Of a DNA stretch of 64,000 nucleotides, positions 1 through 64,000 are shown in pieces. Made by a program: the position numbers and the translations under genes. The DNA is taken from assembly GCF_013410875.1 (NCBI RefSeq), contig NZ_JACCCU010000002.1, positions 248,001 to 312,000 on the forward strand, given 5' to 3'. Positions within the stretch are counted from its first letter, which is position 1. Each line of letters begins with the position of its first letter. This DNA comes from Tunturiibacter empetritectus (GTDB taxonomy: Bacteria > Acidobacteriota > Terriglobia > Terriglobales > Acidobacteriaceae). The notes under the pieces were generated by a model. It did no database searches, had not been told where the DNA came from, and worked only from the letters and a program-made list of their open reading frames with translations.

Positions 1-16
1 TACCGCGATTGTAGAC

Positions 17-1609
17 ATGAGAGTGAATGTGCCCACCGTAGCCCCCCAATTTATTCGTTCCCGTATCAGTAAAGTCTGCGTGCCCATCATCGGCGCCACG
101 CCTGCCGAGATGCTTGAAAAAGCCAGCGCCGTCGCCAAAGAAACTCCTTTCCTCGAGTTTCGCCTCGACTACCTGGAAAAGCCTCTCCTCGCCCTGCCAA
201 AGCTAAAGCACTTCCTCAGTGAAAATACCGCTGTCACTGCTATCGCGACCTGCCGCCGCGCCGCCAACGGCGGCAAATTCTCCGGCAATCTCGCCGCCGA
301 GATGGAGATTCTCTCCAAGGCAGGAACCTCCGGCTTCCACATCGTCGACCTTGAACTCGAATCCGCCGAGAGCCTGAAGAAAGGCGAGCTTCAGAAGCTG
401 CGCGATACAGGCATCGCTCTCATCGTCAGCCACCACGACTTCACCGCAACCAAAGATCTCGACGGCATCTTCAAGCGCATCGAGCCTTTCAAGGCAGACT
501 TCATCAAGATCGTCCCCACCGCCAAATCTCTTACCGACAACGTCACCCTCATGCGCTTCATCGAGCGGATGGACGATCACTCCAACATTGTCGCTGTCTG
601 TATGGGCGATGCGGGCATCATCTCGCGCGTCCTCGGCCTCCGCGCCGGCTCTGCCTTTACCTTCGCCGCAGCCACCGCTGGCGAAGAGACTGCCCCCGGC
701 CAGATCGCCGCCCGCACACTCATCGAAACCTATCGCATCGATCAAGTGGACGCAGCCACCAAGGTCTATGGCGTCGCCGGAAACCCTATCCGCAGCTCAC
801 TCTCTCCCATCATGATGAACACGGCCTTTCGCCGCGAGACCGTCAACGCCGTCTATCTCGCGCTTCAAGCCAATAAACTCTCCGACCTGCTCAAACTCGT
901 CCACGAGATCCCCATCCAAGGCCTTAGCGTCACCATGCCACTCAAGCAGGAGATCATGGCGCACCTCGAAAAGACCGATCCCCTCTCCGCCAAGATCGGC
1001 GCCTGCAACACCGTGCTACGTCAGGACGGCAAGCTCTATGGCTTCAACACGGACGTCGCCGGCATCACCGGCCCCATTGAGAAGCGCATGTCTCTTCGCG
1101 GAGCAAAGGCCCTTGTCCTCGGTGCCGGTGGAGCTGCTCGCGCTGCAGTCTTTGGGATGCGCGATAAGGGAGCAGACGTCTTCATCCTCAATCGCACCGC
1201 CGAAACAGCGCAGAAGCTGGCAAGGCAGTCCGGTTCGAAGACCATCAAGAAGGACGCCCTCGCCAAGACCACCTTCGACGTCATCGTCAATGCGACTCCC
1301 ATCAGCATGACCGGCATCAAGGGCGCGCCGGTCCTCGAAGCGGCAGACCTCAACACCAAACTGGTATTTGATCTCGTCTACAACCCGCTCGAAACGCCAC
1401 TGCTTCGTCTCGCGCGCCAACACAGCATCCCCATCATCACCGGCATCGAGATGTTCGTACAGCAGGGAGCGCGCCAGTTCGAGATCTTCACCGGAAAACC
1501 TGCTCCGGAAGAGGAGATGCTGCGGGTCGTCATCCACGCTCTACGCCAGCAGGCCGAGTCTGCTGCAGAGACACCGGCACCTACTGCCAAAACGAAAAAA
1601 GCTTCCTGA
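17..1609 (+). CDS. aroDE: Bifunctional 3-dehydroquinate dehydratase / shikimate dehydrogenase
   Basis: Fusion of two consecutive shikimate-pathway enzymes, converting 3-dehydroquinate to 3-dehydroshikimate and then, with NADPH, to shikimate in the cytoplasm. Residues about 20-240 are a type I dehydroquinase, with EFRLDYLE at 47-54, the general-base His in VSHHDF (about 140) and the Schiff-base Lys in FIKIV (164). Residues about 250-515 are shikimate dehydrogenase, with the shikimate-binding SSLSP (260-264), catalytic Lys 310 in VTMPLK, GFNTD (342-346) and the NADP-binding VLGAGGAARA (367-376). The reading frame is open to the window edge, so the true start could lie upstream; ATG 17 is simply the first start seen. 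A hairpin follows the stop. aroB and aroC are elsewhere in this window on their own. Confidence 0.95.
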   Translation: MRVNVPTVAPQFIRSRISKVCVPIIGATPAEMLEKASAVAKETPFLEFRLDYLEKPLLALPKLKHFLSENTAVTAIATCRRAANGGKFSGNLAAEMEILSKAGTSGFHIVDLELESAESLKKGELQKLRDTGIALIVSHHDFTATKDLDGIFKRIEPFKADFIKIVPTAKSLTDNVTLMRFIERMDDHSNIVAVCMGDAGIISRVLGLRAGSAFTFAAATAGEETAPGQIAARTLIETYRIDQVDAATKVYGVAGNPIRSSLSPIMMNTAFRRETVNAVYLALQANKLSDLLKLVHEIPIQGLSVTMPLKQEIMAHLEKTDPLSAKIGACNTVLRQDGKLYGFNTDVAGITGPIEKRMSLRGAKALVLGAGGAARAAVFGMRDKGADVFILNRTAETAQKLARQSGSKTIKKDALAKTTFDVIVNATPISMTGIKGAPVLEAADLNTKLVFDLVYNPLETPLLRLARQHSIPIITGIEMFVQQGARQFEIFTGKPAPEEEMLRVVIHALRQQAESAAETPAPTAKTKKAS

Positions 1610-1621
1610 TTGGACTGCTGC

Positions 1622-1662
1622 ACAGGAAAAAAATGGAACCCCGGCGATCCCGGGGTTTTCCC
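1622..1662 (+). terminator. Rho-independent terminator after aroDE
   Basis: The stem aaccccg/cggggtt (1637-1643 with 1651-1657) runs into a short T tract. It is flanked by a weaker outer pairing of acaggaaaa with ttttccctgt. It lies about 15 bases after the aroDE stop. Confidence 0.7.
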
Positions 1663-1819
1663 TGTCTTTGCTGGTGTTTTCGAGGGGTGTTTTAGAATTT
1701 CGCGTGTTTTCGTGTGGTGATTTTGTAGTGTGATCGTGGTGAGATGCGTGGTGGACGTGGCTCCCAAACAGCGTTCTCGGGGAACCTCAAAAATACGCCA
1801 AGATTTTTGATTATTTTTT

Positions 1820-1855
1820 CTAAAACAAAGGAGCCGCCTCGATCGAGGCGGCTCC
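1820..1855 (-). terminator. Terminator of the atp operon
   Basis: A perfect 26-base palindrome at 1830-1855 (ggagccgcctcga and its complement) is followed, on the minus strand, by TTTGTTTT. It lies just past the atpC stop, so it ends the seven-gene ATP synthase transcript. Confidence 0.85.
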
Positions 1856-1881
1856 TGATGGCTTGAGGACAGCAGACGGGC

Positions 1882-2325
1882 TTAGCTGCTCTTACCCTGC
1901 GCTGAAGCGAGCTTCTCCTCAGCCTTCCGGGTAACCGCATTGGCTTCGTCGTACTTCGCACCGTCGTCACCAGCCTCGTTCCAAAGCTTCTGACCCTCTT
2001 GAAGCTCCTTCTGGGCCTCGGCGGTGTCAATCTCGTTGGGATGCAGCGCGGTCTCCGCCAAGATCGTCACACGCTCCGGCAGCACCTCCACGAAGCCCCA
2101 GGCTACGAAAAACTTCTGATCGCCTGAGCTGCCACCATGTAAGCGCACCTCGCCCGCACCAAGCTCTGCGAGCAGGGGCGCCGCACCATAGAGCGCCTCC
2201 AGATATCCCGACATCGACGGCAACTCCACCGCCTCTGCCGTCGCATCCAGCAGAACACGGTCGGGAGTGACCAGCCGAACGCTGAGAAGACCAGATTGTT
2301 GTGTCTCTGCCATGTTTCCTTTCAT
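1882..2325 (-). CDS. atpC: ATP synthase F1 subunit epsilon
   Basis: The epsilon subunit of the F1 central stalk couples rotation to catalysis and can inhibit ATP hydrolysis. The 147-residue protein has the N-terminal beta-sandwich with the family pattern VRLVTPDRVLLDATAEAVELPSMSG near the start, followed by a helical C-terminal part rich in Ala, Glu and Lys. It is the last gene of atpF'-F-H-A-G-D-C and is followed by a strong terminator. It is separated from atpD by a 91-base gap filled with short inverted repeats, unlike the tight spacing between atpA and atpG. The length is normal for the family. Confidence 0.93.
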   Translation of the reverse strand: MKGNMAETQQSGLLSVRLVTPDRVLLDATAEAVELPSMSGYLEALYGAAPLLAELGAGEVRLHGGSSGDQKFFVAWGFVEVLPERVTILAETALHPNEIDTAEAQKELQEGQKLWNEAGDDGAKYDEANAVTRKAEEKLASAQGKSS

Positions 2326-2327
2326 AG

Positions 2328-2414
2328 CGAGTCAGCAAGTTAGCGAAAACTGGTCAGCTGACTTGCTGTTTTCTCTGCTAACTCGCTGACTTGCTGCACT
2401 TCGCTGACTCGCTG
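2328..2414. repeat. Short quasi-palindromic repeats between atpD and atpC
   Basis: The gap contains several copies, in both orientations, of a unit close to gctaactcgctgacttgctg. One orientation reads gcgagtcagcaagttagcg near 2330; the other recurs near 2371-2413. The arrangement can fold into a hairpin in the mRNA just upstream of atpC. Confidence 0.6.
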
Positions 2415-2416
2415 CT

Positions 2417-3871
<1,455 letters not shown>

Positions 3872-3890
3872 TTATTGCAGCCGTCTGTGC

Positions 3891-4982
3891 TTAGAGAGCA
3901 GCCGCGCCACTCACAATCTCAATAATTTCCTTGGTAATTGCTGCCTGACGTACGCGGTTCATGGTGAGGCTCAGGCTGTCGATCAGGTCGCCTGCGTTCT
4001 TGGTCGCAGCATCGGTTGCCGTCATACGCGCTGCGTGTTCTGCAGCGGTGGACTCGAGCAATGCATGAAAGATCACTGTCGTCACATAACGCGGCATCAG
4101 GTGACGGAAGAGTCTCTCCGGCGATTGGTCGAAGATGTCATCGACATCGGCGGTGCCAAACTTCTTGGCTTCTTCTTCCATCTCGCTGGCTTCGGGTACA
4201 TGAACGCTGATGCCTTCCGACTGCGCTGCCTTAACAGCCGCATCGCGCTCTTCCTGGGTCGGCTCCTGAGAAGACTCAACGTTGTGAGCTCCAAGCTCGA
4301 CAATCGGCAGCAACTTTTCTACAACGATTCTCTGCTGCAGCACAGATTTGAACTCGTTGTAGACGAGATAGACAGAGTCAATCTCCGACCGTTCGTAACG
4401 TTCGATGATGGAGTGCGCCAGCTTGGAGACAGCTTCAAATTCGGTCTTGACGAGAAGGTCCGGATGCTCCGCTGCAACTTCGATCTGTGCTGCGCGATGG
4501 CGAATCGTATCGTAGTGTATTGCGAGATCGTTGTCGTAGTGCTCTTCTGTCTTCTCGTAGTTCGCCGCTGGAAACTTCCTCTTGTAAAAGCCAATCGCCT
4601 TTTTCCCAATGGGCTCAAGGTCGATGTTCTGTCCTCTCGCCACGCGAGCGTCGATGAACTTCTGCGCTGCTTTGCCAACGTTCGAGTTGAAGCCGCCTGC
4701 AAATCCCTTATCGCCTGCGATCACGACGACGAGTACGTTCTTCTCTTCGCGCTCAATCAGCAGGGGATGAAGAATCTCGCCGGTCTGCTCGTTGTAGATA
4801 TCGGTGCGGCGCACCAGAGACTCCAGCACGTTGATCAGCATCTGGGCGTAGGGTCGTGCCTGCATGGCACGCTCCTGCGCACGGCGCAGCTTAGCCGCCG
4901 AGACCATCTTCATGGCCTTCGTGATCTGCCGCGTGTTCTTCACACTGCGGATGCGACGACGTAAATCGAGTACGTTTGCCAT
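3891..4982 (-). CDS. atpG: ATP synthase F1 subunit gamma
   Basis: Gamma subunit, the rotating shaft of F1. The N-terminus (RRRIRSVKNTRQITKAMKMV) and the C-terminus (NRVRQAAITKEIIEIVSGA) are the classic paired coiled-coil ends. At 363 residues it is about 70 longer than most bacterial gamma subunits. The extra residues lie around 225-290 and are acidic (for example EPTQEERDAA and EMEEEAKKFG), which suggests an insertion in the globular domain. It sits between atpA and atpD, three bases after atpA. The function is clear; the role of the insertion is unknown. Confidence 0.95.
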   Translation of the reverse strand: MANVLDLRRRIRSVKNTRQITKAMKMVSAAKLRRAQERAMQARPYAQMLINVLESLVRRTDIYNEQTGEILHPLLIEREEKNVLVVVIAGDKGFAGGFNSNVGKAAQKFIDARVARGQNIDLEPIGKKAIGFYKRKFPAANYEKTEEHYDNDLAIHYDTIRHRAAQIEVAAEHPDLLVKTEFEAVSKLAHSIIERYERSEIDSVYLVYNEFKSVLQQRIVVEKLLPIVELGAHNVESSQEPTQEERDAAVKAAQSEGISVHVPEASEMEEEAKKFGTADVDDIFDQSPERLFRHLMPRYVTTVIFHALLESTAAEHAARMTATDAATKNAGDLIDSLSLTMNRVRQAAITKEIIEIVSGAAAL

Positions 4983-4985
4983 GGT

Positions 4986-6554
<1,569 letters not shown>

Positions 6555-6607
6555 CTACTCGATTCGTGTCAAACCTTCAAAAACTTAGCGCCGTCGCCGG
6601 CAAGACT

Positions 6608-7147
6608 CTACGCGTTCACAAGCTTCTGCTTCAACTGCTGCAACTGTCCGCGGATGGACCCGTCGTACACCGTGGAACCAAGCCGCACTACAGCTCCACC
6701 CAACAGAGTTGCATCCTGGAGATAAGTGGCCCGAACGCGACCCCCCGCGAGCTTCGCAACCTGAGCCTCGAGTTCGGCACGATCCTGATCATTCAACGGC
6801 CGGGCGCTGGTAATCTCCGCCTCCGCCATGTTCGATTGCTCATCGGCAAGGACGTGGTACTCCTCGAGAATCTCGTTCAACTCATCGAGGCGCTGATGAT
6901 CCATGATCACTGCAATAAAATTTCGCACCTGCGGGAACATCCCGATGCGTCCTGCAATCGCATCGAGCACCTTCAACTTCTGTTCGTTCGCAATCGACGG
7001 ATTCATCAAAACTTCACGAAGGTCATGACTACCCGCGAACGTTCCACTGAAATCACGAAGCTGTTGTTGTGCCGCGGCTGCATCAAGGTGCGCAGAGGCA
7101 GCCACTGCGGCAAACGCGTGAGCGTAACGCAACGAAAGGACAGACAT
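6608..7147 (-). CDS. atpH: ATP synthase subunit delta
   Basis: Delta subunit, joining the peripheral stalk (b and b') to the top of F1. The 179-residue protein matches the family in length, with an N-terminal helical bundle starting MSVLSLRYAHAFA and the conserved C-terminal part GGAVVRLGSTVYDGSIRGQL, close to the family signature G-G-x-x-x-x-x-G-x-x-x-x-D-x-S. Its first base coincides with the last base of atpF, implying translational coupling between stalk subunits. Confidence 0.95.
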   Translation of the reverse strand: MSVLSLRYAHAFAAVAASAHLDAAAAQQQLRDFSGTFAGSHDLREVLMNPSIANEQKLKVLDAIAGRIGMFPQVRNFIAVIMDHQRLDELNEILEEYHVLADEQSNMAEAEITSARPLNDQDRAELEAQVAKLAGGRVRATYLQDATLLGGAVVRLGSTVYDGSIRGQLQQLKQKLVNA

Positions 7148-7872
7148 CAGTTTTGTCCTTTCTTCGAATCGTCGCCGGTCAACCGCTGCGCAAAGCTCTG
7201 GATCAACAGACGGTCAGTCTCCGCCGTGACTACCAGCTTGCGTGCTGCCTGTTCGATAGCAAGCTCTGCCGCATACTGCTGTATCTGTCGCTGCGCAAGA
7301 GCCGTCGCGGCAGTAATCTCCTGCTCGGCTGCCGCCAGAATCTTCTGCTTTTCCTCTTCCACGCTGGCCGCAATGCGCTGTTCATCGAGCGCGGAGTCCT
7401 TCTCTGCCTGGGAGCGCATGGCCGCGATCTGGCTGTCCAGCTTGCTTAGGCGAGCTTCTACACTGTTCAACCTGGCATTGGCATCTTCGGTCGCAGTGCG
7501 CGCATCCACGAGCTGCTTCTGAATCAATGTGCTCCGATTACGAAAGGTCTTCGGCAACGTCTTCGCCAGAAACCACCCTACGAGCGCGGCTAGAACTACA
7601 AAGTTGGCAACCGTAAACGCCGTAGCCGCCTGCTCCGCGTTCAAACCAACCTTCGCCCCAAGAGCGCGCACCGTGGCCGAATGAAGGTACTTGTCGTTTT
7701 CGTCTTCTTCCTGTTGATTCTTCTCGGAGGACTGCGTCTCGGAGACGGCGGGCCGATCAGTGCCTGCGCTGGGAGCACCTGCATCCTGTGCCTTCCCATG
7801 GCGTACTGGCGCGAAGAGAAATCCAAGCAAGAAAACAGCAGGCAAAAGCCTCTTCACAAAAGAATTCTTCAC
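7147..7872 (-). CDS. atpF: ATP synthase F0 subunit b, with N-terminal signal-like extension
   Basis: One of two b-type stator subunits, with a membrane anchor and a long helical stalk. Residues 1-30 look like a cleavable signal peptide (MKNSFVKRLLPAVFLLGFLFAPVRHGKAQD). An acidic, glutamine-rich linker to about residue 62 follows, then the usual b-subunit anchor near 85-105 and a coiled coil to about 225. At 241 residues it is about 80 longer than a plain b subunit because of this extension. It overlaps atpF' by four bases and atpH by one. The extension suggests that the N-terminus is processed or placed outside the membrane; that is inference. Confidence 0.9.
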   Translation of the reverse strand: MKNSFVKRLLPAVFLLGFLFAPVRHGKAQDAGAPSAGTDRPAVSETQSSEKNQQEEDENDKYLHSATVRALGAKVGLNAEQAATAFTVANFVVLAALVGWFLAKTLPKTFRNRSTLIQKQLVDARTATEDANARLNSVEARLSKLDSQIAAMRSQAEKDSALDEQRIAASVEEEKQKILAAAEQEITAATALAQRQIQQYAAELAIEQAARKLVVTAETDRLLIQSFAQRLTGDDSKKGQN

Positions 7873-8336
7873 TGCGCAACCTCCGCTGCCTGAACTCCAG
7901 CTGGAAGCACCGCATTGAGAACCCGCGAGCTTAACTCTTCGCTCATTCCTGCAATCTGCAGCCGCGCCTCATGAGCACTCTGCTCTATCTCCTGCTTGGC
8001 TCCATGAACTCGGTCCTGCGTCTGCTGACGGGCCTGGGCGAGTGCTGCCTCCCGCTCCGCATTCCACTGCTTCAGCTTCTTATCGCGCATCTGGAAGATC
8101 TCAACCCTGGCGTGGCGCAACTTCTCTTCATAAGCCGCGGTCTCCGCCTCCGCTGCGGCAATCGCTCTCCGAGCCTGCTCAAGAGCACCTGAGGTACGGG
8201 CGCGCCGCTCAGCCAGCACGCGATCCAGCGGACGTCGAACAATCAGCCCATAAGCCACCACCAGCAAGATAAACAAGACCATCGTCGGCACGGAGCCGAG
8301 CACAAGTCCACCGAGTTGATTCAGTATCTGATCCAT
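7869..8336 (-). CDS. atpF': ATP synthase F0 subunit b' (second b-type subunit)
   Basis: First gene of the operon. The 155-residue protein has one membrane helix near residues 12-33 (GSVPTMVLFILLVVAYGLIV) followed by the family signature RRPLDRVLAERRARTSGALEQAR and a long coiled coil. With the following atpF gene it forms a b/b' heterodimeric stator, as in cyanobacteria and several other phyla. No a or c subunit gene (atpB, atpE) lies nearby, so F0 is completed from another locus. Confidence 0.92.
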   Translation of the reverse strand: MDQILNQLGGLVLGSVPTMVLFILLVVAYGLIVRRPLDRVLAERRARTSGALEQARRAIAAAEAETAAYEEKLRHARVEIFQMRDKKLKQWNAEREAALAQARQQTQDRVHGAKQEIEQSAHEARLQIAGMSEELSSRVLNAVLPAGVQAAEVAQ

Positions 8337-8699
8337 GAATGGGGTCGGCCGGGGCCGCTTGAAAGTCCTGTCGTGAGCGGTCTCACACCGCTACTCTGTT
8401 CCAGAAATCACTGGCGCAGGCGCTGCATGATAGTTCGAGGTACACCTAGTTTTAGCAAAGCGGTTACAAGGGTGTCAACCAATCACCTGATGAATATCGG
8501 CCATCGTGAACGGTATTCGCACGTGGTTCACTCCCAAGCCCTTGAGCCAATTATTTGCACGTTTCCTTTGACTTCCTCGGGCAAAGGACTAGACTTTGAT
8601 GTACCACCTGGACCCTAAGCTCTGGGTCACATAGGTCGCGTGATTGGGGACACCACCTCCGCTCCCCGTCAGGCGGCCTATGCTAGTTAAGGGTGTCTT
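8337..8699. other. Intergenic region upstream of the atp operon with several hairpins
   Basis: No convincing protein gene is seen. Next to atpF' lies the probable atp promoter. Farther out are three inverted repeats: gtgaac/gttcac near 8507-8532, gaccc/gggtc near 8611-8631, and a longer stem cataggtcgc/gcggcctatg near 8631-8684 that encloses gggga/tcccc. The longest stem has a T-G wobble if read on the plus strand and a C-A mismatch if read on the minus strand. An independent small RNA is possible but unproven; no clear terminator was found. Confidence 0.4.
8449..8478 (-). promoter_or_regulatory. Probable sigma-70-type promoter of the atp operon
   Basis: On the minus strand TTGACA (8478-8473) is followed after 18 bases by TAAAAC (8454-8449). 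This is a full -35 consensus with a fair -10, placed about 115 bases before the atpF' start. Confidence 0.55.
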
Positions 8700-10157
8700 C
8701 TATTCAATCGCCCGTTCCCGGAATCTTCTGAATCTGTTCAGCAATGAAGCGGGCCCTCGTGCCGTAACGTAGGCAAGATTTCCCTCGAAGCGCTTTCCCT
8801 CTACCACCGCCCCTGCCTCCAACGCCGCCAGTACGGCTCCCTCCGACTGCGGCAGACGAAACTGCATCTCAATCAGCGGATCGACAACCAATGCAGCATC
8901 GATCGCTGCCAGCAGATGGTCCAGCCCCAGCTTTTTCAGTCCCGAGACCGCGATACTTCCGGGCGCTCCCATGGGCATCCCTTCGTCATTCCCAACCAGG
9001 TCGATCTTGTTCAGCACCTCGATCACAGGCTTCTTCGAAACGTCCAACTCCGCCAGGACCTTCTCAACCTGAGTCTTCTGCTCATCCACCATGGGACTCG
9101 AAGCGTCGCGAATATGCAGCAGCAGCTCCGCGCGCTCTACCTCCTCCAGCGTCGCCCGAAAGCTGGTAACCAGCGTGTGCGGCAGGTTGCGAATAAATCC
9201 CACCGTATCCGACAGCAGAATCTTTCTCCGCGAAGGCAGCGTCAACTGACGCAGCTTGGGATCGAGCGTAGCAAACATCCGCGCAGACTCCAGCACTCCC
9301 GCCTCGGTCAGCGCATTGAACAGTGTGCTCTTCCCCGCATTCGTATAGCCCACCAGCGCAACCACAGGGACCGGCACCGCCTCTCTCCGCTGCCTTTGCT
9401 GCCTGCGAATTCGCCGCACTGACTCCAGCTGCTCCTTCACATGGTCGATGCGCAGATTGATCTTCCGTCGATCCGTCTCCAGCTGCGTCTCACCCGGTCC
9501 ACGGGTCCCGATGCCGCCGCCCAGCTGCGACATCGACTTCCCCCGCCCAGCCAGCCGGGGAAGCTGGTACTCCAGTTGTGCCAACTCCACCTGCAGCTGA
9601 CCCTCCCGCGTCCGCGCGTGTCTTGCGAAGATATCCAGAATCAGCTGCGTTCGGTCGATGACCCGGCAAGGCAGCTTCGCCTCCAGGTTTCTCAGCTGCG
9701 ACGGCGACAGATCGTGATCGAACAGAACCAGGTCAGCCCCGGTCGAGGCAATCACGCCCTCGATCTCCTCCAACTTGCCTTGCCCCACCAGCGTCGCAGG
9801 ATCTGGCCTCGGCCGCCGTTGAATGAGGGTCGCAGCCACCTCGGCTCCCGCGCTTCTCGCCAGCTCTTCAAACTCCGCCAGCGAAGCATCGAAGTCAAGG
9901 TCAGCCACAGCCTTAGGCGCCACAGAAAGATCGAGGCCATCCAGCGCAGTACCAGCCGAGACCGCAGCTGCGGTCTTTGCCAGTCTCGCTGCAGCAGTCA
10001 GCTTGCGCCGCTCCCCGGTAAACTCCACTGCGACCAGAACGGCGCGCTCCGCCTGGGGCAGATCACCCCGCCCATGGCGCATCGCAGCCTCGTGCGCCTC
10101 CACCAGACTGCGCCTCGCAGGCTTCCTTCCATTCCTCTTTCCATCTTCAGTTGTCAA
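8700..10157 (-). CDS. hflX: Ribosome-associated GTPase HflX
   Basis: HflX is a GTPase that binds the 50S subunit and splits or rescues stalled ribosomes, notably under heat stress. The 485-residue protein has the N-terminal HflX domain up to about 260, with the family stretch [20 protein letters not shown] at 212-231. The GTPase domain follows: G1 GYTNAGKST at 270-278, G3 DTVGF at 317-321 and G4 NKID near 380. The gene begins three bases after the hfq stop, the classic hfq-hflX pairing. Length and motifs are normal. Confidence 0.96.
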
Positions 10158-10160
10158 CGG

Positions 10161-10481
10161 CTAGCGGCCTTGTGTCCCTGTCGCCTCTTGTACTGGCCCA
10201 CCGGCAGGGGCTGAACCTACCGCCGCCCGCACCTCTGGCTTCGCATCACTCCGCACATCCCCATGCGCCCCTGCTCGCCCACTCACCACCGTCGAGATCG
10301 CATGTTTGAAGATCAGCTGTTCCTGGCTGTTGTTCTCCAGCAACACCGAGTACTTATCGAACGACCGAATCTTCCCTGTCAGCTTCACGCCGCTTACCAG
10401 GTAAATCGTGATCGGACTCTTATCTTTTCGCACTGTATTGAGAAAAGTATCCTGAATGTTCTGTGCCGGCTTTGATTCCAT
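10161..10481 (-). CDS. hfq: RNA chaperone Hfq
   Basis: Hexameric Sm-like protein that pairs small RNAs with mRNAs. The 106-residue protein shows Sm1 ([21 protein letters not shown], about 22-42) and Sm2 with the KHAIST box (IFKHAISTV, about 58-66); the usual Tyr before KH is Phe here. A disordered Gly/Ala-rich tail of about 40 residues follows. AGGAG lies about nine bases before the ATG. A possible TTGACA -35 lies about 110 bases upstream (10588-10593, minus strand). It is co-transcribed with hflX. Confidence 0.93.
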
Positions 10482-10727
10482 GGGGCCGATCTCCTTTATT
10501 CAAATGTTCATACTGCGATGAGGTTCTGCCGTGACCCATCGGCTTCAGAACAAAACTCAGCGCAAACGCCAAGTCTGAAGCCAAGACTGTCAACAATACG
10601 AGCATCGACGGCAATAATCAACCTGGCCCGTCACATGGTAGAGACGAACGCAATACTTCCTTAGACGCATTGCAAGACGGAACGGCAGTCTGGCGCAGTC
10701 TCCGCAGCGACATACGAGCGATATACC

Positions 10728-11903
10728 ATGGCAGATGTGACCATCCGCAAGCCGCAACCCGTTCCAATGCTTGACTTCTCCCGCCAGTTCGCCGTCCTCC
10801 GGCAGGAGATCTTCGACTCCATCGAAGCCGTCTGCACGTCGCAGCACTTCATCCTTGGCCCCCAGGTCACCAGCTTCGAACACGCCGCTGCCACTGCCTG
10901 CGCAGCTCCTCACGCCATCGGCTGCGCCAGCGGCACCGACGCCATCTGGCTCGCTCTCGCCGCCGCAAACGTCGGCCCCGGCGACGCGGTCATCACCACC
11001 CCCTTCAGCTTCTTCGCCACTGTCAGCGCCATCCTCCGCTGCGGCGCCACACCTTTGCTGGCCGACATCGACCCTGCCACCTTCAACCTCTCAGCCCCGG
11101 CCGTCGCGAAACTCCTCGACTCTCCCGTGGGCCGCAACGTCAAAGCCATCCTCCCCGTTCACCTCTACGGCCAGTGCGCCGATTGGGACGCATTCACCGC
11201 ACTGAAACAAAACCACAAACTCCTGCTCATCGAAGATGCCGCCCAGGCCTTCGGAGCCACATGGAACGGAGTCCCCGCAGGAGCCCTTGGAGATGCAGCC
11301 GCCTTCAGCTTCTATCCCACAAAAAATCTAAGTGCCATGGGAGATGCCGGCCTCGTCACCACCACTTCCGCCGCAATCGACGATCATGCCCGCGTCCTCC
11401 GCGCCCACGGCATGCGCCGCCGCTACTATCACGAGGAGATCGGTTGGAACTCCCGCCTCGACTCCATTCAAGCCGCTGTCCTCGAGGTCAAACTCCGTTA
11501 TCTGCCAAAGTGGAACCAGCAGCGCCGCGACCACGCTGCCCGCTACGACCAGCTCTTCCACAAAGCCAACCTCACCGCAGACAGCACAGCCAGTACCGAC
11601 AAAGGCATCGTCCTCCCAATCACCGACCCGCGCGCCGGCCACGTCTTCCACCAGTACGTCATCCGCACACCCCGCCGCGACGAACTCCGCCAATACCTTA
11701 CAGATCGAAAGATCGGCAGCGAGATCTACTACCCCGTCCCCTTGCATCTGCAGACCAGTCTCTCCTACCTCAGCTACAAGCAGGGCGACTTCCCCATCAG
11801 CGAAGCCGCTGCCGATGAAGTCCTGGCCCTCCCTATGTATCCCGAGCTACGCGAAGACGAGCAGCAAACCGTAGTCGACACGATAGCCAGCTTCTATCAG
11901 TAA
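10728..11903 (+). CDS. DegT/DnrJ/EryC1/StrS-family PLP-dependent sugar aminotransferase
   Basis: Fold type I PLP enzyme that transaminates keto-sugar nucleotides for surface polysaccharides. The 391-residue protein has the substrate/cofactor segment GCASGTDAIWLAL (65-77), Asp 170 in IEDAAQAFGA that contacts the PLP ring nitrogen, and the Schiff-base Lys 199 in FYPTKNLSAMGD. These positions match the WecE/PglE/StrS group. No sugar-biosynthesis partners are adjacent: hfq lies divergently upstream and a lipoprotein converges downstream. The exact sugar substrate cannot be read from the sequence. Confidence 0.9.
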   Translation: MADVTIRKPQPVPMLDFSRQFAVLRQEIFDSIEAVCTSQHFILGPQVTSFEHAAATACAAPHAIGCASGTDAIWLALAAANVGPGDAVITTPFSFFATVSAILRCGATPLLADIDPATFNLSAPAVAKLLDSPVGRNVKAILPVHLYGQCADWDAFTALKQNHKLLLIEDAAQAFGATWNGVPAGALGDAAAFSFYPTKNLSAMGDAGLVTTTSAAIDDHARVLRAHGMRRRYYHEEIGWNSRLDSIQAAVLEVKLRYLPKWNQQRRDHAARYDQLFHKANLTADSTASTDKGIVLPITDPRAGHVFHQYVIRTPRRDELRQYLTDRKIGSEIYYPVPLHLQTSLSYLSYKQGDFPISEAAADEVLALPMYPELREDEQQTVVDTIASFYQ

Positions 11904-11947
11904 AAACCTTCTTAGTCATCCGCGGAAGTCTGCACGCCAGACACACC

Positions 11948-13159
11948 CTACCGCTTCTTCTTGCCTATTCCGCCCCTGGCCGCCGCAGCCTTCTTCTTCT
12001 CAGACACAGGCTCCGGATGAGCCTCCCCAGGCGCTGTTGTTCCAGGCTGAATCACTCGACGAACCAGATTGCCCTCCAGCCGATAGATCTTCATCACCGT
12101 CTTGCCCGGCACAATCGCACCCGTCACAGGATCAGGCACCACCGGCCCAGCCTCATCGGAGAGCACTCGATACGAAAAGGTTGGCGCCGCAGTCGTAGCC
12201 GCCGGCAACTTGCCATAAGAATCGCTAGCCATCGTTACCGTGACCGGAAGATATCCTTCAATATTCCTGTCGCGAAACCCCGTCTCATAGCGATGCTTCT
12301 TTACATTCCACGTAAAGACGCGCACCTGATCGAAGTCATACGTCAGCCCTGCTTTATAAGGGCTCAGCACCGTCACGTAGATCGGAATATTCTTATCGTC
12401 CTGCTCGGCCTCCGGATCGTTCACCGTAGTAAGAATGTACGAACCGACAATCCTCTGTCCTTCGGAGTATCGCGTGATCGCGTCCGGCGCATCGACATCC
12501 ATCATCCGGCTAAAGAGCCAGCCTGTATCGCCTTTGGAGTCACGCACCAACCACCAGTCTTCCATCACCGGAGGAGCGGGCTCGTCCGGCACTGCAGCAG
12601 CCGCGGCACCTTTCGCACTCTTTCCTGCAGCACCAGCCGCAGCCGCTGGAGTGGGAGGTGCAGCCTTCGCAACCCGCGTTCCCGGCGGCAGAGGCTTTGC
12701 CAGCGTCGCGCGAGACAGCAGCTTCAGCTTCTCGCCCTCCGCCAGACGAAAGAACCTCTCCGTGTCGCGGCCCGGCTTGGCATGCATATAAACTTCGTCC
12801 CGCACCACCGCCGAGGCAACCACCGGATCAGCCTTATGATCCTGCTTCAACTTCTCAAACTGATCAAAGACATCCTGCGTCGCGACGACCTTCTCATCGA
12901 TCCAGCCCTGCTCTCCCTTGGCTGTCTGGACCTTCACAAACCGCCGTCCGTGATCGAGCACTTCGAGCCGATCGCCGTTCTCCACCGTAGCCGTGCGATT
13001 GGAGACCGCCGCCACTCGGTCGCGCAAGAACGTCTGCTTCGCCGTTACATACACATACTGAGCCGCCGGCTTAGGCCGCAGTCGCGAGCACCCGCTCCCG
13101 CCCGCCACCAGAAGCACCGAGACCGCCAAGAAGCCGCAAATCCGCGAAAAGCACCGCAC
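11948..13159 (-). CDS. Lipoprotein with bacterial SH3-like domains
   Basis: Probable outer-envelope lipoprotein of unknown role. The GTG at 13159 gives an ideal lipoprotein signal (MRCFSRICGFLAVSVLLVAG followed by GSGC). An in-frame ATG at 13255 would add 32 residues before it and is less likely. After the lipid-modified Cys come one or two SH3b-like segments (AAQYVYVTAKQTFLRDRVA and AVVRDEVYMHAKPGRDTERFF), then an Ala/Pro linker and a third region with a W-W-L-V-R-D-SKGDTGWL pattern typical of SH3_3. The tail is basic (EKKKAAAARGGIGKKKR). SH3b domains commonly bind cell wall or peptide ligands. It lies 140 bases after another lipoprotein gene on the same strand. Confidence 0.7.
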   Translation of the reverse strand: MRCFSRICGFLAVSVLLVAGGSGCSRLRPKPAAQYVYVTAKQTFLRDRVAAVSNRTATVENGDRLEVLDHGRRFVKVQTAKGEQGWIDEKVVATQDVFDQFEKLKQDHKADPVVASAVVRDEVYMHAKPGRDTERFFRLAEGEKLKLLSRATLAKPLPPGTRVAKAAPPTPAAAAGAAGKSAKGAAAAAVPDEPAPPVMEDWWLVRDSKGDTGWLFSRMMDVDAPDAITRYSEGQRIVGSYILTTVNDPEAEQDDKNIPIYVTVLSPYKAGLTYDFDQVRVFTWNVKKHRYETGFRDRNIEGYLPVTVTMASDSYGKLPAATTAAPTFSYRVLSDEAGPVVPDPVTGAIVPGKTVMKIYRLEGNLVRRVIQPGTTAPGEAHPEPVSEKKKAAAARGGIGKKKR

Positions 13160-13301
13160 GAAACCGAATTGTCCAGATGAAGAAACGATAGCCTTGAAAC
13201 TCCGCGTCACGACACACCACTTCTTCCATACTAACGGCGGCCTCGCTAAATCCATAACATCCAGGCATCAACTCCAATACCACCGTCCCGGTCTGGAACA
13301 A

Positions 13302-14459
13302 CTAGTGCGTCAGCGCCACCGCGGCAGCCCCAGCGGGATCGGTATCAGTAGCGATACTGGTCGCCGCGTCAAGCTTCCCCGGAGTCGTAATGTCGAAGCT
13401 GTACATCGTCAGATCCGGACTCCCACCCACCGACGCCGCCAGCAGATACTTCCCGGTTCGATCGATCCCCAGCGACTGCACCGACGCTCCACTCTTATAG
13501 GGCGACCCGCTCAGCGGAGTCAACGATAAAGCCGCAGGGGTAGTCCCAGCGACAATCGTGTATCCAGAGATCGTGCCATCAGTACGATTCGCCGCATAGG
13601 CGTAAGTGCCCGTACTATCCAGCACGACGGACATGGTTCCGTTCCCCGCTGCAAATGGCGACCCCGTAACCGAATTCAACACGCCTCCAGACCCGATCGT
13701 GTAGACGGCGACTCCCCCGCTGGTCCCGCTTCGCGCAATGTAGAGATAAGCCGTCTTGGGATCGATCGCCAGCCCAACATCACCTGTGCTCGCATCCACA
13801 TTAGCCAGACTCTGGCTCTGCACCGCAGTACCAGTAGCTGTGTCGAACGTAAACACGACGTCACCGCCGGTTCCAAGTGCAGCAAAGATCAGCGTCCCAT
13901 CCGGCGACACCTTCACCATCGAAGGGTGCCAGGTCCCCGCCCCAGCGTGAAGTACATACGTAGGCGACCCCACATCGGTCAGCGCACCCGTAGTGGAGTT
14001 GATCTGATAGATATCCAGTTGCTGCGTGAAACTGTCGAGCGCAATCAGCCATTGCCCATCCGGCGAAACCGCCAGCGAAGCCGCAGTCACCAGACTCGGC
14101 ACCGCGCCGGCGGTCGGCGCACTCAAAGATCCATTGGAGTTGATCAGATACAAGCTGAGCGACGCTTGCCCCGCAATGTAAAGAAAAGCATTATTCGGAG
14201 TTACCACCTCCGCAAAAGGTTGCGACCCAAGCGCGATCGGCGAGTTGCTCACAGCCGTCAAGGTTCCCGTCCCCACTGCGAATCCACTCACAGACTTCGT
14301 CGTCTGATTCACCACATATACCTGGTTCCCACCCGCTCCGGTCCCGCCACCACCAGAGTTGTCGACCGGGGGAAAGAATCCCGTACACCCGGTGAAAACT
14401 GGCAGCATCAACGCAACGCCTACAACCGCCCAACGCCCGAAACTTCCCCATCGTTCCAT
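13302..14459 (-). CDS. Beta-propeller lipoprotein (lactonase/YVTN-like)
   Basis: Secreted lipoprotein folding as a seven-bladed beta-propeller of the 6-phosphogluconolactonase/YVTN superfamily. The chosen ATG at 14459 gives MERWGSFGRWAVVGVALMLP with a lipobox ending in FTGC; a longer start at 14501 adds 14 residues. Blade-like repeats recur: QVYVVNQTTKSVSGF, FLYIAGQASLSLYLI, AYLYIARSGTSGGVAVYTI, AYAANRTDGTISGYTI and KYLLAASVGGSPDLTMYSF. A Gly-rich spacer follows the Cys. Such proteins are abundant in Acidobacteria; enzymatic lactonase activity is not implied. The M28 peptidase gene starts divergently 85 bases away. Confidence 0.8.
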   Translation of the reverse strand: MERWGSFGRWAVVGVALMLPVFTGCTGFFPPVDNSGGGGTGAGGNQVYVVNQTTKSVSGFAVGTGTLTAVSNSPIALGSQPFAEVVTPNNAFLYIAGQASLSLYLINSNGSLSAPTAGAVPSLVTAASLAVSPDGQWLIALDSFTQQLDIYQINSTTGALTDVGSPTYVLHAGAGTWHPSMVKVSPDGTLIFAALGTGGDVVFTFDTATGTAVQSQSLANVDASTGDVGLAIDPKTAYLYIARSGTSGGVAVYTIGSGGVLNSVTGSPFAAGNGTMSVVLDSTGTYAYAANRTDGTISGYTIVAGTTPAALSLTPLSGSPYKSGASVQSLGIDRTGKYLLAASVGGSPDLTMYSFDITTPGKLDAATSIATDTDPAGAAAVALTH

Positions 14460-14544
14460 CGTCCAAAGCCTCTTCTCTATCTTCGCAGCAGCCGCAGCCA
14501 ACGCAGAATTAATTCAACAAAAACGTTCCTCTATAATTTTCGCA

Positions 14545-15621
14545 ATGCAACCCTCGAAGCTTTTCCATCTTCTGCCCTTGGCCGCAATACTGCTCGCACA
14601 AAGTCTTCCCTCCAAAGCACAATCGCAGCCCTCTCACCCTTTCGACGCAACAGCTCGAGAAACAGTATCGCTCTCCGTTGCACTGCAACAGGAAGTTCAC
14701 GCAGATATGAACTTCCTGGCCGACGATGAACTTCACGGCCGAGGCTCAGCTACACGCGATGAGCATATTGCCGCCCTCTTCGTGGCCTCTCAACTTCAGT
14801 CCCTCGGCCTCGAGCCCGGCGGAGACAACGGTACCTTTCTCCAGAAGTCCCCCCTCCCCGATCCCCTGCCCGTAAGAACCCAGCAGCGCCTCGCCAAGTT
14901 TCAGGACGTCCCCCGCAAAGAGACCTGGAACGCCATCGCCATCCTGCGCGGAACCACGGCACCCAATGAGGTCATCCTCCTCACCGCGCATCTCGACCAC
15001 CTCGGCATCGGTCCCGCCAACGCCGCCGGCGACACCAACTACAACGGAGCCGACGACGACGCCTCCGGCACCACCGCCGTGCTGACACTAGCCCACATCC
15101 TCTCCACCGGCCCACGACCCAAACGCACCATCGTCTTCGCACTCTTCGGCTCTGAAGAACTCGGCGGCTTCGGCAACCGCGCCTTCCTCGCCCACCCGCC
15201 TGTGCCATTGGCCAGCATCGTTGCTAACCTCGAGTTCGAGATGATCGGCCGCCCCGACCCGGCCGTCCCAGCCGGAACCCTCTGGCTCACCGGCTTCGAT
15301 CGCTCCAACCTTGGCCCAGAACTGGCAAAGCACGGTGCCCACCTGGTCAACGACCCTCACCCCAAAGAAAACTTCTTCCGCCGCTCCGACAACTACGCGC
15401 TGGCTCAGCAAGGCATCGTCGCTCAAACCGTCTCGAGCTACGGCCTGCACAAGGACTACCACCAGCCCAGCGACGAGATCCGCACCATCGACTTCACCCA
15501 CATGACCAACGCCATCGCCTCTATGGTCAACCCCATCCGCTGGCTGGCCGACACTTCGTGGAAGCCTGAGTGGCTCCCAGGCCATAAACCCGACGCCAAC
15601 CCCACCGCCCCAACGCCGTAA
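14545..15621 (+). CDS. Secreted M28-family zinc aminopeptidase
   Basis: Two-zinc exopeptidase. The 358-residue protein starts with a signal peptide (MQPSKLFHLLPLAAILLAQS, cleavage near KAQS). The zinc ligands can be followed in order: His/Asp in TAHLDHLG, Asp in NGADDDASG, the Glu pair in FGSEELG, an acidic residue in NLEFEMIGR and His in KDYHQPSDE. An in-frame start at 14359 would bury the signal sequence, so the ATG at 14545 is preferred. A TATAAT lies only eight bases upstream of it, so the transcript may have almost no leader. A nested inverted-repeat element follows the stop. Confidence 0.87.
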   Translation: MQPSKLFHLLPLAAILLAQSLPSKAQSQPSHPFDATARETVSLSVALQQEVHADMNFLADDELHGRGSATRDEHIAALFVASQLQSLGLEPGGDNGTFLQKSPLPDPLPVRTQQRLAKFQDVPRKETWNAIAILRGTTAPNEVILLTAHLDHLGIGPANAAGDTNYNGADDDASGTTAVLTLAHILSTGPRPKRTIVFALFGSEELGGFGNRAFLAHPPVPLASIVANLEFEMIGRPDPAVPAGTLWLTGFDRSNLGPELAKHGAHLVNDPHPKENFFRRSDNYALAQQGIVAQTVSSYGLHKDYHQPSDEIRTIDFTHMTNAIASMVNPIRWLADTSWKPEWLPGHKPDANPTAPTP

Positions 15622-15624
15622 AAC

Positions 15625-15811
15625 GTCCTGCCGGACGGGCTCGCGCGAAGCGGTCACTTCGTGACGCGTATACCGGTCTTGGCGAAATGAATCTCGAGGG
15701 TTCTCCCGTTGGTCGAAATCAATCTCTCCCCCGACCAACGGGAGGACCAGCCGAAGGGGTATACAAGTCACGAAGTGACCGCCCTCCGCGCAGGAGGCCG
15801 TCCGGCAGGAC
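15625..15811. repeat. Nested inverted-repeat element, copy A
   Basis: A 187-base element with ends gtcctgccggacgg and ccgtccggcaggac. Inside each end is a small hairpin, then the hairpin gtcacttcgtgac or its complement next to gtatacc/ggtatac. In the centre lies the inverted pair ctcccgttggtcg/cgaccaacgggag. It sits between the convergent M28 peptidase and katA genes. Related copies occur at 22134, 27916, 39289 and 44046. Confidence 0.9.
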
Positions 15812-15821
15812 ATAGTCTTTT

Positions 15822-15857
15822 AAAGAAAAAGGGCGGCCCGCAAAGGGCCGCCTCTTT
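15822..15857 (-). terminator. Rho-independent terminator of katA
   Basis: On the minus strand the stem GGCGGCCC/GGGCCGCC with a five-base loop (15832-15852) is followed by CTTTTTCTTT. It lies 20 bases past the katA stop. Confidence 0.85.
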
Positions 15858-15876
15858 ATGTAACTAAAAAAGTTAC

Positions 15877-17370
15877 TTATGCACCAACCAGCTCTTCCTT
15901 CTTCACAATATCTTCAATCTTGCGTCCGATAGCCTTGGCAACACCTTCGCCATACTTCGGATCGCACTTGTAGAAGTGATTGATCTGCAGGTCCTGAATC
16001 CGCGTCTCAACCTTACCCAGGCCGGCCGCGATATTGCCGCACAGCCGCTCCTGCGCATCCGGTGTCATCAGGCGGAACAGGTTTCCCGGCTGCGTGTAGT
16101 AGTCGCCATCATGCTCACGATGGTCGTACCGTCCCACGGTCGCCGTGTTGTAGGTCACAGGACGCTCAAGATACTTCTTATCCTGCGTCGGTCCGCCAAA
16201 GCTGTTGGGCTCGTAGTTCGGACCACTACCGCCGTTCTCACCGTAGCGCATGCTGCCATCACGGTTGTACGTGCTGTACGGGCACTTCGGCTCGTTGATT
16301 GGAAGCAGGTTGTAGTTCACTCCGATGCGATACCGGTGCGCATCCGGATAGCTGATCAAACGGCCCTGCAACATCTTGTCCGGCGAAAAACCCATGCCCG
16401 GAGCAACGTTCTTCGGATCAAACGCCGCCTGCTCAACCTCAGCAAAATAATTCTTCGGATTGCGGTTCAACTCCAGTTCTCCGATCTCGATCACAGGATA
16501 GTCCGCATGTGGCCAGATCTTCGTCAGGTCAAACGGATTGATGTGGTAAGTCTCTGCTTCAGCTTCTGGCATGATCTGAATCTGCACCGTCCACTTGGGA
16601 AAGTCGCCCTTCTCGATCGAGCGGAAGAGATCGCTCTGCGAGTGATCCATATCCACAGACTTCATGTGGTCGGCCTCTTCGCGAGTGAAGTTCTTGATCC
16701 CCTGCTTCGTCTTGAAGTGGTACTTCACATAGAACAGCTCGTTCTTCGCATTGATCAGCGAAAACGTGTGGCTGCCGTATCCATTCAAATGGCGATAGCC
16801 ATCCGGAGTACCGCGATCCGAAAACAGAATCGTAACCTGGTGCAGGCTCTCCGGCGAAAGCGACCAGAAATCCCACATCATCTTCGGCGACTTCAGGTTC
16901 GTCTCCGGATCACGCTTCTGCGTATGAATGAAATCGCCAAACTTCAGAGGATCGCGGATAAAAAAAACCGGCGTATTGTTGCCCACCAGATCCCAGTTGC
17001 CCTCTTCCGTGTAGAACTTCAGCGCAAACCCACGCGGATCGCGTTCAGAGTCAGCCGACCCCTTCTCGCCGCCAACGGTCGAAAACCGCAGGAACGTCGG
17101 GGTCTTCTTACCCTTCTCAAACACCTTCGCGGTCGTGTACTTCGCCATATCAGGGTGAGTACAGGTAAAGGTGCCATGCGCCGCCGAACCCTTCGCATGA
17201 ACCACGCGCTCGGGAACACGCTCACGATTGAAGTGCGCCATCTTTTCAAACAGCAAATAATCTTCAAACACGATCGGTCCACGATTGCCCACCGTGATGG
17301 AGTTTTGGTTATCGCCAACCGGTCGCCCGGCATCGGTAGTCATTTGCTTGCTCTTCAGATCTTCTGCCAT
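15877..17370 (-). CDS. katA: Monofunctional haem catalase
   Basis: Converts hydrogen peroxide to water and oxygen in the cytoplasm. The 497-residue protein is a small-subunit (clade 3 type) catalase. Catalytic His 58 lies in [12 protein letters not shown], the distal Asn in [14 protein letters not shown] (about 131), and the proximal haem-ligand Tyr in [12 protein letters not shown] (about 341). It has no C-terminal flavodoxin-like domain. The gene lies 33 bases downstream of a PerR-type regulator on the same strand with an AGAGGTG ribosome-binding site, so a perR-katA operon controlled by peroxide is likely. Confidence 0.96.
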
Positions 17371-17403
17371 AGTTCACCTCTTACCACTCGTTAGGAAATC
17401 GCC

Positions 17404-17832
17404 CTAAGCCTGCTGGCACTTTGCACAAATGCCAATCACATCCACTGCATACCGCTCCACCAGAAAGCCGCCGGGCAGTTTGTCCTGCTTCGACACCAGC
17501 CCAAGCTCTTTTTCTCCAATGTCGGTAATCGCCTTACACTTTGAGCACACCATGTGGTGATGCGATTCATCGTTCATCTCTACGCGCAGCGAGCCATGAT
17601 GCATGCTCACCTCGCGAAAGACGCCGCTCTCCACAAACAGATGTATGTTTTTGTAAACGGTAGCCAGCGAGATTGCCGGCACCTTCTTCTTTACCTGCGC
17701 ATAGACCTCTTCCGGACTCGGATGGCCATGCATCGTCTTCATCACTTCGTACAAGACCTGCCGTTGGTGAGTCACAGCGATGCCGTTCTCCTGGCAGAGC
17801 TCACGAAACGATCTGGCCTCATTCACCAACAT
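17404..17832 (-). CDS. perR: Fur-family peroxide-responsive repressor (PerR-like)
   Basis: Metal-dependent repressor, 142 residues. It has the N-terminal winged helix (ALA-type recognition region ISLATVYKNIHLF, about 53-65) and the metal-binding segment ESHHHMVCSKC. A C-terminal CAKC provides the second Cys pair of the structural zinc site. Placement directly in front of katA points to PerR rather than Fur. The gene is preceded by a palindromic operator-like site, so autoregulation is likely. The assignment to PerR over Fur is by context, not by a residue that proves it. Confidence 0.85.
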   Translation of the reverse strand: MLVNEARSFRELCQENGIAVTHQRQVLYEVMKTMHGHPSPEEVYAQVKKKVPAISLATVYKNIHLFVESGVFREVSMHHGSLRVEMNDESHHHMVCSKCKAITDIGEKELGLVSKQDKLPGGFLVERYAVDVIGICAKCQQA

Positions 17833-17845
17833 GAGACGAGTATAA

Positions 17846-17862
17846 ACGATAAAGATTATCGT
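17846..17862. promoter_or_regulatory. Fur/PerR-box-like operator upstream of perR-katA
   Basis: A perfect inverted repeat acgataa-aga-ttatcgt starts 13 bases before the perR ATG. It is AT-rich and resembles the GATAAT-type half-sites of Fur-family boxes. Confidence 0.6.
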
Positions 17863-17908
17863 CCGATAAATTTAGTTATCCATAGAAAGGGAATCTTTCC
17901 ACCCAAAT

Positions 17909-18340
17909 CTAGTTCAGCCGCTCCATCTTGCCAAACCGCGAATCCAGAGGCTTTCTCCCATCAAACCCCTCCTCCTCGGTGTGCCAATGGGCAATCGTCG
18001 GCTCGCCCAGCTTCCAGCAGAGCAACACTGTTCTCCCATCCATCACATAAGGAAAGTCCAGCAGACCCTCCTCGAGATCCTTCACCTGAACCCCGATCGA
18101 GTCGATCTCAGCCAGCGTATCCTTGGCCACCTGCACCGCTTTATCCCGCTCCGCTCGGCGTCGAGCAGCGACGCTCACATCCACATGCATCCCACCCGAG
18201 AGAAAGATCCTGTGGCTCAACTGCTGCATCTCGTACTCAAACTCCGCGGCCCGGGCCTGTCCCTCCCGAGCCTTTCTCAGCAGAGCCTCTACTACCGGCA
18301 GCAACGTCTGTGCCTCGCCCAACGTAAACGTCTTACTCAA
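17909..18340 (-). CDS. DUF2203-family protein
   Basis: Conserved protein of unknown function found in many phyla. The core begins KTFTLGEAQTLLPVVEALLRKA and ends LLCWKLGEPTIAHWHTEEEGFDGRKPL, the two most conserved stretches of DUF2203; the C-terminal W-K-x-G-E-x-x-x-x-W-H part is clear. The TTG at 18340 overlaps the nadA stop as ttga and would couple translation. An ATG at 18382 gives a version 14 residues longer that overlaps nadA by 46 bases. Co-transcription with nadA is likely; a functional link is not established. Confidence 0.8.
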   Translation of the reverse strand: MSKTFTLGEAQTLLPVVEALLRKAREGQARAAEFEYEMQQLSHRIFLSGGMHVDVSVAARRRAERDKAVQVAKDTLAEIDSIGVQVKDLEEGLLDFPYVMDGRTVLLCWKLGEPTIAHWHTEEEGFDGRKPLDSRFGKMERLN

Positions 18341-19491
18341 ATCCTGATCTCCAGCATCCTGTCCAGCGCAACACGCGCCCACTGCTTCACATCATCATCC
18401 ACCTTGATGCGATTCACAACCCGTCCCTCAACCAGATTCTCCAGAGCCCACGCCAGATGCTGCGGCGAAATTCTATACATCGTCGTGCACAGGCAGCCCG
18501 AGTCATCAAGCGTAATCACCCGCTTGCCCAGCGACCCAAACCGCTTCGCCAGCCGGTTGACGAGGTGAATCTCCGTCCCAACCGCAAAACTCGAACCCTC
18601 CGGCGCCCGCTCAATCGCCTGAATAATGTGCTCGGTCGAACCCACATCATCCGCCTTCTGGCAGACCTCCCAGCGGCACTCCGGATGCACGATCACCTGC
18701 ATGCCAGGCTCCTCCCGGCGCACGCGATCCACATGCTCCGGCAGAAACCTCTGATGCACCGAGCAGTGCCCCTTCCACAGAATCACCTTCGCCGCCTTGA
18801 GACGGTCGGGGCTAACTCCGCCATTAATCTGGTAAGGATCCCAAACCACCATCTCGCTTAGCGGAATCCCCATCGCAAACGCGGTGTTCCGTCCCAGATG
18901 TTGATCCGGCAGAAAGAGAATCTTCCCCGCACGTGCAAACGCCCACTCAAAGGCGCCACGAGCGTTCGAAGACGTACATACCAAACCACCCCGCTCGCCG
19001 CAGAAAGCCTTAATCGCAGCAGCCGAGTTCATATAAGTCAGCGGAATCAACCCACCCGAAGCTTCATCGGTCATCCCCGCGCGCTCCAGCGAATCCCAGC
19101 AGTCTTCTACCTGCCCAATCTCCGCCATATCGGCCATCGAACAGCCCGCATTCAAATCCGGCAGAATCACCTGCTGCCACGGCCGTCCCAACACATCCGC
19201 CGTCTCCGCCATAAAGTGCACGCCGCAAAAGAGCATGTACTTCGCATTTGTCTCGGCGGCGACCTTCGAAAGCTTGTAGCTGTCCCCGGTAAAGTCCGCA
19301 AAACGAATCACCTCATCCCGCTGATAATGATGGCCGAGCAAAACAACATCTTCGCCGAGCTTCTCGCGCGCAGCAGCGATCCGGGCGTCCATCGTATGGT
19401 CCGGCTGCGAAAGGTAATTGTCTAAAGAACACGAATCTGCAACGCTCTCCGCCACGGCCGCAGCCGGTGCGATCTCTAGTAGTCCGTTCAA
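18337..19491 (-). CDS. nadA: Quinolinate synthase
   Basis: Condenses iminoaspartate with dihydroxyacetone phosphate to quinolinate, the first dedicated intermediate of NAD synthesis, using a [4Fe-4S] cluster. The 384-residue protein has VVLLGHHYQRDEV near 49-61. The three cluster Cys lie in MLFCGVHF, GLVCTSSNARG and SGCLCTTMY (two candidates there). The start codon is TTG, placed a few bases after a GGCGGAG ribosome-binding site and directly after a tandem NAD+ riboswitch, so translation is expected to fall when NAD+ is high. nadB lies 7 kb away on the same strand. No nadC was seen. Confidence 0.95.
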   Translation of the reverse strand: MNGLLEIAPAAAVAESVADSCSLDNYLSQPDHTMDARIAAAREKLGEDVVLLGHHYQRDEVIRFADFTGDSYKLSKVAAETNAKYMLFCGVHFMAETADVLGRPWQQVILPDLNAGCSMADMAEIGQVEDCWDSLERAGMTDEASGGLIPLTYMNSAAAIKAFCGERGGLVCTSSNARGAFEWAFARAGKILFLPDQHLGRNTAFAMGIPLSEMVVWDPYQINGGVSPDRLKAAKVILWKGHCSVHQRFLPEHVDRVRREEPGMQVIVHPECRWEVCQKADDVGSTEHIIQAIERAPEGSSFAVGTEIHLVNRLAKRFGSLGKRVITLDDSGCLCTTMYRISPQHLAWALENLVEGRVVNRIKVDDDVKQWARVALDRMLEIRI

Positions 19492-19499
19492 AGTACTCC

Positions 19500-19655
19500 G
19501 CCTTCAGTCTCACAAGGTCGTCTGGCACCGGCTAGGCCGATATCGTCTTTTCGCCTCTGAGACGGGGATGTTGAAAGCATGCACTGCTTGAGTTGCAGTG
19601 GATTCACTGTGCCGGCTTGAAACCGTCACCCAACCCACGGGGGTGTTGCAACTCC
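19500..19655 (-). ncRNA. NAD+-I riboswitch (nadA motif), two tandem domains
   Basis: The nadA leader, read on the minus strand, contains two similar domains. Domain 1 (19655-19590) is closed by GAGTTGCA/TGCAACTC arms and carries GCAACACCCCCGTGG, then GGCACAGTGAATCCACTG. Domain 2 (19578-19500) carries GCTTTCAACATCCCCGTCTC and closes with GTGAGACTGAAGGC. The pattern C-A-A-C-A-x-C-C-C-C-G-U, followed later by a complementary strand, is the hallmark of the nadA motif as I remember it; that class binds NAD+ and is found upstream of nadA in Acidobacteria. The domain 2 3' arm abuts the GGCGGAG ribosome-binding site, so the switch probably acts on translation. Confidence 0.85.
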
Positions 19656-19836
19656 TACCACTTCATCACTCATGATCCGTCAGATCACTCGTTCGTACAA
19701 TTAGACACACGCTCGAATCAAAAGGTGCGCTTTTCTTCGAACGATCCTGCTGCCTACACTGGAAATCTTATAACAGCATCAAAGCGCTCCATCCATTTGT
19801 TCCACCAACTCGTAAGCCGTATCATGGGATTGACTT

Positions 19837-20397
19837 ATGCCTAGCTTTCAGGACAGCGCCGTCATCTTCTTCCTCGCCCTGCTTCTCTTCGGCCCGAAGA
19901 AGCTGCCTGAGCTCGCCCGCCAACTGGGCAAGCTCATGGCCGAGTTCCGTCGCGCCTCCAACGAATTCCGCATGCAGATGGAAGACGAACTTCGCGTCGC
20001 TGACCAGGAAGAGCAGCGAAAAAAGATCGCCGCCATGGAGGCCGCCGCCCCCGTCTCCCCAGTTATAGTCACACCAGCCATTACCGCACCAGTCATAGCC
20101 GACGGCGAGAACACCATCGCACCGCCCGCACTCACCGAAGCCTCCACCTCCGACGTAACCCCCGAGCGCATCGCTCAGCTCACTCAGGAGTTGGTGGAAG
20201 ACAACCCACACATGCCGCCCGCGATTCCCGCGCCGCTTCCCATTGCAACCTCCGGTGACCTCAATCTCATGCCACCCTCCACCGGCCTTCCTGTCAGCAA
20301 CTCGGCTCTCTCGCCCGTCCTCGACGCAATCCCCCACACCCAAGAGCCCGAACCGGCAGCCGAAGTAGTCACCAGCGAGGCCACCCACCATGGCTGA
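19837..20397 (+). CDS. tatB: Twin-arginine translocase subunit TatB (TatA/B family)
   Basis: Small membrane component of the Tat pathway, which exports folded proteins. The 186-residue protein has one N-terminal membrane helix (residues about 5-17, SAVIFFLALLLF) followed by the hinge FGPKKLPELARQLGKLM and an amphipathic helix. A long acidic and then Pro/Ala-rich tail follows. The length and the following tatC favour TatB over TatA, though the family split is not sharp in this phylum. It overlaps tatC by eight bases. The Rieske protein at the far end of this window has a twin-arginine signal and would be a substrate. Confidence 0.85.
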   Translation: MPSFQDSAVIFFLALLLFGPKKLPELARQLGKLMAEFRRASNEFRMQMEDELRVADQEEQRKKIAAMEAAAPVSPVIVTPAITAPVIADGENTIAPPALTEASTSDVTPERIAQLTQELVEDNPHMPPAIPAPLPIATSGDLNLMPPSTGLPVSNSALSPVLDAIPHTQEPEPAAEVVTSEATHHG

Positions 20398-21178
20398 TCT
20401 GGTCGACAGCGTTCGCGCCGCAGTCACCGACCGCGCCGAACTCCCAGGCATGAGCCTGATGGAGCACCTCACCGAGCTCCGCAAACGCCTCATCCATGCC
20501 ACCGTCTATCTGCTCATCGGATTCGCCGTTGCCTACGCCTTTCACGAGCGGCTCTACGGCCTTGTCCAGAAACCACTCGACGACCTCCACATCGCACTCA
20601 ACTTCACCCACCCCACCGACGGTCTCAATCTCTACCTCAAGACCGCCCTGCTGGGTGGCGCGATCCTAGCCTCGCCCTTCATCCTCTACCAGCTCTGGCT
20701 CTTCATCTCGCCCGGCATGTACGCCAACGAGAAGCGCTACGTATTTCCCTTCATGGGCGCGACCATCGGTCTCTTCATGGCGGGAGCGTGGTTCGGCTAT
20801 CACTGGGTGCTCCCCGGCGCCATCAAAGTCCTCGTTCTGGACTTCGGCAAGAGATTCCACCCCATCCTCACCATCGAGGACTACACCCAGTTCTTCCTCG
20901 CCGTCATACTCGGCCTCGGCATCTGCTTCGAACTGCCAATCCTCATCTTCTTCCTCTCGCTCTTCGGCATCGTCGACGCCAAGTTCCTCATCAAGCACAT
21001 CCGCTACGCCATTCTCGTCATCTTCCTCATCTCGGCCATCATCTGTCCGTTGCCCGACCCCTTCAGCATGATCCTCTTCGCCAGTCCCATGCTCGTTCTC
21101 TATCTTCTCGGCGTAGGCGTCGCGTACTTCGTTCATCCATCCCGTCGCAAACCCAAAGAGGCCAGTAAAGCCGCATGA
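20390..21178 (+). CDS. tatC: Twin-arginine translocase subunit TatC
   Basis: Polytopic receptor for twin-arginine signal peptides. The 262-residue protein has six predicted membrane helices and the conserved N-terminal MSLMEHLTELRKRLIHA (about 17-33), which includes the Glu of the signal-peptide site. The second conserved region FILYQLWLFISPGMYANEKRY lies near 90-110. It overlaps both neighbours by a few bases (tatB before, an M28 peptidase after), so the three form one operon. Confidence 0.96.
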   Translation: MADLVDSVRAAVTDRAELPGMSLMEHLTELRKRLIHATVYLLIGFAVAYAFHERLYGLVQKPLDDLHIALNFTHPTDGLNLYLKTALLGGAILASPFILYQLWLFISPGMYANEKRYVFPFMGATIGLFMAGAWFGYHWVLPGAIKVLVLDFGKRFHPILTIEDYTQFFLAVILGLGICFELPILIFFLSLFGIVDAKFLIKHIRYAILVIFLISAIICPLPDPFSMILFASPMLVLYLLGVGVAYFVHPSRRKPKEASKAA

Positions 21179-22125
21179 CCCGACGCCGACCACTCTTCCT
21201 CGCGCTGCTTCTCGCCTTCCTTGCATCTGCAATCAATGCCCCAAAAGCTAACGCCCAGAGAGCCGCCTCCCCTCAATTCAGCGGACAAGCTGCCTACAAC
21301 CTCACCAAACAGCTCCTCGACGTAGCTCCCAAACGCTTCAACGGCTCTCCCGGACATGCCAAAGCCGAAGAGTTCCTCAAGCAGCACTTCGCCCCCGAAG
21401 CCGCCAAGGGAAACTTCGTCGCCGACACGTTCACCGCCACCACCCCCGCCGGCCTCCAGACGATGACCAACTACATCGCCAAATTTCCAGGCAAAAAAGA
21501 CGGCATCATCGTCCTCGTCTCTCACTACGAGACCAACTACTACCTTCGCGACATCGATTTTTACGGCGCGAACGACGGCGCAGCCACCAGCGCATTGCTC
21601 ATCGAAATCGCCAGCGTCCTCCGAGCCCACCCGCCCGAGGGCTACTCCATCTGGCTCGTCTTTGACGACGGAGAAGAGTCCGTCAGCGGCAAGTGGTCCA
21701 CCGCCGACTCCCTCTACGGCACCCGTCACCTCGCCGCCAAATGGTCCCAGGACGGCACCCTCTCCAAAATGAAAGCTCTCCTAGTCGCCGACATGATCGC
21801 CGACAAGGATCTCAACATTGACTACGTAGAAAACTCCACCCCGTGGCTGCTCGACCTGCTAAAAGTCGCCGCCAAAAACACCGGCCACTCCGCCAGCATC
21901 TTCAAATACCGCGAGGCCGAAGAAGATGATCATCTCCCGTTCGCGGCACGCGGCGTACCTGTCCTCGATGTGATCGACGCCCACTACGGCGCCTTCACCG
22001 CAGCCCTCCCCGACGGCTACCACCACACCGACAAGGACACCCTCGACAAGATCAGCGCCCATTCCCTGCAGATCTCCGGCGACATCTTCCTCGAGATGAT
22101 CCGCTTAATCAACCAGCGCCCCTAA
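21175..22125 (+). CDS. Secreted M28-family peptidase / glutaminyl-cyclase-like protein
   Basis: Zinc-dependent exported enzyme of the M28 fold. The 316-residue protein begins with a signal peptide (MTRRRPLFLALLLAFLASAI, cleavage near ANAQ). Metal-site residues are in place: SHYET, GANDGAA, the Glu pair in DDGEE, VADMIADKD and the late His in GYHHTDKD. The DDGEE and ADMIADKD pattern is closer to glutaminyl cyclases than to classic aminopeptidases, so it may form N-terminal pyroglutamate or act as a peptidase. It overlaps tatC by four bases. Its signal has an RRR run but no clear Tat consensus. Confidence 0.83.
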   Translation: MTRRRPLFLALLLAFLASAINAPKANAQRAASPQFSGQAAYNLTKQLLDVAPKRFNGSPGHAKAEEFLKQHFAPEAAKGNFVADTFTATTPAGLQTMTNYIAKFPGKKDGIIVLVSHYETNYYLRDIDFYGANDGAATSALLIEIASVLRAHPPEGYSIWLVFDDGEESVSGKWSTADSLYGTRHLAAKWSQDGTLSKMKALLVADMIADKDLNIDYVENSTPWLLDLLKVAAKNTGHSASIFKYREAEEDDHLPFAARGVPVLDVIDAHYGAFTAALPDGYHHTDKDTLDKISAHSLQISGDIFLEMIRLINQRP

Positions 22126-22133
22126 AAGATAGT

Positions 22134-22343
22134 GTCCTGCCGGACGGCCCTCCTGCGCGGAGGGCGGTCACTTCGTGACTCGTATACCTTGTCGCGGTGA
22201 GCCGTAGATGCCGGTCCTCCCGTTGGTCGGGATGAAAATCTTATTCCGACCAACGGGAGGGCGCATATCTTTCACTAACCCGAGGAAAGGTATACACGTC
22301 ACGAAGTGACCGCGCCGCGCGTAGCGGGCCCGTCCGGCAGGAC
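22134..22343. repeat. Nested inverted-repeat element, copy B
   Basis: A 210-base copy, the longest. Both terminal arms, both gtcacttcgtgac-type hairpins, both gtatacc blocks and both central arms (cctcccgttggtcgg and ccgaccaacgggagg) are present. The hairpin inside the left end is ccctcc...ggaggg. It lies between the convergent M28/QC-like gene and the DUF3761-like gene. Confidence 0.9.
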
Positions 22344-22348
22344 AGTCT

Positions 22349-22891
22349 CTACTTCGTGCAGCTCTTTCCGTGGTCCCCATGAGCGCCCTTAGCCTTGGCA
22401 TCAGCCTCAGACATATAAGCGCCTTCCTTCGTCTTGCCGTAGAAGTCCGTCCCATAGCAATGGTAGACGTTGCTCGACGTATTCACCCACACCAGGCCAG
22501 GACCGCCGCCCGCAGCCAGCGGACGAGCCGCAGCCTTCTGCGCTGGAGACATCTTTCCGGACGTACCACCCGACGAAGCCGACGCAGATGCAGCCGCAGC
22601 CGCGGGTGCAGTTGTCGCCGCAGCAGCAGGAGCAGTTGCCGAAGCGGTCTTGGCCGCAGGTGCAGCAGCAGGTGCAGCCGCAGCAGCAGCGGGTGCCTTC
22701 GCCGTCGAAGCCGCATACCACTCCTTCACCCCCTGGTGTCCCCGGCAAGCCCCGGCTTTACTCGCAGCCGTCGAGTAGGTTCCGTCCTTGCACATGCCTG
22801 TAGATCCCGCTGGTGCCGCTGCCTGAGCCGCAGCCATCTGTGTCCCGACCAGCCCCACCGCAACCGCCATTAAACACATCGAAATCTTCAT
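22349..22891 (-). CDS. Secreted Ala-rich protein with DUF3761-like motif
   Basis: Exported protein of unknown role. The ATG at 22891 (GGAG six bases upstream) gives a 180-residue protein with signal peptide MKISMCLMAVAVGLVGTQMA, cleavage near AAAQA. It then has MCKDGTYSTAASKAGACRGHQGVKEWY, the pattern of DUF3761 (C-x-DG-x-x-S-x-x-x-x-x-x-x-C-x-x-H-x-G-V). About 70 residues of Ala/Pro/Thr-rich linker follow, then a C-terminal domain (VWVNTSSNVYHCYGTDFYGKT) seen in small secreted acidobacterial proteins. A 42-residue upstream extension in frame lacks a ribosome-binding site. Confidence 0.75.
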   Translation of the reverse strand: MKISMCLMAVAVGLVGTQMAAAQAAAPAGSTGMCKDGTYSTAASKAGACRGHQGVKEWYAASTAKAPAAAAAAPAAAPAAKTASATAPAAAATTAPAAAAASASASSGGTSGKMSPAQKAAARPLAAGGGPGLVWVNTSSNVYHCYGTDFYGKTKEGAYMSEADAKAKGAHGDHGKSCTK

Positions 22892-23098
22892 AACATCTCC
22901 AGTAGTTTGATTTAGGTGGCCCGAATACCGCCAAATCCTACCCCATCGCGCCTCAGCTGTCACCAAAAACCGCCGAAAACCAGTTCCATCGTCTCGAAAA
23001 AACAGACCAATTATCACCCAAACGAGTTACAAACTACTGCATTCGAGGGATAGTCTCCAGGCTAACGTTCCCCCTAGTCTTGGCCGATAGGAGGGACC

Positions 23099-23302
23099 AT
23101 GCAGACACCATCGTACGCAGACATTCACAACCGATACAGAGAACTCACCACCCGCACCGCTCGTCAAAACAATGCAGACGGCTTCCTCGAGACCCATCAT
23201 GTCCTCGATATCGCGCGCAGCCTCTTTCTCTCCTCCCTCCTGTGGATGGCGCTCGCAATTATCGTCTACACGGTCTACTCCATGGTCGCCGGCGCCCACT
23301 AG
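23099..23302 (+). CDS. Small single-span membrane protein, unknown
   Basis: The 67-residue product is not recognised. It is supported by a strong AGGAGG ribosome-binding site six bases before the ATG and by a sensible layout. The N-terminus is soluble and polar (MQTPSYADIHNRYRELTTRT) and is followed by one hydrophobic helix near 43-63 (LFLSSLLWMALAIIVYTVYSM). It could be a small regulator or a respiratory-complex accessory subunit, but nothing in the context decides. TerC follows 127 bases later on the same strand. Confidence 0.6.
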   Translation: MQTPSYADIHNRYRELTTRTARQNNADGFLETHHVLDIARSLFLSSLLWMALAIIVYTVYSMVAGAH

Positions 23303-23429
23303 CCAGCGCTCTGTAGTTGCAATACAGCAGGTAATAGCTCCGTCAAACCCTCCCCAGACGAGCTCGGCCCCCCAAATTGATCCACCCTCCAGGCAAGCTC
23401 CAGCCCGCGCCCTGTAGCATCCAAATGAG

Positions 23430-24350
23430 ATGCTCGCCGCGACCCCCATCAGCCACTGGATAGGTTTCCACCTCTTCATCCTCATCCTCCTCGGGGCCGA
23501 GCTGTTATACGTCCGCCGCCAGGGCCCCTCAAAAACCCAATCCACCTCCGTCGCCGCCACCATCCTCTGGGTAGCCGCCGCCCTCGCCTTCGCCCTCTTC
23601 CTCTTTCGCTCCATGGGCAGCCAGTCCGCAACCCAGTACCTCGCCGGCTATGCCATCGAAGAGTCGCTCTCCATCGACAATCTCTTCCTCTTCCTCCTCC
23701 TCTTCCGCGTCTTCAAGATCGAACCTGCCCATCAGCCCAAAGCTCTCTTCTGGGGAGTCCTTGGCGCCATCCTCATGCGTGGAGCCTTCATCGCCGCCGG
23801 CCTCGGCCTCCTTGCCCGCTTCGAGTGGGTCAGCTACCTCTTCGCTGCGATCCTGCTCCTCGCCGCCATTCGCCTCGTCCTCCCAGGCGCCGAAAAGCCA
23901 CAAACCGAGACGCCCCGCTGGATCGCCTGGCTCTCCCGCCTCCACCCTGTTAGCCTCCGTCAGGACAAGTTCTTCGTCTTCGAGAGCGGCCAGCGCATGA
24001 TCACCGTTCTCTTCCTCGCCCTCATCGCCATTGAACTCACCGACGTTGTCTTCGCCCTCGACTCCATCCCCGCCGTCCTCTCCATCACCCGCCAGCCCTT
24101 CCTCGCCTACACCTCGAACATCATGGCCGTCATGGGTCTTCGCTCTCTCTACTTCCTCCTCGCCCACCTGCTCGCCAAGCTGCGTTTCCTCCACTACGGC
24201 CTCGCCGCGGTCCTCGCCTTCGCAGCCTTCAAAATGCTCGCCGCCCACTGGATCGAGATCGGTCCCCTGCTCTCGCTCGTCGCGATCGTAGCCATCCTCG
24301 GAATCACCATCGCTCTCTCACTCCTCCCAAAAAAGCGCTCCGTGGCCTGA
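23430..24350 (+). CDS. TerC/Alx-family membrane protein
   Basis: Integral membrane protein of the TerC family, linked to Mn2+ homeostasis (Alx-type), pH response or tellurite resistance. The 306-residue protein has about eight to nine membrane helices. It shows the family-defining acidic motifs YAIEESLSIDNLFLFLL (about 75-91) and LIAIELTDVVFALDSIPAVL (about 197-216), with conserved Glu and Asp residues within the membrane that are thought to bind metal. No yybP-ykoY-type manganese riboswitch is visible in the 127 bases upstream. A long perfect palindrome follows 87 bases after the stop. Confidence 0.9.
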   Translation: MLAATPISHWIGFHLFILILLGAELLYVRRQGPSKTQSTSVAATILWVAAALAFALFLFRSMGSQSATQYLAGYAIEESLSIDNLFLFLLLFRVFKIEPAHQPKALFWGVLGAILMRGAFIAAGLGLLARFEWVSYLFAAILLLAAIRLVLPGAEKPQTETPRWIAWLSRLHPVSLRQDKFFVFESGQRMITVLFLALIAIELTDVVFALDSIPAVLSITRQPFLAYTSNIMAVMGLRSLYFLLAHLLAKLRFLHYGLAAVLAFAAFKMLAAHWIEIGPLLSLVAIVAILGITIALSLLPKKRSVA

Positions 24351-24436
24351 TAAAGCATTGAATTTATAGGGAAAATTTGCGTTGCGCGGACTCTTGATAG
24401 AGCTGCCGTCGGCGGGAATGGGGTAAATTTGCAGTT

Positions 24437-24462
24437 TTAAGTGGAAAATTTTTTCCACTTAA
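24437..24462. repeat. Perfect AT-rich inverted repeat (ttaagtggaaaa / ttttccacttaa)
   Basis: The two 12-base arms have a two-base centre. It lies 87 bases after terC and about 170 bases upstream of the sigma-54-type promoter. It could be a terminator-like hairpin or a binding site for a dimeric activator. Confidence 0.75.
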
Positions 24463-24606
24463 AGGCAGCCGGAGACTAGACTCCGAAAAAAATTCCATAC
24501 GAACTCAAATCCAAGATCCGCCCTCCGCCGTTATGCGAAATCCTGGCAAGTAGTTCAGAAACACCGCTAAAACCAGAGTTTCCTATTTCTTGGCGATAAA
24601 TAGTCT

Positions 24607-24624
24607 TTGGCCAGGGACTTGCAA
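24607..24624 (+). promoter_or_regulatory. Sigma-54 (RpoN) -24/-12 promoter for the PEP-CTERM gene
   Basis: TTGGC-CAGGGAC-TTGCA carries GG at 24609-24610 and GC at 24621-24622, exactly 12 bases apart as sigma-54 requires. Transcription would begin near 24634, about 18 bases before the start codon, leaving room for the AAGGAG ribosome-binding site. Confidence 0.7.
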
Positions 24625-24651
24625 TAACCACAGGTATAAGGAGTCACACCT

Positions 24652-25206
24652 ATGAAATCGCCTGCCGCATTTCTCGCTCTGGTTACTCTCGCCCTTATCC
24701 CATCCGCCCTTCACGCCGACTCAATCTCCGCAATCATTAATGCCGGTGCCGGTGATCAAATCATTACCCCAATCGTCATCGGTGATGCCGAGGTGTTCAG
24801 CTTCACGAAGCTCAGCACAGACATCTTCAGCACCAGTCTCGAAACCTTCACCGCAAGCTACGCAGACGTCTCAGGAGTACTTGGTGTTTTAAACGTTACC
24901 GAGGCCTGCGTCGCCGTAACCGTCGTCTTCAACCACGCAGCTCCCTGCCAAAGCCTTGCATTTTCCTTTACCAATGCCACCCTCGGTGACATAACTGTCG
25001 GGACCTTTCTCGGCCTCGGCGCCAACGTGGCAGGAGGCGTAGCCGGAGTCAACTTCGACGGCAGCATCGGAGCAGGTTCAGGCTCCTTTGACTTCACCAA
25101 TCCTTCCTCGAACAGCCCCGTCCCAGAACCCGGCACACTGAGCCTCATGGCCACAGGCCTGCTCGGCGCAGCCGCTACCGTCCGCCGCAAATTCGCGACG
25201 GCCTAA
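24652..25206 (+). CDS. PEP-CTERM sorting-domain protein
   Basis: Exported surface protein of 184 residues. A signal peptide (MKSPAAFLALVTLALIPSALHA) is followed by a Ser/Thr/Gly-rich extracellular part. The C-terminal sorting signal VPEPGTLSLMATGLLGAAAT-VRRKF has the expected VPEP motif, hydrophobic helix and Arg-rich end. Proteins of this class are cut and processed by an exosortase (EpsH-type), usually during polysaccharide or biofilm formation. No exosortase gene is in the window. An RpoN-type promoter lies just upstream and a strong terminator follows, so it is a single-gene unit. Confidence 0.9.
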   Translation: MKSPAAFLALVTLALIPSALHADSISAIINAGAGDQIITPIVIGDAEVFSFTKLSTDIFSTSLETFTASYADVSGVLGVLNVTEACVAVTVVFNHAAPCQSLAFSFTNATLGDITVGTFLGLGANVAGGVAGVNFDGSIGAGSGSFDFTNPSSNSPVPEPGTLSLMATGLLGAAATVRRKFATA

Positions 25207-25250
25207 AGTGTTTTCCGACAGCAAACCACGTTAGCTCAAGGCAAACTTAT

Positions 25251-25281
25251 GGGCCGTCAAATCTGGCGGCCCGCTTTTTTT
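25251..25281 (+). terminator. Terminator after the PEP-CTERM gene
   Basis: The stem gggccgtc/ggcggccc (25251-25258 with 25265-25272, one T-G wobble) has a six-base loop and is followed by gcttttttt. Confidence 0.85.
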
Positions 25282-25412
25282 CATCCAATCCATCGCCACG
25301 CGATCCATCCCCTTTTCCCTCAAAATCGACCAGACAAGACGAATCTTGCTGAAACCCGGATCCAACTAGGACTGAACTTGTCGTATTTCAATTCCTTGTG
25401 TAAAAAGACTTA

Positions 25413-25970
25413 ATGTCCTCTTCTCATTCCGCACTGAAGTACACCAGACTTGTCCATCTCTATCTCGGGGTCTTTACTGCACCTGCCCTGCTCTTCTTCG
25501 CCTTTACCGGAGCCCTCCAAACCTTCAGCCTCCATGAAACCACGCGCGGCAGCAGCTACAAACCGCCCGCCTGGGCCGTGACGCTGGGCCAGATCCACAA
25601 GAAGCAGACCACCGTCGTTCCCGTAAGAAAACTCCCCCCACCAGAGCGATCCCCAGAAAATTCCTCAGCCAAATTACAAGACAAGCCCTCAAACAACAGC
25701 GCCGACAAGCAACCCGACAAATCTCAATCTGCCCCCATCACCGGCACGCAGCCGGCGCAAAGCCCATCGCCCCAATCAGCGGACGCACCCGCACCAAAAC
25801 CACACAACACCTTGCCCCTGAAGATCTTCTTTCTTCTCGTCTCCATCGGTCTCTTTATCTCGACCATCTCTGGCATTTACATGTCCTACAAGTACATCCG
25901 CAACAGAGGTCTCATCACAGCGATACTCATCGCCGGTGTCGTCATTCCCATACTTCTAACTATCCTGTAA
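25413..25970 (+). CDS. Short PepSY-TM-like membrane protein
   Basis: The 185-residue protein has a first membrane helix near 17-37 within RLVHLYLGVFTAPALLFFAFTGALQTF. This N-terminus resembles PepSY-associated TM proteins (R-x-x-H-x-x-x-G-x-x-x-x-P). A Pro/Ser/Gln-rich linker runs from about 55 to 128, and two further helices lie near 130-152 and 166-184. Full PepSY_TM proteins are much longer, so this looks like a reduced relative that keeps the membrane parts only. The role is unknown. It stands alone between the PEP-CTERM gene and a convergent small gene. Confidence 0.65.
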   Translation: MSSSHSALKYTRLVHLYLGVFTAPALLFFAFTGALQTFSLHETTRGSSYKPPAWAVTLGQIHKKQTTVVPVRKLPPPERSPENSSAKLQDKPSNNSADKQPDKSQSAPITGTQPAQSPSPQSADAPAPKPHNTLPLKIFFLLVSIGLFISTISGIYMSYKYIRNRGLITAILIAGVVIPILLTIL

Positions 25971-25995
25971 TTACGCCCCTAAAGTCGCAGCCACA

Positions 25996-26271
25996 TCACG
26001 GCTCCAACTCCCGTCGTTCGCTGCCATTCCCCCAACGCAGAAGAAACACCAGGACCAGAACCGCAACGATCCCGCCGCCAAACAATCCAGCCATCGCCGC
26101 TGCCAGCGCCTCCGGGCCGCCATGGAAGAGTCCATTCTCCCTGACATCCGCAACCTTGCAATAGATCGCCACCGCGACCACGCAAAAACTCAACCCCGCT
26201 CCCACAATCGATGCCACCAATCGCGAAAGACCGTGCCCCCGGCTCAAGCCTGAACCTCTATCCGCTTCCAA
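25996..26271 (-). CDS. Small two-span membrane protein downstream of nadB, unknown
   Basis: Not recognised. The 91-residue product has two hydrophobic stretches, near 17-38 (RLVASIVGAGLSFCVVAVAIY) and 56-79 (LAAAMAGLFGGGIVAVLVLVFLL), and a charged tail. It follows nadB after 27 bases on the same strand, so it could be co-transcribed. Support is limited to frame, spacing and membrane pattern; a chance reading frame cannot be excluded. Confidence 0.45.
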   Translation of the reverse strand: MEADRGSGLSRGHGLSRLVASIVGAGLSFCVVAVAIYCKVADVRENGLFHGGPEALAAAMAGLFGGGIVAVLVLVFLLRWGNGSERRELEP

Positions 26272-26298
26272 TCTATCCCCAAAACAACCCGCCCCATC

Positions 26299-27885
26299 TC
26301 AAGCAACAAACTCAAGCCTCCCATTCTGCATCACCGAGTGCTTCGCAACCTTATCCCGCAGCGGAAAGTCATTCCGAAAATGTGCTCCCCGGCTCTCCTC
26401 GCGCCCCAGCGCCGACGTCACGATCAGCTCCGCCACTACATGCAGATTCCTGGCCTCCACCGCCCGCCGGGTCAGCCCCTTCGGCATAGCCGTCCCCAAC
26501 GCATCCAACCCACGCTTAGCCTGCTCCAGACCAGCCTTATCCCGCAGCAGCCCGGCGTACTTCCACATCAGATCGCGCAGCTCTTTGATCCATCGCTCCG
26601 TCGCAGCCTCCGGCGTCACACCCCCACTGGAAGCCACCACCGAAGCACTTGCATCAAGCTCGGCCAACGACGTCTCCGCAACCATCGTCTCCGCCGCCAG
26701 CGGCCCAAACACCAGCCCCTCCAGCAGCGAGTTGCTCGCCAGCCGATTCGCTCCATGCACCCCCGTACAGGCCGCCTCGCCCGCCGCATACAACCCCGGC
26801 AGCGTCGTCCTTCCCTGCACATCCGTCTTCACCCCACCCATCAGATAGTGCGCCGCCGGCCGCACCGGAACCAGATCCCTCCCCAACTCCAGCCGATACT
26901 TCGCCAGAAACTTCGAGATCCCCGGAAACCGCCTCTGCAAGTCCGTCGCGCCCGGACTCCCAGTCGGATTCAAAGCCACATGCCGCATATCCAGATACAC
27001 CGGCCCATCCATGCCCTCCCGCGTAATCGCCCGCGCCACCACATCCCGCGGAGCCAGCTCCAGCAGCGGATGATACCGCTCCATAAACCGCTCCCCCTTC
27101 GCATTCACCAGGGTAGCGCCCTCGCCCCGCAGCGCCTCACTCAGCAAAAAGCGCGGTGCCCCTGGCTCAATAAACGCCGTCGGATGAAACTGATAGAACT
27201 CCATATCGCTCACCGCCGCACCCGCCCGGTAAGCCATCGCAATCCCGTCTCCCGTAGCCACCGCAGGGTTCGTCGTATCGCTATAGACCTGCCCCGCCCC
27301 GCCGCTGGCCAGCAACACAGCCCCAGCCCGCACCACCCTCAGGCCACCCTCGCCATCCAGCAGCGTAGCCCCCACCACGCGACCACCCTCCACCAGCAGA
27401 TCCACACTGGTCGCCCACTCCATCAACTCGATCGAGGGAATCTCCCGCACATGCCGCAGCAGCGACACCGCAATCTCCTTCCCCGTCGCATCTCCATTCG
27501 CATGCAGAATCCGCGACAGGCTATGCGCCCCCTCGCGTGTCCGCATCAACTCGCCCTCCACCCCGTTCTTGTCCGTCGGATAGCGATCGAACGCCGTCCC
27601 CCACTCCAGCAGCTCCTCCACACGCTTCGGCCCCTTGGTCACCAACACCGCAGCGGCCTCACGATTCACCAGCCCATCGCCAGCCGCCATCGTGTCCTCA
27701 AGATGCAGTGCGACATCTTCCTCTCCTCCCATCGCCACCGCGATTCCACCCTGCGCATAAGCTGTATTCGACTCCGCCAGCTCTTCCTTGGTCACCACTA
27801 GTACCGTGCTCGTCTCCGCCAACCGAATCGCCGCGCTCAACCCTGCAATCCCTGCCCCTATTACCAAAAAATCAAACCGTTCCAT
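26299..27885 (-). CDS. nadB: L-aspartate oxidase
   Basis: FAD enzyme oxidising L-aspartate to iminoaspartate, the substrate of NadA. The 528-residue protein begins with the FAD-binding VIGAGIAGLSAAIRLAE (about 8-24). It continues with SNTAYAQGGIAVAMG (39-53), the REGAHSLSRILHANGDATG region (about 118-136) and the active-site/FAD part HYLMGGVKTD, and ends with the helical C-terminal domain. The motifs favour NadB over succinate dehydrogenase flavoprotein, and nadA is also present in the window. A nested inverted-repeat element lies upstream, between nadB and the divergent aroB. Confidence 0.95.
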   Translation of the reverse strand: MERFDFLVIGAGIAGLSAAIRLAETSTVLVVTKEELAESNTAYAQGGIAVAMGGEEDVALHLEDTMAAGDGLVNREAAAVLVTKGPKRVEELLEWGTAFDRYPTDKNGVEGELMRTREGAHSLSRILHANGDATGKEIAVSLLRHVREIPSIELMEWATSVDLLVEGGRVVGATLLDGEGGLRVVRAGAVLLASGGAGQVYSDTTNPAVATGDGIAMAYRAGAAVSDMEFYQFHPTAFIEPGAPRFLLSEALRGEGATLVNAKGERFMERYHPLLELAPRDVVARAITREGMDGPVYLDMRHVALNPTGSPGATDLQRRFPGISKFLAKYRLELGRDLVPVRPAAHYLMGGVKTDVQGRTTLPGLYAAGEAACTGVHGANRLASNSLLEGLVFGPLAAETMVAETSLAELDASASVVASSGGVTPEAATERWIKELRDLMWKYAGLLRDKAGLEQAKRGLDALGTAMPKGLTRRAVEARNLHVVAELIVTSALGREESRGAHFRNDFPLRDKVAKHSVMQNGRLEFVA

Positions 27886-27915
27886 CCTTCAATGCTACTG
27901 GAGTTTAGAGGATAG

Positions 27916-28080
27916 GTCCTGCCGGACGGGCCCGCTACGCGCGGCGCGGGCGTTCGCACGCCTTCTTAAAGCTTCGCGTGGTCCTCCCGTTGGTCGGAAT
28001 CAGCCTCCCTCGCGCCACGCGAAGCGGTATACAAGTCACGAAGTGACCGCCCCACGCGCAGTGGGCCCGTCCGGCAGGAC
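27916..28080. repeat. Nested inverted-repeat element, copy C
   Basis: The shortest full copy (165 bases). Both terminal arms are intact (gtcctgccggacgg, ccgtccggcaggac) and the right half is complete. The left half lacks the gtcacttcgtgac hairpin, and only the left central arm cctcccgttggtcgg is clear. It lies between divergent genes (nadB and aroB), so it cannot be acting only as a terminator. Confidence 0.85.
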
Positions 28081-28110
28081 AAAGAATAGATACGATACGA
28101 TGAAGAAACC

Positions 28111-29217
28111 GTGCCCGTAATCCCCGTCAACACGCCCTCGGCTACCTACAACGTCACGATAGCCCCAAACCTCCTCCCCACCCTCCACTCTCGCCTCCGC
28201 AAACTAAACCCTGGCAAACCCTTCCGCCCCTTCATCATCACTTCACCCAACATCTGGTCCCTCTGGTCCAAGCCCTTCCTAGCCAGCTTTAAGGAACCTC
28301 CAACCGTCCTCTTCCACCCCGCAGGCGAGCGCCACAAGCGCATGGCCAGCGTCGAATCCCTCGCCCAGCAACTCTCCACCGCAGGAGCCGACCGCGACGC
28401 CCTCCTCCTCGCCTTCGGTGGCGGCGTCATCGGCGACATCACCGGCTTCCTCGCCGCCATCTATATGCGCGGCATCCGCTACGTGCAAATCCCCACCACG
28501 CTCCTCGCCCAGGTCGACTCCTCCATCGGCGGCAAGACCGGCGTCAACCTCGCCACCGGCAAAAACCTCATCGGCAGCTTCCACCACCCACAAGCCGTCT
28601 TCGCCGACACCGACCTCCTCCGCACCCTCCCCCCCGCCGAACTCCGCGCCGGCCTCCAGGAGTCCATCAAAGCCGGAGTCATCTACGACGCCAAGCTCTT
28701 CCGCTACATGGAACAAAACGCCGAAGCCATCCTGAGCACAAAAAGAAACGCAGACCCAACACCGTTAGCCAAAGTAGTAGCCGCCTCCGTCCGCGTCAAA
28801 GCCGAAGTAGTCAGCCAGGACGAAAAAGAGTCCGGCCTCCGCATGATCCTCAACTTCGGCCACACCATCGGCCACGCCATCGAAGCCGCCACCAACTACA
28901 AGCAGCTCCTCCACGGCGAAGCCGTAGCCTGGGGCTCCATCGCGGCACTCAGCGTAGCAGTAGCTCGCAACACGATCAGCGAAAAAGACGCCAACCGCAT
29001 AGCAAACTTAATCCTTCGTTACGGCCCGCTCCCAACCTTCAAAGCTACGGCCGAAAAACTTGTATCCCTAACCAGCCGAGACAAGAAAAACCGCAGCGGC
29101 ATCCGCTCCTTCATCCTCCCCACCGCCATAGGCAAAGTAGAAATAGTCCGCAACGTAACCGAACCCGAACTCCTAGCCGCCACCAACGCCATGCTCACCC
29201 TCATGCGGCAGCGGTAA
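28111..29217 (+). CDS. aroB: 3-Dehydroquinate synthase
   Basis: Converts DAHP to 3-dehydroquinate, the second step of the shikimate pathway, using NAD+ and a divalent metal. The 368-residue protein has [19 protein letters not shown] (about 97-115, NAD-binding), [20 protein letters not shown] (about 130-149) and the metal-ligand region [11 protein letters not shown] (about 250-260), with a further HGEAVAWG. The start is GTG; the ATG 11 bases before it is out of frame. Its product feeds the AroDE fusion encoded at the window start. Confidence 0.96.
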
Positions 29218-29257
29218 GTACCGAGGAGAGTTCGACCAAGGAGGCCATACCCCACCC

Positions 29258-29986
29258 ATGGCAGCAGAACAGGTCCGAAATAGATGGTTCTGGGCAATCA
29301 CAGCAGCGAACGTAGTTGTATGCGTTCTCTTGATCGTGTTCATCTATTTCATTTTGATTGCGCTCGGTGCATTTGCTGCCGGAGTTACAACATGGCCGCT
29401 CTTCGTGTTGTTCGCAACGGGGTCTGTTCTTACCGCTATCTCATTGCCCCTCACGAGATCTGTACCGACAAAACGAAAACGACGGTTAGGCTACGCCCTG
29501 AACGGCTGCACTCTTGTTATTTATTGCGCGCTTCTCTGTACAGGCGTCAGCATCTGGCTGCACACGACACGGAGATTATTTCTGGTTCCAGCCGGATTTC
29601 AGGGAGATCTCTACGTCGTCCATGCTCTCGATCATGGCCAGAAAGTACACAAGAACTATCTTAGGACCACCTATTTGTTCTCGAACGACGGCGTACTTGA
29701 GACCCAGGATCCGGCACCCACTGCTTTTTCAGATGAGTATGCTTACGTCTATCCCGATGGTCACTTGAAAAAAATAGGTGATGCGGGACCAAGCACGTTG
29801 CCGGATACTCCTGAAAACCGAGCGAACACGACAGAGGTAGTGACTTACTTCGCCCGTTCTCTCACTCCGATTGGGCCAAACGATTGCGCGATGGAGGAAA
29901 TATCGATCGGCACAAGATCATTCCTGCTATCCAGACGTTTTGATGGCCCTGCTCCAGACAAAACTCATCCCGGAATATGCCACTGA
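29258..29986 (+). CDS. Membrane protein of unknown function, three helices
   Basis: Not recognised with confidence. The 242-residue protein has three membrane helices (about 11-38, 42-60 and 80-102) and then a soluble C-terminal domain with FLVPAGFQGDLYVVHALDHG. That pattern recalls small DUF6843-like domains (F-L-I-P-x-x-Y-x-G-x-x-x-V), but the match is tentative. Codons are less C-rich than in neighbours (many TTG, TAT, GAT), so the gene may have been acquired. AAGGAGG lies about 15 bases upstream of the ATG. Confidence 0.7.
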   Translation: MAAEQVRNRWFWAITAANVVVCVLLIVFIYFILIALGAFAAGVTTWPLFVLFATGSVLTAISLPLTRSVPTKRKRRLGYALNGCTLVIYCALLCTGVSIWLHTTRRLFLVPAGFQGDLYVVHALDHGQKVHKNYLRTTYLFSNDGVLETQDPAPTAFSDEYAYVYPDGHLKKIGDAGPSTLPDTPENRANTTEVVTYFARSLTPIGPNDCAMEEISIGTRSFLLSRRFDGPAPDKTHPGICH

Positions 29987-30048
29987 TCAATGCTGCTGTG
30001 TCATTCAGTGCGAATACACTAACCATTGCGGATAAATAAGATAACCCT

Positions 30049-30822
30049 GTGAAAATCACCCAACCTGCCGAACACGAACGCTCCACCGGAGCCCGCCCAG
30101 CCGGCCTCACCACCGAGCAAGCCGCCGCCACCTCCGTCCAGCAGATGTTCGACACCATCGCACCCGCCTACGACCGCGCCAACCACCTTCTCTCCGCCGG
30201 CATCGATCGCACCTGGTGGACCCGCACCGCCCGCCTCTTCCGCCCCATCCTCCAGCACCCCGAAGCCGTCACCCTCGATCTCTGCTGCGGCACCGGCGAC
30301 ATGACCATGGCCCTCCTCAAACATCGCCCCACCACCCCAGGCGCAGCCCCCATCCTCGCCGTAGACTTCTCCCACCAGATGCTCGCCCTTGGCATCAAAA
30401 AATTCGGCGCGCACAATGTAACCCCAATCGAAGCCGACGCCCTCCACCTCCCCATAGCCGACGCCTCCGTCGACCTCGTCACCTCCGCCTTCGGCTTCCG
30501 CAACCTCGCCAACTACCACGAAGGCCTCACCGAGATCCTTCGCGTCCTGCGCCCCGGCGGCCAGCTCGGCATCCTCGAGTGCAACCAGCCCGAAGGCCTC
30601 ACCGGTGCCCTCTACAACATCTACTTCAAGTCCATTCTGCCCCGTCTCGGCGGGCTCATCACCGGCAACGAGCGCGCCTACAGTTACCTCAACGCCTCGG
30701 TCGAGCGCTTCCCCCGCCCCCCCCGCATGTTGCAGCTCCTCAAAGCCGCCGGCTTCATTGACACGACCTGGACCAGCTACACCTTCGGCGTCGTCGGCCT
30801 CTACCACGCCACCAAGCCCTAA
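30049..30822 (+). CDS. menG/ubiE: Demethylmenaquinone / ubiquinone C-methyltransferase
   Basis: SAM-dependent methyltransferase performing the last step of menaquinone synthesis. The 257-residue protein has the family start VQQMFDTIAPAYDRANHLLSAGIDRTWW (about 30-57), the SAM-binding LDLCCGTGDMT (about 77-87) and the C-terminal NERAYSYLNASVERFP region. The start codon is GTG. In this phylum menaquinone is the usual quinone, which fits the b6-like cytochrome b later in the window; the choice of MenG over UbiE rests on that. Confidence 0.93.
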   Translation: MKITQPAEHERSTGARPAGLTTEQAAATSVQQMFDTIAPAYDRANHLLSAGIDRTWWTRTARLFRPILQHPEAVTLDLCCGTGDMTMALLKHRPTTPGAAPILAVDFSHQMLALGIKKFGAHNVTPIEADALHLPIADASVDLVTSAFGFRNLANYHEGLTEILRVLRPGGQLGILECNQPEGLTGALYNIYFKSILPRLGGLITGNERAYSYLNASVERFPRPPRMLQLLKAAGFIDTTWTSYTFGVVGLYHATKP

Positions 30823-30882
30823 CAATTGAAAGCCGACAATCCTACTTGCCAATATAAGCAAAATTGTTTACTCTAAGCATTC

Positions 30883-31059
30883 ATGAAGAGTAGTGAGTTC
30901 AAGCGTTGGCTCTCAGATCAAGGAGCATCCTTCAAGCCAGGAAAAGGGTCCCATCTTAAGGTCACGCTGAACGGAAAGCAATCTGTTCTTCCGATGCACA
31001 ACAAAGAACTCGGCACCGGTCTAGTTGCTGCAATCAAGAAGCAGTTGGGTCTCAAATAG
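30883..31059 (+). CDS. hicA: HicA-type mRNA interferase toxin
   Basis: Toxin of a type II toxin-antitoxin pair that cleaves mRNA. The 58-residue product (MKSSEFKRWLSDQGASFKPG...) has the dsRBD-like HicA fold, with catalytic His in KPGKGSHLKVTL and the following VLPMHNKELGTGLVAAIKKQL. The stop is followed by GGAGGGGAGC and then the hicB ATG, ten bases on, so the two are translated from one message. Its short length and lower GC are typical of mobile toxin pairs. Confidence 0.9.
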   Translation: MKSSEFKRWLSDQGASFKPGKGSHLKVTLNGKQSVLPMHNKELGTGLVAAIKKQLGLK

Positions 31060-31068
31060 GAGGGGAGC

Positions 31069-31497
31069 ATGCGATATCCAATCAAACTGAAGCAGGATGG
31101 AAAGTTCTTTCTCGTGACCTTTCCTGATATTCCCGAAGCGATCACGCAGGGCGAAGGAGAAGAGCAGGCGCTCCATGCCGCAAAAGAAGCTTTGGAGACA
31201 GCGCTGGACTTCTATTTCGAAGAAAACCGCATCGTTCCAAGCCCTTCCCTGCTTAAGCGCAAACAGCGATACGTGGAATTGCCCGTCAGTCTCGCGGCGA
31301 AGGTGCTTCTGCTAAACGAAATGCTGCGGCAAAAAGTAAGACCGGCGGAACTGGCAAGAAGGCTGCATACGACGCCTCAGGAGATAAACCGGCTTACCAA
31401 TATCCGTCACACGTCCAAGATTGACGGCATTGCAGACGCGATGAAGGCACTCGGCAAAACACTCCAGATCAGCGCTGCAAACGACTTGGCCGCCTAA
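31069..31497 (+). CDS. hicB: HicB-type antitoxin with C-terminal HTH
   Basis: Antitoxin that neutralises HicA and represses the hicAB promoter. The 142-residue protein has an N-terminal degraded RNase H-like domain (FFLVTFPDIPEAITQGEGEEQALHAAKEAL, about 13-42). A C-terminal helix-turn-helix (RPAELARRLHTTPQEINRLTNI, about 91-112) marks the DNA-binding form of HicB. It lies directly after hicA. Confidence 0.92.
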   Translation: MRYPIKLKQDGKFFLVTFPDIPEAITQGEGEEQALHAAKEALETALDFYFEENRIVPSPSLLKRKQRYVELPVSLAAKVLLLNEMLRQKVRPAELARRLHTTPQEINRLTNIRHTSKIDGIADAMKALGKTLQISAANDLAA

Positions 31498-31640
31498 ACC
31501 TCCCGGCAAGTCATCGTTCGACTACCAAAGAAAAGACAGTACGGATTCAATCGACACTTCAGCAGTTAGCTCGATATAACTCTTTTTTTACGTTGTTCGT
31601 TCGGCCTTGCTTCAACTTCGCTCAATGAGACGAAATTCCA

Positions 31641-33023
31641 ATGGCCTCGACGCAGCCCCCCATCCTCGACGGGCCTTTAGTCTCCCCTGACGCAGCCATC
31701 GGCGCATCCGCCATGCGCAAAGCCACCGGCCATCTCATCCCTCTCATCGCCCTCGGCTACGGCGCAGCCTATATGGACCGCATCAACATCAGCTTCGCAG
31801 CCCTTCAGATGAACCGCGACCTTCACTTCAGCGCCACAGTCTATGGCTTCGGCGCGGGTCTCTTCTTTCTCAGTTATGCTGCCTGCGAGATCCCCTCAAA
31901 CCTCCTCCTCTACCGCTTCGGAGCACGTCGCTGGCTGGCCCGCATCATGGTCACCTGGGGAATCCTTGCCATGGCCATGCTCTTCGTCCGCACCCCCTGG
32001 CAGTTCTACACCGCACGCTTCTTCCTCGGAGTCGCCGAAGCCGGCTTCTTCCCCGGAGTCATCTTCTATCTCACGCAGTGGTTCCCACAGGAGCTGCGCG
32101 CCCGCGCCATCAGCCGCTTCTACATCTCCCTGCCGCTCAGCTCCGTCTTCATGGGTCTCCTCGCCGGCGCACTCCTCAACCTCGACGGGCGCCTCGGCCT
32201 TCGCGGCTGGCAATGGCTCTTCCTCGTCGAAGGCATCCCTCCCATCCTGCTAGGCATCGTCTTCCTCTACCTCCTCCCCGACGGCCCCCTGCAGGCCAGG
32301 TGGCTCACCGAAGACGAGCGCGCATGGATCATCCACCACGTCCACAACGATCCCTCTCTAAGCGGCCAGCGCAGCCACAATCTAAGCGCAGCCCTCCTCG
32401 ATCCACGCGTCTGGCAGCTTGGCCTCTTCATGTTGCTTATGCTTGCCTCCTCCTACGCCTACACCTTTGTCGCTCCCGACGTCATCCAGCGAGCGACCCA
32501 CCTCAGCACGTCAAAGGTCGGCTACCTCATCGCAGCCCTCAGCCTCCTCGGTGCAGCCGCCATGCTGATCAACGGCATCTACTCCGACCGAGTTCAGCGC
32601 CGAACGCCACACAGCATCTATCCCCGCTACATGCACATCATCCCCTGGGCCTTCCTCATCTCGGCCGGCTTCTTCGCCTGCGGCCTCTCAACCAATCCCA
32701 TCAACGTCGTCGTCGCCATCGGCGCCATCATCATCGCCTACAACGCCATGCAGGGTCCCCTCTGGTCTCTTCCTGGAAGCTTCTTTCAAGGGCGATCCGC
32801 AGCCGCCGGCATCGCAACCCTCAACATGATCGGCATGATCGGCGGCTTTCTCGGCCCTTACTTTGTAGGCTTCGCCAAAGATCTCACCGGAGACTACCAA
32901 CGCGGCCTCCTCCTCATGAGCATCCCCATGCTCCTCGGCGCCTTCATCATGTTTTATCTCCGCGCCCAAACGCGCCTCCGAAGCCAAACCCTCAGCCCCG
33001 AAAACCCTGTACCATCTTCCTGA
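31641..33023 (+). CDS. MFS transporter, anion:cation symporter (ACS) family
   Basis: Twelve-helix secondary transporter, 460 residues. The first helix region has GYGAAYMDRINISFAAL (about 40-56), the ACS-family version of the first MFS motif. The later stretches RFFLGVAEAGFFPGVIFYLTQWFP (about 126-149) and PGSFFQGRSAAAGIA are typical of organic-anion (hexuronate, tartrate, phthalate) transporters. The substrate cannot be named. Its stop overlaps the start of the following CDF gene (tgatg), so the two are translated together. Confidence 0.9.
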   Translation: MASTQPPILDGPLVSPDAAIGASAMRKATGHLIPLIALGYGAAYMDRINISFAALQMNRDLHFSATVYGFGAGLFFLSYAACEIPSNLLLYRFGARRWLARIMVTWGILAMAMLFVRTPWQFYTARFFLGVAEAGFFPGVIFYLTQWFPQELRARAISRFYISLPLSSVFMGLLAGALLNLDGRLGLRGWQWLFLVEGIPPILLGIVFLYLLPDGPLQARWLTEDERAWIIHHVHNDPSLSGQRSHNLSAALLDPRVWQLGLFMLLMLASSYAYTFVAPDVIQRATHLSTSKVGYLIAALSLLGAAAMLINGIYSDRVQRRTPHSIYPRYMHIIPWAFLISAGFFACGLSTNPINVVVAIGAIIIAYNAMQGPLWSLPGSFFQGRSAAAGIATLNMIGMIGGFLGPYFVGFAKDLTGDYQRGLLLMSIPMLLGAFIMFYLRAQTRLRSQTLSPENPVPSS

Positions 33024-34477
33024 TGAGCACAACGGCCCAGCCCGAACAAGCCGCCACCCCACACAGCGCCAAGCGCTCCGCCGCGCTCTTCTCCGTCCTC
33101 GCCGCCTTCGCCGTCACCCTCCTCAAGCTCCTCACCGGCCTGCTCACCGGCTCCCTCGGCATGCTCTCCGAGGCCGCCCACTCCGGCATCGACCTCATCG
33201 CCGCCGCCATCACCCTCTTCTCCGTCCAGGTCTCCGACCGCCCCGCCGACGCCGACCACACCTACGGCCACGGAAAAATCGAAAGCCTCTCCGCCGCAAT
33301 CGAGTCCGTCCTCATGCTCGGCTCCTGCGTCTGGATCCTTACCGAAGCCGTTCGCCGCATCGCCCATCGCGAACACCTAGCGCTCAAGTTCTCAATCTGG
33401 CCCTTCGTTGTCCTTCTCCTCTCTATCACCGTCGACTACACCCGCTCCGGCAAGCTCAAAAAAATCGCAGACGAAACAAAAAGTGAAGCGCTCGAAGCCG
33501 ACGCCATCCACTTCCGCACCGACATCTGGTCCTCCATCGCCGTCCTCCTCGGCCTCACCGCCAGCTACATCGGCGAGCGCTTCCACATCACCCAGCTAGA
33601 ACTAGCCGACCCCATCGCCGCCATCCTCGTCTCCGGCATCATCCTCCATGTCACCTGGAACCTCGCCCGCCGCACCATCGACGCCCTCACCGACGCCACC
33701 CCCATCGAAACCCGCGCCCAGACCCGCGACATGACCCGCGATATCGCCGCCATCAACGGCGTCCTCTCCGTCGACCGCATCCGCACCCGCCGCGCCGGTC
33801 CTAACTACTTCGCCGACCTCACCCTCGGCCTCCCCCGCAACCTCACCTTCCAGCGCTCCGAGCAGATCACCATGGCCGCTACCGCCGCCGTCCGCCGCCA
33901 TCTCCCCGGTGCCGACGTCGTCGTCCACTCCATCCCGACAGCCTCCCTCGCCGAAAGCCTCCACGACCGCATCCGCGCCGTAGCCGCACGTTCCAACCTC
34001 GCCATTCACGACGTTGCCGTGCAGGAGTACAACCACGAGCTCCACGTCGAGCAGCACCTCGAAGTCGACGAAAAGATGTCCCTCAGCGCCGCTCACGCCC
34101 TCGTCACCCAACTCGAGTCCGACATCCGCCGCGAGATCCCGGAGATCTCCACCATCCTCACCCACATCGAAAGCGAGCCCGCCACCATCGAGCGCCCCGC
34201 CTCCCTCGAGCGCGACCGCCAGCTCGAAGTCCGTCTCCGCCGCGCCGCCCAGGCCTTTCCCGAGATCCTCGACATCCACGAAGTCTTCGTAACCCGCGCC
34301 CACAACACAGGAGTCGACCGCATCCAGGTCAACTGCCACTGCACCCTGCCCGACGACCTCCCCATGTCGAAGGTCCACGAGATCATTACCGCCCTCGAGA
34401 ACGCCTTCAAACTAGACTGCCCCGAAGTCTCCCGCCTCCTCATCCACCCCGAGCCCGCCACCGACAACCGCCGCTGA
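33023..34477 (+). CDS. Cation diffusion facilitator with three tandem C-terminal domains
   Basis: Metal(II)/proton antiporter exporting Zn, Co, Mn or Fe. The 484-residue protein has about six membrane helices up to residue 215, with metal sites H53-x3-D57 (HSGID) and H163-x3-D167 (HFRTD). Most CDF proteins then carry one ferredoxin-like dimerisation domain. Here three similar units follow, at about 243-305, 325-386 and 412-478, each with a GV/DI-x-x-V start and ending in V/L-x-H-x-E/P-x-P. The ATG at 33023 overlaps the MFS stop. The reading frame is open far upstream, but that part is out of frame with the MFS gene and is a shadow. Confidence 0.9.
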   Translation: MSTTAQPEQAATPHSAKRSAALFSVLAAFAVTLLKLLTGLLTGSLGMLSEAAHSGIDLIAAAITLFSVQVSDRPADADHTYGHGKIESLSAAIESVLMLGSCVWILTEAVRRIAHREHLALKFSIWPFVVLLLSITVDYTRSGKLKKIADETKSEALEADAIHFRTDIWSSIAVLLGLTASYIGERFHITQLELADPIAAILVSGIILHVTWNLARRTIDALTDATPIETRAQTRDMTRDIAAINGVLSVDRIRTRRAGPNYFADLTLGLPRNLTFQRSEQITMAATAAVRRHLPGADVVVHSIPTASLAESLHDRIRAVAARSNLAIHDVAVQEYNHELHVEQHLEVDEKMSLSAAHALVTQLESDIRREIPEISTILTHIESEPATIERPASLERDRQLEVRLRRAAQAFPEILDIHEVFVTRAHNTGVDRIQVNCHCTLPDDLPMSKVHEIITALENAFKLDCPEVSRLLIHPEPATDNRR

Positions 34478-34748
34478 CCCGACTCTCCAATCTTCTTCCA
34501 ACCGGGTTAACCAAATGAGTGACGTTATCGCACCTTCGTCTTAATTTTCTCTCTACCCACTTGAACAACGCCTCAGTTGGTGTAGAGTCGCTTTCGCTCT
34601 TTTGTTTGTCATTCCCGAAGGGAATCTGCGTTTGCAGTTTCTGCACCGTCAGGCGAATTACCATAAGCGCGAGATAATGGCCCATGCCCTCCCTTCCCAT
34701 CGCGATTAGCAGATCGACAGCACCTCGCATTCGAGAGCTCGCTCGATG
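34478..34748. other. Intergenic region upstream of the Na+/H+ antiporter
   Basis: It contains the composite palindromic repeat at 34579-34647, listed separately. Nothing else is supported. Confidence 0.5.
34579..34647 (+). repeat. Composite gtcattcccgaagggaatctgc repeat, copy 1
   Basis: The leader gtagagtcgctttcgctcttttg is followed by tttgtcattcccgaagggaatctgcgtttgcag. It contains two small palindromes, attccc-gaa-gggaat (34611-34625) and ctgc-gttt-gcag (34626-34637). The same unit recurs at 40545 and 50281, and in a diverged form at 44783. Confidence 0.8.
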
Positions 34749-36362
34749 ATGGGTTCCGGAGTGCATGCCGTACAAGCGGTCTTCCTTCTCCTTCTAGTCT
34801 TCGTAGCCGTCTTTGCCGGGCTGGCCCGAAGACTCAAAGTACCGTATCCGATCCTGCTCGTCATCGCGGGCCTGCTCTTGAGCTTTCTACCCGGCATGCC
34901 GCGCATCGGCCTCGATCCCGACCTGGTCTTTCTCGTCTTCCTTCCTCCCCTGCTTTACTCCGCGGCATGGACCCTGTCATGGAGAGAGTTCCAGCGCAAC
35001 TTTGTCAGCATCGCCATGCTCGCCGTCGGCCTGGTGCTGTTCACCATCGTAGGGCTCGCAGTGGTCGCGGGTTCTCTCCTGCCTGGATTCGACTGGAAGT
35101 CCGCCGTGCTGCTTGGTGCGGTTGTCGCGGCCACTGACGCCATCGCAGCCACATCGATCGCACGAAGAGTGGGCCTTCCGCAACGAATCGTCGACATCCT
35201 CGAAGCCGAAAGCCTCGTCAACGACGGCACCGGACTCCTCGCCCTGCAATTCGGCCTCACCATGCTGGTCACAGGCAGAACGCCATCAGTCATCGAAGGA
35301 CTCGGTCAACTCGTCTTCCTGACCTGCGGTGGAGTAGCCGTGGGCCTGGCCATCGGAGCTGTCGTAGCGTGGTTTGAAAGATGGGTCGACGATGGCCCGA
35401 TCGAGATCGTCATCAGCATCCTGGCACCCTACGGAGCTTACCTCCTGGGCGCCCGCATGCAGGTCTCCGGTGTCATGGCTGTCATCGCCTGCAGCATGTA
35501 CATGAGCCGCAAAAGCCCCGAGTACATGTCGCCCCAGGTCCGCCTGCAGACAACCGCTGTCTGGGATGCGCTGACCTTCATCCTCAACGGCATCGTCTTC
35601 GTTCTCATCGGACTTCAGCTCCCCTATGTTGTCGGGCAGATCGTCGGCATGAGCCGCCCGGTTCTCCTTGAATATGGAATCGGCTTCTCTGCCCTGATGA
35701 TCTGTCTGCGCATAGCCTGGGTCTTCGCGGAGACCTACGTCGCCTACGCGCTCCGGCGATGGGTCCGAAAGTTGGACGTAAAACCACCGCAGCCTCGGCA
35801 GGTGTTTGTCATCGGGTGGGGCGGCATGCGCGGCGTGCTGTCGCTCGCAGCAGCCATCTCACTTCCCTACGCGCTTCCCGGAGGCAGAACCTTCTCGCAG
35901 CGCAGCATGATCATCTATCTGGCGTTCTGCCTGATCGTAGCCACGCTGGTGGTGCAGGGCTTGACGCTGCCCTGGCTGATTCGAATCATGGGCCTCTCCG
36001 AGTCGGGGCATACAAACCGCGAAGAACAAGAGGCTCGACGTGTCCTCGCGACGGAAGCAATCATGCATCTGCATCGCACCAGATCGAAGAATCGAGACCA
36101 ATCCCCACTCTTTCAGGAGCTGATCGATCGATACCAGCAACGACTTGACGCCATGCCCCTCGAACGCGAGCGGTCGGCGACCGGGCTTATCCATCAGGCT
36201 CGACGAAACGACGCAATTCTGACCGCGCTGCAGGCCGAACGCGAAGCGTTGATCAGACTGCGAGATGAGGAGCAGATCGACGATGAAGTCCTGCGCACCC
36301 TGCAGCGAGAGCTCGATCTGGCCGAGAGCCGCGTACATACCGGCTCGATGATCCATCCCTGA
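34749..36362 (+). CDS. CPA1-family Na+/H+ antiporter
   Basis: Monovalent cation/proton antiporter. The 537-residue protein has about twelve membrane helices up to residue 420. It shows LDPDLVFLVFLPPLLYSAAW (about 57-76), the ion-site helix VVAATDAIAATSIARRVGLP (about 123-142) and EAESLVNDGTGLLALQFG (about 149-166), which are the NhaP/SOD2-type motifs. A cytoplasmic coiled tail rich in Arg and Glu follows. Two ATGs lie side by side (34746 and 34749) and either can be the start. A repeat element lies upstream. Confidence 0.92.
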   Translation: MGSGVHAVQAVFLLLLVFVAVFAGLARRLKVPYPILLVIAGLLLSFLPGMPRIGLDPDLVFLVFLPPLLYSAAWTLSWREFQRNFVSIAMLAVGLVLFTIVGLAVVAGSLLPGFDWKSAVLLGAVVAATDAIAATSIARRVGLPQRIVDILEAESLVNDGTGLLALQFGLTMLVTGRTPSVIEGLGQLVFLTCGGVAVGLAIGAVVAWFERWVDDGPIEIVISILAPYGAYLLGARMQVSGVMAVIACSMYMSRKSPEYMSPQVRLQTTAVWDALTFILNGIVFVLIGLQLPYVVGQIVGMSRPVLLEYGIGFSALMICLRIAWVFAETYVAYALRRWVRKLDVKPPQPRQVFVIGWGGMRGVLSLAAAISLPYALPGGRTFSQRSMIIYLAFCLIVATLVVQGLTLPWLIRIMGLSESGHTNREEQEARRVLATEAIMHLHRTRSKNRDQSPLFQELIDRYQQRLDAMPLERERSATGLIHQARRNDAILTALQAEREALIRLRDEEQIDDEVLRTLQRELDLAESRVHTGSMIHP

Positions 36363-36449
36363 GACTCTCATCCCCTCTTGAACATGCACTCTCATCAAAG
36401 AGACCCATCCCATGACACTGCGCTGACAAACCTCCGCTACAATGAAACC

Positions 36450-36830
36450 GTGCGACGCTTAATCGGCATCACGCTCTTACTCCTCTTCAGCTCCCCGCTG
36501 ATCTCGCCGCTACTGGCTCTTACCGCCGGCAGCCAAGCGAATCTGCCGGCCTGTTGCAGACGGAACGGCGCACATCACTGCATGAGGAACATGCAGCAAG
36601 CGGAGTCCTCAAGCTCAGGGATCAATGTCTCCACGATCCCGCAGAAGTGCCCGTCCTATCCAGCCGCGGTCACCTCAATCCAGCACGGAGATCTCTCGTC
36701 CCACGCTGCCTCCCTCCTCTTTGCAGAGATCGTCAGCCAGCCCTCCGTCACAACCCAGACTGAAGCCCGCGCCCGCATGGCTCTCGATCGCTCCCGCCAA
36801 AAACGCGGCCCTCCCTTCTTCATCCTCTAA
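36450..36830 (+). CDS. Small secreted Cys/His protein (CCRRNGAHHC), upstream of TonB receptor
   Basis: Not a named family. Starting at GTG 36450 gives a signal-peptide-like N-terminus (MRRLIGITLLLLFSSPLISPLLAL). The motif CCRRNGAHHC, able to bind metal, comes directly after it, and a Ser/Gln-rich remainder of about 80 residues follows. An ATG at 36378 in the same frame adds 24 polar residues and would hide the signal; neither start has a clear ribosome-binding site. It ends 111 bases before a TonB-dependent receptor whose plug is rich in His and Met, so a metal-related role, perhaps copper, is a reasonable guess but only a guess. Confidence 0.6.
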   Translation: MRRLIGITLLLLFSSPLISPLLALTAGSQANLPACCRRNGAHHCMRNMQQAESSSSGINVSTIPQKCPSYPAAVTSIQHGDLSSHAASLLFAEIVSQPSVTTQTEARARMALDRSRQKRGPPFFIL

Positions 36831-36941
36831 GCGACCCGACCAGCAGCCGACATAACCTCTCGCCATTCGCGAGGGCACGTCGCTCTGCCGTCCCGTTACG
36901 CAGTCTGAACTCCGTCAGCGTCTCTGACGAGGAAAAATCCT

Positions 36942-39278
36942 ATGCGCAAGCTCGCTCTACTCTGCCTCCTGTCATTTCTCAGCGCCATCACAGCCCGAGC
37001 CACCATCTTCAGCCAGCTCCACGGCGTCGTCCACGATCCCCAGCATCGCCCCATCGCTAACGCTCACATCGAACTCCACGCCACCAACTCCGCCTTCACC
37101 AGATCCACCACCACCGCGCAGGACGGCTCCTTCACCCTCCCCTCTCTCCCACTAGGCGACTACACCATCACCATCTCCCAACCAGGCTTCGACCCCGCAA
37201 GACAATCCCTCACGCTAGCCTCCGACACTGCGCCCATCCTCCATATCGAGCTCCAAATCGGCACCATCGAACAAACCACCAGCGTCACTACCGACCTCAA
37301 CACCGCCAACGTCAACACCGTAACCCCCACCACCCTCATCAGCCGCGACGACATCGCGCAAACCCCCGGCGCCGACCGCACCAACAGCATGGCCATGATC
37401 ACCAACTACGTCCCCGGCGCCTACATGACCCACGACATGCTCCACATGCGCGGCGGCCACCAGGTCTCGTGGCTCCTCGACGGCGTCCAGATCCCCAACA
37501 CCAACATCGCCTCCAACCTCGGCGCGCAGATCGACCCTAAGGACATCGACTACATCGAAGTCCAGCGTGGCAGCTACACCTCCGACGTCGGCGACCGCAC
37601 CTACGGCGTCTTCAACGTCGTCCCCCGCACTGGCTTCGAGCGCAATCGTCAGGCCGAACTCATCCTCTCCGGCGGCAGCTTCCTCCAGACCAACGACCAG
37701 CTCAACTTCGGCGACCACACCGAAAAGTTCGCCTACTACGCCAGCCTCACCGGCAACCGCAGCGACTACGGTCTCTCCCCACCCACAGGAGTCGTCATCC
37801 ACGACGCCGCCAACGGCTACGGCGGCTTCGCATCCTTCCTCTACAACCGCATGCCCAAAGACCAACTCCGCCTCATCACCCAGCTCCGCGCCGATTACTT
37901 CCAGATCCCCTACGATCCCGACCCCGACAGCCCCGGCAACCAGCAGTTTCAATCCAGCGGCCTGCGCGATGGCCAGCACGAGCTTGACGGCACCGTAGCC
38001 TTCTCCTGGCTTCACACCTTCAACCCCGCGACAGTCCTCCAGGTCTCACCCTTCTTCCACTACAACCGCGCCGACTACGAATCCAACCCCAACGACATCC
38101 CCGTAGCCACCACCTCCGATCGCAGCTCCACCTACGCCGGCGCACAAGCCAGCATCACCACCGAAGTCTTTCCCAGCAAGCCCACCCGCAACACCCTCCA
38201 AGCCGGCCTCTACTCCTTCGGCCAGCACGACAACTATCTCTTCGGCGCCATCTTCAACGACGGCACCAACACCCCTGCCTTCCGCACACCAGACTCAGCC
38301 TCAGGCGGAGTCATCGAAGCCTACCTCACCGACAACTACAAACCCACCTCCTGGCTCACCCTCATCGCCGGCCTCCGCCAAACCCACTTCCAAGCCGCGT
38401 TCACCGAGAACTACACCGCCCCCCGCTTCGGCGTAGCCCTCCGCATCCCCAAACTCAACTGGGTCTTCCGCGGCTTCTACGGCCGCTTCTACCAGCCTCC
38501 TCCGCTACTCACCTTCGGCTGCACCGCAGCAGCCATCGCCGACGGCACCTGCAGCCTGCAAAACTTCGCCCTCAGCTCCGGCACCAGCTTCGCCCCACTC
38601 CACGGCGAGCGCGACGAAGAGCATCAGTTCGGCGTGCAAATCCCCCTCCGCGGCTGGCTCCTCGACGCCGACACCTTCAAGACCCGCATCAACAACTTCC
38701 TCGACCACTCCAACATTGGCGACTCCAGCATCTACTTCCCCGTCACCGTCGACGGCGCCCTCGTCCGCGCATGGGAGCTCAGCCTCCGCAGCCCTCGTCT
38801 CTGGAACACCGGCCAGTTCCACCTCGCCTACTCCAACCAGATCGCCGAGCAGCGCGGAGCCATCACCGGCGGCCTCATCTGCTCTCCTCCCACCTCCGCC
38901 GAGTGCGACGTCGACCCCGCCTACACCCCCGTCGATCACGACCAGCGCAACACCCTCAACGTCGGCTTCAACGCCACTCTTCCCTTCCACACCACCGCCT
39001 CCACCAACCTGTACTACGGCTCCGGCTTCGTCAACGGCGGCTTCAATCCCGACGGCCCGCCTGCAGACCCACGCTACCCCAACCCATACCTGCCCCAGCA
39101 CACCACCTTCGACCTCTCCATCGGCAAGTCCTTCACCGAAAAACTAACTGCCTCCGTCACTGCAACCAACGTAGCCAACCGTCGCGTCCTGCTCGACAAT
39201 AGCCTCACCTTCGGCGGCTTCCACTACAACGACCCGCGCGAAATCTTCGCCGAACTCCGCTACCGCTTCAAATACTGA
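36942..39278 (+). CDS. TonB-dependent receptor, His/Met-rich plug
   Basis: Outer-membrane active importer. The 778-residue protein has a signal peptide (about 1-20) and an N-terminal carboxypeptidase-regulatory-like domain (about 26-105, LHGVVHDPQHRPIANAHIEL). The plug follows (about 120-240, including NYVPGAYMTHDMLHMRGGHQ, then VSWLLDGVQIPN and the IEVQRG segment), and then a 22-strand barrel ending AELRYRFKY with an aromatic last residue. The cluster M162-x-H164-x-M166-x-H168-M169 with H173 in the plug is unusual and recalls metal receptors such as OprC-type copper importers. The gene follows the CCRRNGAHHC protein. The substrate is inferred, not shown. Confidence 0.85.
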   Translation: MRKLALLCLLSFLSAITARATIFSQLHGVVHDPQHRPIANAHIELHATNSAFTRSTTTAQDGSFTLPSLPLGDYTITISQPGFDPARQSLTLASDTAPILHIELQIGTIEQTTSVTTDLNTANVNTVTPTTLISRDDIAQTPGADRTNSMAMITNYVPGAYMTHDMLHMRGGHQVSWLLDGVQIPNTNIASNLGAQIDPKDIDYIEVQRGSYTSDVGDRTYGVFNVVPRTGFERNRQAELILSGGSFLQTNDQLNFGDHTEKFAYYASLTGNRSDYGLSPPTGVVIHDAANGYGGFASFLYNRMPKDQLRLITQLRADYFQIPYDPDPDSPGNQQFQSSGLRDGQHELDGTVAFSWLHTFNPATVLQVSPFFHYNRADYESNPNDIPVATTSDRSSTYAGAQASITTEVFPSKPTRNTLQAGLYSFGQHDNYLFGAIFNDGTNTPAFRTPDSASGGVIEAYLTDNYKPTSWLTLIAGLRQTHFQAAFTENYTAPRFGVALRIPKLNWVFRGFYGRFYQPPPLLTFGCTAAAIADGTCSLQNFALSSGTSFAPLHGERDEEHQFGVQIPLRGWLLDADTFKTRINNFLDHSNIGDSSIYFPVTVDGALVRAWELSLRSPRLWNTGQFHLAYSNQIAEQRGAITGGLICSPPTSAECDVDPAYTPVDHDQRNTLNVGFNATLPFHTTASTNLYYGSGFVNGGFNPDGPPADPRYPNPYLPQHTTFDLSIGKSFTEKLTASVTATNVANRRVLLDNSLTFGGFHYNDPREIFAELRYRFKY

Positions 39279-39288
39279 GAGAAGATAT

Positions 39289-39484
39289 GTCCTGCCTGAC
39301 GGACCCACTACGCGTGGGGCGGTCACTTCGTGACGCGTATACCGGTCGTGCCGCCGTCATCAACCAAAGTCCTCCCGCTGGTCGGCCCGAGCATCGCGAG
39401 GACCCAAGCCGCTCATCCCACCAGGACAAGGTACACAAGTCACGAAGTGACCGCTGCCCGCGCAGGGCGCCCGTCCGGCAGGAC
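39289..39484. repeat. Nested inverted-repeat element, copy D
   Basis: A 196-base copy. The left end has one change (gtcctgcctgacgg); the right end is exact. The left inner hairpin is cccac...gtggg, differing from ccctcc...ggaggg in copy B but keeping its pairing. It lies between two genes on the same strand, the TonB receptor and the PASTA protein, and ends 22 bases before the PASTA start codon. Confidence 0.9.
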
Positions 39485-39505
39485 AAAGATATACTCAAAA
39501 AACGC

Positions 39506-40345
39506 ATGAAGCTCCGAATCCCCAGAAAAGTCACCCGAAGCATCAACCGCTTCTTCAACATCGTCCTGGGAGCCCTCGCGATGCTCACCGTCGCGCTCGT
39601 CTCCGCCTTCATCACCATGCGCCTCGCCATCCACGGCCACGAGGTCAAAGTCCCCGACCTCACCAGCCTCACCCTCTCCGAAGCCAGCCAGAAGACCCGC
39701 TCCCTCGGCCTCGTCCTCAGCCTCGAAAACCGCTTCTACTCCCCAAACACCCCACCCGGCCGCGTCCTCGCCCAATCCCCCGCCCCCGGCCTCACCGTTC
39801 GTCGCGAGTGGCCCGTCCGCATCACCGAAAGCCTCGGCGCCCAGCAAGTCGCCATCCCCGACCTCCTCAACCAAACCGAGCGCACCGCCACCATCAACAT
39901 CCGCCGCCTCGGCCTCGAACTAGGCGCCGTCGCCCACATCCCATCCGCCGGAGAACCCGGCACCGTCATCGCCCAAACCCCCAACCCCAACGCCATCGGC
40001 GTCGACCGCCCCCGCGTCAGCCTCCTTCTCAGCGACCCCGAAACCGCAACCTCCGCCGAAGCCTTCGTCATGCCCTCCCTCGCCGGCCTCACACTCACCG
40101 CCGCCGCCGCAAGAGCAGCATCCGCCGGCCTCCACATCGCCAGCGCCGAAGACCTCAACCTAAACTCAGCCTCAGCAGAAGCCGCCCCACTCACGCCGCA
40201 ATCCCCACCCAGCGCCACCACGCCATCTTTCACCGAGCCCATAGCCCACACCGTCTCCTCCATCGGCACCGTCATAGCGCAAACCCCGCCCGCCGGCCAC
40301 CGCGTCGTCAAAGGCGACCCAGTCCACATCACCCTCACCGACTAA
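39506..40345 (+). CDS. Membrane-anchored PASTA-domain protein
   Basis: The 279-residue protein has one N-terminal membrane helix (about 14-36, FFNIVLGALAMLTVALVSAFI) followed outside the membrane by three PASTA repeats. The first starts at VKVPDLTSLTLSEASQKTRSLGL (about 48). The second starts at VAIPDLLNQTERTATINIRRLGL (about 116). The third starts at FVMPSLAGLTLTAAAARAASAGL (about 190), with a long Ser/Pro insert before its last strand. PASTA domains bind muropeptides or beta-lactams and are usually attached to kinases or transpeptidases; here neither is fused. ATG 39506 is chosen because the longer frame runs through the repeat element. Confidence 0.88.
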   Translation: MKLRIPRKVTRSINRFFNIVLGALAMLTVALVSAFITMRLAIHGHEVKVPDLTSLTLSEASQKTRSLGLVLSLENRFYSPNTPPGRVLAQSPAPGLTVRREWPVRITESLGAQQVAIPDLLNQTERTATINIRRLGLELGAVAHIPSAGEPGTVIAQTPNPNAIGVDRPRVSLLLSDPETATSAEAFVMPSLAGLTLTAAAARAASAGLHIASAEDLNLNSASAEAAPLTPQSPPSATTPSFTEPIAHTVSSIGTVIAQTPPAGHRVVKGDPVHITLTD

Positions 40346-40397
40346 TCATTCTGCTGCGCGAAACACGCATCACAGTTTTTTAGAGAACTCCTGATCA

Positions 40398-40475
40398 AGT
40401 CCTGCTTTTGAAAGGGCTGGACTTTAGTCCCGCCGCCAGTCTAACCACAGCAGCGCGACTTTAGTCGCTGGGGGA
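40398..40475. repeat. Palindromic repeat with ggactttagtcc and gcgactttagtcgc arms
   Basis: Two small palindromes, ggactttagtcc (about 40419-40430) and agcgcgactttagtcgct (about 40452-40469), lie one after the other. The style matches interspersed intergenic repeats elsewhere in this window. Confidence 0.6.
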
Positions 40476-40544
40476 ATGCTGGATACTTAATCAGAATTTC
40501 CTTGGAGCAAAAGTAGTAGTTGGGTGAGTCTGCCGTGCCTCTTA

Positions 40545-40570
40545 TTTGTCATTCCCGAAGGGAATCTGCG
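40545..40570 (+). repeat. gtcattcccgaagggaatctgc repeat, copy 2
   Basis: It has the core tttgtcattcccgaagggaatctgcg, identical over this stretch to copy 1 at 34605-34630. It lies 70 bases before the SDR start codon. The gtttgcag hairpin half is replaced. Confidence 0.8.
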
Positions 40571-40639
40571 GTTGCCTTCCTCACACCCACACTAAAATCG
40601 GCTTTTGCCCAGCACAACGCATCGGAGGTTAGCCACCTG

Positions 40640-41407
40640 ATGTCGAACTTCGCCACCTACCCCAGCCTCGAAGACCGCGTGGTGCTCATCACCGGCGGAG
40701 GTTCAGGCATAGGCGCATCCCTCGTCGAACACTTCGCGTCGCAACGCGCCAAAGTAGCTTTCCTCGATATCGCCGAGCAGCTATCCACAAACCTGGTCGA
40801 GCGCCTCGCACCCCACTGCGCGCACCGCCCACTCTTCCTGCCTTGCGATCTAACGAACATCCCAACGTTGCAATCGGCGATCGCGCAGATCTCGCGCAGC
40901 CTCGGCGCGCCCCAGGTCCTCGTCAACAACGCCGGCAGCGACGACCGCCACGACTTTGCCAACGTAACGCCCGAATATTGGGACCAAAGAATGGCAGTCA
41001 ACCTCAAACATCAGTTCTTTGCCGCACAAGCCGTGGCGGAAGGGATGAAAGCGATCGGCAGCGGCTCCATCATCAACCTCAGTTCGATCTCGTGGATGAT
41101 TCCAGGCCACCGCCTCCCCGTATACAACACAGCCAAAGCCGCCATCGTCGGCATGACGCGCTCCCTTGCACACGATCTGGGCCCAGCGGGAATCCGCGTC
41201 AACTGCGTCCTGCCCGGAGCAATCCTGACCGAGCGCCAGCATCAACTGTGGATGTCCCCAGAGTATGAGCAAGAGGTCCTCAGCCGCCAATGCCTCAAGC
41301 GCCACCTCCTGCCCGACGACGTTGCCCGCCTCGTCCTCTTCCTCGCCGCCGACGACAGCGAAGCGATCACCAATCAAAGTCACATCATCGACGGCGGCTG
41401 GATCTAA
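40640..41407 (+). CDS. Short-chain dehydrogenase/reductase
   Basis: Classical NAD(P)-dependent SDR of 255 residues. It has the cofactor-binding TGGGSGIG at 18-25, VLVNNAGSDD (about 93-102), the catalytic Ser in INLSSISW and the catalytic YNTAK motif. The end ITNQSHIIDGGWI is typical of sugar 1-dehydrogenases and related SDRs (glucose, galactose or xylose). The exact substrate is unknown. The ATG at 40640 matches the usual SDR N-terminus; an upstream in-frame start at 40520 reads through a repeat element and is rejected. It is not obviously in an operon. Confidence 0.9.
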   Translation: MSNFATYPSLEDRVVLITGGGSGIGASLVEHFASQRAKVAFLDIAEQLSTNLVERLAPHCAHRPLFLPCDLTNIPTLQSAIAQISRSLGAPQVLVNNAGSDDRHDFANVTPEYWDQRMAVNLKHQFFAAQAVAEGMKAIGSGSIINLSSISWMIPGHRLPVYNTAKAAIVGMTRSLAHDLGPAGIRVNCVLPGAILTERQHQLWMSPEYEQEVLSRQCLKRHLLPDDVARLVLFLAADDSEAITNQSHIIDGGWI

Positions 41408-41719
41408 AAGCAAACGCGTATGGAAAATAGTTGAAGGCCTCGACCTCAGAAACTACAGGCAACTCTGCCTAAGTCATTTTGGAGGGTCTGTAAAGAGAGG
41501 TCTGTAAAGAACAGCCTTTGCTTCTAGGTAGGCCAAGGCTTTAGCCTTGGCAATCAAACCCGCCAAAGACGAGGGCTTTAGCCCCTGGGGTTTGCTTTCG
41601 TCATCCGCCGGGTGCCGGGTGCCCCATCCTTTCGCAGTCTCATCGCGATAGGGTGGGGGTATTCGCGCCACGCGCGAACCGCCCTTCACTTCTCCCAGTT
41701 AATATCGTTCGCGAATCGT
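41408..41719. other. Intergenic region between the SDR and rsmB filled with repeats
   Basis: No gene is supported. Several palindromic units follow each other: ccaaggc-ttta-gccttgg (41533-41550), gagggctttagcccc (about 41571-41585), and a unit starting ccgggtgccccatcc and closing with gggtggggg (about 41613-41660). The gap separates convergent genes. Confidence 0.6.
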
Positions 41720-43102
41720 CTAAGCCCGCTCCAGAATCACCGCATAAAACCCATCACCCCCATGCACTCCAGGCAGCGTCCGAAGCGCCCCATCCCGCAC
41801 CGCCGACCCCATCTCCCCACTCAGAACCCCACGCTCCACCATCACACCATCCACCGGAACCCTAACCACACCACCCGCGCCAACCACCGCATCCACCACC
41901 CCCTCACACTCCTCCGCCTCCAGCGAGCAAGTCGAATAAACCAACCGTCCCCCCGGAGCCAGCCGTTTCAAAGCCCCCGTCAAAATCGACCTCTGCCTCT
42001 CCGCCTGCCGCACAAACTCCTCCACCTTCAGCCGATGCCGAATCTCCGGATTCCCCGCCATCGTCCCGGTCCCCGAGCAGGGCACATCGCAAAGAATCAG
42101 ATCAAACTCCCCGGTGACACTTTTGGCATCCGCCGCATCGGCAACCGAAAACCCAACCCGCTCCGCATACGCATAACGCCGCAGTCTCGCCTCCGTCTGC
42201 GCCAGCCGCTTCGCACTCACATCACTAGCCACAATCTCTGCACTACCAAGTCGCTTCGCCAAAATCAAAGTCTTACCACCCGGAGCAGCACAGCAATCCC
42301 AAACCCGCTTCGCCTCAGGCATTGCCGCCGCAGCAATCTCCGCCACCAGCCGCGACCCATCATCCATCACCGGCCAATCCCCACCCCGCTCCACAAACAT
42401 CCCACCCTTCGCAGGCTCCCGCTGATCCGCCTCACAGATCATCAACGCCGCCTCACGACCATACGCCGCAACCCACCGCTCCACCAGCCATCGCGGATGC
42501 CCCAGCCTCTCCGCAAACGCCGCAACCGATTCATGCAACGGAACCGTACGCCCAGAGCGAAGATCCGGGTGCCCCACATCTCGATTTTGAGATGTGGGTT
42601 TAGCCGCCAACTTCCGCAGCACCGCATTCACCATCCCCGTCGCATGTGGCTCCCCCGCCGCCCTGCAAAGCTCCACGCTCTCACTCAGCGCCGCATGCGC
42701 AGGAATCTTATCCAGGTGCAGCAACTGAAACGCCCCCAACCGCAGCGCAATCGCCACCGGCTCCGCCAGCCTCTGCTCCGGCCTCTGCAACAACCCACGC
42801 ACCCGCGCATCCAGCGCTATCTGCCACCGCAACACCCCCATCACCAACGCCGTCGTCAGGTTCCGATCCTCAGGCGACAACCCATCCACCCGCGCCGAAT
42901 GCAGCAACTCGTCGCTATGCCCCTTGTTCTCTCCCACCAGCTTCAAAATCTCAAACGCAGCCAGCCGAGCCGGCGTAATCTTCGCAACCGCAGCCTCCAC
43001 CGAAGCCGTAGGCCCAGCCGACACCGGCCTCTTCCGCGCAGGCCCAACCTTGGCTGTCCCATCTACCCCCTGATCCCTGAGCCCTGCGCCCTGCTTCTTC
43101 AT
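41720..43102 (-). CDS. rsmB: 16S rRNA (cytosine-967-C5)-methyltransferase
   Basis: Methylates C967 of 16S rRNA. The 460-residue protein has an N-terminal NusB-like RNA-binding domain (about 40-165, ITPARLAAFEILKLV to MVNAVLRKLAA). The C-terminal SAM domain has DCCAAPGGKT, DVPCSGTGTM and the second catalytic Cys in YSTCSLE. Between the two domains lies an unusual stretch, KPTSQNRDVGHPDLRSG, encoded by a palindromic repeat that appears inserted in frame. The gene overlaps fmt by four bases, in the common def-fmt-rsmB order. Confidence 0.93.
   Translation of the reverse strand: MKKQGAGLRDQGVDGTAKVGPARKRPVSAGPTASVEAAVAKITPARLAAFEILKLVGENKGHSDELLHSARVDGLSPEDRNLTTALVMGVLRWQIALDARVRGLLQRPEQRLAEPVAIALRLGAFQLLHLDKIPAHAALSESVELCRAAGEPHATGMVNAVLRKLAAKPTSQNRDVGHPDLRSGRTVPLHESVAAFAERLGHPRWLVERWVAAYGREAALMICEADQREPAKGGMFVERGGDWPVMDDGSRLVAEIAAAAMPEAKRVWDCCAAPGGKTLILAKRLGSAEIVASDVSAKRLAQTEARLRRYAYAERVGFSVADAADAKSVTGEFDLILCDVPCSGTGTMAGNPEIRHRLKVEEFVRQAERQRSILTGALKRLAPGGRLVYSTCSLEAEECEGVVDAVVGAGGVVRVPVDGVMVERGVLSGEMGSAVRDGALRTLPGVHGGDGFYAVILERA
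42566..42600. repeat. Palindromic repeat embedded inside rsmB
   Basis: The inverted repeat cccacatctc-gatttt-gagatgtggg (42573-42598) is preceded by ccgggtgcccca. The same 12 bases begin the intergenic repeat at 41613. It lies in the linker region of rsmB and keeps the frame open. Confidence 0.75.
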
Positions 43103-44031
43103 ATCCCCAACCGTTCGCCGCTCTTCACCTGATACCCATGCAAAAACTCCGCCGCACTCACCCGCTTCTTCCCTTCCATCTGTACCTCAAGCAGCTCCGC
43201 CATCGTCCCACCCCCGCACCCAACCAGCATCTGCTCCCCATCCACCAGTAGCTCCCCCGCAACAACCGTACGCCCACTCCCAACTCTCATCTTCGCCACA
43301 ATCAGCTTCTTCCCCCGCAGCGTCGTATGCGCACCCGGCCAGGGTTGAAACCCTCTCCACCTGTCATAGATCTGCTTCGCCGAGCGAGAAAAATCTACCA
43401 GCCCATCCTCTCGCTTCAAGATAGGAGCAAGCGTAGCCAGCGAATGGTTCTGCACCTCGGGACAGATCGTTCCCGCCTCCAACCGTCTCAGCGTCTCCAC
43501 CATCAACTCCGCGCCCAGCGGTGCGAGACATCCATACACATCCACCGCCGTCTCCTCCTGCCCCACCGGGCACACCGCCGCCAACAGCATATCGCCCGTA
43601 TCAAGCCCCGCGTCCAGCCGCATCGTCGTAACGCCCGTCACTACTTCTCCACAAGCCACCGCCCACTGAATCGGAGCAGCCCCGCGATACTTCGGCAACA
43701 ACGACCCATGCAGATTGATGTTCCCAAACCGCGGCAGCTCCAGCATCCACTGCGGAATGATCCGCCCATACGCGACCACCAGAATCGCATCAGGCTTAAT
43801 CTCTTCAAGCCACCCGCGCAACTCCAGATTGTTCTTGATCTTCTCCGGTTGCACCACTGTCAAGCCATGCAGTAACGCCGCCTGCTTCACCGGAGGAACA
43901 TGAACCTCCAGCCCCCGCCCTGCCGCACGATCCGGCTGCGTCACCACCAGAGCAATCTCATGCCCCGCAGCAATCACCGCTTCAAGCGTAGGTACTGCAA
44001 ACTCCGGCGTGCCACAAAAAACCAATTTCAT
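43099..44031 (-). CDS. fmt: Methionyl-tRNA formyltransferase
   Basis: Adds a formyl group to initiator Met-tRNA using 10-formyltetrahydrofolate. The 310-residue protein begins KLVFCGTPEFAVPTLEAVIAAGH. It carries the folate and catalytic motif INLHGSLLPKYRGAAPIQWA (about 106-125) with the conserved Asn-His, and LDAGLDTGDML. A C-terminal OB-like tRNA-binding domain follows. It overlaps rsmB by four bases. Upstream, between it and def, lies a decayed copy of the nested repeat element. Confidence 0.96.
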   Translation of the reverse strand: MKLVFCGTPEFAVPTLEAVIAAGHEIALVVTQPDRAAGRGLEVHVPPVKQAALLHGLTVVQPEKIKNNLELRGWLEEIKPDAILVVAYGRIIPQWMLELPRFGNINLHGSLLPKYRGAAPIQWAVACGEVVTGVTTMRLDAGLDTGDMLLAAVCPVGQEETAVDVYGCLAPLGAELMVETLRRLEAGTICPEVQNHSLATLAPILKREDGLVDFSRSAKQIYDRWRGFQPWPGAHTTLRGKKLIVAKMRVGSGRTVVAGELLVDGEQMLVGCGGGTMAELLEVQMEGKKRVSAAEFLHGYQVKSGERLGI

Positions 44032-44045
44032 TTTGATAATCCTCT

Positions 44046-44172
44046 GTCCTGCCGGACGGGCCTCCTACGCGGAGGGCGGTCACTTCGTGACTTGTATACC
44101 TTGTCTCGACAAGTCAACACCCAGGTCCGAGCGATGCTCGGGAAACAAAATCTTACGCCGACCAACGGGAGG
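44046..44172. repeat. Nested inverted-repeat element, copy E (right half decayed)
   Basis: The left end is intact: gtcctgccggacgg, inner hairpin cctcc...ggagg, the gtcacttcgtgac hairpin and gtatacc. The central arm cgaccaacgggagg is present near 44159-44172. Past that, the right subterminal and terminal arms cannot be recognised (only fragments such as gaagcggtc and cacgaagtg). It lies inside the def-fmt operon. Confidence 0.75.
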
Positions 44173-44233
44173 CCGCTATTAAGCTCATGTCACCGAGACA
44201 ACACCGCGAAGCGGTCGAGAACGGCACGAAGTG

Positions 44234-44773
44234 CTACCATTCGCCGTTCTTAATTAGCTTCTTGATCCTTCGAATCACCAGATCCCTCTTCAACCGGCTC
44301 AGCCGATCGATAAACAGCACACCCTCCAGATGATCGATCTCATGCTGCATCGCCCGCGCCAGCAACTCCGTCCCCTCAATCTCAAACCACTTCCCCGTCA
44401 CATCCTGCGCCTTCACCTTCACCCACTCTGCCCGCTGCACCTTCTCGCGAATCTCCGGCAAACTCAGGCACCCCTCCTCCTCTACCTGCTTCCCTTCACG
44501 CTCCACAATCTCCGGATTGATCAGCACAATCTTCTCCTCCGGATTCTTCTTGAAGCTCACATCGATCACCGTAATCCGCTGCGAGATCGCAATCTGCGGC
44601 GCCGCCAGTCCAATCCCCTGCGCCACATACATGCTCTCGAACATCTCGTCGACCAGCTTCTTCAGCTTCGCGTCAAACACCGTCACCGTCTCTCCGCGCT
44701 TTGCCAGCACCGGATCCGGCCACTTCACCACCTCATGAATCTTCGTCTTCTTCTCGCTCACTTTTCCAGTCAC
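44234..44773 (-). CDS. def: Peptide deformylase
   Basis: Removes the formyl group from nascent proteins, reversing the Fmt step on the first residue. The 179-residue protein has all three metal-site motifs in order: GIGLAAPQI (about 55-63), EEGCLSLPEI (the Cys ligand, about 98-107) and QHEIDHLEGVLFIDRL (two His ligands, about 144-159). It is the first gene of def-fmt-rsmB on the minus strand. A gap of about 200 bases to fmt holds the decayed repeat element, so the operon has been stretched. Confidence 0.96.
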   Translation of the reverse strand: MTGKVSEKKTKIHEVVKWPDPVLAKRGETVTVFDAKLKKLVDEMFESMYVAQGIGLAAPQIAISQRITVIDVSFKKNPEEKIVLINPEIVEREGKQVEEEGCLSLPEIREKVQRAEWVKVKAQDVTGKWFEIEGTELLARAMQHEIDHLEGVLFIDRLSRLKRDLVIRRIKKLIKNGEW

Positions 44774-44782
44774 TCAGCCTCT

Positions 44783-44822
44783 TTGTTGTCATTCCGCAGC
44801 GCAGCGGAGGAATCTGCTTCTC
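44783..44822. repeat. Diverged gtcattcc...ggaatctgc repeat, copy 3
   Basis: It reads ttgttgtcattccgcagcgcagcggaggaatctgcttctc. It shares gtcattcc and ggaatctgc with the other copies but has a longer stem (attccgc/gcggaggaat). It lies between def and aroC. Confidence 0.65.
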
Positions 44823-44839
44823 AACTTCAACGTCCTAAA

Positions 44840-46024
44840 CTAATACGCTCGAATCTGCTCGCAATAGCCATTGAAATTTCGCTGCATCTCACGCAGCGAG
44901 TCCCCACCAAACTTCTCCACCACCAGCCGCGCCACCGTCAGCGCAACCATCGCCTCGGCCGCAACACCAGCTGCCGGCACCACACAAACATCGCTCCGCT
45001 CATAAGCAGCCTTCACCGGCTCACGCGTCTCAAAACTCACCGACTCCAGCGGCCTTCGCAACGTAGAAATCGGCTTCAAATATCCCCGCACCACCACATC
45101 CTCGCCATTCGAGATCCCGCCCTCAATCCCCCCGGCATTATTCTGCTCCCGCGAAAACTTCGTAAACCCGCGTCCCTCCTCAGGCGAACCCTCATACCCA
45201 ATCGCATCATGCACCGCCGACCCCACCGATTCCGCCGCCGTCACCCCGCGTCCCAGCTCCACCGCCTTCACCGCCTGCAGACTCATCACCGCCTGCGCCA
45301 ACAAACCATCCATCCGCTCATCCCAGTTCGCATGCGTCCCCACACCCGGCGGCAGCCCATGCACCACCACCTCAAACACACCACCCACCGTATCGCCCGT
45401 CCGCAGCACCGCATCCACCTCAGCCTTCATCCGAGCCTCGGCCTCATCATCCACACAGTTCAACAAAACCTCATCCTTCAACTGCAGAGCCGCAATCTCC
45501 TCCCACATCGCCGACCGACCAAGCTCCGCCTTCCCCACGCGAATCACGTGGCTCGCAACCTCCACGCCCAAAGCCCGCAGCAACAACTTCGCAATCGCAC
45601 CCGCAGCAACCCTCGCCGCGCTCTCCCGCGCACTCGCCCGCTCCAGCACATACCGCGCATCGGGAAAGTCATACTTCAAACTCCCCGCCAGATCCGCATG
45701 CCCCGGCCGCGGCGAAGCGACAGCCTTATGCTTGCTTGAATCACCAACCTCTACAGGCAGTATGTCGACCCAGTTCTTCCAATCATTATTCGCGAGCACC
45801 ATCGCAATCGGCGACCCGATCGTCTTGCCATGCCGCACCCCACTCAAAATATGGGCGGTATCTTTTTCAATCCGCATCCTCCCACCGCGTCCATATCCCT
45901 TCTGCCGCCGCCACAGCTCACGATCAACAAACTCCTGATCCACAGCCACACCCGCGGGCATCCCGCTCACCGTCGCCACCAGGCTCTCCCCGTGGCTCTC
46001 TCCCGCCGTAGAAAATCGCAACAT
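44840..46024 (-). CDS. aroC: Chorismate synthase
   Basis: Last step of the shikimate pathway, converting EPSP to chorismate with reduced FMN. At 394 residues it shows MLRFSTAGESHGESLVATVSG at the start, RPGHADLAGSLKY (about 108-120) and the signature ARESAARVAAGAIAKLLL (about 133-150), plus REQNNAGGIEGGISNGE (about 288-304). The ATG at 46024 gives the normal family N-terminus. An ATG at 46051 adds nine residues and is less likely. The gene stands alone after a diverged repeat. Confidence 0.96.
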   Translation of the reverse strand: MLRFSTAGESHGESLVATVSGMPAGVAVDQEFVDRELWRRQKGYGRGGRMRIEKDTAHILSGVRHGKTIGSPIAMVLANNDWKNWVDILPVEVGDSSKHKAVASPRPGHADLAGSLKYDFPDARYVLERASARESAARVAAGAIAKLLLRALGVEVASHVIRVGKAELGRSAMWEEIAALQLKDEVLLNCVDDEAEARMKAEVDAVLRTGDTVGGVFEVVVHGLPPGVGTHANWDERMDGLLAQAVMSLQAVKAVELGRGVTAAESVGSAVHDAIGYEGSPEEGRGFTKFSREQNNAGGIEGGISNGEDVVVRGYLKPISTLRRPLESVSFETREPVKAAYERSDVCVVPAAGVAAEAMVALTVARLVVEKFGGDSLREMQRNFNGYCEQIRAY

Positions 46025-46224
46025 CCGTATCAATCCCTCAAGAAACAGCACCCAAACCTAAATTGTAACAACCCGATCCACACCACCCTTCGAAGACTAA
46101 ACCGGTCACATCGCAACACCTTCTGCACCTTCACACCCTTCTACCCATCTCACAAACAAATCTGTGCCGCAAACAACTCCCCCCTCCCAGCACGAATCAA
46201 ATCGAAGTGGATCGAGGATAAAAT

Positions 46225-46683
46225 ATGTCCCGCATCAAACCATTCGCCGTCTCTGCTCTCGCCGTAGCACTGGTCAGCAGTGTCTCCGCAGCACCCGCGC
46301 AGATCTCCGTCAGTATCGGAGCGGCTCCCTACTGCCCCTACGGATACTTTGACTACTCCCCATACCCCTGCGCTCCCTATGGCTACTACGGACCCGACTG
46401 GTTCACCGGCGGAGTCTTCATCGGCGCCGGCCCCTGGTACCACGGCCACGGCGGCTTCTACGGACACGTCGACAACCGCTACGACCCACGTCACGGCTAC
46501 GCAGGCCCCATGCCCGAGCGAAACGAGCAGGCCTTCAACCACTTCCACGGCAACGAAGCCCACGACCCGCAAGGTCACATAGGCAACGCCGGCCACGAGC
46601 CTACCAACGAACACAGCGCCGGCTTCCAAGGCGGCGGTCACCCCGGTGGTGGCGGCAGCCACGGCGGCGGAGGTCACCACTAA
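46225..46683 (+). CDS. Secreted Tyr/Gly/His-rich protein
   Basis: The 152-residue protein has a signal peptide (MSRIKPFAVSALAVALVSSV, cleavage near APAQ). A Tyr/Pro/Gly-rich middle (APYCPYGYFDYSPYPCAPYG) and a His/Gly-rich tail ending GGGSHGGGGHH follow. It has no recognised domain. Such proteins are common in this phylum and are often called hypothetical; the His-rich end could bind metal. A bidirectional terminator follows about 30 bases after the stop. Confidence 0.75.
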   Translation: MSRIKPFAVSALAVALVSSVSAAPAQISVSIGAAPYCPYGYFDYSPYPCAPYGYYGPDWFTGGVFIGAGPWYHGHGGFYGHVDNRYDPRHGYAGPMPERNEQAFNHFHGNEAHDPQGHIGNAGHEPTNEHSAGFQGGGHPGGGGSHGGGGHH

Positions 46684-46710
46684 AACCGAATCAGCCCTCC
46701 CAGCAAAAGA

Positions 46711-46751
46711 AAAGAGACATCTCCCGGAACAAGGCGAGATGTCTCTTTTTT
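46711..46751. terminator. Bidirectional terminator between convergent genes
   Basis: The stem agagacatctc/gagatgtctct (46713-46723 with 46735-46745) has T runs on both sides: ctctttttt on the plus strand and CTCTTTTCTTTT on the minus strand. It serves the Gly/His-rich gene and probably also the receptor gene converging on it. Confidence 0.85.
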
Positions 46752-46840
46752 GCACTCCCGAAAGTCTTCACTCACAGAGTCTGAGGAGCGACCGAAGACG
46801 TCCACTCCTCAAACCACCGCAATCATGGCCTCTAGCGACG

Positions 46841-49800
46841 TTAGAACGAGAACCTCCCGCCGAACTCCCCTGTAAACGATCGCGGGATCACCGTGCTGCT
46901 CGGATTGATGAACCCCTTCGGCGTCAGGAAACTTGACCCGTCCGATACGATGCCATCGTAGTTGTTGCCATAGTTGGCGCGATTCGTAAGGTTGAATCCC
47001 TGGAAGAACAGCGCCACATTGTAGCGATCCTTGATCGAGATCGTCTTGCTGAACCGCGCATCCAGCTGTGCGAACGTCTGGCCGTGATTCGAGTCATACG
47101 AGACCTCGCGGCACCGGCCCGACACCAGGCAGCTCTTGTAGAAGCTCGCCAGCGTTGTAGCCCCGGTCGGATCCGCCGCCACCGCTGCCTTCGCAGTATT
47201 CAGATAGTCGGCATAAGCCTGCGTACTCTCCTTCGCTCCACTTAAGACCAGCGCATGCGGGTTGCTGCGACCGCTGCCTACCCCCCACAGATCGCTGCTC
47301 GACTCGACGATGTCCAGTGGCCGCGCGGAGCCCACCGACAAGATCGGCGAGATCTCGATCCGCCAAGGCAACGCGATCGTTCCAGCCGCCGTAATGTGGT
47401 GCCGCTCGTCGTTAGGCGCCGTCCCATAGTCCGGCTTCCGGAACTCCCCAAGAAACGGATTCGTCGCCGAGTTGCGGAACGCCGCAGGATTACCCTCAAA
47501 CGCCAGCGCCTTCGCATACGTATAGTTCACAATCGCGCTGAAGTGACGATTCAACGACTGCCGATAGCTCAGATTCAGCCCATCGTAGTAAGAGCGCCCC
47601 AGCGACTTCTCCGCGCCGAACCGGCCAAGCACCGGAACCCCCGCCGCCTTGAACGCTGCGGCGAACGGACGAATCCCGCCGTTGAAGTACTCCGTCGGAT
47701 TGATGTTCACCGTCTTGTCTTCGTGGATGCCGCGCGACTGGTTGTACTCCACCTCAAACACCGAGTGTGTTGTCAACGCATACTGAATCCCCAGGTTGAT
47801 CTGCTGCGTGTAAGGATTGCGGAAACCGGGATCCATAAGGCGTCCCGTCGATCCCGTCGCAAGATTGAAGCTCGCAGGTGGAATCACCGGCGCCGGATCG
47901 ACGCCATACCGGTACTGGCTCAACGGAATGTTTGTCCCCGGAACAAAGTTGGCCGCGCCGCAGCTCGTATCCGTTGGACCGGCGCAGGCGATCGAATACG
48001 TATTCGCAAACACCGCGCTGTTCGCCTGCTGAATCATGAACAGAGGAATATTCTCGAACGTCTGGCCAAAATACAGCCCATATCCTCCGCGAAGCACAAA
48101 CCGCCCGTCGCCCCAGACATCATACGAGAATCCAATGCGAGGGCTGATGTCCAGATTGTCATTCTTGGGCAGGCCCGTGTAGTTTCCGCCAAGGAAATCC
48201 AACGTGGGCGTGTAGCCGACACCCACGAGGCTCACAGGTGGGGTCGTCGGAAGCGTTGGCACCGTCGTCGCAGCCGCAGCCACCAGCTCCTGGTGCGTGC
48301 GGCTGTTCGCCTGCTTGTCCAGTCCGTACGTATCGATATCGCGATCGTAGCGGATGCCAAGATTCAGAAACAGCCGTGACGTCGCCCGCCAGTCATCCTC
48401 AAAGTAGAGGCCAAGCATCTTCGGAGAAAGATTGAAGCTCGGATCGCCCGAGGTGCCGGTCGAAGCCTGAATCGCACCCGGTGAAGAGAATCCGTTCGGA
48501 TACTTGCTCGGGTCCAGAAGGTTCGCTGCAGAATCGAAGAAGTCGAACTCCGGAGTCGGATTGTTTTCGAAGAATCCGCCAACCTGCGGTTCATACAGGA
48601 AGTCGAAGCCCATCTTCAAAGTATGTTTGCCAACCGTCTGCGAAAAATCATCGCGGAACTGGAACTTGTGCTGGCTCGACTTCTGCGGAACGTTGATGTT
48701 CGTCCCAAAGCTCGTCCCGTCGGGAAACAGAAAGTACGGAGTCCGCGTCGTTGAATCGATAAGGTTATTCCAGTACTGGAATCCCACCGTAAAGTTATTA
48801 ATCGACTTCGATGACAGAATCGAGGTCAGCGTCGCATTGGCAATAATCAGATCATTGATCGTGAAGTTGCCTTCGGTCATATCCACCTGTCCGGTCGACT
48901 GATCGTTGTTGCTCTTGTTGTCCTGCGCCGTGTAGCTGACGTAAAACTTCTCCCGATCGCTGAAGTAGTGGTCCAGCCGGCCGTTGTACCTCTTCTCATC
49001 GAAGGGAGTCGCAATCGTATGGATCGGCTTTGCACCCAACGGCTCCGCCAGCACCAGTTCGTTGTACGAAAGGTCGGTCACTGCCAGGCTCGAACGCTCC
49101 CGCAATCCTTCATACGCAAAAAATCCGAAGTCCTTGTCCTTGCGGATCGGACCGTCAAGCGCCCCGCCATACTGCTGACGGCTGTAGTCCGGCTTTGGCT
49201 GCCCGGCCTGTTCGCTGATCGCATTGTTGGTCTGAATCGCCTGGCTCCGGAAGAAGCCATACAGCGCACCATGAAACTGGTTGGTCCCCGACTTGGTCAC
49301 CACGTTCACCGCAGCACCTTCGCTGCGCCCGTTCTCAGCAGAAAACCGGCTCGTGCTGATGTTGAACTCCTGCACCGCCTCGAGCGGCAGCTGCATCACC
49401 GCACCGCCCACCGTGTTGTCTTTGTTATCCACGCCGTTGACCGTCGTGTTCGTATTGCGGCCGCTCGAACCGTTCACCGCATACACCGCATATCGGTTCT
49501 TCGTTGGATCGTAGCTATCCACCTGCTTCACGCCCGGCGCCAGAATCGCAAGGTTCGCAAAGTCGCGTCCGTTCAATGGCAGATTGTTGATCTCCTGCGG
49601 AGTCACAGCCGTAGAGCTGTCCGTCTTCTCCGCATTCACTAGCTGGTTTCCGGTCGAGACCTCGATCGAGGTCGACACCTGCCCGGCTATCAGCGGGAAA
49701 TTCGCATTCAGCGTCGTCCCTACAATCAGCTCAAGATTCGCAGCCTGACCGGAGCTGAAGCCCTGCGCCTCTACCTTCACCGTATAGGTCCCGACCGGCA

Positions 49801-50020
49801 GCAGGTCGAACCTGTACTCCCCGGCACGATTCGTGGTGACCGTACGCTGAGAGTTCGTCCCCTTGTTCGTCGCGGTAACCGTGGCGCCCGCCACTGCGGC
49901 GCCCGTCGCATCCGTGACCGCTCCGACGATGTTCCCGGTGCTGGTCGCCTGACCGAAGACCGCTGCGGTCGCGAACATCATGACTAGAAAAACAACGAGG
50001 CGTTGATATCTGATATGCAT
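46841..50020 (-). CDS. Oar-like TonB-dependent receptor with carboxypeptidase-regulatory domain
   Basis: Large outer-membrane protein of 1059 residues. A signal peptide (MHIRYQRLVVFLVMMFATAA, cleavage near VFGQ) is followed by a carboxypeptidase-regulatory-like domain (about 28-110, NIVGAVTDATGAAVAGATVT), then a plug with NNLPLNGRDFANLAILAPGV and YAVNGSSGRNTNTTVNGVDN. A long barrel ends with FTGEFGGRFSF. This is the Oar/OmpA-related type that is strongly expanded in Acidobacteria; substrates are mostly unknown, with large glycans or peptides suspected. The ATG at 50020 follows GGAGGA closely. Earlier in-frame starts to 50161 are unlikely. Confidence 0.88.
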   Translation of the reverse strand: MHIRYQRLVVFLVMMFATAAVFGQATSTGNIVGAVTDATGAAVAGATVTATNKGTNSQRTVTTNRAGEYRFDLLPVGTYTVKVEAQGFSSGQAANLELIVGTTLNANFPLIAGQVSTSIEVSTGNQLVNAEKTDSSTAVTPQEINNLPLNGRDFANLAILAPGVKQVDSYDPTKNRYAVYAVNGSSGRNTNTTVNGVDNKDNTVGGAVMQLPLEAVQEFNISTSRFSAENGRSEGAAVNVVTKSGTNQFHGALYGFFRSQAIQTNNAISEQAGQPKPDYSRQQYGGALDGPIRKDKDFGFFAYEGLRERSSLAVTDLSYNELVLAEPLGAKPIHTIATPFDEKRYNGRLDHYFSDREKFYVSYTAQDNKSNNDQSTGQVDMTEGNFTINDLIIANATLTSILSSKSINNFTVGFQYWNNLIDSTTRTPYFLFPDGTSFGTNINVPQKSSQHKFQFRDDFSQTVGKHTLKMGFDFLYEPQVGGFFENNPTPEFDFFDSAANLLDPSKYPNGFSSPGAIQASTGTSGDPSFNLSPKMLGLYFEDDWRATSRLFLNLGIRYDRDIDTYGLDKQANSRTHQELVAAAATTVPTLPTTPPVSLVGVGYTPTLDFLGGNYTGLPKNDNLDISPRIGFSYDVWGDGRFVLRGGYGLYFGQTFENIPLFMIQQANSAVFANTYSIACAGPTDTSCGAANFVPGTNIPLSQYRYGVDPAPVIPPASFNLATGSTGRLMDPGFRNPYTQQINLGIQYALTTHSVFEVEYNQSRGIHEDKTVNINPTEYFNGGIRPFAAAFKAAGVPVLGRFGAEKSLGRSYYDGLNLSYRQSLNRHFSAIVNYTYAKALAFEGNPAAFRNSATNPFLGEFRKPDYGTAPNDERHHITAAGTIALPWRIEISPILSVGSARPLDIVESSSDLWGVGSGRSNPHALVLSGAKESTQAYADYLNTAKAAVAADPTGATTLASFYKSCLVSGRCREVSYDSNHGQTFAQLDARFSKTISIKDRYNVALFFQGFNLTNRANYGNNYDGIVSDGSSFLTPKGFINPSSTVIPRSFTGEFGGRFSF

Positions 50021-50195
50021 ATTCCTCCGGATAAAGAAAAGCAGACCGCCAGCTCGAATAAGCCACAGTCGATAAAAACGTTCTTCTGAGGCCCGTGGAC
50101 CCAAAAGATGACAGATGTAGGTAATGCTGCCGATGTTACCCCAGACTAAGTCGCCGTGCAAACAAAAAAGCCTGCGGATCGTCTATTGCTGAATC

Positions 50196-50285
50196 GGCGT
50201 GGAGTCGCTTTCGCTTTTTTTGCTTGGCGTGGAGTCACTTTCGCTTTTTTGTTTTGGCGTGGAGTCGCTTTCGCTTTTTTGTTTG
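50196..50285 (+). repeat. 30-base tandem repeat, three copies
   Basis: Three copies of ggcgtggagtcgctttcgct followed by ttttttg and a short spacer start at 50196, 50226 and 50256. The second has one change (gtcactttcg). The unit is also found once, diverged, at 34579, where it likewise precedes the gtcattccc repeat. Confidence 0.85.
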
Positions 50286-50325
50286 TCATTCCCAAGGGAA
50301 TCTGCGTTTGCAGTCTCTACACCCA
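50281..50325 (+). repeat. gtcattcccaagggaatctgc repeat, copy 4
   Basis: It reads gtttgtcattcccaagggaatctgcgtttgcag, one base shorter in the loop than copies 1 and 2. It directly follows the 30-base tandem array and ends with the same ctgc-gttt-gcag hairpin as copy 1. Confidence 0.8.
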
Positions 50326-50414
50326 GGCAAATCGCCACAGCAGGATTGCTCATGAGCCAATCCGCCAGAATCGCTTAGACAGCCACCTTCCAAAAAAAAT
50401 CAAAAATCTCTTTT

Positions 50415-50590
50415 AGCCTTACCCTCATCGTCCGGCGTTCCCCAATCAAAGGGCAGGCAGGAACCGCGGCGGTGGCATGAGCGGACCTGTACCGCGACCC
50501 ACTGCCCTATCGCCCCGCCGAACCTTGCATGCAGGCAAGATGGCAGGTGCCATCTGACCGTCAGCCAGCCGGGTTCAAAAATAAATGTCA
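50415..50590 (-). ncRNA. Candidate structured RNA (unclassified)
   Basis: A GC-rich block lies in AT-rich surroundings. Read on the minus strand it can form one long hairpin: GTTCGGCG/CGCCGGAC (one G-U), then AGGGCAG/CTGCCCT, then GGGTCGCGG/CCGCGGTTC (three G-U). Two side hairpins precede it, GATGGC/GCCATC and CTTGC/GCAAG. Several pairs are G-U wobbles on the minus strand but C-A mismatches on the plus strand, which favours minus-strand transcription. The long interrupted hairpin recalls 6S RNA in shape, but I do not recognise its conserved bases. No strong terminator hairpin was seen. Confidence 0.4.
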
Positions 50591-50773
50591 AAACCGTGGC
50601 GCATCTTCACAAGCCGGAAAAGTGACGGCGAAACACCACGTTCTCACCAGAAACCCACCACAACCACACCACAATTTACCAGCGAAAAAACACCCTAAAA
50701 TCGCAAAACCCCCAGCAAAAACGCCACTCTACCACGCCAATATTTTTTCTCGCCCCAAACCCCAAAAACTCGC

Positions 50774-51754
50774 CTACTCGTCCTTCAAATATCCCTGAGT
50801 ATTCAGCAGCGGCCGATCCATACTCCTCACCCAGTCGGTCACCTCGCCGCTGCTCTTCCCACTCGCCACCGCCGCCGCAAACTCATTCCGCATCGCCTGC
50901 ATCTTCGCCTCAAGATCATCCAACGCACTCAAAAGAATAGCCTCCGGCGTCATCGGCAGCTTCGGCGAACCAAACTCATACTTCCCATGATGGCTCAAAA
51001 TCATATGCTCCACCAGCACCCGCAGCTTCTCCGGAAACGGCGCCAGCTCCCGCACCTTCTCCCGCAGCATCCCCTGCGCAATGCTGATATGCCCAATCAT
51101 CTGGCCCTCCAGCGTATAGCTGAAGCTCGAGCCCCAGGAAAGTTCACGAATCTTGCCGATATCATGCAAAATCGCCCCCGTAACCAGCAGATCCGCATCC
51201 ACCTCCGGATAAAAAGGAGCCGTCCCCAGACACACCCGCACCAGCGTCAGCACATGTTCCAGCAACCCGCCAAGCCACGCATGATGCAGCCGCTTCGCCG
51301 CAGGAGCCGCCTTGAACGCAGGTCCTATCTGCTCATCATCAAGAAACGCAAACACCAGTCGTTGCAGCTCTAAATTCTTGAAAGCAGAGACATACCCCCG
51401 TAGCTCCCCCCACATCTGCTCCACATCGAACTTCGTCGAAGGCTGAAAGTCCTTCGGATCGACCTCCGACTCCGCCGCCAGCCGCAGCTTCTTCAACGTA
51501 ATCTGGAACCTCCCCTGATACCTGGAGATATCCCCCTGCACCTTCACATAACAACCTTCGTCACAGGTCGCAATCGCCTCCGTCACGTCATCCCACATGC
51601 GTGCTTCAAGCGATCCCGTCTTATCGCTAACCATTAACGCAAGATACTGTCCCCCCTGCTTCTTGTCTCTCACCTGCATCGACGTCAAAACAAAGTAAGT
51701 CGTCACTGTCGCGTTATCGAACCGCGCCGCATCTTCAACAAAAAAGTCTTTCAT
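50774..51754 (-). CDS. YhaM-like 3'-5' exoribonuclease (OB fold + HD domain)
   Basis: The 326-residue protein matches the YhaM/Cbf1 family. An N-terminal OB-fold nucleic-acid-binding domain (about 10-110, with ATVTTYFVLTSMQVRDKKQG and YVKVQGDISRYQGRFQI) is followed by an HD metal-dependent phosphohydrolase domain (about 145-290). Metal ligands are in LHHAWLGGLLEHVL, AILHDIGKI and LSHHGKYEFG. YhaM enzymes trim single-stranded RNA or DNA from the 3' end. The start at 51754 (MKDFFVEDA) is typical of the family. An ATG at 51781 adds nine residues. Confidence 0.85.
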   Translation of the reverse strand: MKDFFVEDAARFDNATVTTYFVLTSMQVRDKKQGGQYLALMVSDKTGSLEARMWDDVTEAIATCDEGCYVKVQGDISRYQGRFQITLKKLRLAAESEVDPKDFQPSTKFDVEQMWGELRGYVSAFKNLELQRLVFAFLDDEQIGPAFKAAPAAKRLHHAWLGGLLEHVLTLVRVCLGTAPFYPEVDADLLVTGAILHDIGKIRELSWGSSFSYTLEGQMIGHISIAQGMLREKVRELAPFPEKLRVLVEHMILSHHGKYEFGSPKLPMTPEAILLSALDDLEAKMQAMRNEFAAAVASGKSSGEVTDWVRSMDRPLLNTQGYLKDE

Positions 51755-51835
51755 CTCAAACAGAATACCGCGCACCGACACAAACAGAAGCGCGAGAGCC
51801 GAAGCCCTCGCGCTGTAAGGAAAACCGCACGCCTA

Positions 51836-53794
51836 CTACGGAGGAGGAGTCGGAATCGGCGACCCCGGCGTAGCCGGTGGCTGACCTCCATCCGGAGGAT
51901 TACTGGCAGGAGGCGCAGTCGCCGGAGGCAGTGTCGTCTTATCGCTCGCCTTCGGTGCAGGAGTTCCCGTTCCATGAACTCCTTCCAACGGAGTTCCTCG
52001 GTCAGGAGCCTTCGACGGCGTCTCCTCCAGCGGAGCCTTCGGAGTAGGAGCCTGATTTTGCAGCCGCTCCTTCTTCGCTCCCTTCACCTTCTTCTTTTTC
52101 TTCTTCTTGGCCGTGTCCCCGTTCAGTCCCAGCGGTGCCGCCTGGGTCTGCTGGGTCGCCTTCTCTTCCGCACTCGCGGGAGCAGGCGCAGCAGCCGCCT
52201 TCTCCTTCACCTTCTTTACCTTCGCCGTCTTCTTCGCTACAGCATCAACCTTTGCGCGATCACTGAAACGTGTCTTTCCAGCGACAGGCGTTGTCGCTGC
52301 AAGGGGATTCGCTCCCGTATCCGAGCTCGACTCCTGCGCCACCGTCTCCAGCGGTGCAATCGCCGTTCCAGGAGCTGCCGCCTGCGCAGAGGCAGACGAA
52401 GCCGAAGCCGCACCAGCGCCTACATCGCTCCCCGAAGCCGTCTCCTCAGGCCCTGCCGGCAAAGAGTTCCGCGGAGCCTGTCCAAACCGAACCTTCTCCC
52501 GCTTCACCTTCTTCGGCTTTGCAGGCTTTCCGTTCTTCGTCGTGGTCGTAGTCGGAGTTGCCACCGCGGCAACCGGCTTAGCCACGGGCGCCGTAGTCGT
52601 CTTCGCAGCCGTAGAGAACTTCGTGCCCCGATCAAATCTCTTCTTCTGCTGAGCCGTCTTCTTCTTCACGACCGGCGGAGCATACGCCGTAAATACCGGC
52701 TTGGTCTGCTTCGCGCTCGCGCCCGAGTCCACATATCCGGCGCGAATATCGATATAAGCCTCTTCCCGCAGCTTCGTCAGGTACGCGCGCAGCGCAGGCT
52801 GCATCTGCTCCGAGTACATCGCCTCCTGAATCTGCTGTTCAACGTCCTTAATAGGTGGCACCCCGGGAGCCACATGGTCGGTGACCTTCAAGATCACAAA
52901 CCCCTGCCGCGTCCGGATCGGCGCCGTCCACTCCCCCGCCTTCAGGCTGAAGGTCTGATCCTCCAGCACCTTCGCCAGCGCCCCACGCTTGTAAAGTCCC
53001 AGATCCCCGCCCTTATCGGCGGTCGGCCCGCCAGAGTTCGCCTTCGCCAACTCCTCGAAGTTCCCACCGTCCTTCAGCTTTGCCTCAATACCGTCTGCTT
53101 TCGCCTTTGCCTGGGCAACCGCGGCATCATCGGCGTCGGCAGCCGAAGGAATCAGGATCTCGCTCAGCTTGATCTGCTCCGGCTGAACAAACTCCTGCTT
53201 ATGTGCGTCGTAGTAAGCCTGCTCCTGGCCCTGCGTGATCTGCAGACGCCGGCCCACCTCATCCCGCACCACCTGCTGGGTAATCACGCTATCGCGAATC
53301 CCAGCCTTGAAGTCCTCAAAAGAGACGCCCTGCTGTCGTGCCGCCTTCTCCAGGTCCTCCATCGTGTCCATGTGGTTCTGCTTACGAATCTCGTCCAGCC
53401 GCCGAATCACATCAGCGTCCGCGTTGATCCCCAGTTCCTTGCCTCGTGAGAGCAGCAACTGCTTATCGATCATGTCGCGCAGCAGGTTCTTCTGCCTGTC
53501 AGTAACGTCGGCAGCACTTGCCCCACTCTGCCGGGCTTCTTCCGCAAGCTGTTGTTCCGCCCGTTCTACGTCGCTCCGGCTGATGATCTGGTCGTTTACA
53601 TGCACGACCACATCCTCCACCACGGTCCCATTCGGCGTAATCGGCTGAGTCACTGGCAGCGTCAACACTGGTTGCGGCGCGTTCGGAACGCTCAAAGGGC
53701 TCTGGTACCGCGGCGCTTGTGCCTGCACCACTCCCGGCAGTGTCAGCAAACCTAGCCCGCACACCACCGCAAACTGCGAAATTCTCAAGGTCAT
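51836..53794 (-). CDS. SurA-like periplasmic peptidyl-prolyl isomerase with long low-complexity tail
   Basis: Exported folding factor for outer-membrane proteins. After a signal peptide (MTLRISQFAVVCGLGLLTLP, cleavage near VQAQ) comes a SurA_N chaperone domain (about 50-185, VVHVNDQIISRSDVERAEQQ). A parvulin-type PPIC rotamase domain follows (about 205-315, IKLSEILIPS to GDLGLYKRGALAKVLEDQTF and TRQGFVILKVTD). The last 280 residues are Ala/Lys/Pro-rich low complexity with several KKK runs, not found in classic SurA. Starts at 53818 and 53872 are possible but hide the signal peptide. A C-terminal processing protease lies divergently upstream. Confidence 0.87.
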   Translation of the reverse strand: MTLRISQFAVVCGLGLLTLPGVVQAQAPRYQSPLSVPNAPQPVLTLPVTQPITPNGTVVEDVVVHVNDQIISRSDVERAEQQLAEEARQSGASAADVTDRQKNLLRDMIDKQLLLSRGKELGINADADVIRRLDEIRKQNHMDTMEDLEKAARQQGVSFEDFKAGIRDSVITQQVVRDEVGRRLQITQGQEQAYYDAHKQEFVQPEQIKLSEILIPSAADADDAAVAQAKAKADGIEAKLKDGGNFEELAKANSGGPTADKGGDLGLYKRGALAKVLEDQTFSLKAGEWTAPIRTRQGFVILKVTDHVAPGVPPIKDVEQQIQEAMYSEQMQPALRAYLTKLREEAYIDIRAGYVDSGASAKQTKPVFTAYAPPVVKKKTAQQKKRFDRGTKFSTAAKTTTAPVAKPVAAVATPTTTTTKNGKPAKPKKVKREKVRFGQAPRNSLPAGPEETASGSDVGAGAASASSASAQAAAPGTAIAPLETVAQESSSDTGANPLAATTPVAGKTRFSDRAKVDAVAKKTAKVKKVKEKAAAAPAPASAEEKATQQTQAAPLGLNGDTAKKKKKKKVKGAKKERLQNQAPTPKAPLEETPSKAPDRGTPLEGVHGTGTPAPKASDKTTLPPATAPPASNPPDGGQPPATPGSPIPTPPP

Positions 53795-54071
53795 CGTCAC
53801 TCGTATCTTTATCAACATCCCAACATCAAAATCCCAGCCACAGCCCAGGTTCGAACCCTTCTCGCCCAACACGTCCGCCCTGGCTTTTTAGACTCAACCC
53901 AGGATTGGACGGTATCCGTACCCAATTCTAACTGCCGCGCCCCGAACAAGCGAATCCCTCCTTCGGCGCAGCCCGGCTCACCCCCGGATGCTATACTCCG
54001 TCCAAGATAGGACGTCTGTCCCAGCGCATCTTTAAGCGCCGTCTCCACCCTTTTTGAGGTCACCCAAGCCC

Positions 54072-55685
54072 ATGGCTCCCCGCACCCGCCGCGCACTCTT
54101 CTCCGCTACCGTCTTTCTGGCCACCTGCGCCGTCATCGGCTCCTTCATCAACCAGAAGGTCGCCGCCCAGTCCGCCAGCGATGAGTCCACCCTGCGCGAC
54201 TCACTCCACTCCTTCACCAACGTCTACTCCCTGGTCGAGCAGAACTACGCTGAGCCCCTCAACACCGACAAGACCGACAAGGCCATCTACGACGGCGCGA
54301 TTCCAGGCATGCTCCACGTCCTCGATCCCCACTCAAACTTCTACGACCCCAAAGCCTTCGCCCAGATGCGCGAAGACCAGCACGGCAAGTACTACGGCGT
54401 CGGCATGACCATTCAGCCGCAGCCCACCCCCAGCGGCAAGACCAAAATCGTCGTTCTCTACCCCTTCGAAGGAACTCCCTCCTATAAAGCCGGCATCCGT
54501 CCCGGCGACGAGATCCTCACCGTCGACGGCAAATCCACTGAAGGCATGGACTCCACTGCAGTCGCCACCATGCTCAAAGGCGCACGCGGCACCCACGTCT
54601 CCGTCACGATGGTTCGCGAAGGCGCAGCCCGGCCTCTCGTCTTCGATCTCGTCCGCGACGAAATCCCCCGCCCCTCGGTTGATCTGGCCTTCCTGCTCAG
54701 CCCCGGCGTCGGCTACATCCACGTCTCCAGCTTCATCGAAACCACCAGCCACGAAGTCGGCGACGCACTCGACAAGTTCGGCGACATTCACGGCCTCGTC
54801 CTCGACCTGCGCGGTAACCCCGGCGGCCTGCTCAACGAAGCCGTCAACATGTCCGACAAGTTCCTGCAAAAGGGACAGATCGTAGTCTCCCAGCGTGGCC
54901 GCGCCTTCCCCGACCAGGTCTACCGCGCAACCCGCGGCGAAGAAGGTCCTAAGTTTCCCATCGTCGTTCTGGTCAACCGCAACACCGCCTCAGCCGCTGA
55001 GATCGTCTCCGGCGCCCTGCAGGATCACGACCGCGCCCTCATCGTCGGCGAAACCACCTTCGGCAAGGGCCTTGTGCAGACGGTCTTTCAGATCACCGAG
55101 AACACCGGCCTCGCCCTCACCACCTATCACTACTACACGCCCTCGGGCCGCCTCATCCAGCGCAACTACGACCATGTCTCCCTCTACGACTACTACTACG
55201 TCCGCGACGACGCTGACAAAACGAAGGACAAGAGCAACCTCGAGGTCAAACTCACCGACTCCGGACGTACCGTCTACGGCGGCGGCGGAATCACTCCTGA
55301 CGAGAAGATCGACAACCAGAAGTTGAACCACTTCCAGGACAGCCTCCTCATCCACTACGCCTTCTTCAACTTCAGCAAGCACTATCTCGCCAGCCACACC
55401 GTCACCAAAGACTTCACGGTCGACGATGCAGTCCTCCAACAGTTCAAGGCCTTCCTCAAGGACAATCAGGTTGACTACACCGACTCCGACATCGCCGGCG
55501 TCAGCGACTGGGTCAAGGAGAGCATCAAGAGCGAGCTCTTCACCTCGCAGTTCGGTCAACTCGAAGGTCTCAAAGTCCGCGCCGAGTGGGACCCCCAGAT
55601 CGCCAAGGCAGTCACCTTCCTACCCGAAGCCCAGACCCTCGAAGATCACTCCAAGCTGGCCCAGAAGAACACCGCCAGCCGCTAA
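54072..55685 (+). CDS. S41-family C-terminal processing peptidase
   Basis: Exported serine protease that trims C-termini or degrades tagged proteins. The 537-residue protein has an N-terminal signal/anchor (about 8-32). A PDZ domain follows (about 110-195, KYYGVGMTIQPQPTPSGKTK to PGDEILTVDGKSTEGM), then the S41 catalytic core. The nucleophile Ser lies in NRNTASAAEIVSGAL (about 306) and the general-base Lys in TTFGKGLVQ (about 331). The tail DUF-like part carries no known motif. The ATG at 54072 is preferred over TTG 54054. A TATACT lies 75 bases upstream, but no -35 is clear. Confidence 0.92.
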   Translation: MAPRTRRALFSATVFLATCAVIGSFINQKVAAQSASDESTLRDSLHSFTNVYSLVEQNYAEPLNTDKTDKAIYDGAIPGMLHVLDPHSNFYDPKAFAQMREDQHGKYYGVGMTIQPQPTPSGKTKIVVLYPFEGTPSYKAGIRPGDEILTVDGKSTEGMDSTAVATMLKGARGTHVSVTMVREGAARPLVFDLVRDEIPRPSVDLAFLLSPGVGYIHVSSFIETTSHEVGDALDKFGDIHGLVLDLRGNPGGLLNEAVNMSDKFLQKGQIVVSQRGRAFPDQVYRATRGEEGPKFPIVVLVNRNTASAAEIVSGALQDHDRALIVGETTFGKGLVQTVFQITENTGLALTTYHYYTPSGRLIQRNYDHVSLYDYYYVRDDADKTKDKSNLEVKLTDSGRTVYGGGGITPDEKIDNQKLNHFQDSLLIHYAFFNFSKHYLASHTVTKDFTVDDAVLQQFKAFLKDNQVDYTDSDIAGVSDWVKESIKSELFTSQFGQLEGLKVRAEWDPQIAKAVTFLPEAQTLEDHSKLAQKNTASR

Positions 55686-55706
55686 ACCTTAACTCATCGC
55701 CGATAG

Positions 55707-55741
55707 AAAAAGGCGTTCAAGCACAAGCTTGAACGCCTTTT
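55707..55741 (+). terminator. Terminator after the S41 peptidase gene
   Basis: The stem aggcgttcaagc/gcttgaacgcct (55711-55722 with 55727-55738, loop acaa) is followed by ttt. A-rich sequence on the other side allows use from the tRNA direction too. Confidence 0.8.
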
Positions 55742-55757
55742 CCATGCTTCAAAGTAA

Positions 55758-55832
55758 TGGAGCGGGAGACCGGGATCGAACCGGCGACATTCAGCTTGGG
55801 AAGCTGACGTTCTGCCACTGAACTACTCCCGC
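55758..55832 (-). tRNA. tRNA-Gly (anticodon CCC)
   Basis: Read on the minus strand, the acceptor arms GCGGGAG/CTCCCGC are followed by an encoded TCCA. The D arm is GTTCAGTGGCAGAAC, the anticodon stem TCAGC/GCTGA has loop TTCCCAA (positions 34-36 CCC), and the T arm is GCCGG-TTCGATC-CCGGT. All arms pair. It reads GGG codons. Confidence 0.95.
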
Positions 55833-56003
55833 ATCACATCCGATTATACGCAAAAGATTCAAGCAAAACTTGAGGGTTTCTCTGCTTCACTCAATCGCAC
55901 CCATCAGGCACAAAGATCCGCACGCTTCGCGCACACATCAAAAGATGGCTGCCGACATCTCACTCTTCATTCTCAACCCCGAGGCCTATCATGGATCTAA
56001 ATC

Positions 56004-57062
56004 ATGGTTCGCAAGATCGTTCACGTAGATATGGACGCGTTCTATGCCTCGGTCGAGCAACGTGATGATCCGGCGCTGCGCGGAAGACCCGTCGTCGTCG
56101 CCTGGCGTGGCAAGCGATCCGTGGTCTGTGCAGCCTCCTACGAGGCTCGACGCTTTGGTGTCCACTCCGCCATGCCGGCCATTCATGCCGAACGGCTGTG
56201 TCCAGAGGCGATCTTCATACCGCCTGACTTCACTCGCTACCGTGCCGTCTCCCGTGCCGTGCGAGACATCTTCCAGCGCCACACCGATCTGATCGAGCCT
56301 CTCTCCCTCGACGAGGCTTATCTCGACGTCACCGAGAACAAGACCGGCCTGCCCACCGCAACGCGGGTAGCCATCACCATCCGGCAGCAGATTCAAGATG
56401 AGCTCCACCTCACAGCATCCGCCGGGGTGGCGCAAAATAAATTCCTCGCCAAGATCGCCTCCGACTGGCGCAAACCAAACGGTCTCTTCGTCATTCAACC
56501 CGAGGAGGTTCAAACCTTCCTCCCTCCCCTTCCCGTCGCACGCATCCCCGGCGTCGGCAAGGTCACCGAAACCCGCCTGAAGCAGATCGGCATCCTTACC
56601 ATCGCTGACCTGCTGGCCCTGGAATCAAGCGCCCTCGAAGCCCAGTTCGGCCGTTACGGAGTACGCCTCCACGAGCTGGCCCGGGGGATCGACCACAGCA
56701 AGGTCATCCCGGATAGGCCAACCAAATCCATCTCTGCCGAAGACACCTTCGAGCGCGACATTCCCCTGTCTGAAACCGAGGAGCTCATCCGTCGTCTCGC
56801 AGAAAAAGTGTGGATCGCCTCCCGCAAAGAAGGTCGCATAGCGCGAACCGTGGTTCTAAAACTAAAGACAAGCGATTTCACCATCCTCACCCGCAGCCAC
56901 ACCCCTCCCGTCCCTCCAGAATCCTGCGAGGAGCTCACCGCTATCGCTCTCTTCCTCCGAGGGCGTATAACTCTGGAACCCGCTCAACGCTTCCGTTTGG
57001 TGGGGGTCGGCCTGAGTAACTTTCGCGACGCCGAAAGCCCGCAGTCCCCTCTGTTCGACTAG
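56004..57062 (+). CDS. dinB: DNA polymerase IV (Y family)
   Basis: Error-prone translesion polymerase. The 352-residue protein has the catalytic HVDMDAFYASVEQRD (Asp 9) and SLDEAYLDVT (Asp 103, Glu 104), then the helix-hairpin-helix-like IPGVGKVTETRLKQIGI (about 180-196). The little-finger domain follows. The last residues QSPLFD (347-352) are a beta-clamp-binding motif. No LexA-type operator was recognised upstream. Confidence 0.95.
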   Translation: MVRKIVHVDMDAFYASVEQRDDPALRGRPVVVAWRGKRSVVCAASYEARRFGVHSAMPAIHAERLCPEAIFIPPDFTRYRAVSRAVRDIFQRHTDLIEPLSLDEAYLDVTENKTGLPTATRVAITIRQQIQDELHLTASAGVAQNKFLAKIASDWRKPNGLFVIQPEEVQTFLPPLPVARIPGVGKVTETRLKQIGILTIADLLALESSALEAQFGRYGVRLHELARGIDHSKVIPDRPTKSISAEDTFERDIPLSETEELIRRLAEKVWIASRKEGRIARTVVLKLKTSDFTILTRSHTPPVPPESCEELTAIALFLRGRITLEPAQRFRLVGVGLSNFRDAESPQSPLFD

Positions 57063-57350
57063 ATCCACATCAAGCCCGCGCAACATGGCCGCGAACAGCA
57101 GTGAGATAATCTCCAAAATTTCTCTTTATAAAGCTGCCGCCATTTGAATCTCACTTCCATCTAACGCAGGTGAATGTCATAAAGGAAACAAAATGTTTCG
57201 CAAGTTCAATCAACCGTGCTGGATTGGTTTAACATCGTTTTCAGACCCTTGGCTTTAGTGATGCTCCTTCAACCTGTTGCGTAGCGAGGTCATACCGTCT
57301 TGTCTCCTTTCACCGGACATTCGCCGACAGATACCTCTCAAAACAGAATC
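57063..57350. other. Intergenic region upstream of the respiratory cluster
   Basis: No gene is supported. It is AT-rich near 57110-57250 and probably holds the promoter of the coxB-to-cytochrome b cluster, but no site is convincing. Confidence 0.4.
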
Positions 57351-58379
57351 ATGCCCGCATGGATCTTGCGGGGAGCAGCGTTCAGCCTGTCTTTAGTTGC
57401 CGGCACGGCCTTCGCGCAAACCCCCACCAATGTCTTCGACCCCGCAGGCACTCCGGCACGCTCCACCTTCGGCCTGTCGATGCTTGTCCTCTCTATCACG
57501 CTGGTTATATTTCTCATCGTCGCCGGCCTCTTGCTCTATGCGCTGATCCGCTTCCGCCACCGCCCGACGGACTCCAATCGCGAGCCCGCCCAGATCTACG
57601 GCAGCAACCAGATCGAGCTCTCCTGGACCGTCATTCCGATCCTGATCGTCGTTACGCTCTTCCTCACCACCACGCGCGTGATCCTCGGAACCCAGGCAAT
57701 TCCCAAGCCCGCAAGCGCCATGGATGTAACCGTCATCGGCCATCAGTTTTGGTGGGAGTATCGCTATCCCAAATCCGGCGTTGTCACCGCCAACGAGCTC
57801 CACGTTCCCATCAGCGATCCCGCATCGCCTACCCCAACCTATCTCACCATGTCCTCCGCCGACGTCTCCCACAGCTTCTGGGTGCCTCGCCTCGCCGGCA
57901 AGATGGACCTAATCCCAAATCGCGTCAACACCATGTGGATCGACCCTGAAGCAACAGGCCTCTATCTCGGCCAGTGCGCCCAATACTGCGGCACCCAGCA
58001 TGCCAAGATGCTCCTCCGCGTCTACGCGCAGTCCCCGCAGGAATTCGCCGCGTGGATCGAGCAGCAGAACAAACCCGCGCAACAAGAATTCCCCGGCAAC
58101 CCCGCCGCGACCGAAGGCCAGGCCGTCTTCATGAAGAACGCCTGCATCAACTGCCACACCGTCAAAGGAACCGTCGCCACCGGTCGCTTCGGCCCCGATC
58201 TGACCCATCTCGCCAGCCGCGACACCATCGCCTCCGGCCCGATTCAAAACACGCCCGAGAATCTGAAGAAGTGGGTCGAGGATCCAAACACCATGAAGCC
58301 CGGCTCGCTGATGCCGGCGATGCACCTGAACGATCATGATCTCGACGTCATCACCGCTTATCTCTCTCAGCTTCACTAA
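57351..58379 (+). CDS. coxB: Cytochrome c oxidase subunit II with fused cytochrome c (caa3 type)
   Basis: Electron-entry subunit of the terminal oxidase, 342 residues. A signal peptide and two membrane helices come first (helices about 36-60 and 80-100). The CuA domain has His in SHSFWVP and the C-x3-C...H...M site CAQYCGTQHAKM (Cys 209 and 213). A C-terminal haem c domain is fused, with CINCH at about 265-269 and a Met ligand in PGSLMPAM. The fusion marks a caa3-type oxidase. The ATG at 57351 gives a good signal peptide; an in-frame TTG at 57300 is rejected. It starts a seven-gene cluster. Confidence 0.95.
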   Translation: MPAWILRGAAFSLSLVAGTAFAQTPTNVFDPAGTPARSTFGLSMLVLSITLVIFLIVAGLLLYALIRFRHRPTDSNREPAQIYGSNQIELSWTVIPILIVVTLFLTTTRVILGTQAIPKPASAMDVTVIGHQFWWEYRYPKSGVVTANELHVPISDPASPTPTYLTMSSADVSHSFWVPRLAGKMDLIPNRVNTMWIDPEATGLYLGQCAQYCGTQHAKMLLRVYAQSPQEFAAWIEQQNKPAQQEFPGNPAATEGQAVFMKNACINCHTVKGTVATGRFGPDLTHLASRDTIASGPIQNTPENLKKWVEDPNTMKPGSLMPAMHLNDHDLDVITAYLSQLH

Positions 58380-58403
58380 CCCTTTACCGGAAAGAAGCGA
58401 AGC

Positions 58404-60089
58404 ATGACTACAACTCCCGTATTGGAAGCGATCGACGAGACACAGGAGACGCAGGGCAAGCAGCCGCTCAACGTTATCTACGAGTGGCTGACCACGGTCG
58501 ATCATAAAAAGATCGGCCTGATGTACATCGTCTACGCCCTCATCTTTCTCGTCATCGGCGGCTTCGAAGCGATCCTGATGCGCATTCAGCTCGCCATTCC
58601 AAACAACCACTTCGTCTCACCGCAGGTCTTCAATCAGCTCTTCACCATGCACGGCACCACCATGGTCTTTTTCATGGGCATGCCTATCCTCTTCGGCATG
58701 GGAAACTACCTCGTCCCCCTGATGATCGGCGCGCGCGACATGGCCTTCCCACGGCTGAACGCCTTCAGCTTCTGGATCTCCGCCTTCGCCGGCCTCCTGC
58801 TCTACTTCAGTTACATCGGCGGCAGCGGCCTCTACGCCGCAGGCTCCGCGCCTGACGTCGGATGGTTCGCCTATGCCCCTCTCACCTCAAAAGTCTTCTC
58901 CCCCGGCCACAGCACCGACTACTGGACCCTCGCCGTCTTTCTCAGCGGCATAGGTAGCATAGGAACTGCACTGAACATCGTCACCACCATCCTCTGCATG
59001 CGCTGCAAGGGCATGAAGATGAGCCGCATGCCGCTGCTTCCCTGGCTCTATCTCGTCATGTCCTGCCTCGTCTTCGTCGCCGTCAGTCCGCTCACCGCCG
59101 CGCAGGTCATGCTCACGCTGGACCGCTATCTCGGCGCTCACTTCTTCGATACCCAGGCCGGCGGCTCCGCCATCTTGTGGATGCACTTCTTCTGGATCTT
59201 CGGCCACCCCGAGGTCTACGTCCTCGTACTCCCCGCCTTCGCCTTCGCCAACGAGATCATCCCCGTCTTCTCCCGCAAGGCCATGTTCGGCTACCCCGCG
59301 ATGGTCGCGGCTTCGGTCTCCATCGGCTTCATCAGCCTCAGCGTCTGGGCGCACCATATGTTCACCGCCGGCCTCGGCCCCGCCGGCAACACCTTCTTCG
59401 TCTTCGCCACCATGGTCATCTCGGTGCCGACCGGCATTAAGATCTTCAACTGGCTCGCCACCATCTGGGGCGGCAAAATCATCTTCGCCGTTCCGATGAT
59501 GTTTATGATCGGCTTTCTCTTCCAGTTCCTCATCGCTGGCCTCACCGGCATCATGCTCTCGGCGGCACCATTCGACTGGCAGCTCAGCGCCTCGTACTTC
59601 GTCGTCGCGCACTTCCACTACGTACTCGTCGGAGCGATCGTCTTCTCGCTCTTCAGCGCCTTCTACTACTGGTACCCCAAAGTCACCGGCAAGATGATGA
59701 GCGAAACACTCGGCAAATGGCACTTCTGGCTCTTCCTCATCGGCTTCCACCTTACCTTCGACTTCATGCACGTCCCCGGCATCCTCGGCATGCCGCGACG
59801 TATCTACACCTACGAAGCTGGCCGCGGCTGGGACACCCTGAACTTCATCATCGGTATCGGAGCTATCTTTCAGGCCGCAGGTACCCTCGTCCTGGTCTAC
59901 AACATGATTCACTCCTACTACAAAGGCAAAGAGGCTGGCCATGATCCCTGGGACGCCTGGACCCTCGAATGGTCTGTCCCTTCCCCGCCGCCGTCCTATA
60001 ACTTCGCCATCGAGCCAACCGTCAGCAGCCGCCGCCCACTCTGGGATATCAAGCACCCAGAAGATCCAGACTCGGACTACGAATCATGA
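58404..60089 (+). CDS. coxA: Cytochrome c oxidase subunit I
   Basis: Catalytic haem-copper subunit reducing oxygen to water and pumping protons. The 561-residue, 12-helix protein has the low-spin haem ligand in TMHGTTMVFF (His 83). The cross-linked His-Tyr site lies in WIFGHPEVYVLVLP, the CuB His pair in WAHHMFTAG and the two haem ligands in VAHFHYVLVG. The Glu and Tyr of GHPEVY mark an A-type oxidase with the usual proton channels. It overlaps coxC by four bases. Confidence 0.97.
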   Translation: MTTTPVLEAIDETQETQGKQPLNVIYEWLTTVDHKKIGLMYIVYALIFLVIGGFEAILMRIQLAIPNNHFVSPQVFNQLFTMHGTTMVFFMGMPILFGMGNYLVPLMIGARDMAFPRLNAFSFWISAFAGLLLYFSYIGGSGLYAAGSAPDVGWFAYAPLTSKVFSPGHSTDYWTLAVFLSGIGSIGTALNIVTTILCMRCKGMKMSRMPLLPWLYLVMSCLVFVAVSPLTAAQVMLTLDRYLGAHFFDTQAGGSAILWMHFFWIFGHPEVYVLVLPAFAFANEIIPVFSRKAMFGYPAMVAASVSIGFISLSVWAHHMFTAGLGPAGNTFFVFATMVISVPTGIKIFNWLATIWGGKIIFAVPMMFMIGFLFQFLIAGLTGIMLSAAPFDWQLSASYFVVAHFHYVLVGAIVFSLFSAFYYWYPKVTGKMMSETLGKWHFWLFLIGFHLTFDFMHVPGILGMPRRIYTYEAGRGWDTLNFIIGIGAIFQAAGTLVLVYNMIHSYYKGKEAGHDPWDAWTLEWSVPSPPPSYNFAIEPTVSSRRPLWDIKHPEDPDSDYES

Positions 60090-60697
60090 CAACTGTGACG
60101 ACTGCAAGCAGAATCCCAATCGACGGCCCCGTAGAGACCCCGTGGAAGCTGCCCTATCGCGGCACCATCGGCATGGCGTGTCTCATCATCGCCGAGTCCG
60201 CCATCTTCATCATCTTCGTCGTCGCCTATATCTACTACATCGGCAAGAGTCTCAGCGGGCCAACCCCCGCGCAGGTTCTCGAGCTTCCCATCTTCGGCAC
60301 CATCTGTCTCCTCTCGAGCAGCATCTTCGTTCATCTCGCCGTCAGCTCTCTGCGCAAAGACAACCGCCGAGGCTGCACCCTGAATCTCGCCATCACCGTC
60401 CTCCTCGGACTTATCTTTCTAGCGACCACAGCCCGCGAGTGGTATCACCTCATCCACGACGAGGGTCTCACCATCAAGACCAACCTCTTCGGCACCACCT
60501 ACTACTCTTTGGTCGGCCTGCACGCAACCCACGTCGTCGTCGGCCTCATCATGCTCACTCTGGTCCTGGGCTTCTCGCTAACCGGCCACGTAAAAGAAGA
60601 GCACTCCGAGAAACTCGAAGTCCTCTCGCTCTACTGGCACTTCGTCGACGCAGTCTGGGTCGTCGTATTTCTCGTCGTCTACGTCTTAGGCAGATAA
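60086..60697 (+). CDS. coxC: Cytochrome c oxidase subunit III
   Basis: Membrane subunit of the oxidase that supports stable turnover. The 203-residue protein has five membrane helices, as in the short bacterial form. It carries WKLPYRGTIGMACLIIAESAIF (about 16-37), the HATHVVVGLIML segment with conserved His, and the ending YWHFVDAVWVVVFLVVYVLGR typical of the family. It follows coxA with a four-base overlap. Confidence 0.95.
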   Translation: MTTVTTASRIPIDGPVETPWKLPYRGTIGMACLIIAESAIFIIFVVAYIYYIGKSLSGPTPAQVLELPIFGTICLLSSSIFVHLAVSSLRKDNRRGCTLNLAITVLLGLIFLATTAREWYHLIHDEGLTIKTNLFGTTYYSLVGLHATHVVVGLIMLTLVLGFSLTGHVKEEHSEKLEVLSLYWHFVDAVWVVVFLVVYVLGR

Positions 60698-60719
60698 CTC
60701 TCTGGAGAGGAGGAGCACG

Positions 60720-61589
60720 ATGCAGGAAGAGCAACTCACGCCGTCCGCACAAAGCCACCAGCACGAACACCGGTCCGACACCGTCATCCTTCCGGCGCCA
60801 ACGCCCTGGCCCATGGTTCTCGCGCTCGGTCTCTCGCTCCTGATCGCCGGCATGGTCACGCACTGGGTCATCAGTCTGCTGGGACTCATCCTGACTCTGC
60901 GCGCCATGTTCGGCTGGTTCTTCGATATCTTCCCGCACGAGCTTCACGTCGCCGTCCCCGTTCAAACCGGCGTAATGAAGATTGCCAGCACCCGCACCAC
61001 ACGCGAACAGCTTCCCGTCAGTGCAGATCATCGTCAGATGCTGCCGGTTGAAACCTTCAGCGTCACCGCTGGCATCAAGGGCGGCATCGTCGGCGGCATC
61101 GCAATGATCATTCCCGCAGCTCTCTTCGGCCTGCTCAAATATCACAGCATCTGGTACGCCGTGAATCTTCTGGCTGCAGGCGGCTTCGTTAGCTGGGCGA
61201 GCGAGAGCACGGCCTTCCTCTGCCAGTTTCATCTCGAAGGCCTTCTAGCTGCTACTGGCATCCATGCCTTCACCTCCGTCCTCATCGGCCTTCTCTACGG
61301 AGCCATGCTCCCGATGTTCCCCAGAAAGCCGATCCTCACCGCCGGCTTCGTCGCGCCTCTGCTCTGGACCGGCCTCCTCTACTCCGCGCTCGGAGTAATC
61401 AGCCCTGTCCTCAACGCCCGTATCAACTGGCTATGGTTCGTCATCTCACAGATCGCCTTCGGTCTGGTCTGCGGCTTCATCGTCAACCTCCAGGTCAAGG
61501 TACGCACTCCGCAGTTCCGATCTCTGCCCTTCGCCGTTCGCGCCGGTATTCACAGCGATGTACCCATTACGAAAGACGACGACCAATGA
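60720..61589 (+). CDS. Cox-cluster membrane protein: subunit-IV-like N-terminus plus a six-helix domain
   Basis: The 289-residue protein is conserved in position but not a named enzyme. Residues about 25-75 (PTPWPMVLALGLSLLIAGMV to FGWFFDIFPHE) look like the small subunit IV of caa3 and related oxidases, with a His-rich lead (QSHQHEHRSD). The rest (about 115-275) has about five to six helices, GGIVGGIAMIIPAALFGLL and others, resembling conserved membrane proteins of cytochrome clusters. GGAGAGGAGG precedes the ATG. It overlaps the diheme cytochrome gene as ATGA. It is probably an assembly factor or extra subunit. Confidence 0.75.
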   Translation: MQEEQLTPSAQSHQHEHRSDTVILPAPTPWPMVLALGLSLLIAGMVTHWVISLLGLILTLRAMFGWFFDIFPHELHVAVPVQTGVMKIASTRTTREQLPVSADHRQMLPVETFSVTAGIKGGIVGGIAMIIPAALFGLLKYHSIWYAVNLLAAGGFVSWASESTAFLCQFHLEGLLAATGIHAFTSVLIGLLYGAMLPMFPRKPILTAGFVAPLLWTGLLYSALGVISPVLNARINWLWFVISQIAFGLVCGFIVNLQVKVRTPQFRSLPFAVRAGIHSDVPITKDDDQ

Positions 61590-62365
61590 GCGTAGCCCCT
61601 CGCAGACTTAAAGTGTTCGGCACCCTCATCCTGTCGACAGCGTGCCTCGCCACCATCGGATGCAGCCGCATCCACGGTCGCCCCGGACCAGGCCCCGAGG
61701 TCATACGACCCGATGAAGTCCTCGACTTCCCCACCCTCTACAAAGAAAACTGCGCAGCCTGCCACGGAGCAAACGGCAAGAACGGCGCAGCCATCGCGCT
61801 CGCCAACCCCATCTACCTCGCAGTAGCCGGAGAGCAGACCATCCACCAAACCATCACCAAAGGCGTCCCCGGCGGCCTGATGCCTGCCTTCGCCAGGACC
61901 TCCGGCGGATCACTCACCGACAAGCAGGTCGCGATCTTGTCGCAGGGCATCCTGCAGCAGTGGGGTGCCCCGGGTCAGCTAGCAGGAGTGACTCCTCCCC
62001 CCTACGCCGCCACCTCGCAGGGCGATGCCAACCGCGGCCAGCAAGCCTATGCCGCAGCCTGTGCGCGATGCCACGGAGCAAGCGGCGAAGGCACCTCGGT
62101 CGATCCCAAAACCAGTGATCCCAAAACCAGTGACTCTAAAGCAAGCGCAGAAAAACTAGGCTCCATCGTCAACCCGTCTTATCTCGCCCTCATCAGCGAT
62201 CAGGGCCTGCGCAGCATCGTCATCGCAGGCCGACCCGACGAGGGAATGCCCGACTGGCGCTCTGACTCCGCCCAGCCTCTCACCGATCAACAAATCACCG
62301 ACATCATCGCCTGGCTGGCCTCCAAACGCATCGCCGAACCCGGCCAGCCCTATCACTCTCACTAA
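61586..62365 (+). CDS. Diheme c-type cytochrome lipoprotein
   Basis: The 259-residue protein has a lipoprotein signal (MSVAPRRLKVFGTLILSTAC, lipobox ending at Cys 26 in ATIGC). Two haem c sites follow, CAACH at 56-60 and CARCH at 159-163, each with a later Met ligand (LMPAF and GMPDW). Near 172-185 lies a short tandem repeat, DPKTSDPKTSDSKAS. It is likely the carrier or docking cytochrome between the quinol-oxidising Rieske/b part and the caa3 oxidase. The start overlaps the previous stop by four bases. Confidence 0.9.
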   Translation: MSVAPRRLKVFGTLILSTACLATIGCSRIHGRPGPGPEVIRPDEVLDFPTLYKENCAACHGANGKNGAAIALANPIYLAVAGEQTIHQTITKGVPGGLMPAFARTSGGSLTDKQVAILSQGILQQWGAPGQLAGVTPPPYAATSQGDANRGQQAYAAACARCHGASGEGTSVDPKTSDPKTSDSKASAEKLGSIVNPSYLALISDQGLRSIVIAGRPDEGMPDWRSDSAQPLTDQQITDIIAWLASKRIAEPGQPYHSH

Positions 62366-62429
62366 ACATGTTTTTAAATTCGGAAGATAAAAGAATTGAA
62401 AAAGAAGCGCAACGCAGGAGCAGGAAGCA

Positions 62430-63122
62430 ATGACACCGAGTGAACAGCTCCCACCAACCGATCAAACCCGTGCTGGTCAAACGATGACCGAGCCGCACCC
62501 CGACTTCGTCAAAGACCCGAGCATCGCCGCGGGCCACTCCCGCCGCGCCTTCCTCTTCAAGCTCGCCCTCGCGGTCAACGGAGTCGTCGGCGTCGTTCTC
62601 GCCATCCCCATCGTCGGCTATCTACTCGGCCCCGCGCTCAAGAAGACCTCCGCCGAAAACTCCTGGATCAACCTTGGCCCAATCTCCGACTTTCCCGAAG
62701 GCGAAACCCGCCTCGTCAGCTACCGCAACCCCATCACAACCGACTGGGACGGCCAGACCGGCGACGTCCCTGCCTGGGTCCGCCGCGTCTCCGGCGACAC
62801 CTTCCAGGTCTTCGCCATCAACTGCGCTCACCTCGGCTGCCCCGTTCGCTGGTTCGCCCAGTCCAAGCTCTTCCTCTGCCCCTGCCACGGCGGCGCCTAC
62901 TACGCCGACGGAGCCCGTGCCTCCGGTCCACCCGAGCGAGGCCTCTTCGAGTACGACCACAAAGTCTCCAACGGCACCCTCATGATCAGCGCCGGCAGAA
63001 TGCCAACCCTCGCCAACGAAGCAAAGACCGTCGCTCCCCTCACTCAAATCAACGGCAGCCCCGCAGCCCGTCTCAATGCTATCGACCAACCCCAGCCGAG
63101 GTGCAGCTCATGCCAGACCTAA
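62430..63122 (+). CDS. Rieske iron-sulfur protein of quinol-cytochrome c reductase
   Basis: Carries electrons from quinol to cytochrome c through a [2Fe-2S] cluster. The 230-residue protein has a twin-arginine export signal (HSRRAFLFKL, Arg 38-39) with one anchor helix (about 43-68). The Rieske boxes are CAHLGC (132-137) and CPCHGG (150-155); the ligands are C132, H134, C150 and H153, with the disulfide C137-C152. The twin-arginine signal fits the tatBC operon in this window. It overlaps the cytochrome b gene by 13 bases. Confidence 0.93.
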   Translation: MTPSEQLPPTDQTRAGQTMTEPHPDFVKDPSIAAGHSRRAFLFKLALAVNGVVGVVLAIPIVGYLLGPALKKTSAENSWINLGPISDFPEGETRLVSYRNPITTDWDGQTGDVPAWVRRVSGDTFQVFAINCAHLGCPVRWFAQSKLFLCPCHGGAYYADGARASGPPERGLFEYDHKVSNGTLMISAGRMPTLANEAKTVAPLTQINGSPAARLNAIDQPQPRCSSCQT

Positions 63123-64000
63123 AACAACGCAGCCTCGAGGTCTACAACTGGTTTGAAGCCCGTCTCGGACTCGGCGCACCCCTCATCGAAGTAGCCGAGC
63201 ACGAAGTCCCCGCCAACACCGCCAGCTGGTGGTACGTCTTCGGCAGCGCCGCCACAGTCATCCTCATACTGCAGATCATGACCGGCGTCCTGCTCGCCCT
63301 CGTCTACGCCCCCACCGCCAGCAACGCCTGGAACAGCCTCCAGTTCCTCGACCACAACGTCAAGCTCGGCTGGTTCCTCCGCGCCATGCACGGCTGGGGT
63401 TCGGACTTCATGGTCGCCATCGTCCTCATCCACATGGTGCAGGTCTTCCTCTTCGGAGCCTACAAGTTCCCCCGCGAGCTCACCTGGATCATCGGCGTCT
63501 TCCTCCTCCTCTTAACGCTCGGCATGGCCTTCACCGGCCAGGTCCTGCGCTTCGATCAGGACGCCTACTGGGGCCTCGGCATCGGCGCCTCCATCCTCAG
63601 CCGCGTCCCGCTCATCGGAGGCCCACTCGTCGGCCTCATGCTCGGCGGACCCATCATCGCCGGCAACACCCTCTCCCGCTTCTTTGCCCTGCACGTCTTC
63701 GTCATCCCCGGCATGCTGCTAGGCCTCGTAGGCCTTCACGTCTGGATGGTCCTCCGCCTCGGTATCAACGACTGGCCCATGCCCGGCCGCCTCGTAAAAA
63801 AATCCACTTACCAGCGCGAGTACCACGAGCTCGAGAAGAAAACCGGCATCCCCTTCGTCCCCGACGCCGCCTGGAAGGATGCCGCCTTCGCCGCAGCCAT
63901 CATGCTCGCCGTCATCGCCTGCGCCCTCTGGTTCGGCCCCTTCGGCCCCAGCGGCCAACCCGACCCCACCATCATCCAGACCGCACCCAAGCCCGACTAC
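63110..64000 (+). CDS. Cytochrome b of the quinol-cytochrome c reductase, cut by the window end
   Basis: Membrane diheme cytochrome that oxidises quinol. The first 297 residues are present with no stop before 64000. Haem-ligand His residues are H94 and H108 (RAMHGWGSDFMVAIVLIHMV) and H195 and H210 (FFALHVFVIPGMLLGLVGLHVW). The second pair is 15 apart, the spacing of cytochrome b6 and menaquinol-type cytochromes rather than the 14 of mitochondrial cytochrome b. The end of the visible part (PSGQPDPTIIQTAPKPDY) enters the region before the PEWY-containing half, so the gene may be fused or continue as subunit IV. Confidence 0.92.
   Translation, partial: MPDLKQRSLEVYNWFEARLGLGAPLIEVAEHEVPANTASWWYVFGSAATVILILQIMTGVLLALVYAPTASNAWNSLQFLDHNVKLGWFLRAMHGWGSDFMVAIVLIHMVQVFLFGAYKFPRELTWIIGVFLLLLTLGMAFTGQVLRFDQDAYWGLGIGASILSRVPLIGGPLVGLMLGGPIIAGNTLSRFFALHVFVIPGMLLGLVGLHVWMVLRLGINDWPMPGRLVKKSTYQREYHELEKKTGIPFVPDAAWKDAAFAAAIMLAVIACALWFGPFGPSGQPDPTIIQTAPKPDY

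Follow-up and report, generated by a model that had tools for sequence, protein, structure and literature searches.

A skew-oriented intergenic repeat of five mini-hairpins in the Edaphobacter clade, with apparent exchange of whole hairpins between copies

Repeat copies in the window and the hairpin unit

The window analysed here is a stretch of 64,000 nucleotides (G000:C2:248001-312000) of a 5.07-Mb genome (G000) that carries five copies of an intergenic repeat (Table 1). The motifs that a sequence-only reading had assigned to the five copies are each present at the position it gave, and its count of four full copies and one decayed copy stands. The nested palindrome described there is, however, not the unit of the repeat but a dimer of two monomers of 82 or 97 nt, and the decay of the fifth copy, which is real, is more precisely the degradation of the right half of such a dimer. 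Related strains carry elements at several of the same sites. These are dimers with differing arms at copy 1 (G160, G150, G143, and G132), orthologous elements at copy 2 (G160, G150, and G132, with a reduced one in G143), and an aligned orthologous element at copy 4 (G150, G143, G132, and G147, with a rearranged version in G120). The head of copy 2 starts 8 nt past the stop codon of a gene ending at 22125. In copy 3, the left monomer (+) has an alternative third hairpin (GGCGTTCGCACGCC) and the right monomer (-) is shortened at the centre; the second hairpin (H2, see below) of this copy is of the CCG type here and of the CCA type in G160, a strain of the same species. The intact left monomer of copy 5 has the tail CCGAGCGATGCTCGG.

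Table 1. Coordinates of the repeat copies in the window and of example hairpins
Feature	Position in window	Strand or monomers	Description and basis
Copy 1, dimer, convergent genes	15625..15811		Sequence; monomer calls G000:C2:263625 and 263811
Copy 1, left monomer	15625-15716	+	H2 loop deleted
Copy 1, right monomer	15731-15811	-	Short type
Copy 2, dimer of two long monomers	22134..22343	22134-22230 (+), 22246-22343 (-)	Sequence, monomer calls
Copy 3, dimer, divergent setting	27916..28080	27916-27997 (+), 28003-28080 (-)	Sequence, monomer calls
Copy 4, dimer of two long monomers	39289..39484	39289-39385 (+), 39387-39484 (-)	Sequence
Copy 5, decayed dimer	44046..44172	Left monomer 44046-44141 intact; right half reduced to tail 44158-44172	Sequence; unit call G000:C2:292046
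H1 example, head hairpin	39289..39300	+	Reads GTCC-TGCC-TGAC in copy 4
H2 example, exchangeable hairpin	39305..39317	+	Stem CCAC/GTGG, loop TACGC
H3 example	39322..39334	+	GTCAC-TTC-GTGAC, then conserved GTATACC at 39337-39343
H5 example, tail hairpin	39371..39385	+	CCTCCCGCTGGTCGG; outer pair switches C-G/G-C

Comparison of single monomers with dimers defines the unit as a chain of five mini-hairpins (H1 to H5) that runs from a head GTCCTGCCGGACGG to a tail CCTCCCGTTGGTCGG and measures 82 nt with a short linker or about 97 nt with a long one. In a dimer, which is the form of all four full window copies, two such monomers are inverted tail-to-tail; the centre measures about 14 nt. H1 (consensus GTCC-TGCC-GGAC) is the best-conserved portion of the unit. 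H2 consists of three variable pairs enclosing the loop TNCGC, H3 reads GTCAC-TTC-GTGAC or, in a minority of units, GGCGTTCGCACGCC, and H4 takes the form CCTTCGG or GCTTCGC in the short type. On the tail side, single monomers seem to stop at a common point near +10, which is only weakly marked. Some units carry an insert of about 45 nt (CACCCCACAAACGAAGACCTGTTTGTGGGGACCCCG) inside the H2 loop (for example, G000:C1:280925, 602884, and 762179 and C2:426259), and paired variation is seen in this insert too (CACGAAC/GTTCGTG and CATAAAC/GTTTATG). Minimal forms also occur: a 46-nt H1-H2-H1' palindrome lies at G000:C1:338879-338924, and the G150 orthologue of C2:345878 retains one H1 hairpin only.

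The family is large. The arm GTCCTGCCKGACGG, allowing at most one mismatch, has 257 matches in the 5.07 Mb versus 6 for the reversed control, and GTCACTTCGTGAC-NN-GTATACC has 232 versus none. A covariance model returned at least 150 units from the genome, and the family comprises about 200 copies in total. The initial sample of 1.26 Mb, which is about a quarter of the genome, yielded 36 dimers, 49 clean singles, and 10 that carry a remnant, so single monomers are roughly as common as dimers. Within the genus, 38 of 60 genomes have matches to the model, in copy numbers that range widely from 1 upward, as do 6 of 120 in a sample of the family, and no match was obtained outside the family in a sample of the phylum. 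Hosts include Edaphobacter lichenicola M8US30, M8UP30, and X5P2, Granulicella sp. S190 and L60, and metagenome-assembled genomes (MAGs), among them a Terriglobus. More distant relatives, G066 (L196, L202, L206, and L210) and G101 (L195, L201, L207, and L211), carry related chains built from the same mini-hairpins but with other heads or with none, which suggests a wider modular family in the Acidobacteriaceae. No description of the present repeat in Acidobacteria was found in the literature searched.

As had been described for the window, the copies lie between genes. The larger sample adds a strong preference for the first bases past stop codons and for convergent gene pairs. Element ends that face a gene's 3' end most often lie 6-8 nt from the stop codon (29/57 such ends within 20 nt). 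Among 79 classified clean singles and dimers, 38 sit in convergent gaps, which make up 18% of intergenic gaps, whereas divergent gaps (22%) are avoided (6/79). Genes were called by a simple caller based on codon usage, and individual gene assignments may therefore be wrong. The reported lack of terminal direct repeats extends to the whole family: abutting repeats scored 1.38 versus 1.25 after shuffling (p = 0.29), that is, without a consistent target-site duplication of the type expected of miniature inverted-repeat transposable elements (MITEs). Copy 4 is flanked on both sides by AAGATAT, and this 7-nt repeat looks like chance.

Other features were seen in the window as well. A second repeat family, GTCATTCCCGAAGGGAATCTGC, occupies 34572-34635, 40539-40575, and 50189-50311; a 30-bp motif (TTGGCGTGGAGTCGCTTTCGCTTTTTT) adjoins it and forms three tandem repeats at 50189-50280. 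Two tandem matches to the nadA riboswitch (RF03013) lie at 19500-19653 (-).

Pairing, covariation, and exchange of hairpins

The inner hairpins had been described as varying in sequence while keeping their pairing, and this is borne out: positions 18-28 and 19-27 are Watson-Crick pairs of three types in all 106 distinct units. Covariation was scored by a G-test whose null, as in R-scape, came from redistributing the substitutions over a tree, here one built with FastTree. Under this tree-based null, significant covariation was found, and only at Watson-Crick pairs, namely 17-29, 18-28, and 19-27 of H2, 56-62 of H4, and the outer pair 68-82 of H5 (E = 0.03-0.07 for the latter). The named structure has 90.4% of cells paired, compared with 80.4% after shuffling and 32-45% when slid, and its covariation score is 0.261 versus 0.113. 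RNAalifold recovers H1, H2, and H5 unaided, and an alternative paired form of H1 (GCGC/GCGC) occurs in G034. The left and right H2 types of a dimer are equal in 11 of 32 cases (7.2 expected, p = 0.064). Since they are only a little more alike than by chance, the local hairpins are the conserved structure, and the case for long-range pairing between the arms is weak.

Folding energy was set aside as evidence of structure or strand, as monomers fold no more stably than is ordinary for dinucleotide shuffles (mean z between about -0.6 and -1.05), and the top strand is slightly favoured by nearest-neighbour models. Neither does an asymmetry between G-T and A-C pick out a strand: departures from H2 pairing are about equally G-T on either strand. 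The loop motifs cGNAg and cGNNAg are those of unusually stable DNA mini-hairpins. On the bottom strand, the H1 loop reads GGCA in 118 of 122 cases and the H3 loop GAA in 105 of 106, and H5 has tandem GA/GA in 120 of 133. These loops fit the stable DNA motifs, a likeness that is suggestive only and to which the energy models lend no support.

Comparison of orthologous sites bears on how the covariation came about. Orthologous arms carry different H2 stem types in 16 of 18 pairs compared between species versus 2 of 23 within the species (counting pairs with linkers at least 85% identical; the pairs are non-independent, several coming from one locus). Where the H2 stems differ, they are nearly always fully paired on both sides, while the linkers are 85-100% identical. 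Copy 4 illustrates this in relatives whose flanks are 89-96% identical: the linker is conserved among the closest of them, and H2 is replaced as fully paired blocks, the left H2 being CCA in the own strain, TCC in both G150 and G143, and CCG in G132, and the right H2 GCC, CTC, CCG, and TCC in the same order of strains. About ten types make up nearly all of the H2 pool, which is common to every genome sampled, across species. An apparent ectopic conversion links the copies at 389774 and 390544, with the donor 770 bp away. The most economical reading would be that complete hairpins are exchanged by gene conversion across the conserved H1 and H3, and most of the covariation appears to be of this kind; because whole hairpins would be exchanged, pairing would be kept without stepwise compensation.

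The sequence-only reading had taken the compensatory changes as a sign of selection on structure. The covariation itself is real and survives the tree-based null, but the step from there to selection is weakened by the exchange of whole hairpins at orthologous sites, and covariation by itself is no proof of stepwise selection. A longer-term constraint on structure is nevertheless likely, because H1, H3, H4, and H5 all vary with their pairing kept. For covariation analysis in general, this calls for caution: where paralogous copies exchange whole hairpins, fixed loci can show strong covariation that withstands a tree-based null although no stepwise compensatory selection has acted.

Orientation of single monomers and the mode of spread

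In the own genome, all 45 clean singles tested are co-oriented with the local GC skew, measured over 5 kb on either side of the element (45/45, p = 5.7e-14), so that head to tail reads 5' to 3' on the G-rich strand. Concordance is complete in convergent (23/23), divergent (3/3), and tandem gaps (19/19), and the tandem ones include 6 singles that lie along transcription (6/6) and 13 that lie against it (13/13). A slightly different classification of singles gave 46/47, and a held-out set of 20 further regions, picked from match lists without skew information, gave 11/11. Paired or remnant-bearing arms are split 37:36 and genes 411:389 with respect to the skew. In other genomes, where some of the samples overlap or are orthologous, singles are concordant in the named E. 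lichenicola strains (22/22), Granulicella (4/4), and G160 (7/7); orientation is weaker in the small samples of G143 (7/8), G150 (6/8), and G132 (6/7), and a bias is absent from the Terriglobus MAG (3/6). On the assumption that G marks the leading strand, the G-rich strand would serve as template for the lagging strand; genes, being nearly balanced between the strands, lend this assumption no independent support. With GC skew as the proxy, orientation follows replication direction. The skew itself is very strong, about -0.3 over much of the window irrespective of gene strand; along the contigs its sign flips in blocks, and it is near zero in some stretches (for example, C1:25-100 kb).

We consider it rather likelier right than wrong that the element is a REP/REPIN-like, non-autonomous, RAYT-independent DNA hairpin repeat that lies between genes in the Edaphobacter clade, spreads via single-stranded DNA at replication forks, and is reshuffled by gene conversion. 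IS200/IS605 elements use the lagging-strand template as their insertion target, and their orientation accordingly follows replication (PMC5371812, PMC6006769); the strict orientation of the single monomers suggests a related single-strand route. By this analogy, the local hairpins would be what marks the unit for recognition while it is single-stranded, and one template strand at the fork would act as the source or the target of insertion, with an enzyme other than a recognisable Y1/RAYT transposase as the presumed catalyst. Gene conversion among the roughly 200 copies would then shuffle the hairpins and maintain the covariation. A host function would not be required, and tolerance at gene 3' ends would account for the location. 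This explanation leaves the origin of the inverted dimers unexplained. The mobility of the element is putative; empty-site comparisons are few and have ambiguous flanks (183118, 148591, and 345878). A more specific version, in which a RAYT-independent, fork-coupled element inserts in only one orientation beside stop codons and H2 serves as an exchangeable module of 3 bp whose pairing is preserved by recombination dedicated to, or driven by, the hairpins themselves, is put forward only tentatively and is doubtful.

Strict orientation could also arise by strand-specific loss of one dimer arm. In this main rival, singles are leftovers of dimers: replication slippage at the large palindrome deletes the arm of one orientation on one template, and dimers are the true mobile unit, as has been proposed for REPINs. 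Palindrome deletions that leave remnants do exist, as the two minimal forms (G150 at 345878 and C1:338879) attest, and the site 324560 holds a dimer in the own strain and a single of concordant orientation in G132. Clean singles, however, retain nothing of the head that would have been lost, and their ends seem to fall close to one shared, albeit weakly marked, point; copies with a decayed second arm are unbiased in orientation (5:5); singles are no more decayed than dimer arms (0.98 vs 0.97 mismatches, p = 0.79); and site 225035 is a single in all relatives examined. We therefore regard this origin of the singles as unlikely, though one to be reckoned with.

Location behind stop codons, the excess in convergent gaps, and the avoidance of divergent ones would also suit a transcribed RNA element, either a set of 3'-UTR hairpins with a role in mRNA protection or termination or a small RNA; the covariation would then stem from selection on RNA structure. 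This is improbable, as orientation tracks skew and not transcription (in tandem gaps, more than twice as many singles run against transcription as along it, all of them skew-concordant), departures from H2 pairing show no G-T preference for one strand, and folding energy is ordinary. No known RNA family was found: no Rfam family matched at the gathering score, the only hits being sub-threshold microRNA matches.

Still less probable is a standard REP/REPIN family moved by a RAYT (Y1 tyrosine) transposase. The repeat is intergenic, palindromic, high in copy number, present as singles and inverted doublets, and devoid of a consistent target duplication, and the own genome has two Y1 genes, one of them 3.6 kb beyond the window. 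These Y1 genes, however, are bordered by other palindromes, and 98 kb of Y1 loci from the genus contain neither head nor H3, with one far tail-like match only. No Y1 match was obtained in four element-rich genomes (G120, G132, G146, and G147, with at least 77 matches to the element each), and the element is missing from G127 and G161, where six Y1 matches occur; a Y1 gene flanked by the element or a co-occurrence of the two across genomes was not found. The unit also lacks the unpaired foot of GTAG/GGAG type that lies on the 5' side of the single 20-40 nt hairpin in RAYT-associated REPs. The Y1 (RAYT-like) transposase genes at L031 1462-1923 and L032 1465-1893 are flanked by distinct palindromes of their own, of the CCGGGTGCCCCATCCTTTCGC and GGGCACGGCTTTAGCCGTGCC types. 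Least probable of all is a polar chromosome-organisation motif whose orientation is selected as a directional signal like KOPS or Chi, which would explain the complete co-orientation of singles in the own genome but not the equally abundant dimers, which have no net polarity, or the patchy occurrence in the genus.

Comparison with known repeat systems

The preferred reading, a RAYT-independent repeat spreading via single-stranded DNA, places the element next to IS200/IS605 elements such as IS608 and ISDra2, with which it shares an orientation that follows replication and, as proposed here by analogy, hairpin recognition in single-stranded DNA. Unlike them, it encodes nothing and has no associated Y1 transposase. 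With MITEs, it has in common that it is short and non-coding and that its dimers have inverted termini; it differs from them in lacking a target-site duplication, and its single monomers have no second inverted end. As for a partner transposon with the same ends, none was recognised in the quarter of the genome sampled, where heads were not seen to bracket a gene (one pair 1,691 nt apart was left out).

REPINs and BIMEs are likewise high-copy intergenic palindromic repeats that occur in inverted unit pairs, look mobile, and are mosaic, and the present element, found as single units and inverted pairs without consistent target duplication, resembles them in these respects. Its unit, however, measures 82-97 nt and holds five mini-hairpins, versus one hairpin of 20-40 nt, it lacks linkage to a RAYT, and its hairpins are apparently swapped as blocks between loci. 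REPIN singlets are decayed remnants (Bertels and Rainey 2011, PMC3116915), whereas the singles of this family are undecayed and skew-oriented.

CGTC-REPs have one 8-9 bp stem and an unpaired CGTC tag and have been listed from other phyla, not from Acidobacteria (Di Nocera et al. 2013, PMC3733652); such a tag beside an 8-9 bp stem is absent from the anatomy of the element. In the same survey, REPs mostly lie downstream of genes, in convergent or unidirectional gaps. CGTC-REPs resemble the element in being REP-like repeats without a dedicated transposase, which for CGTC-REPs has been stated to be an open question (PMC3733652). The family described here offers a clean case of it, with a strict orientation pointing to single-stranded DNA at forks and four element-rich strains without Y1 matches, and its close relatives allow the turnover of the element to be traced.
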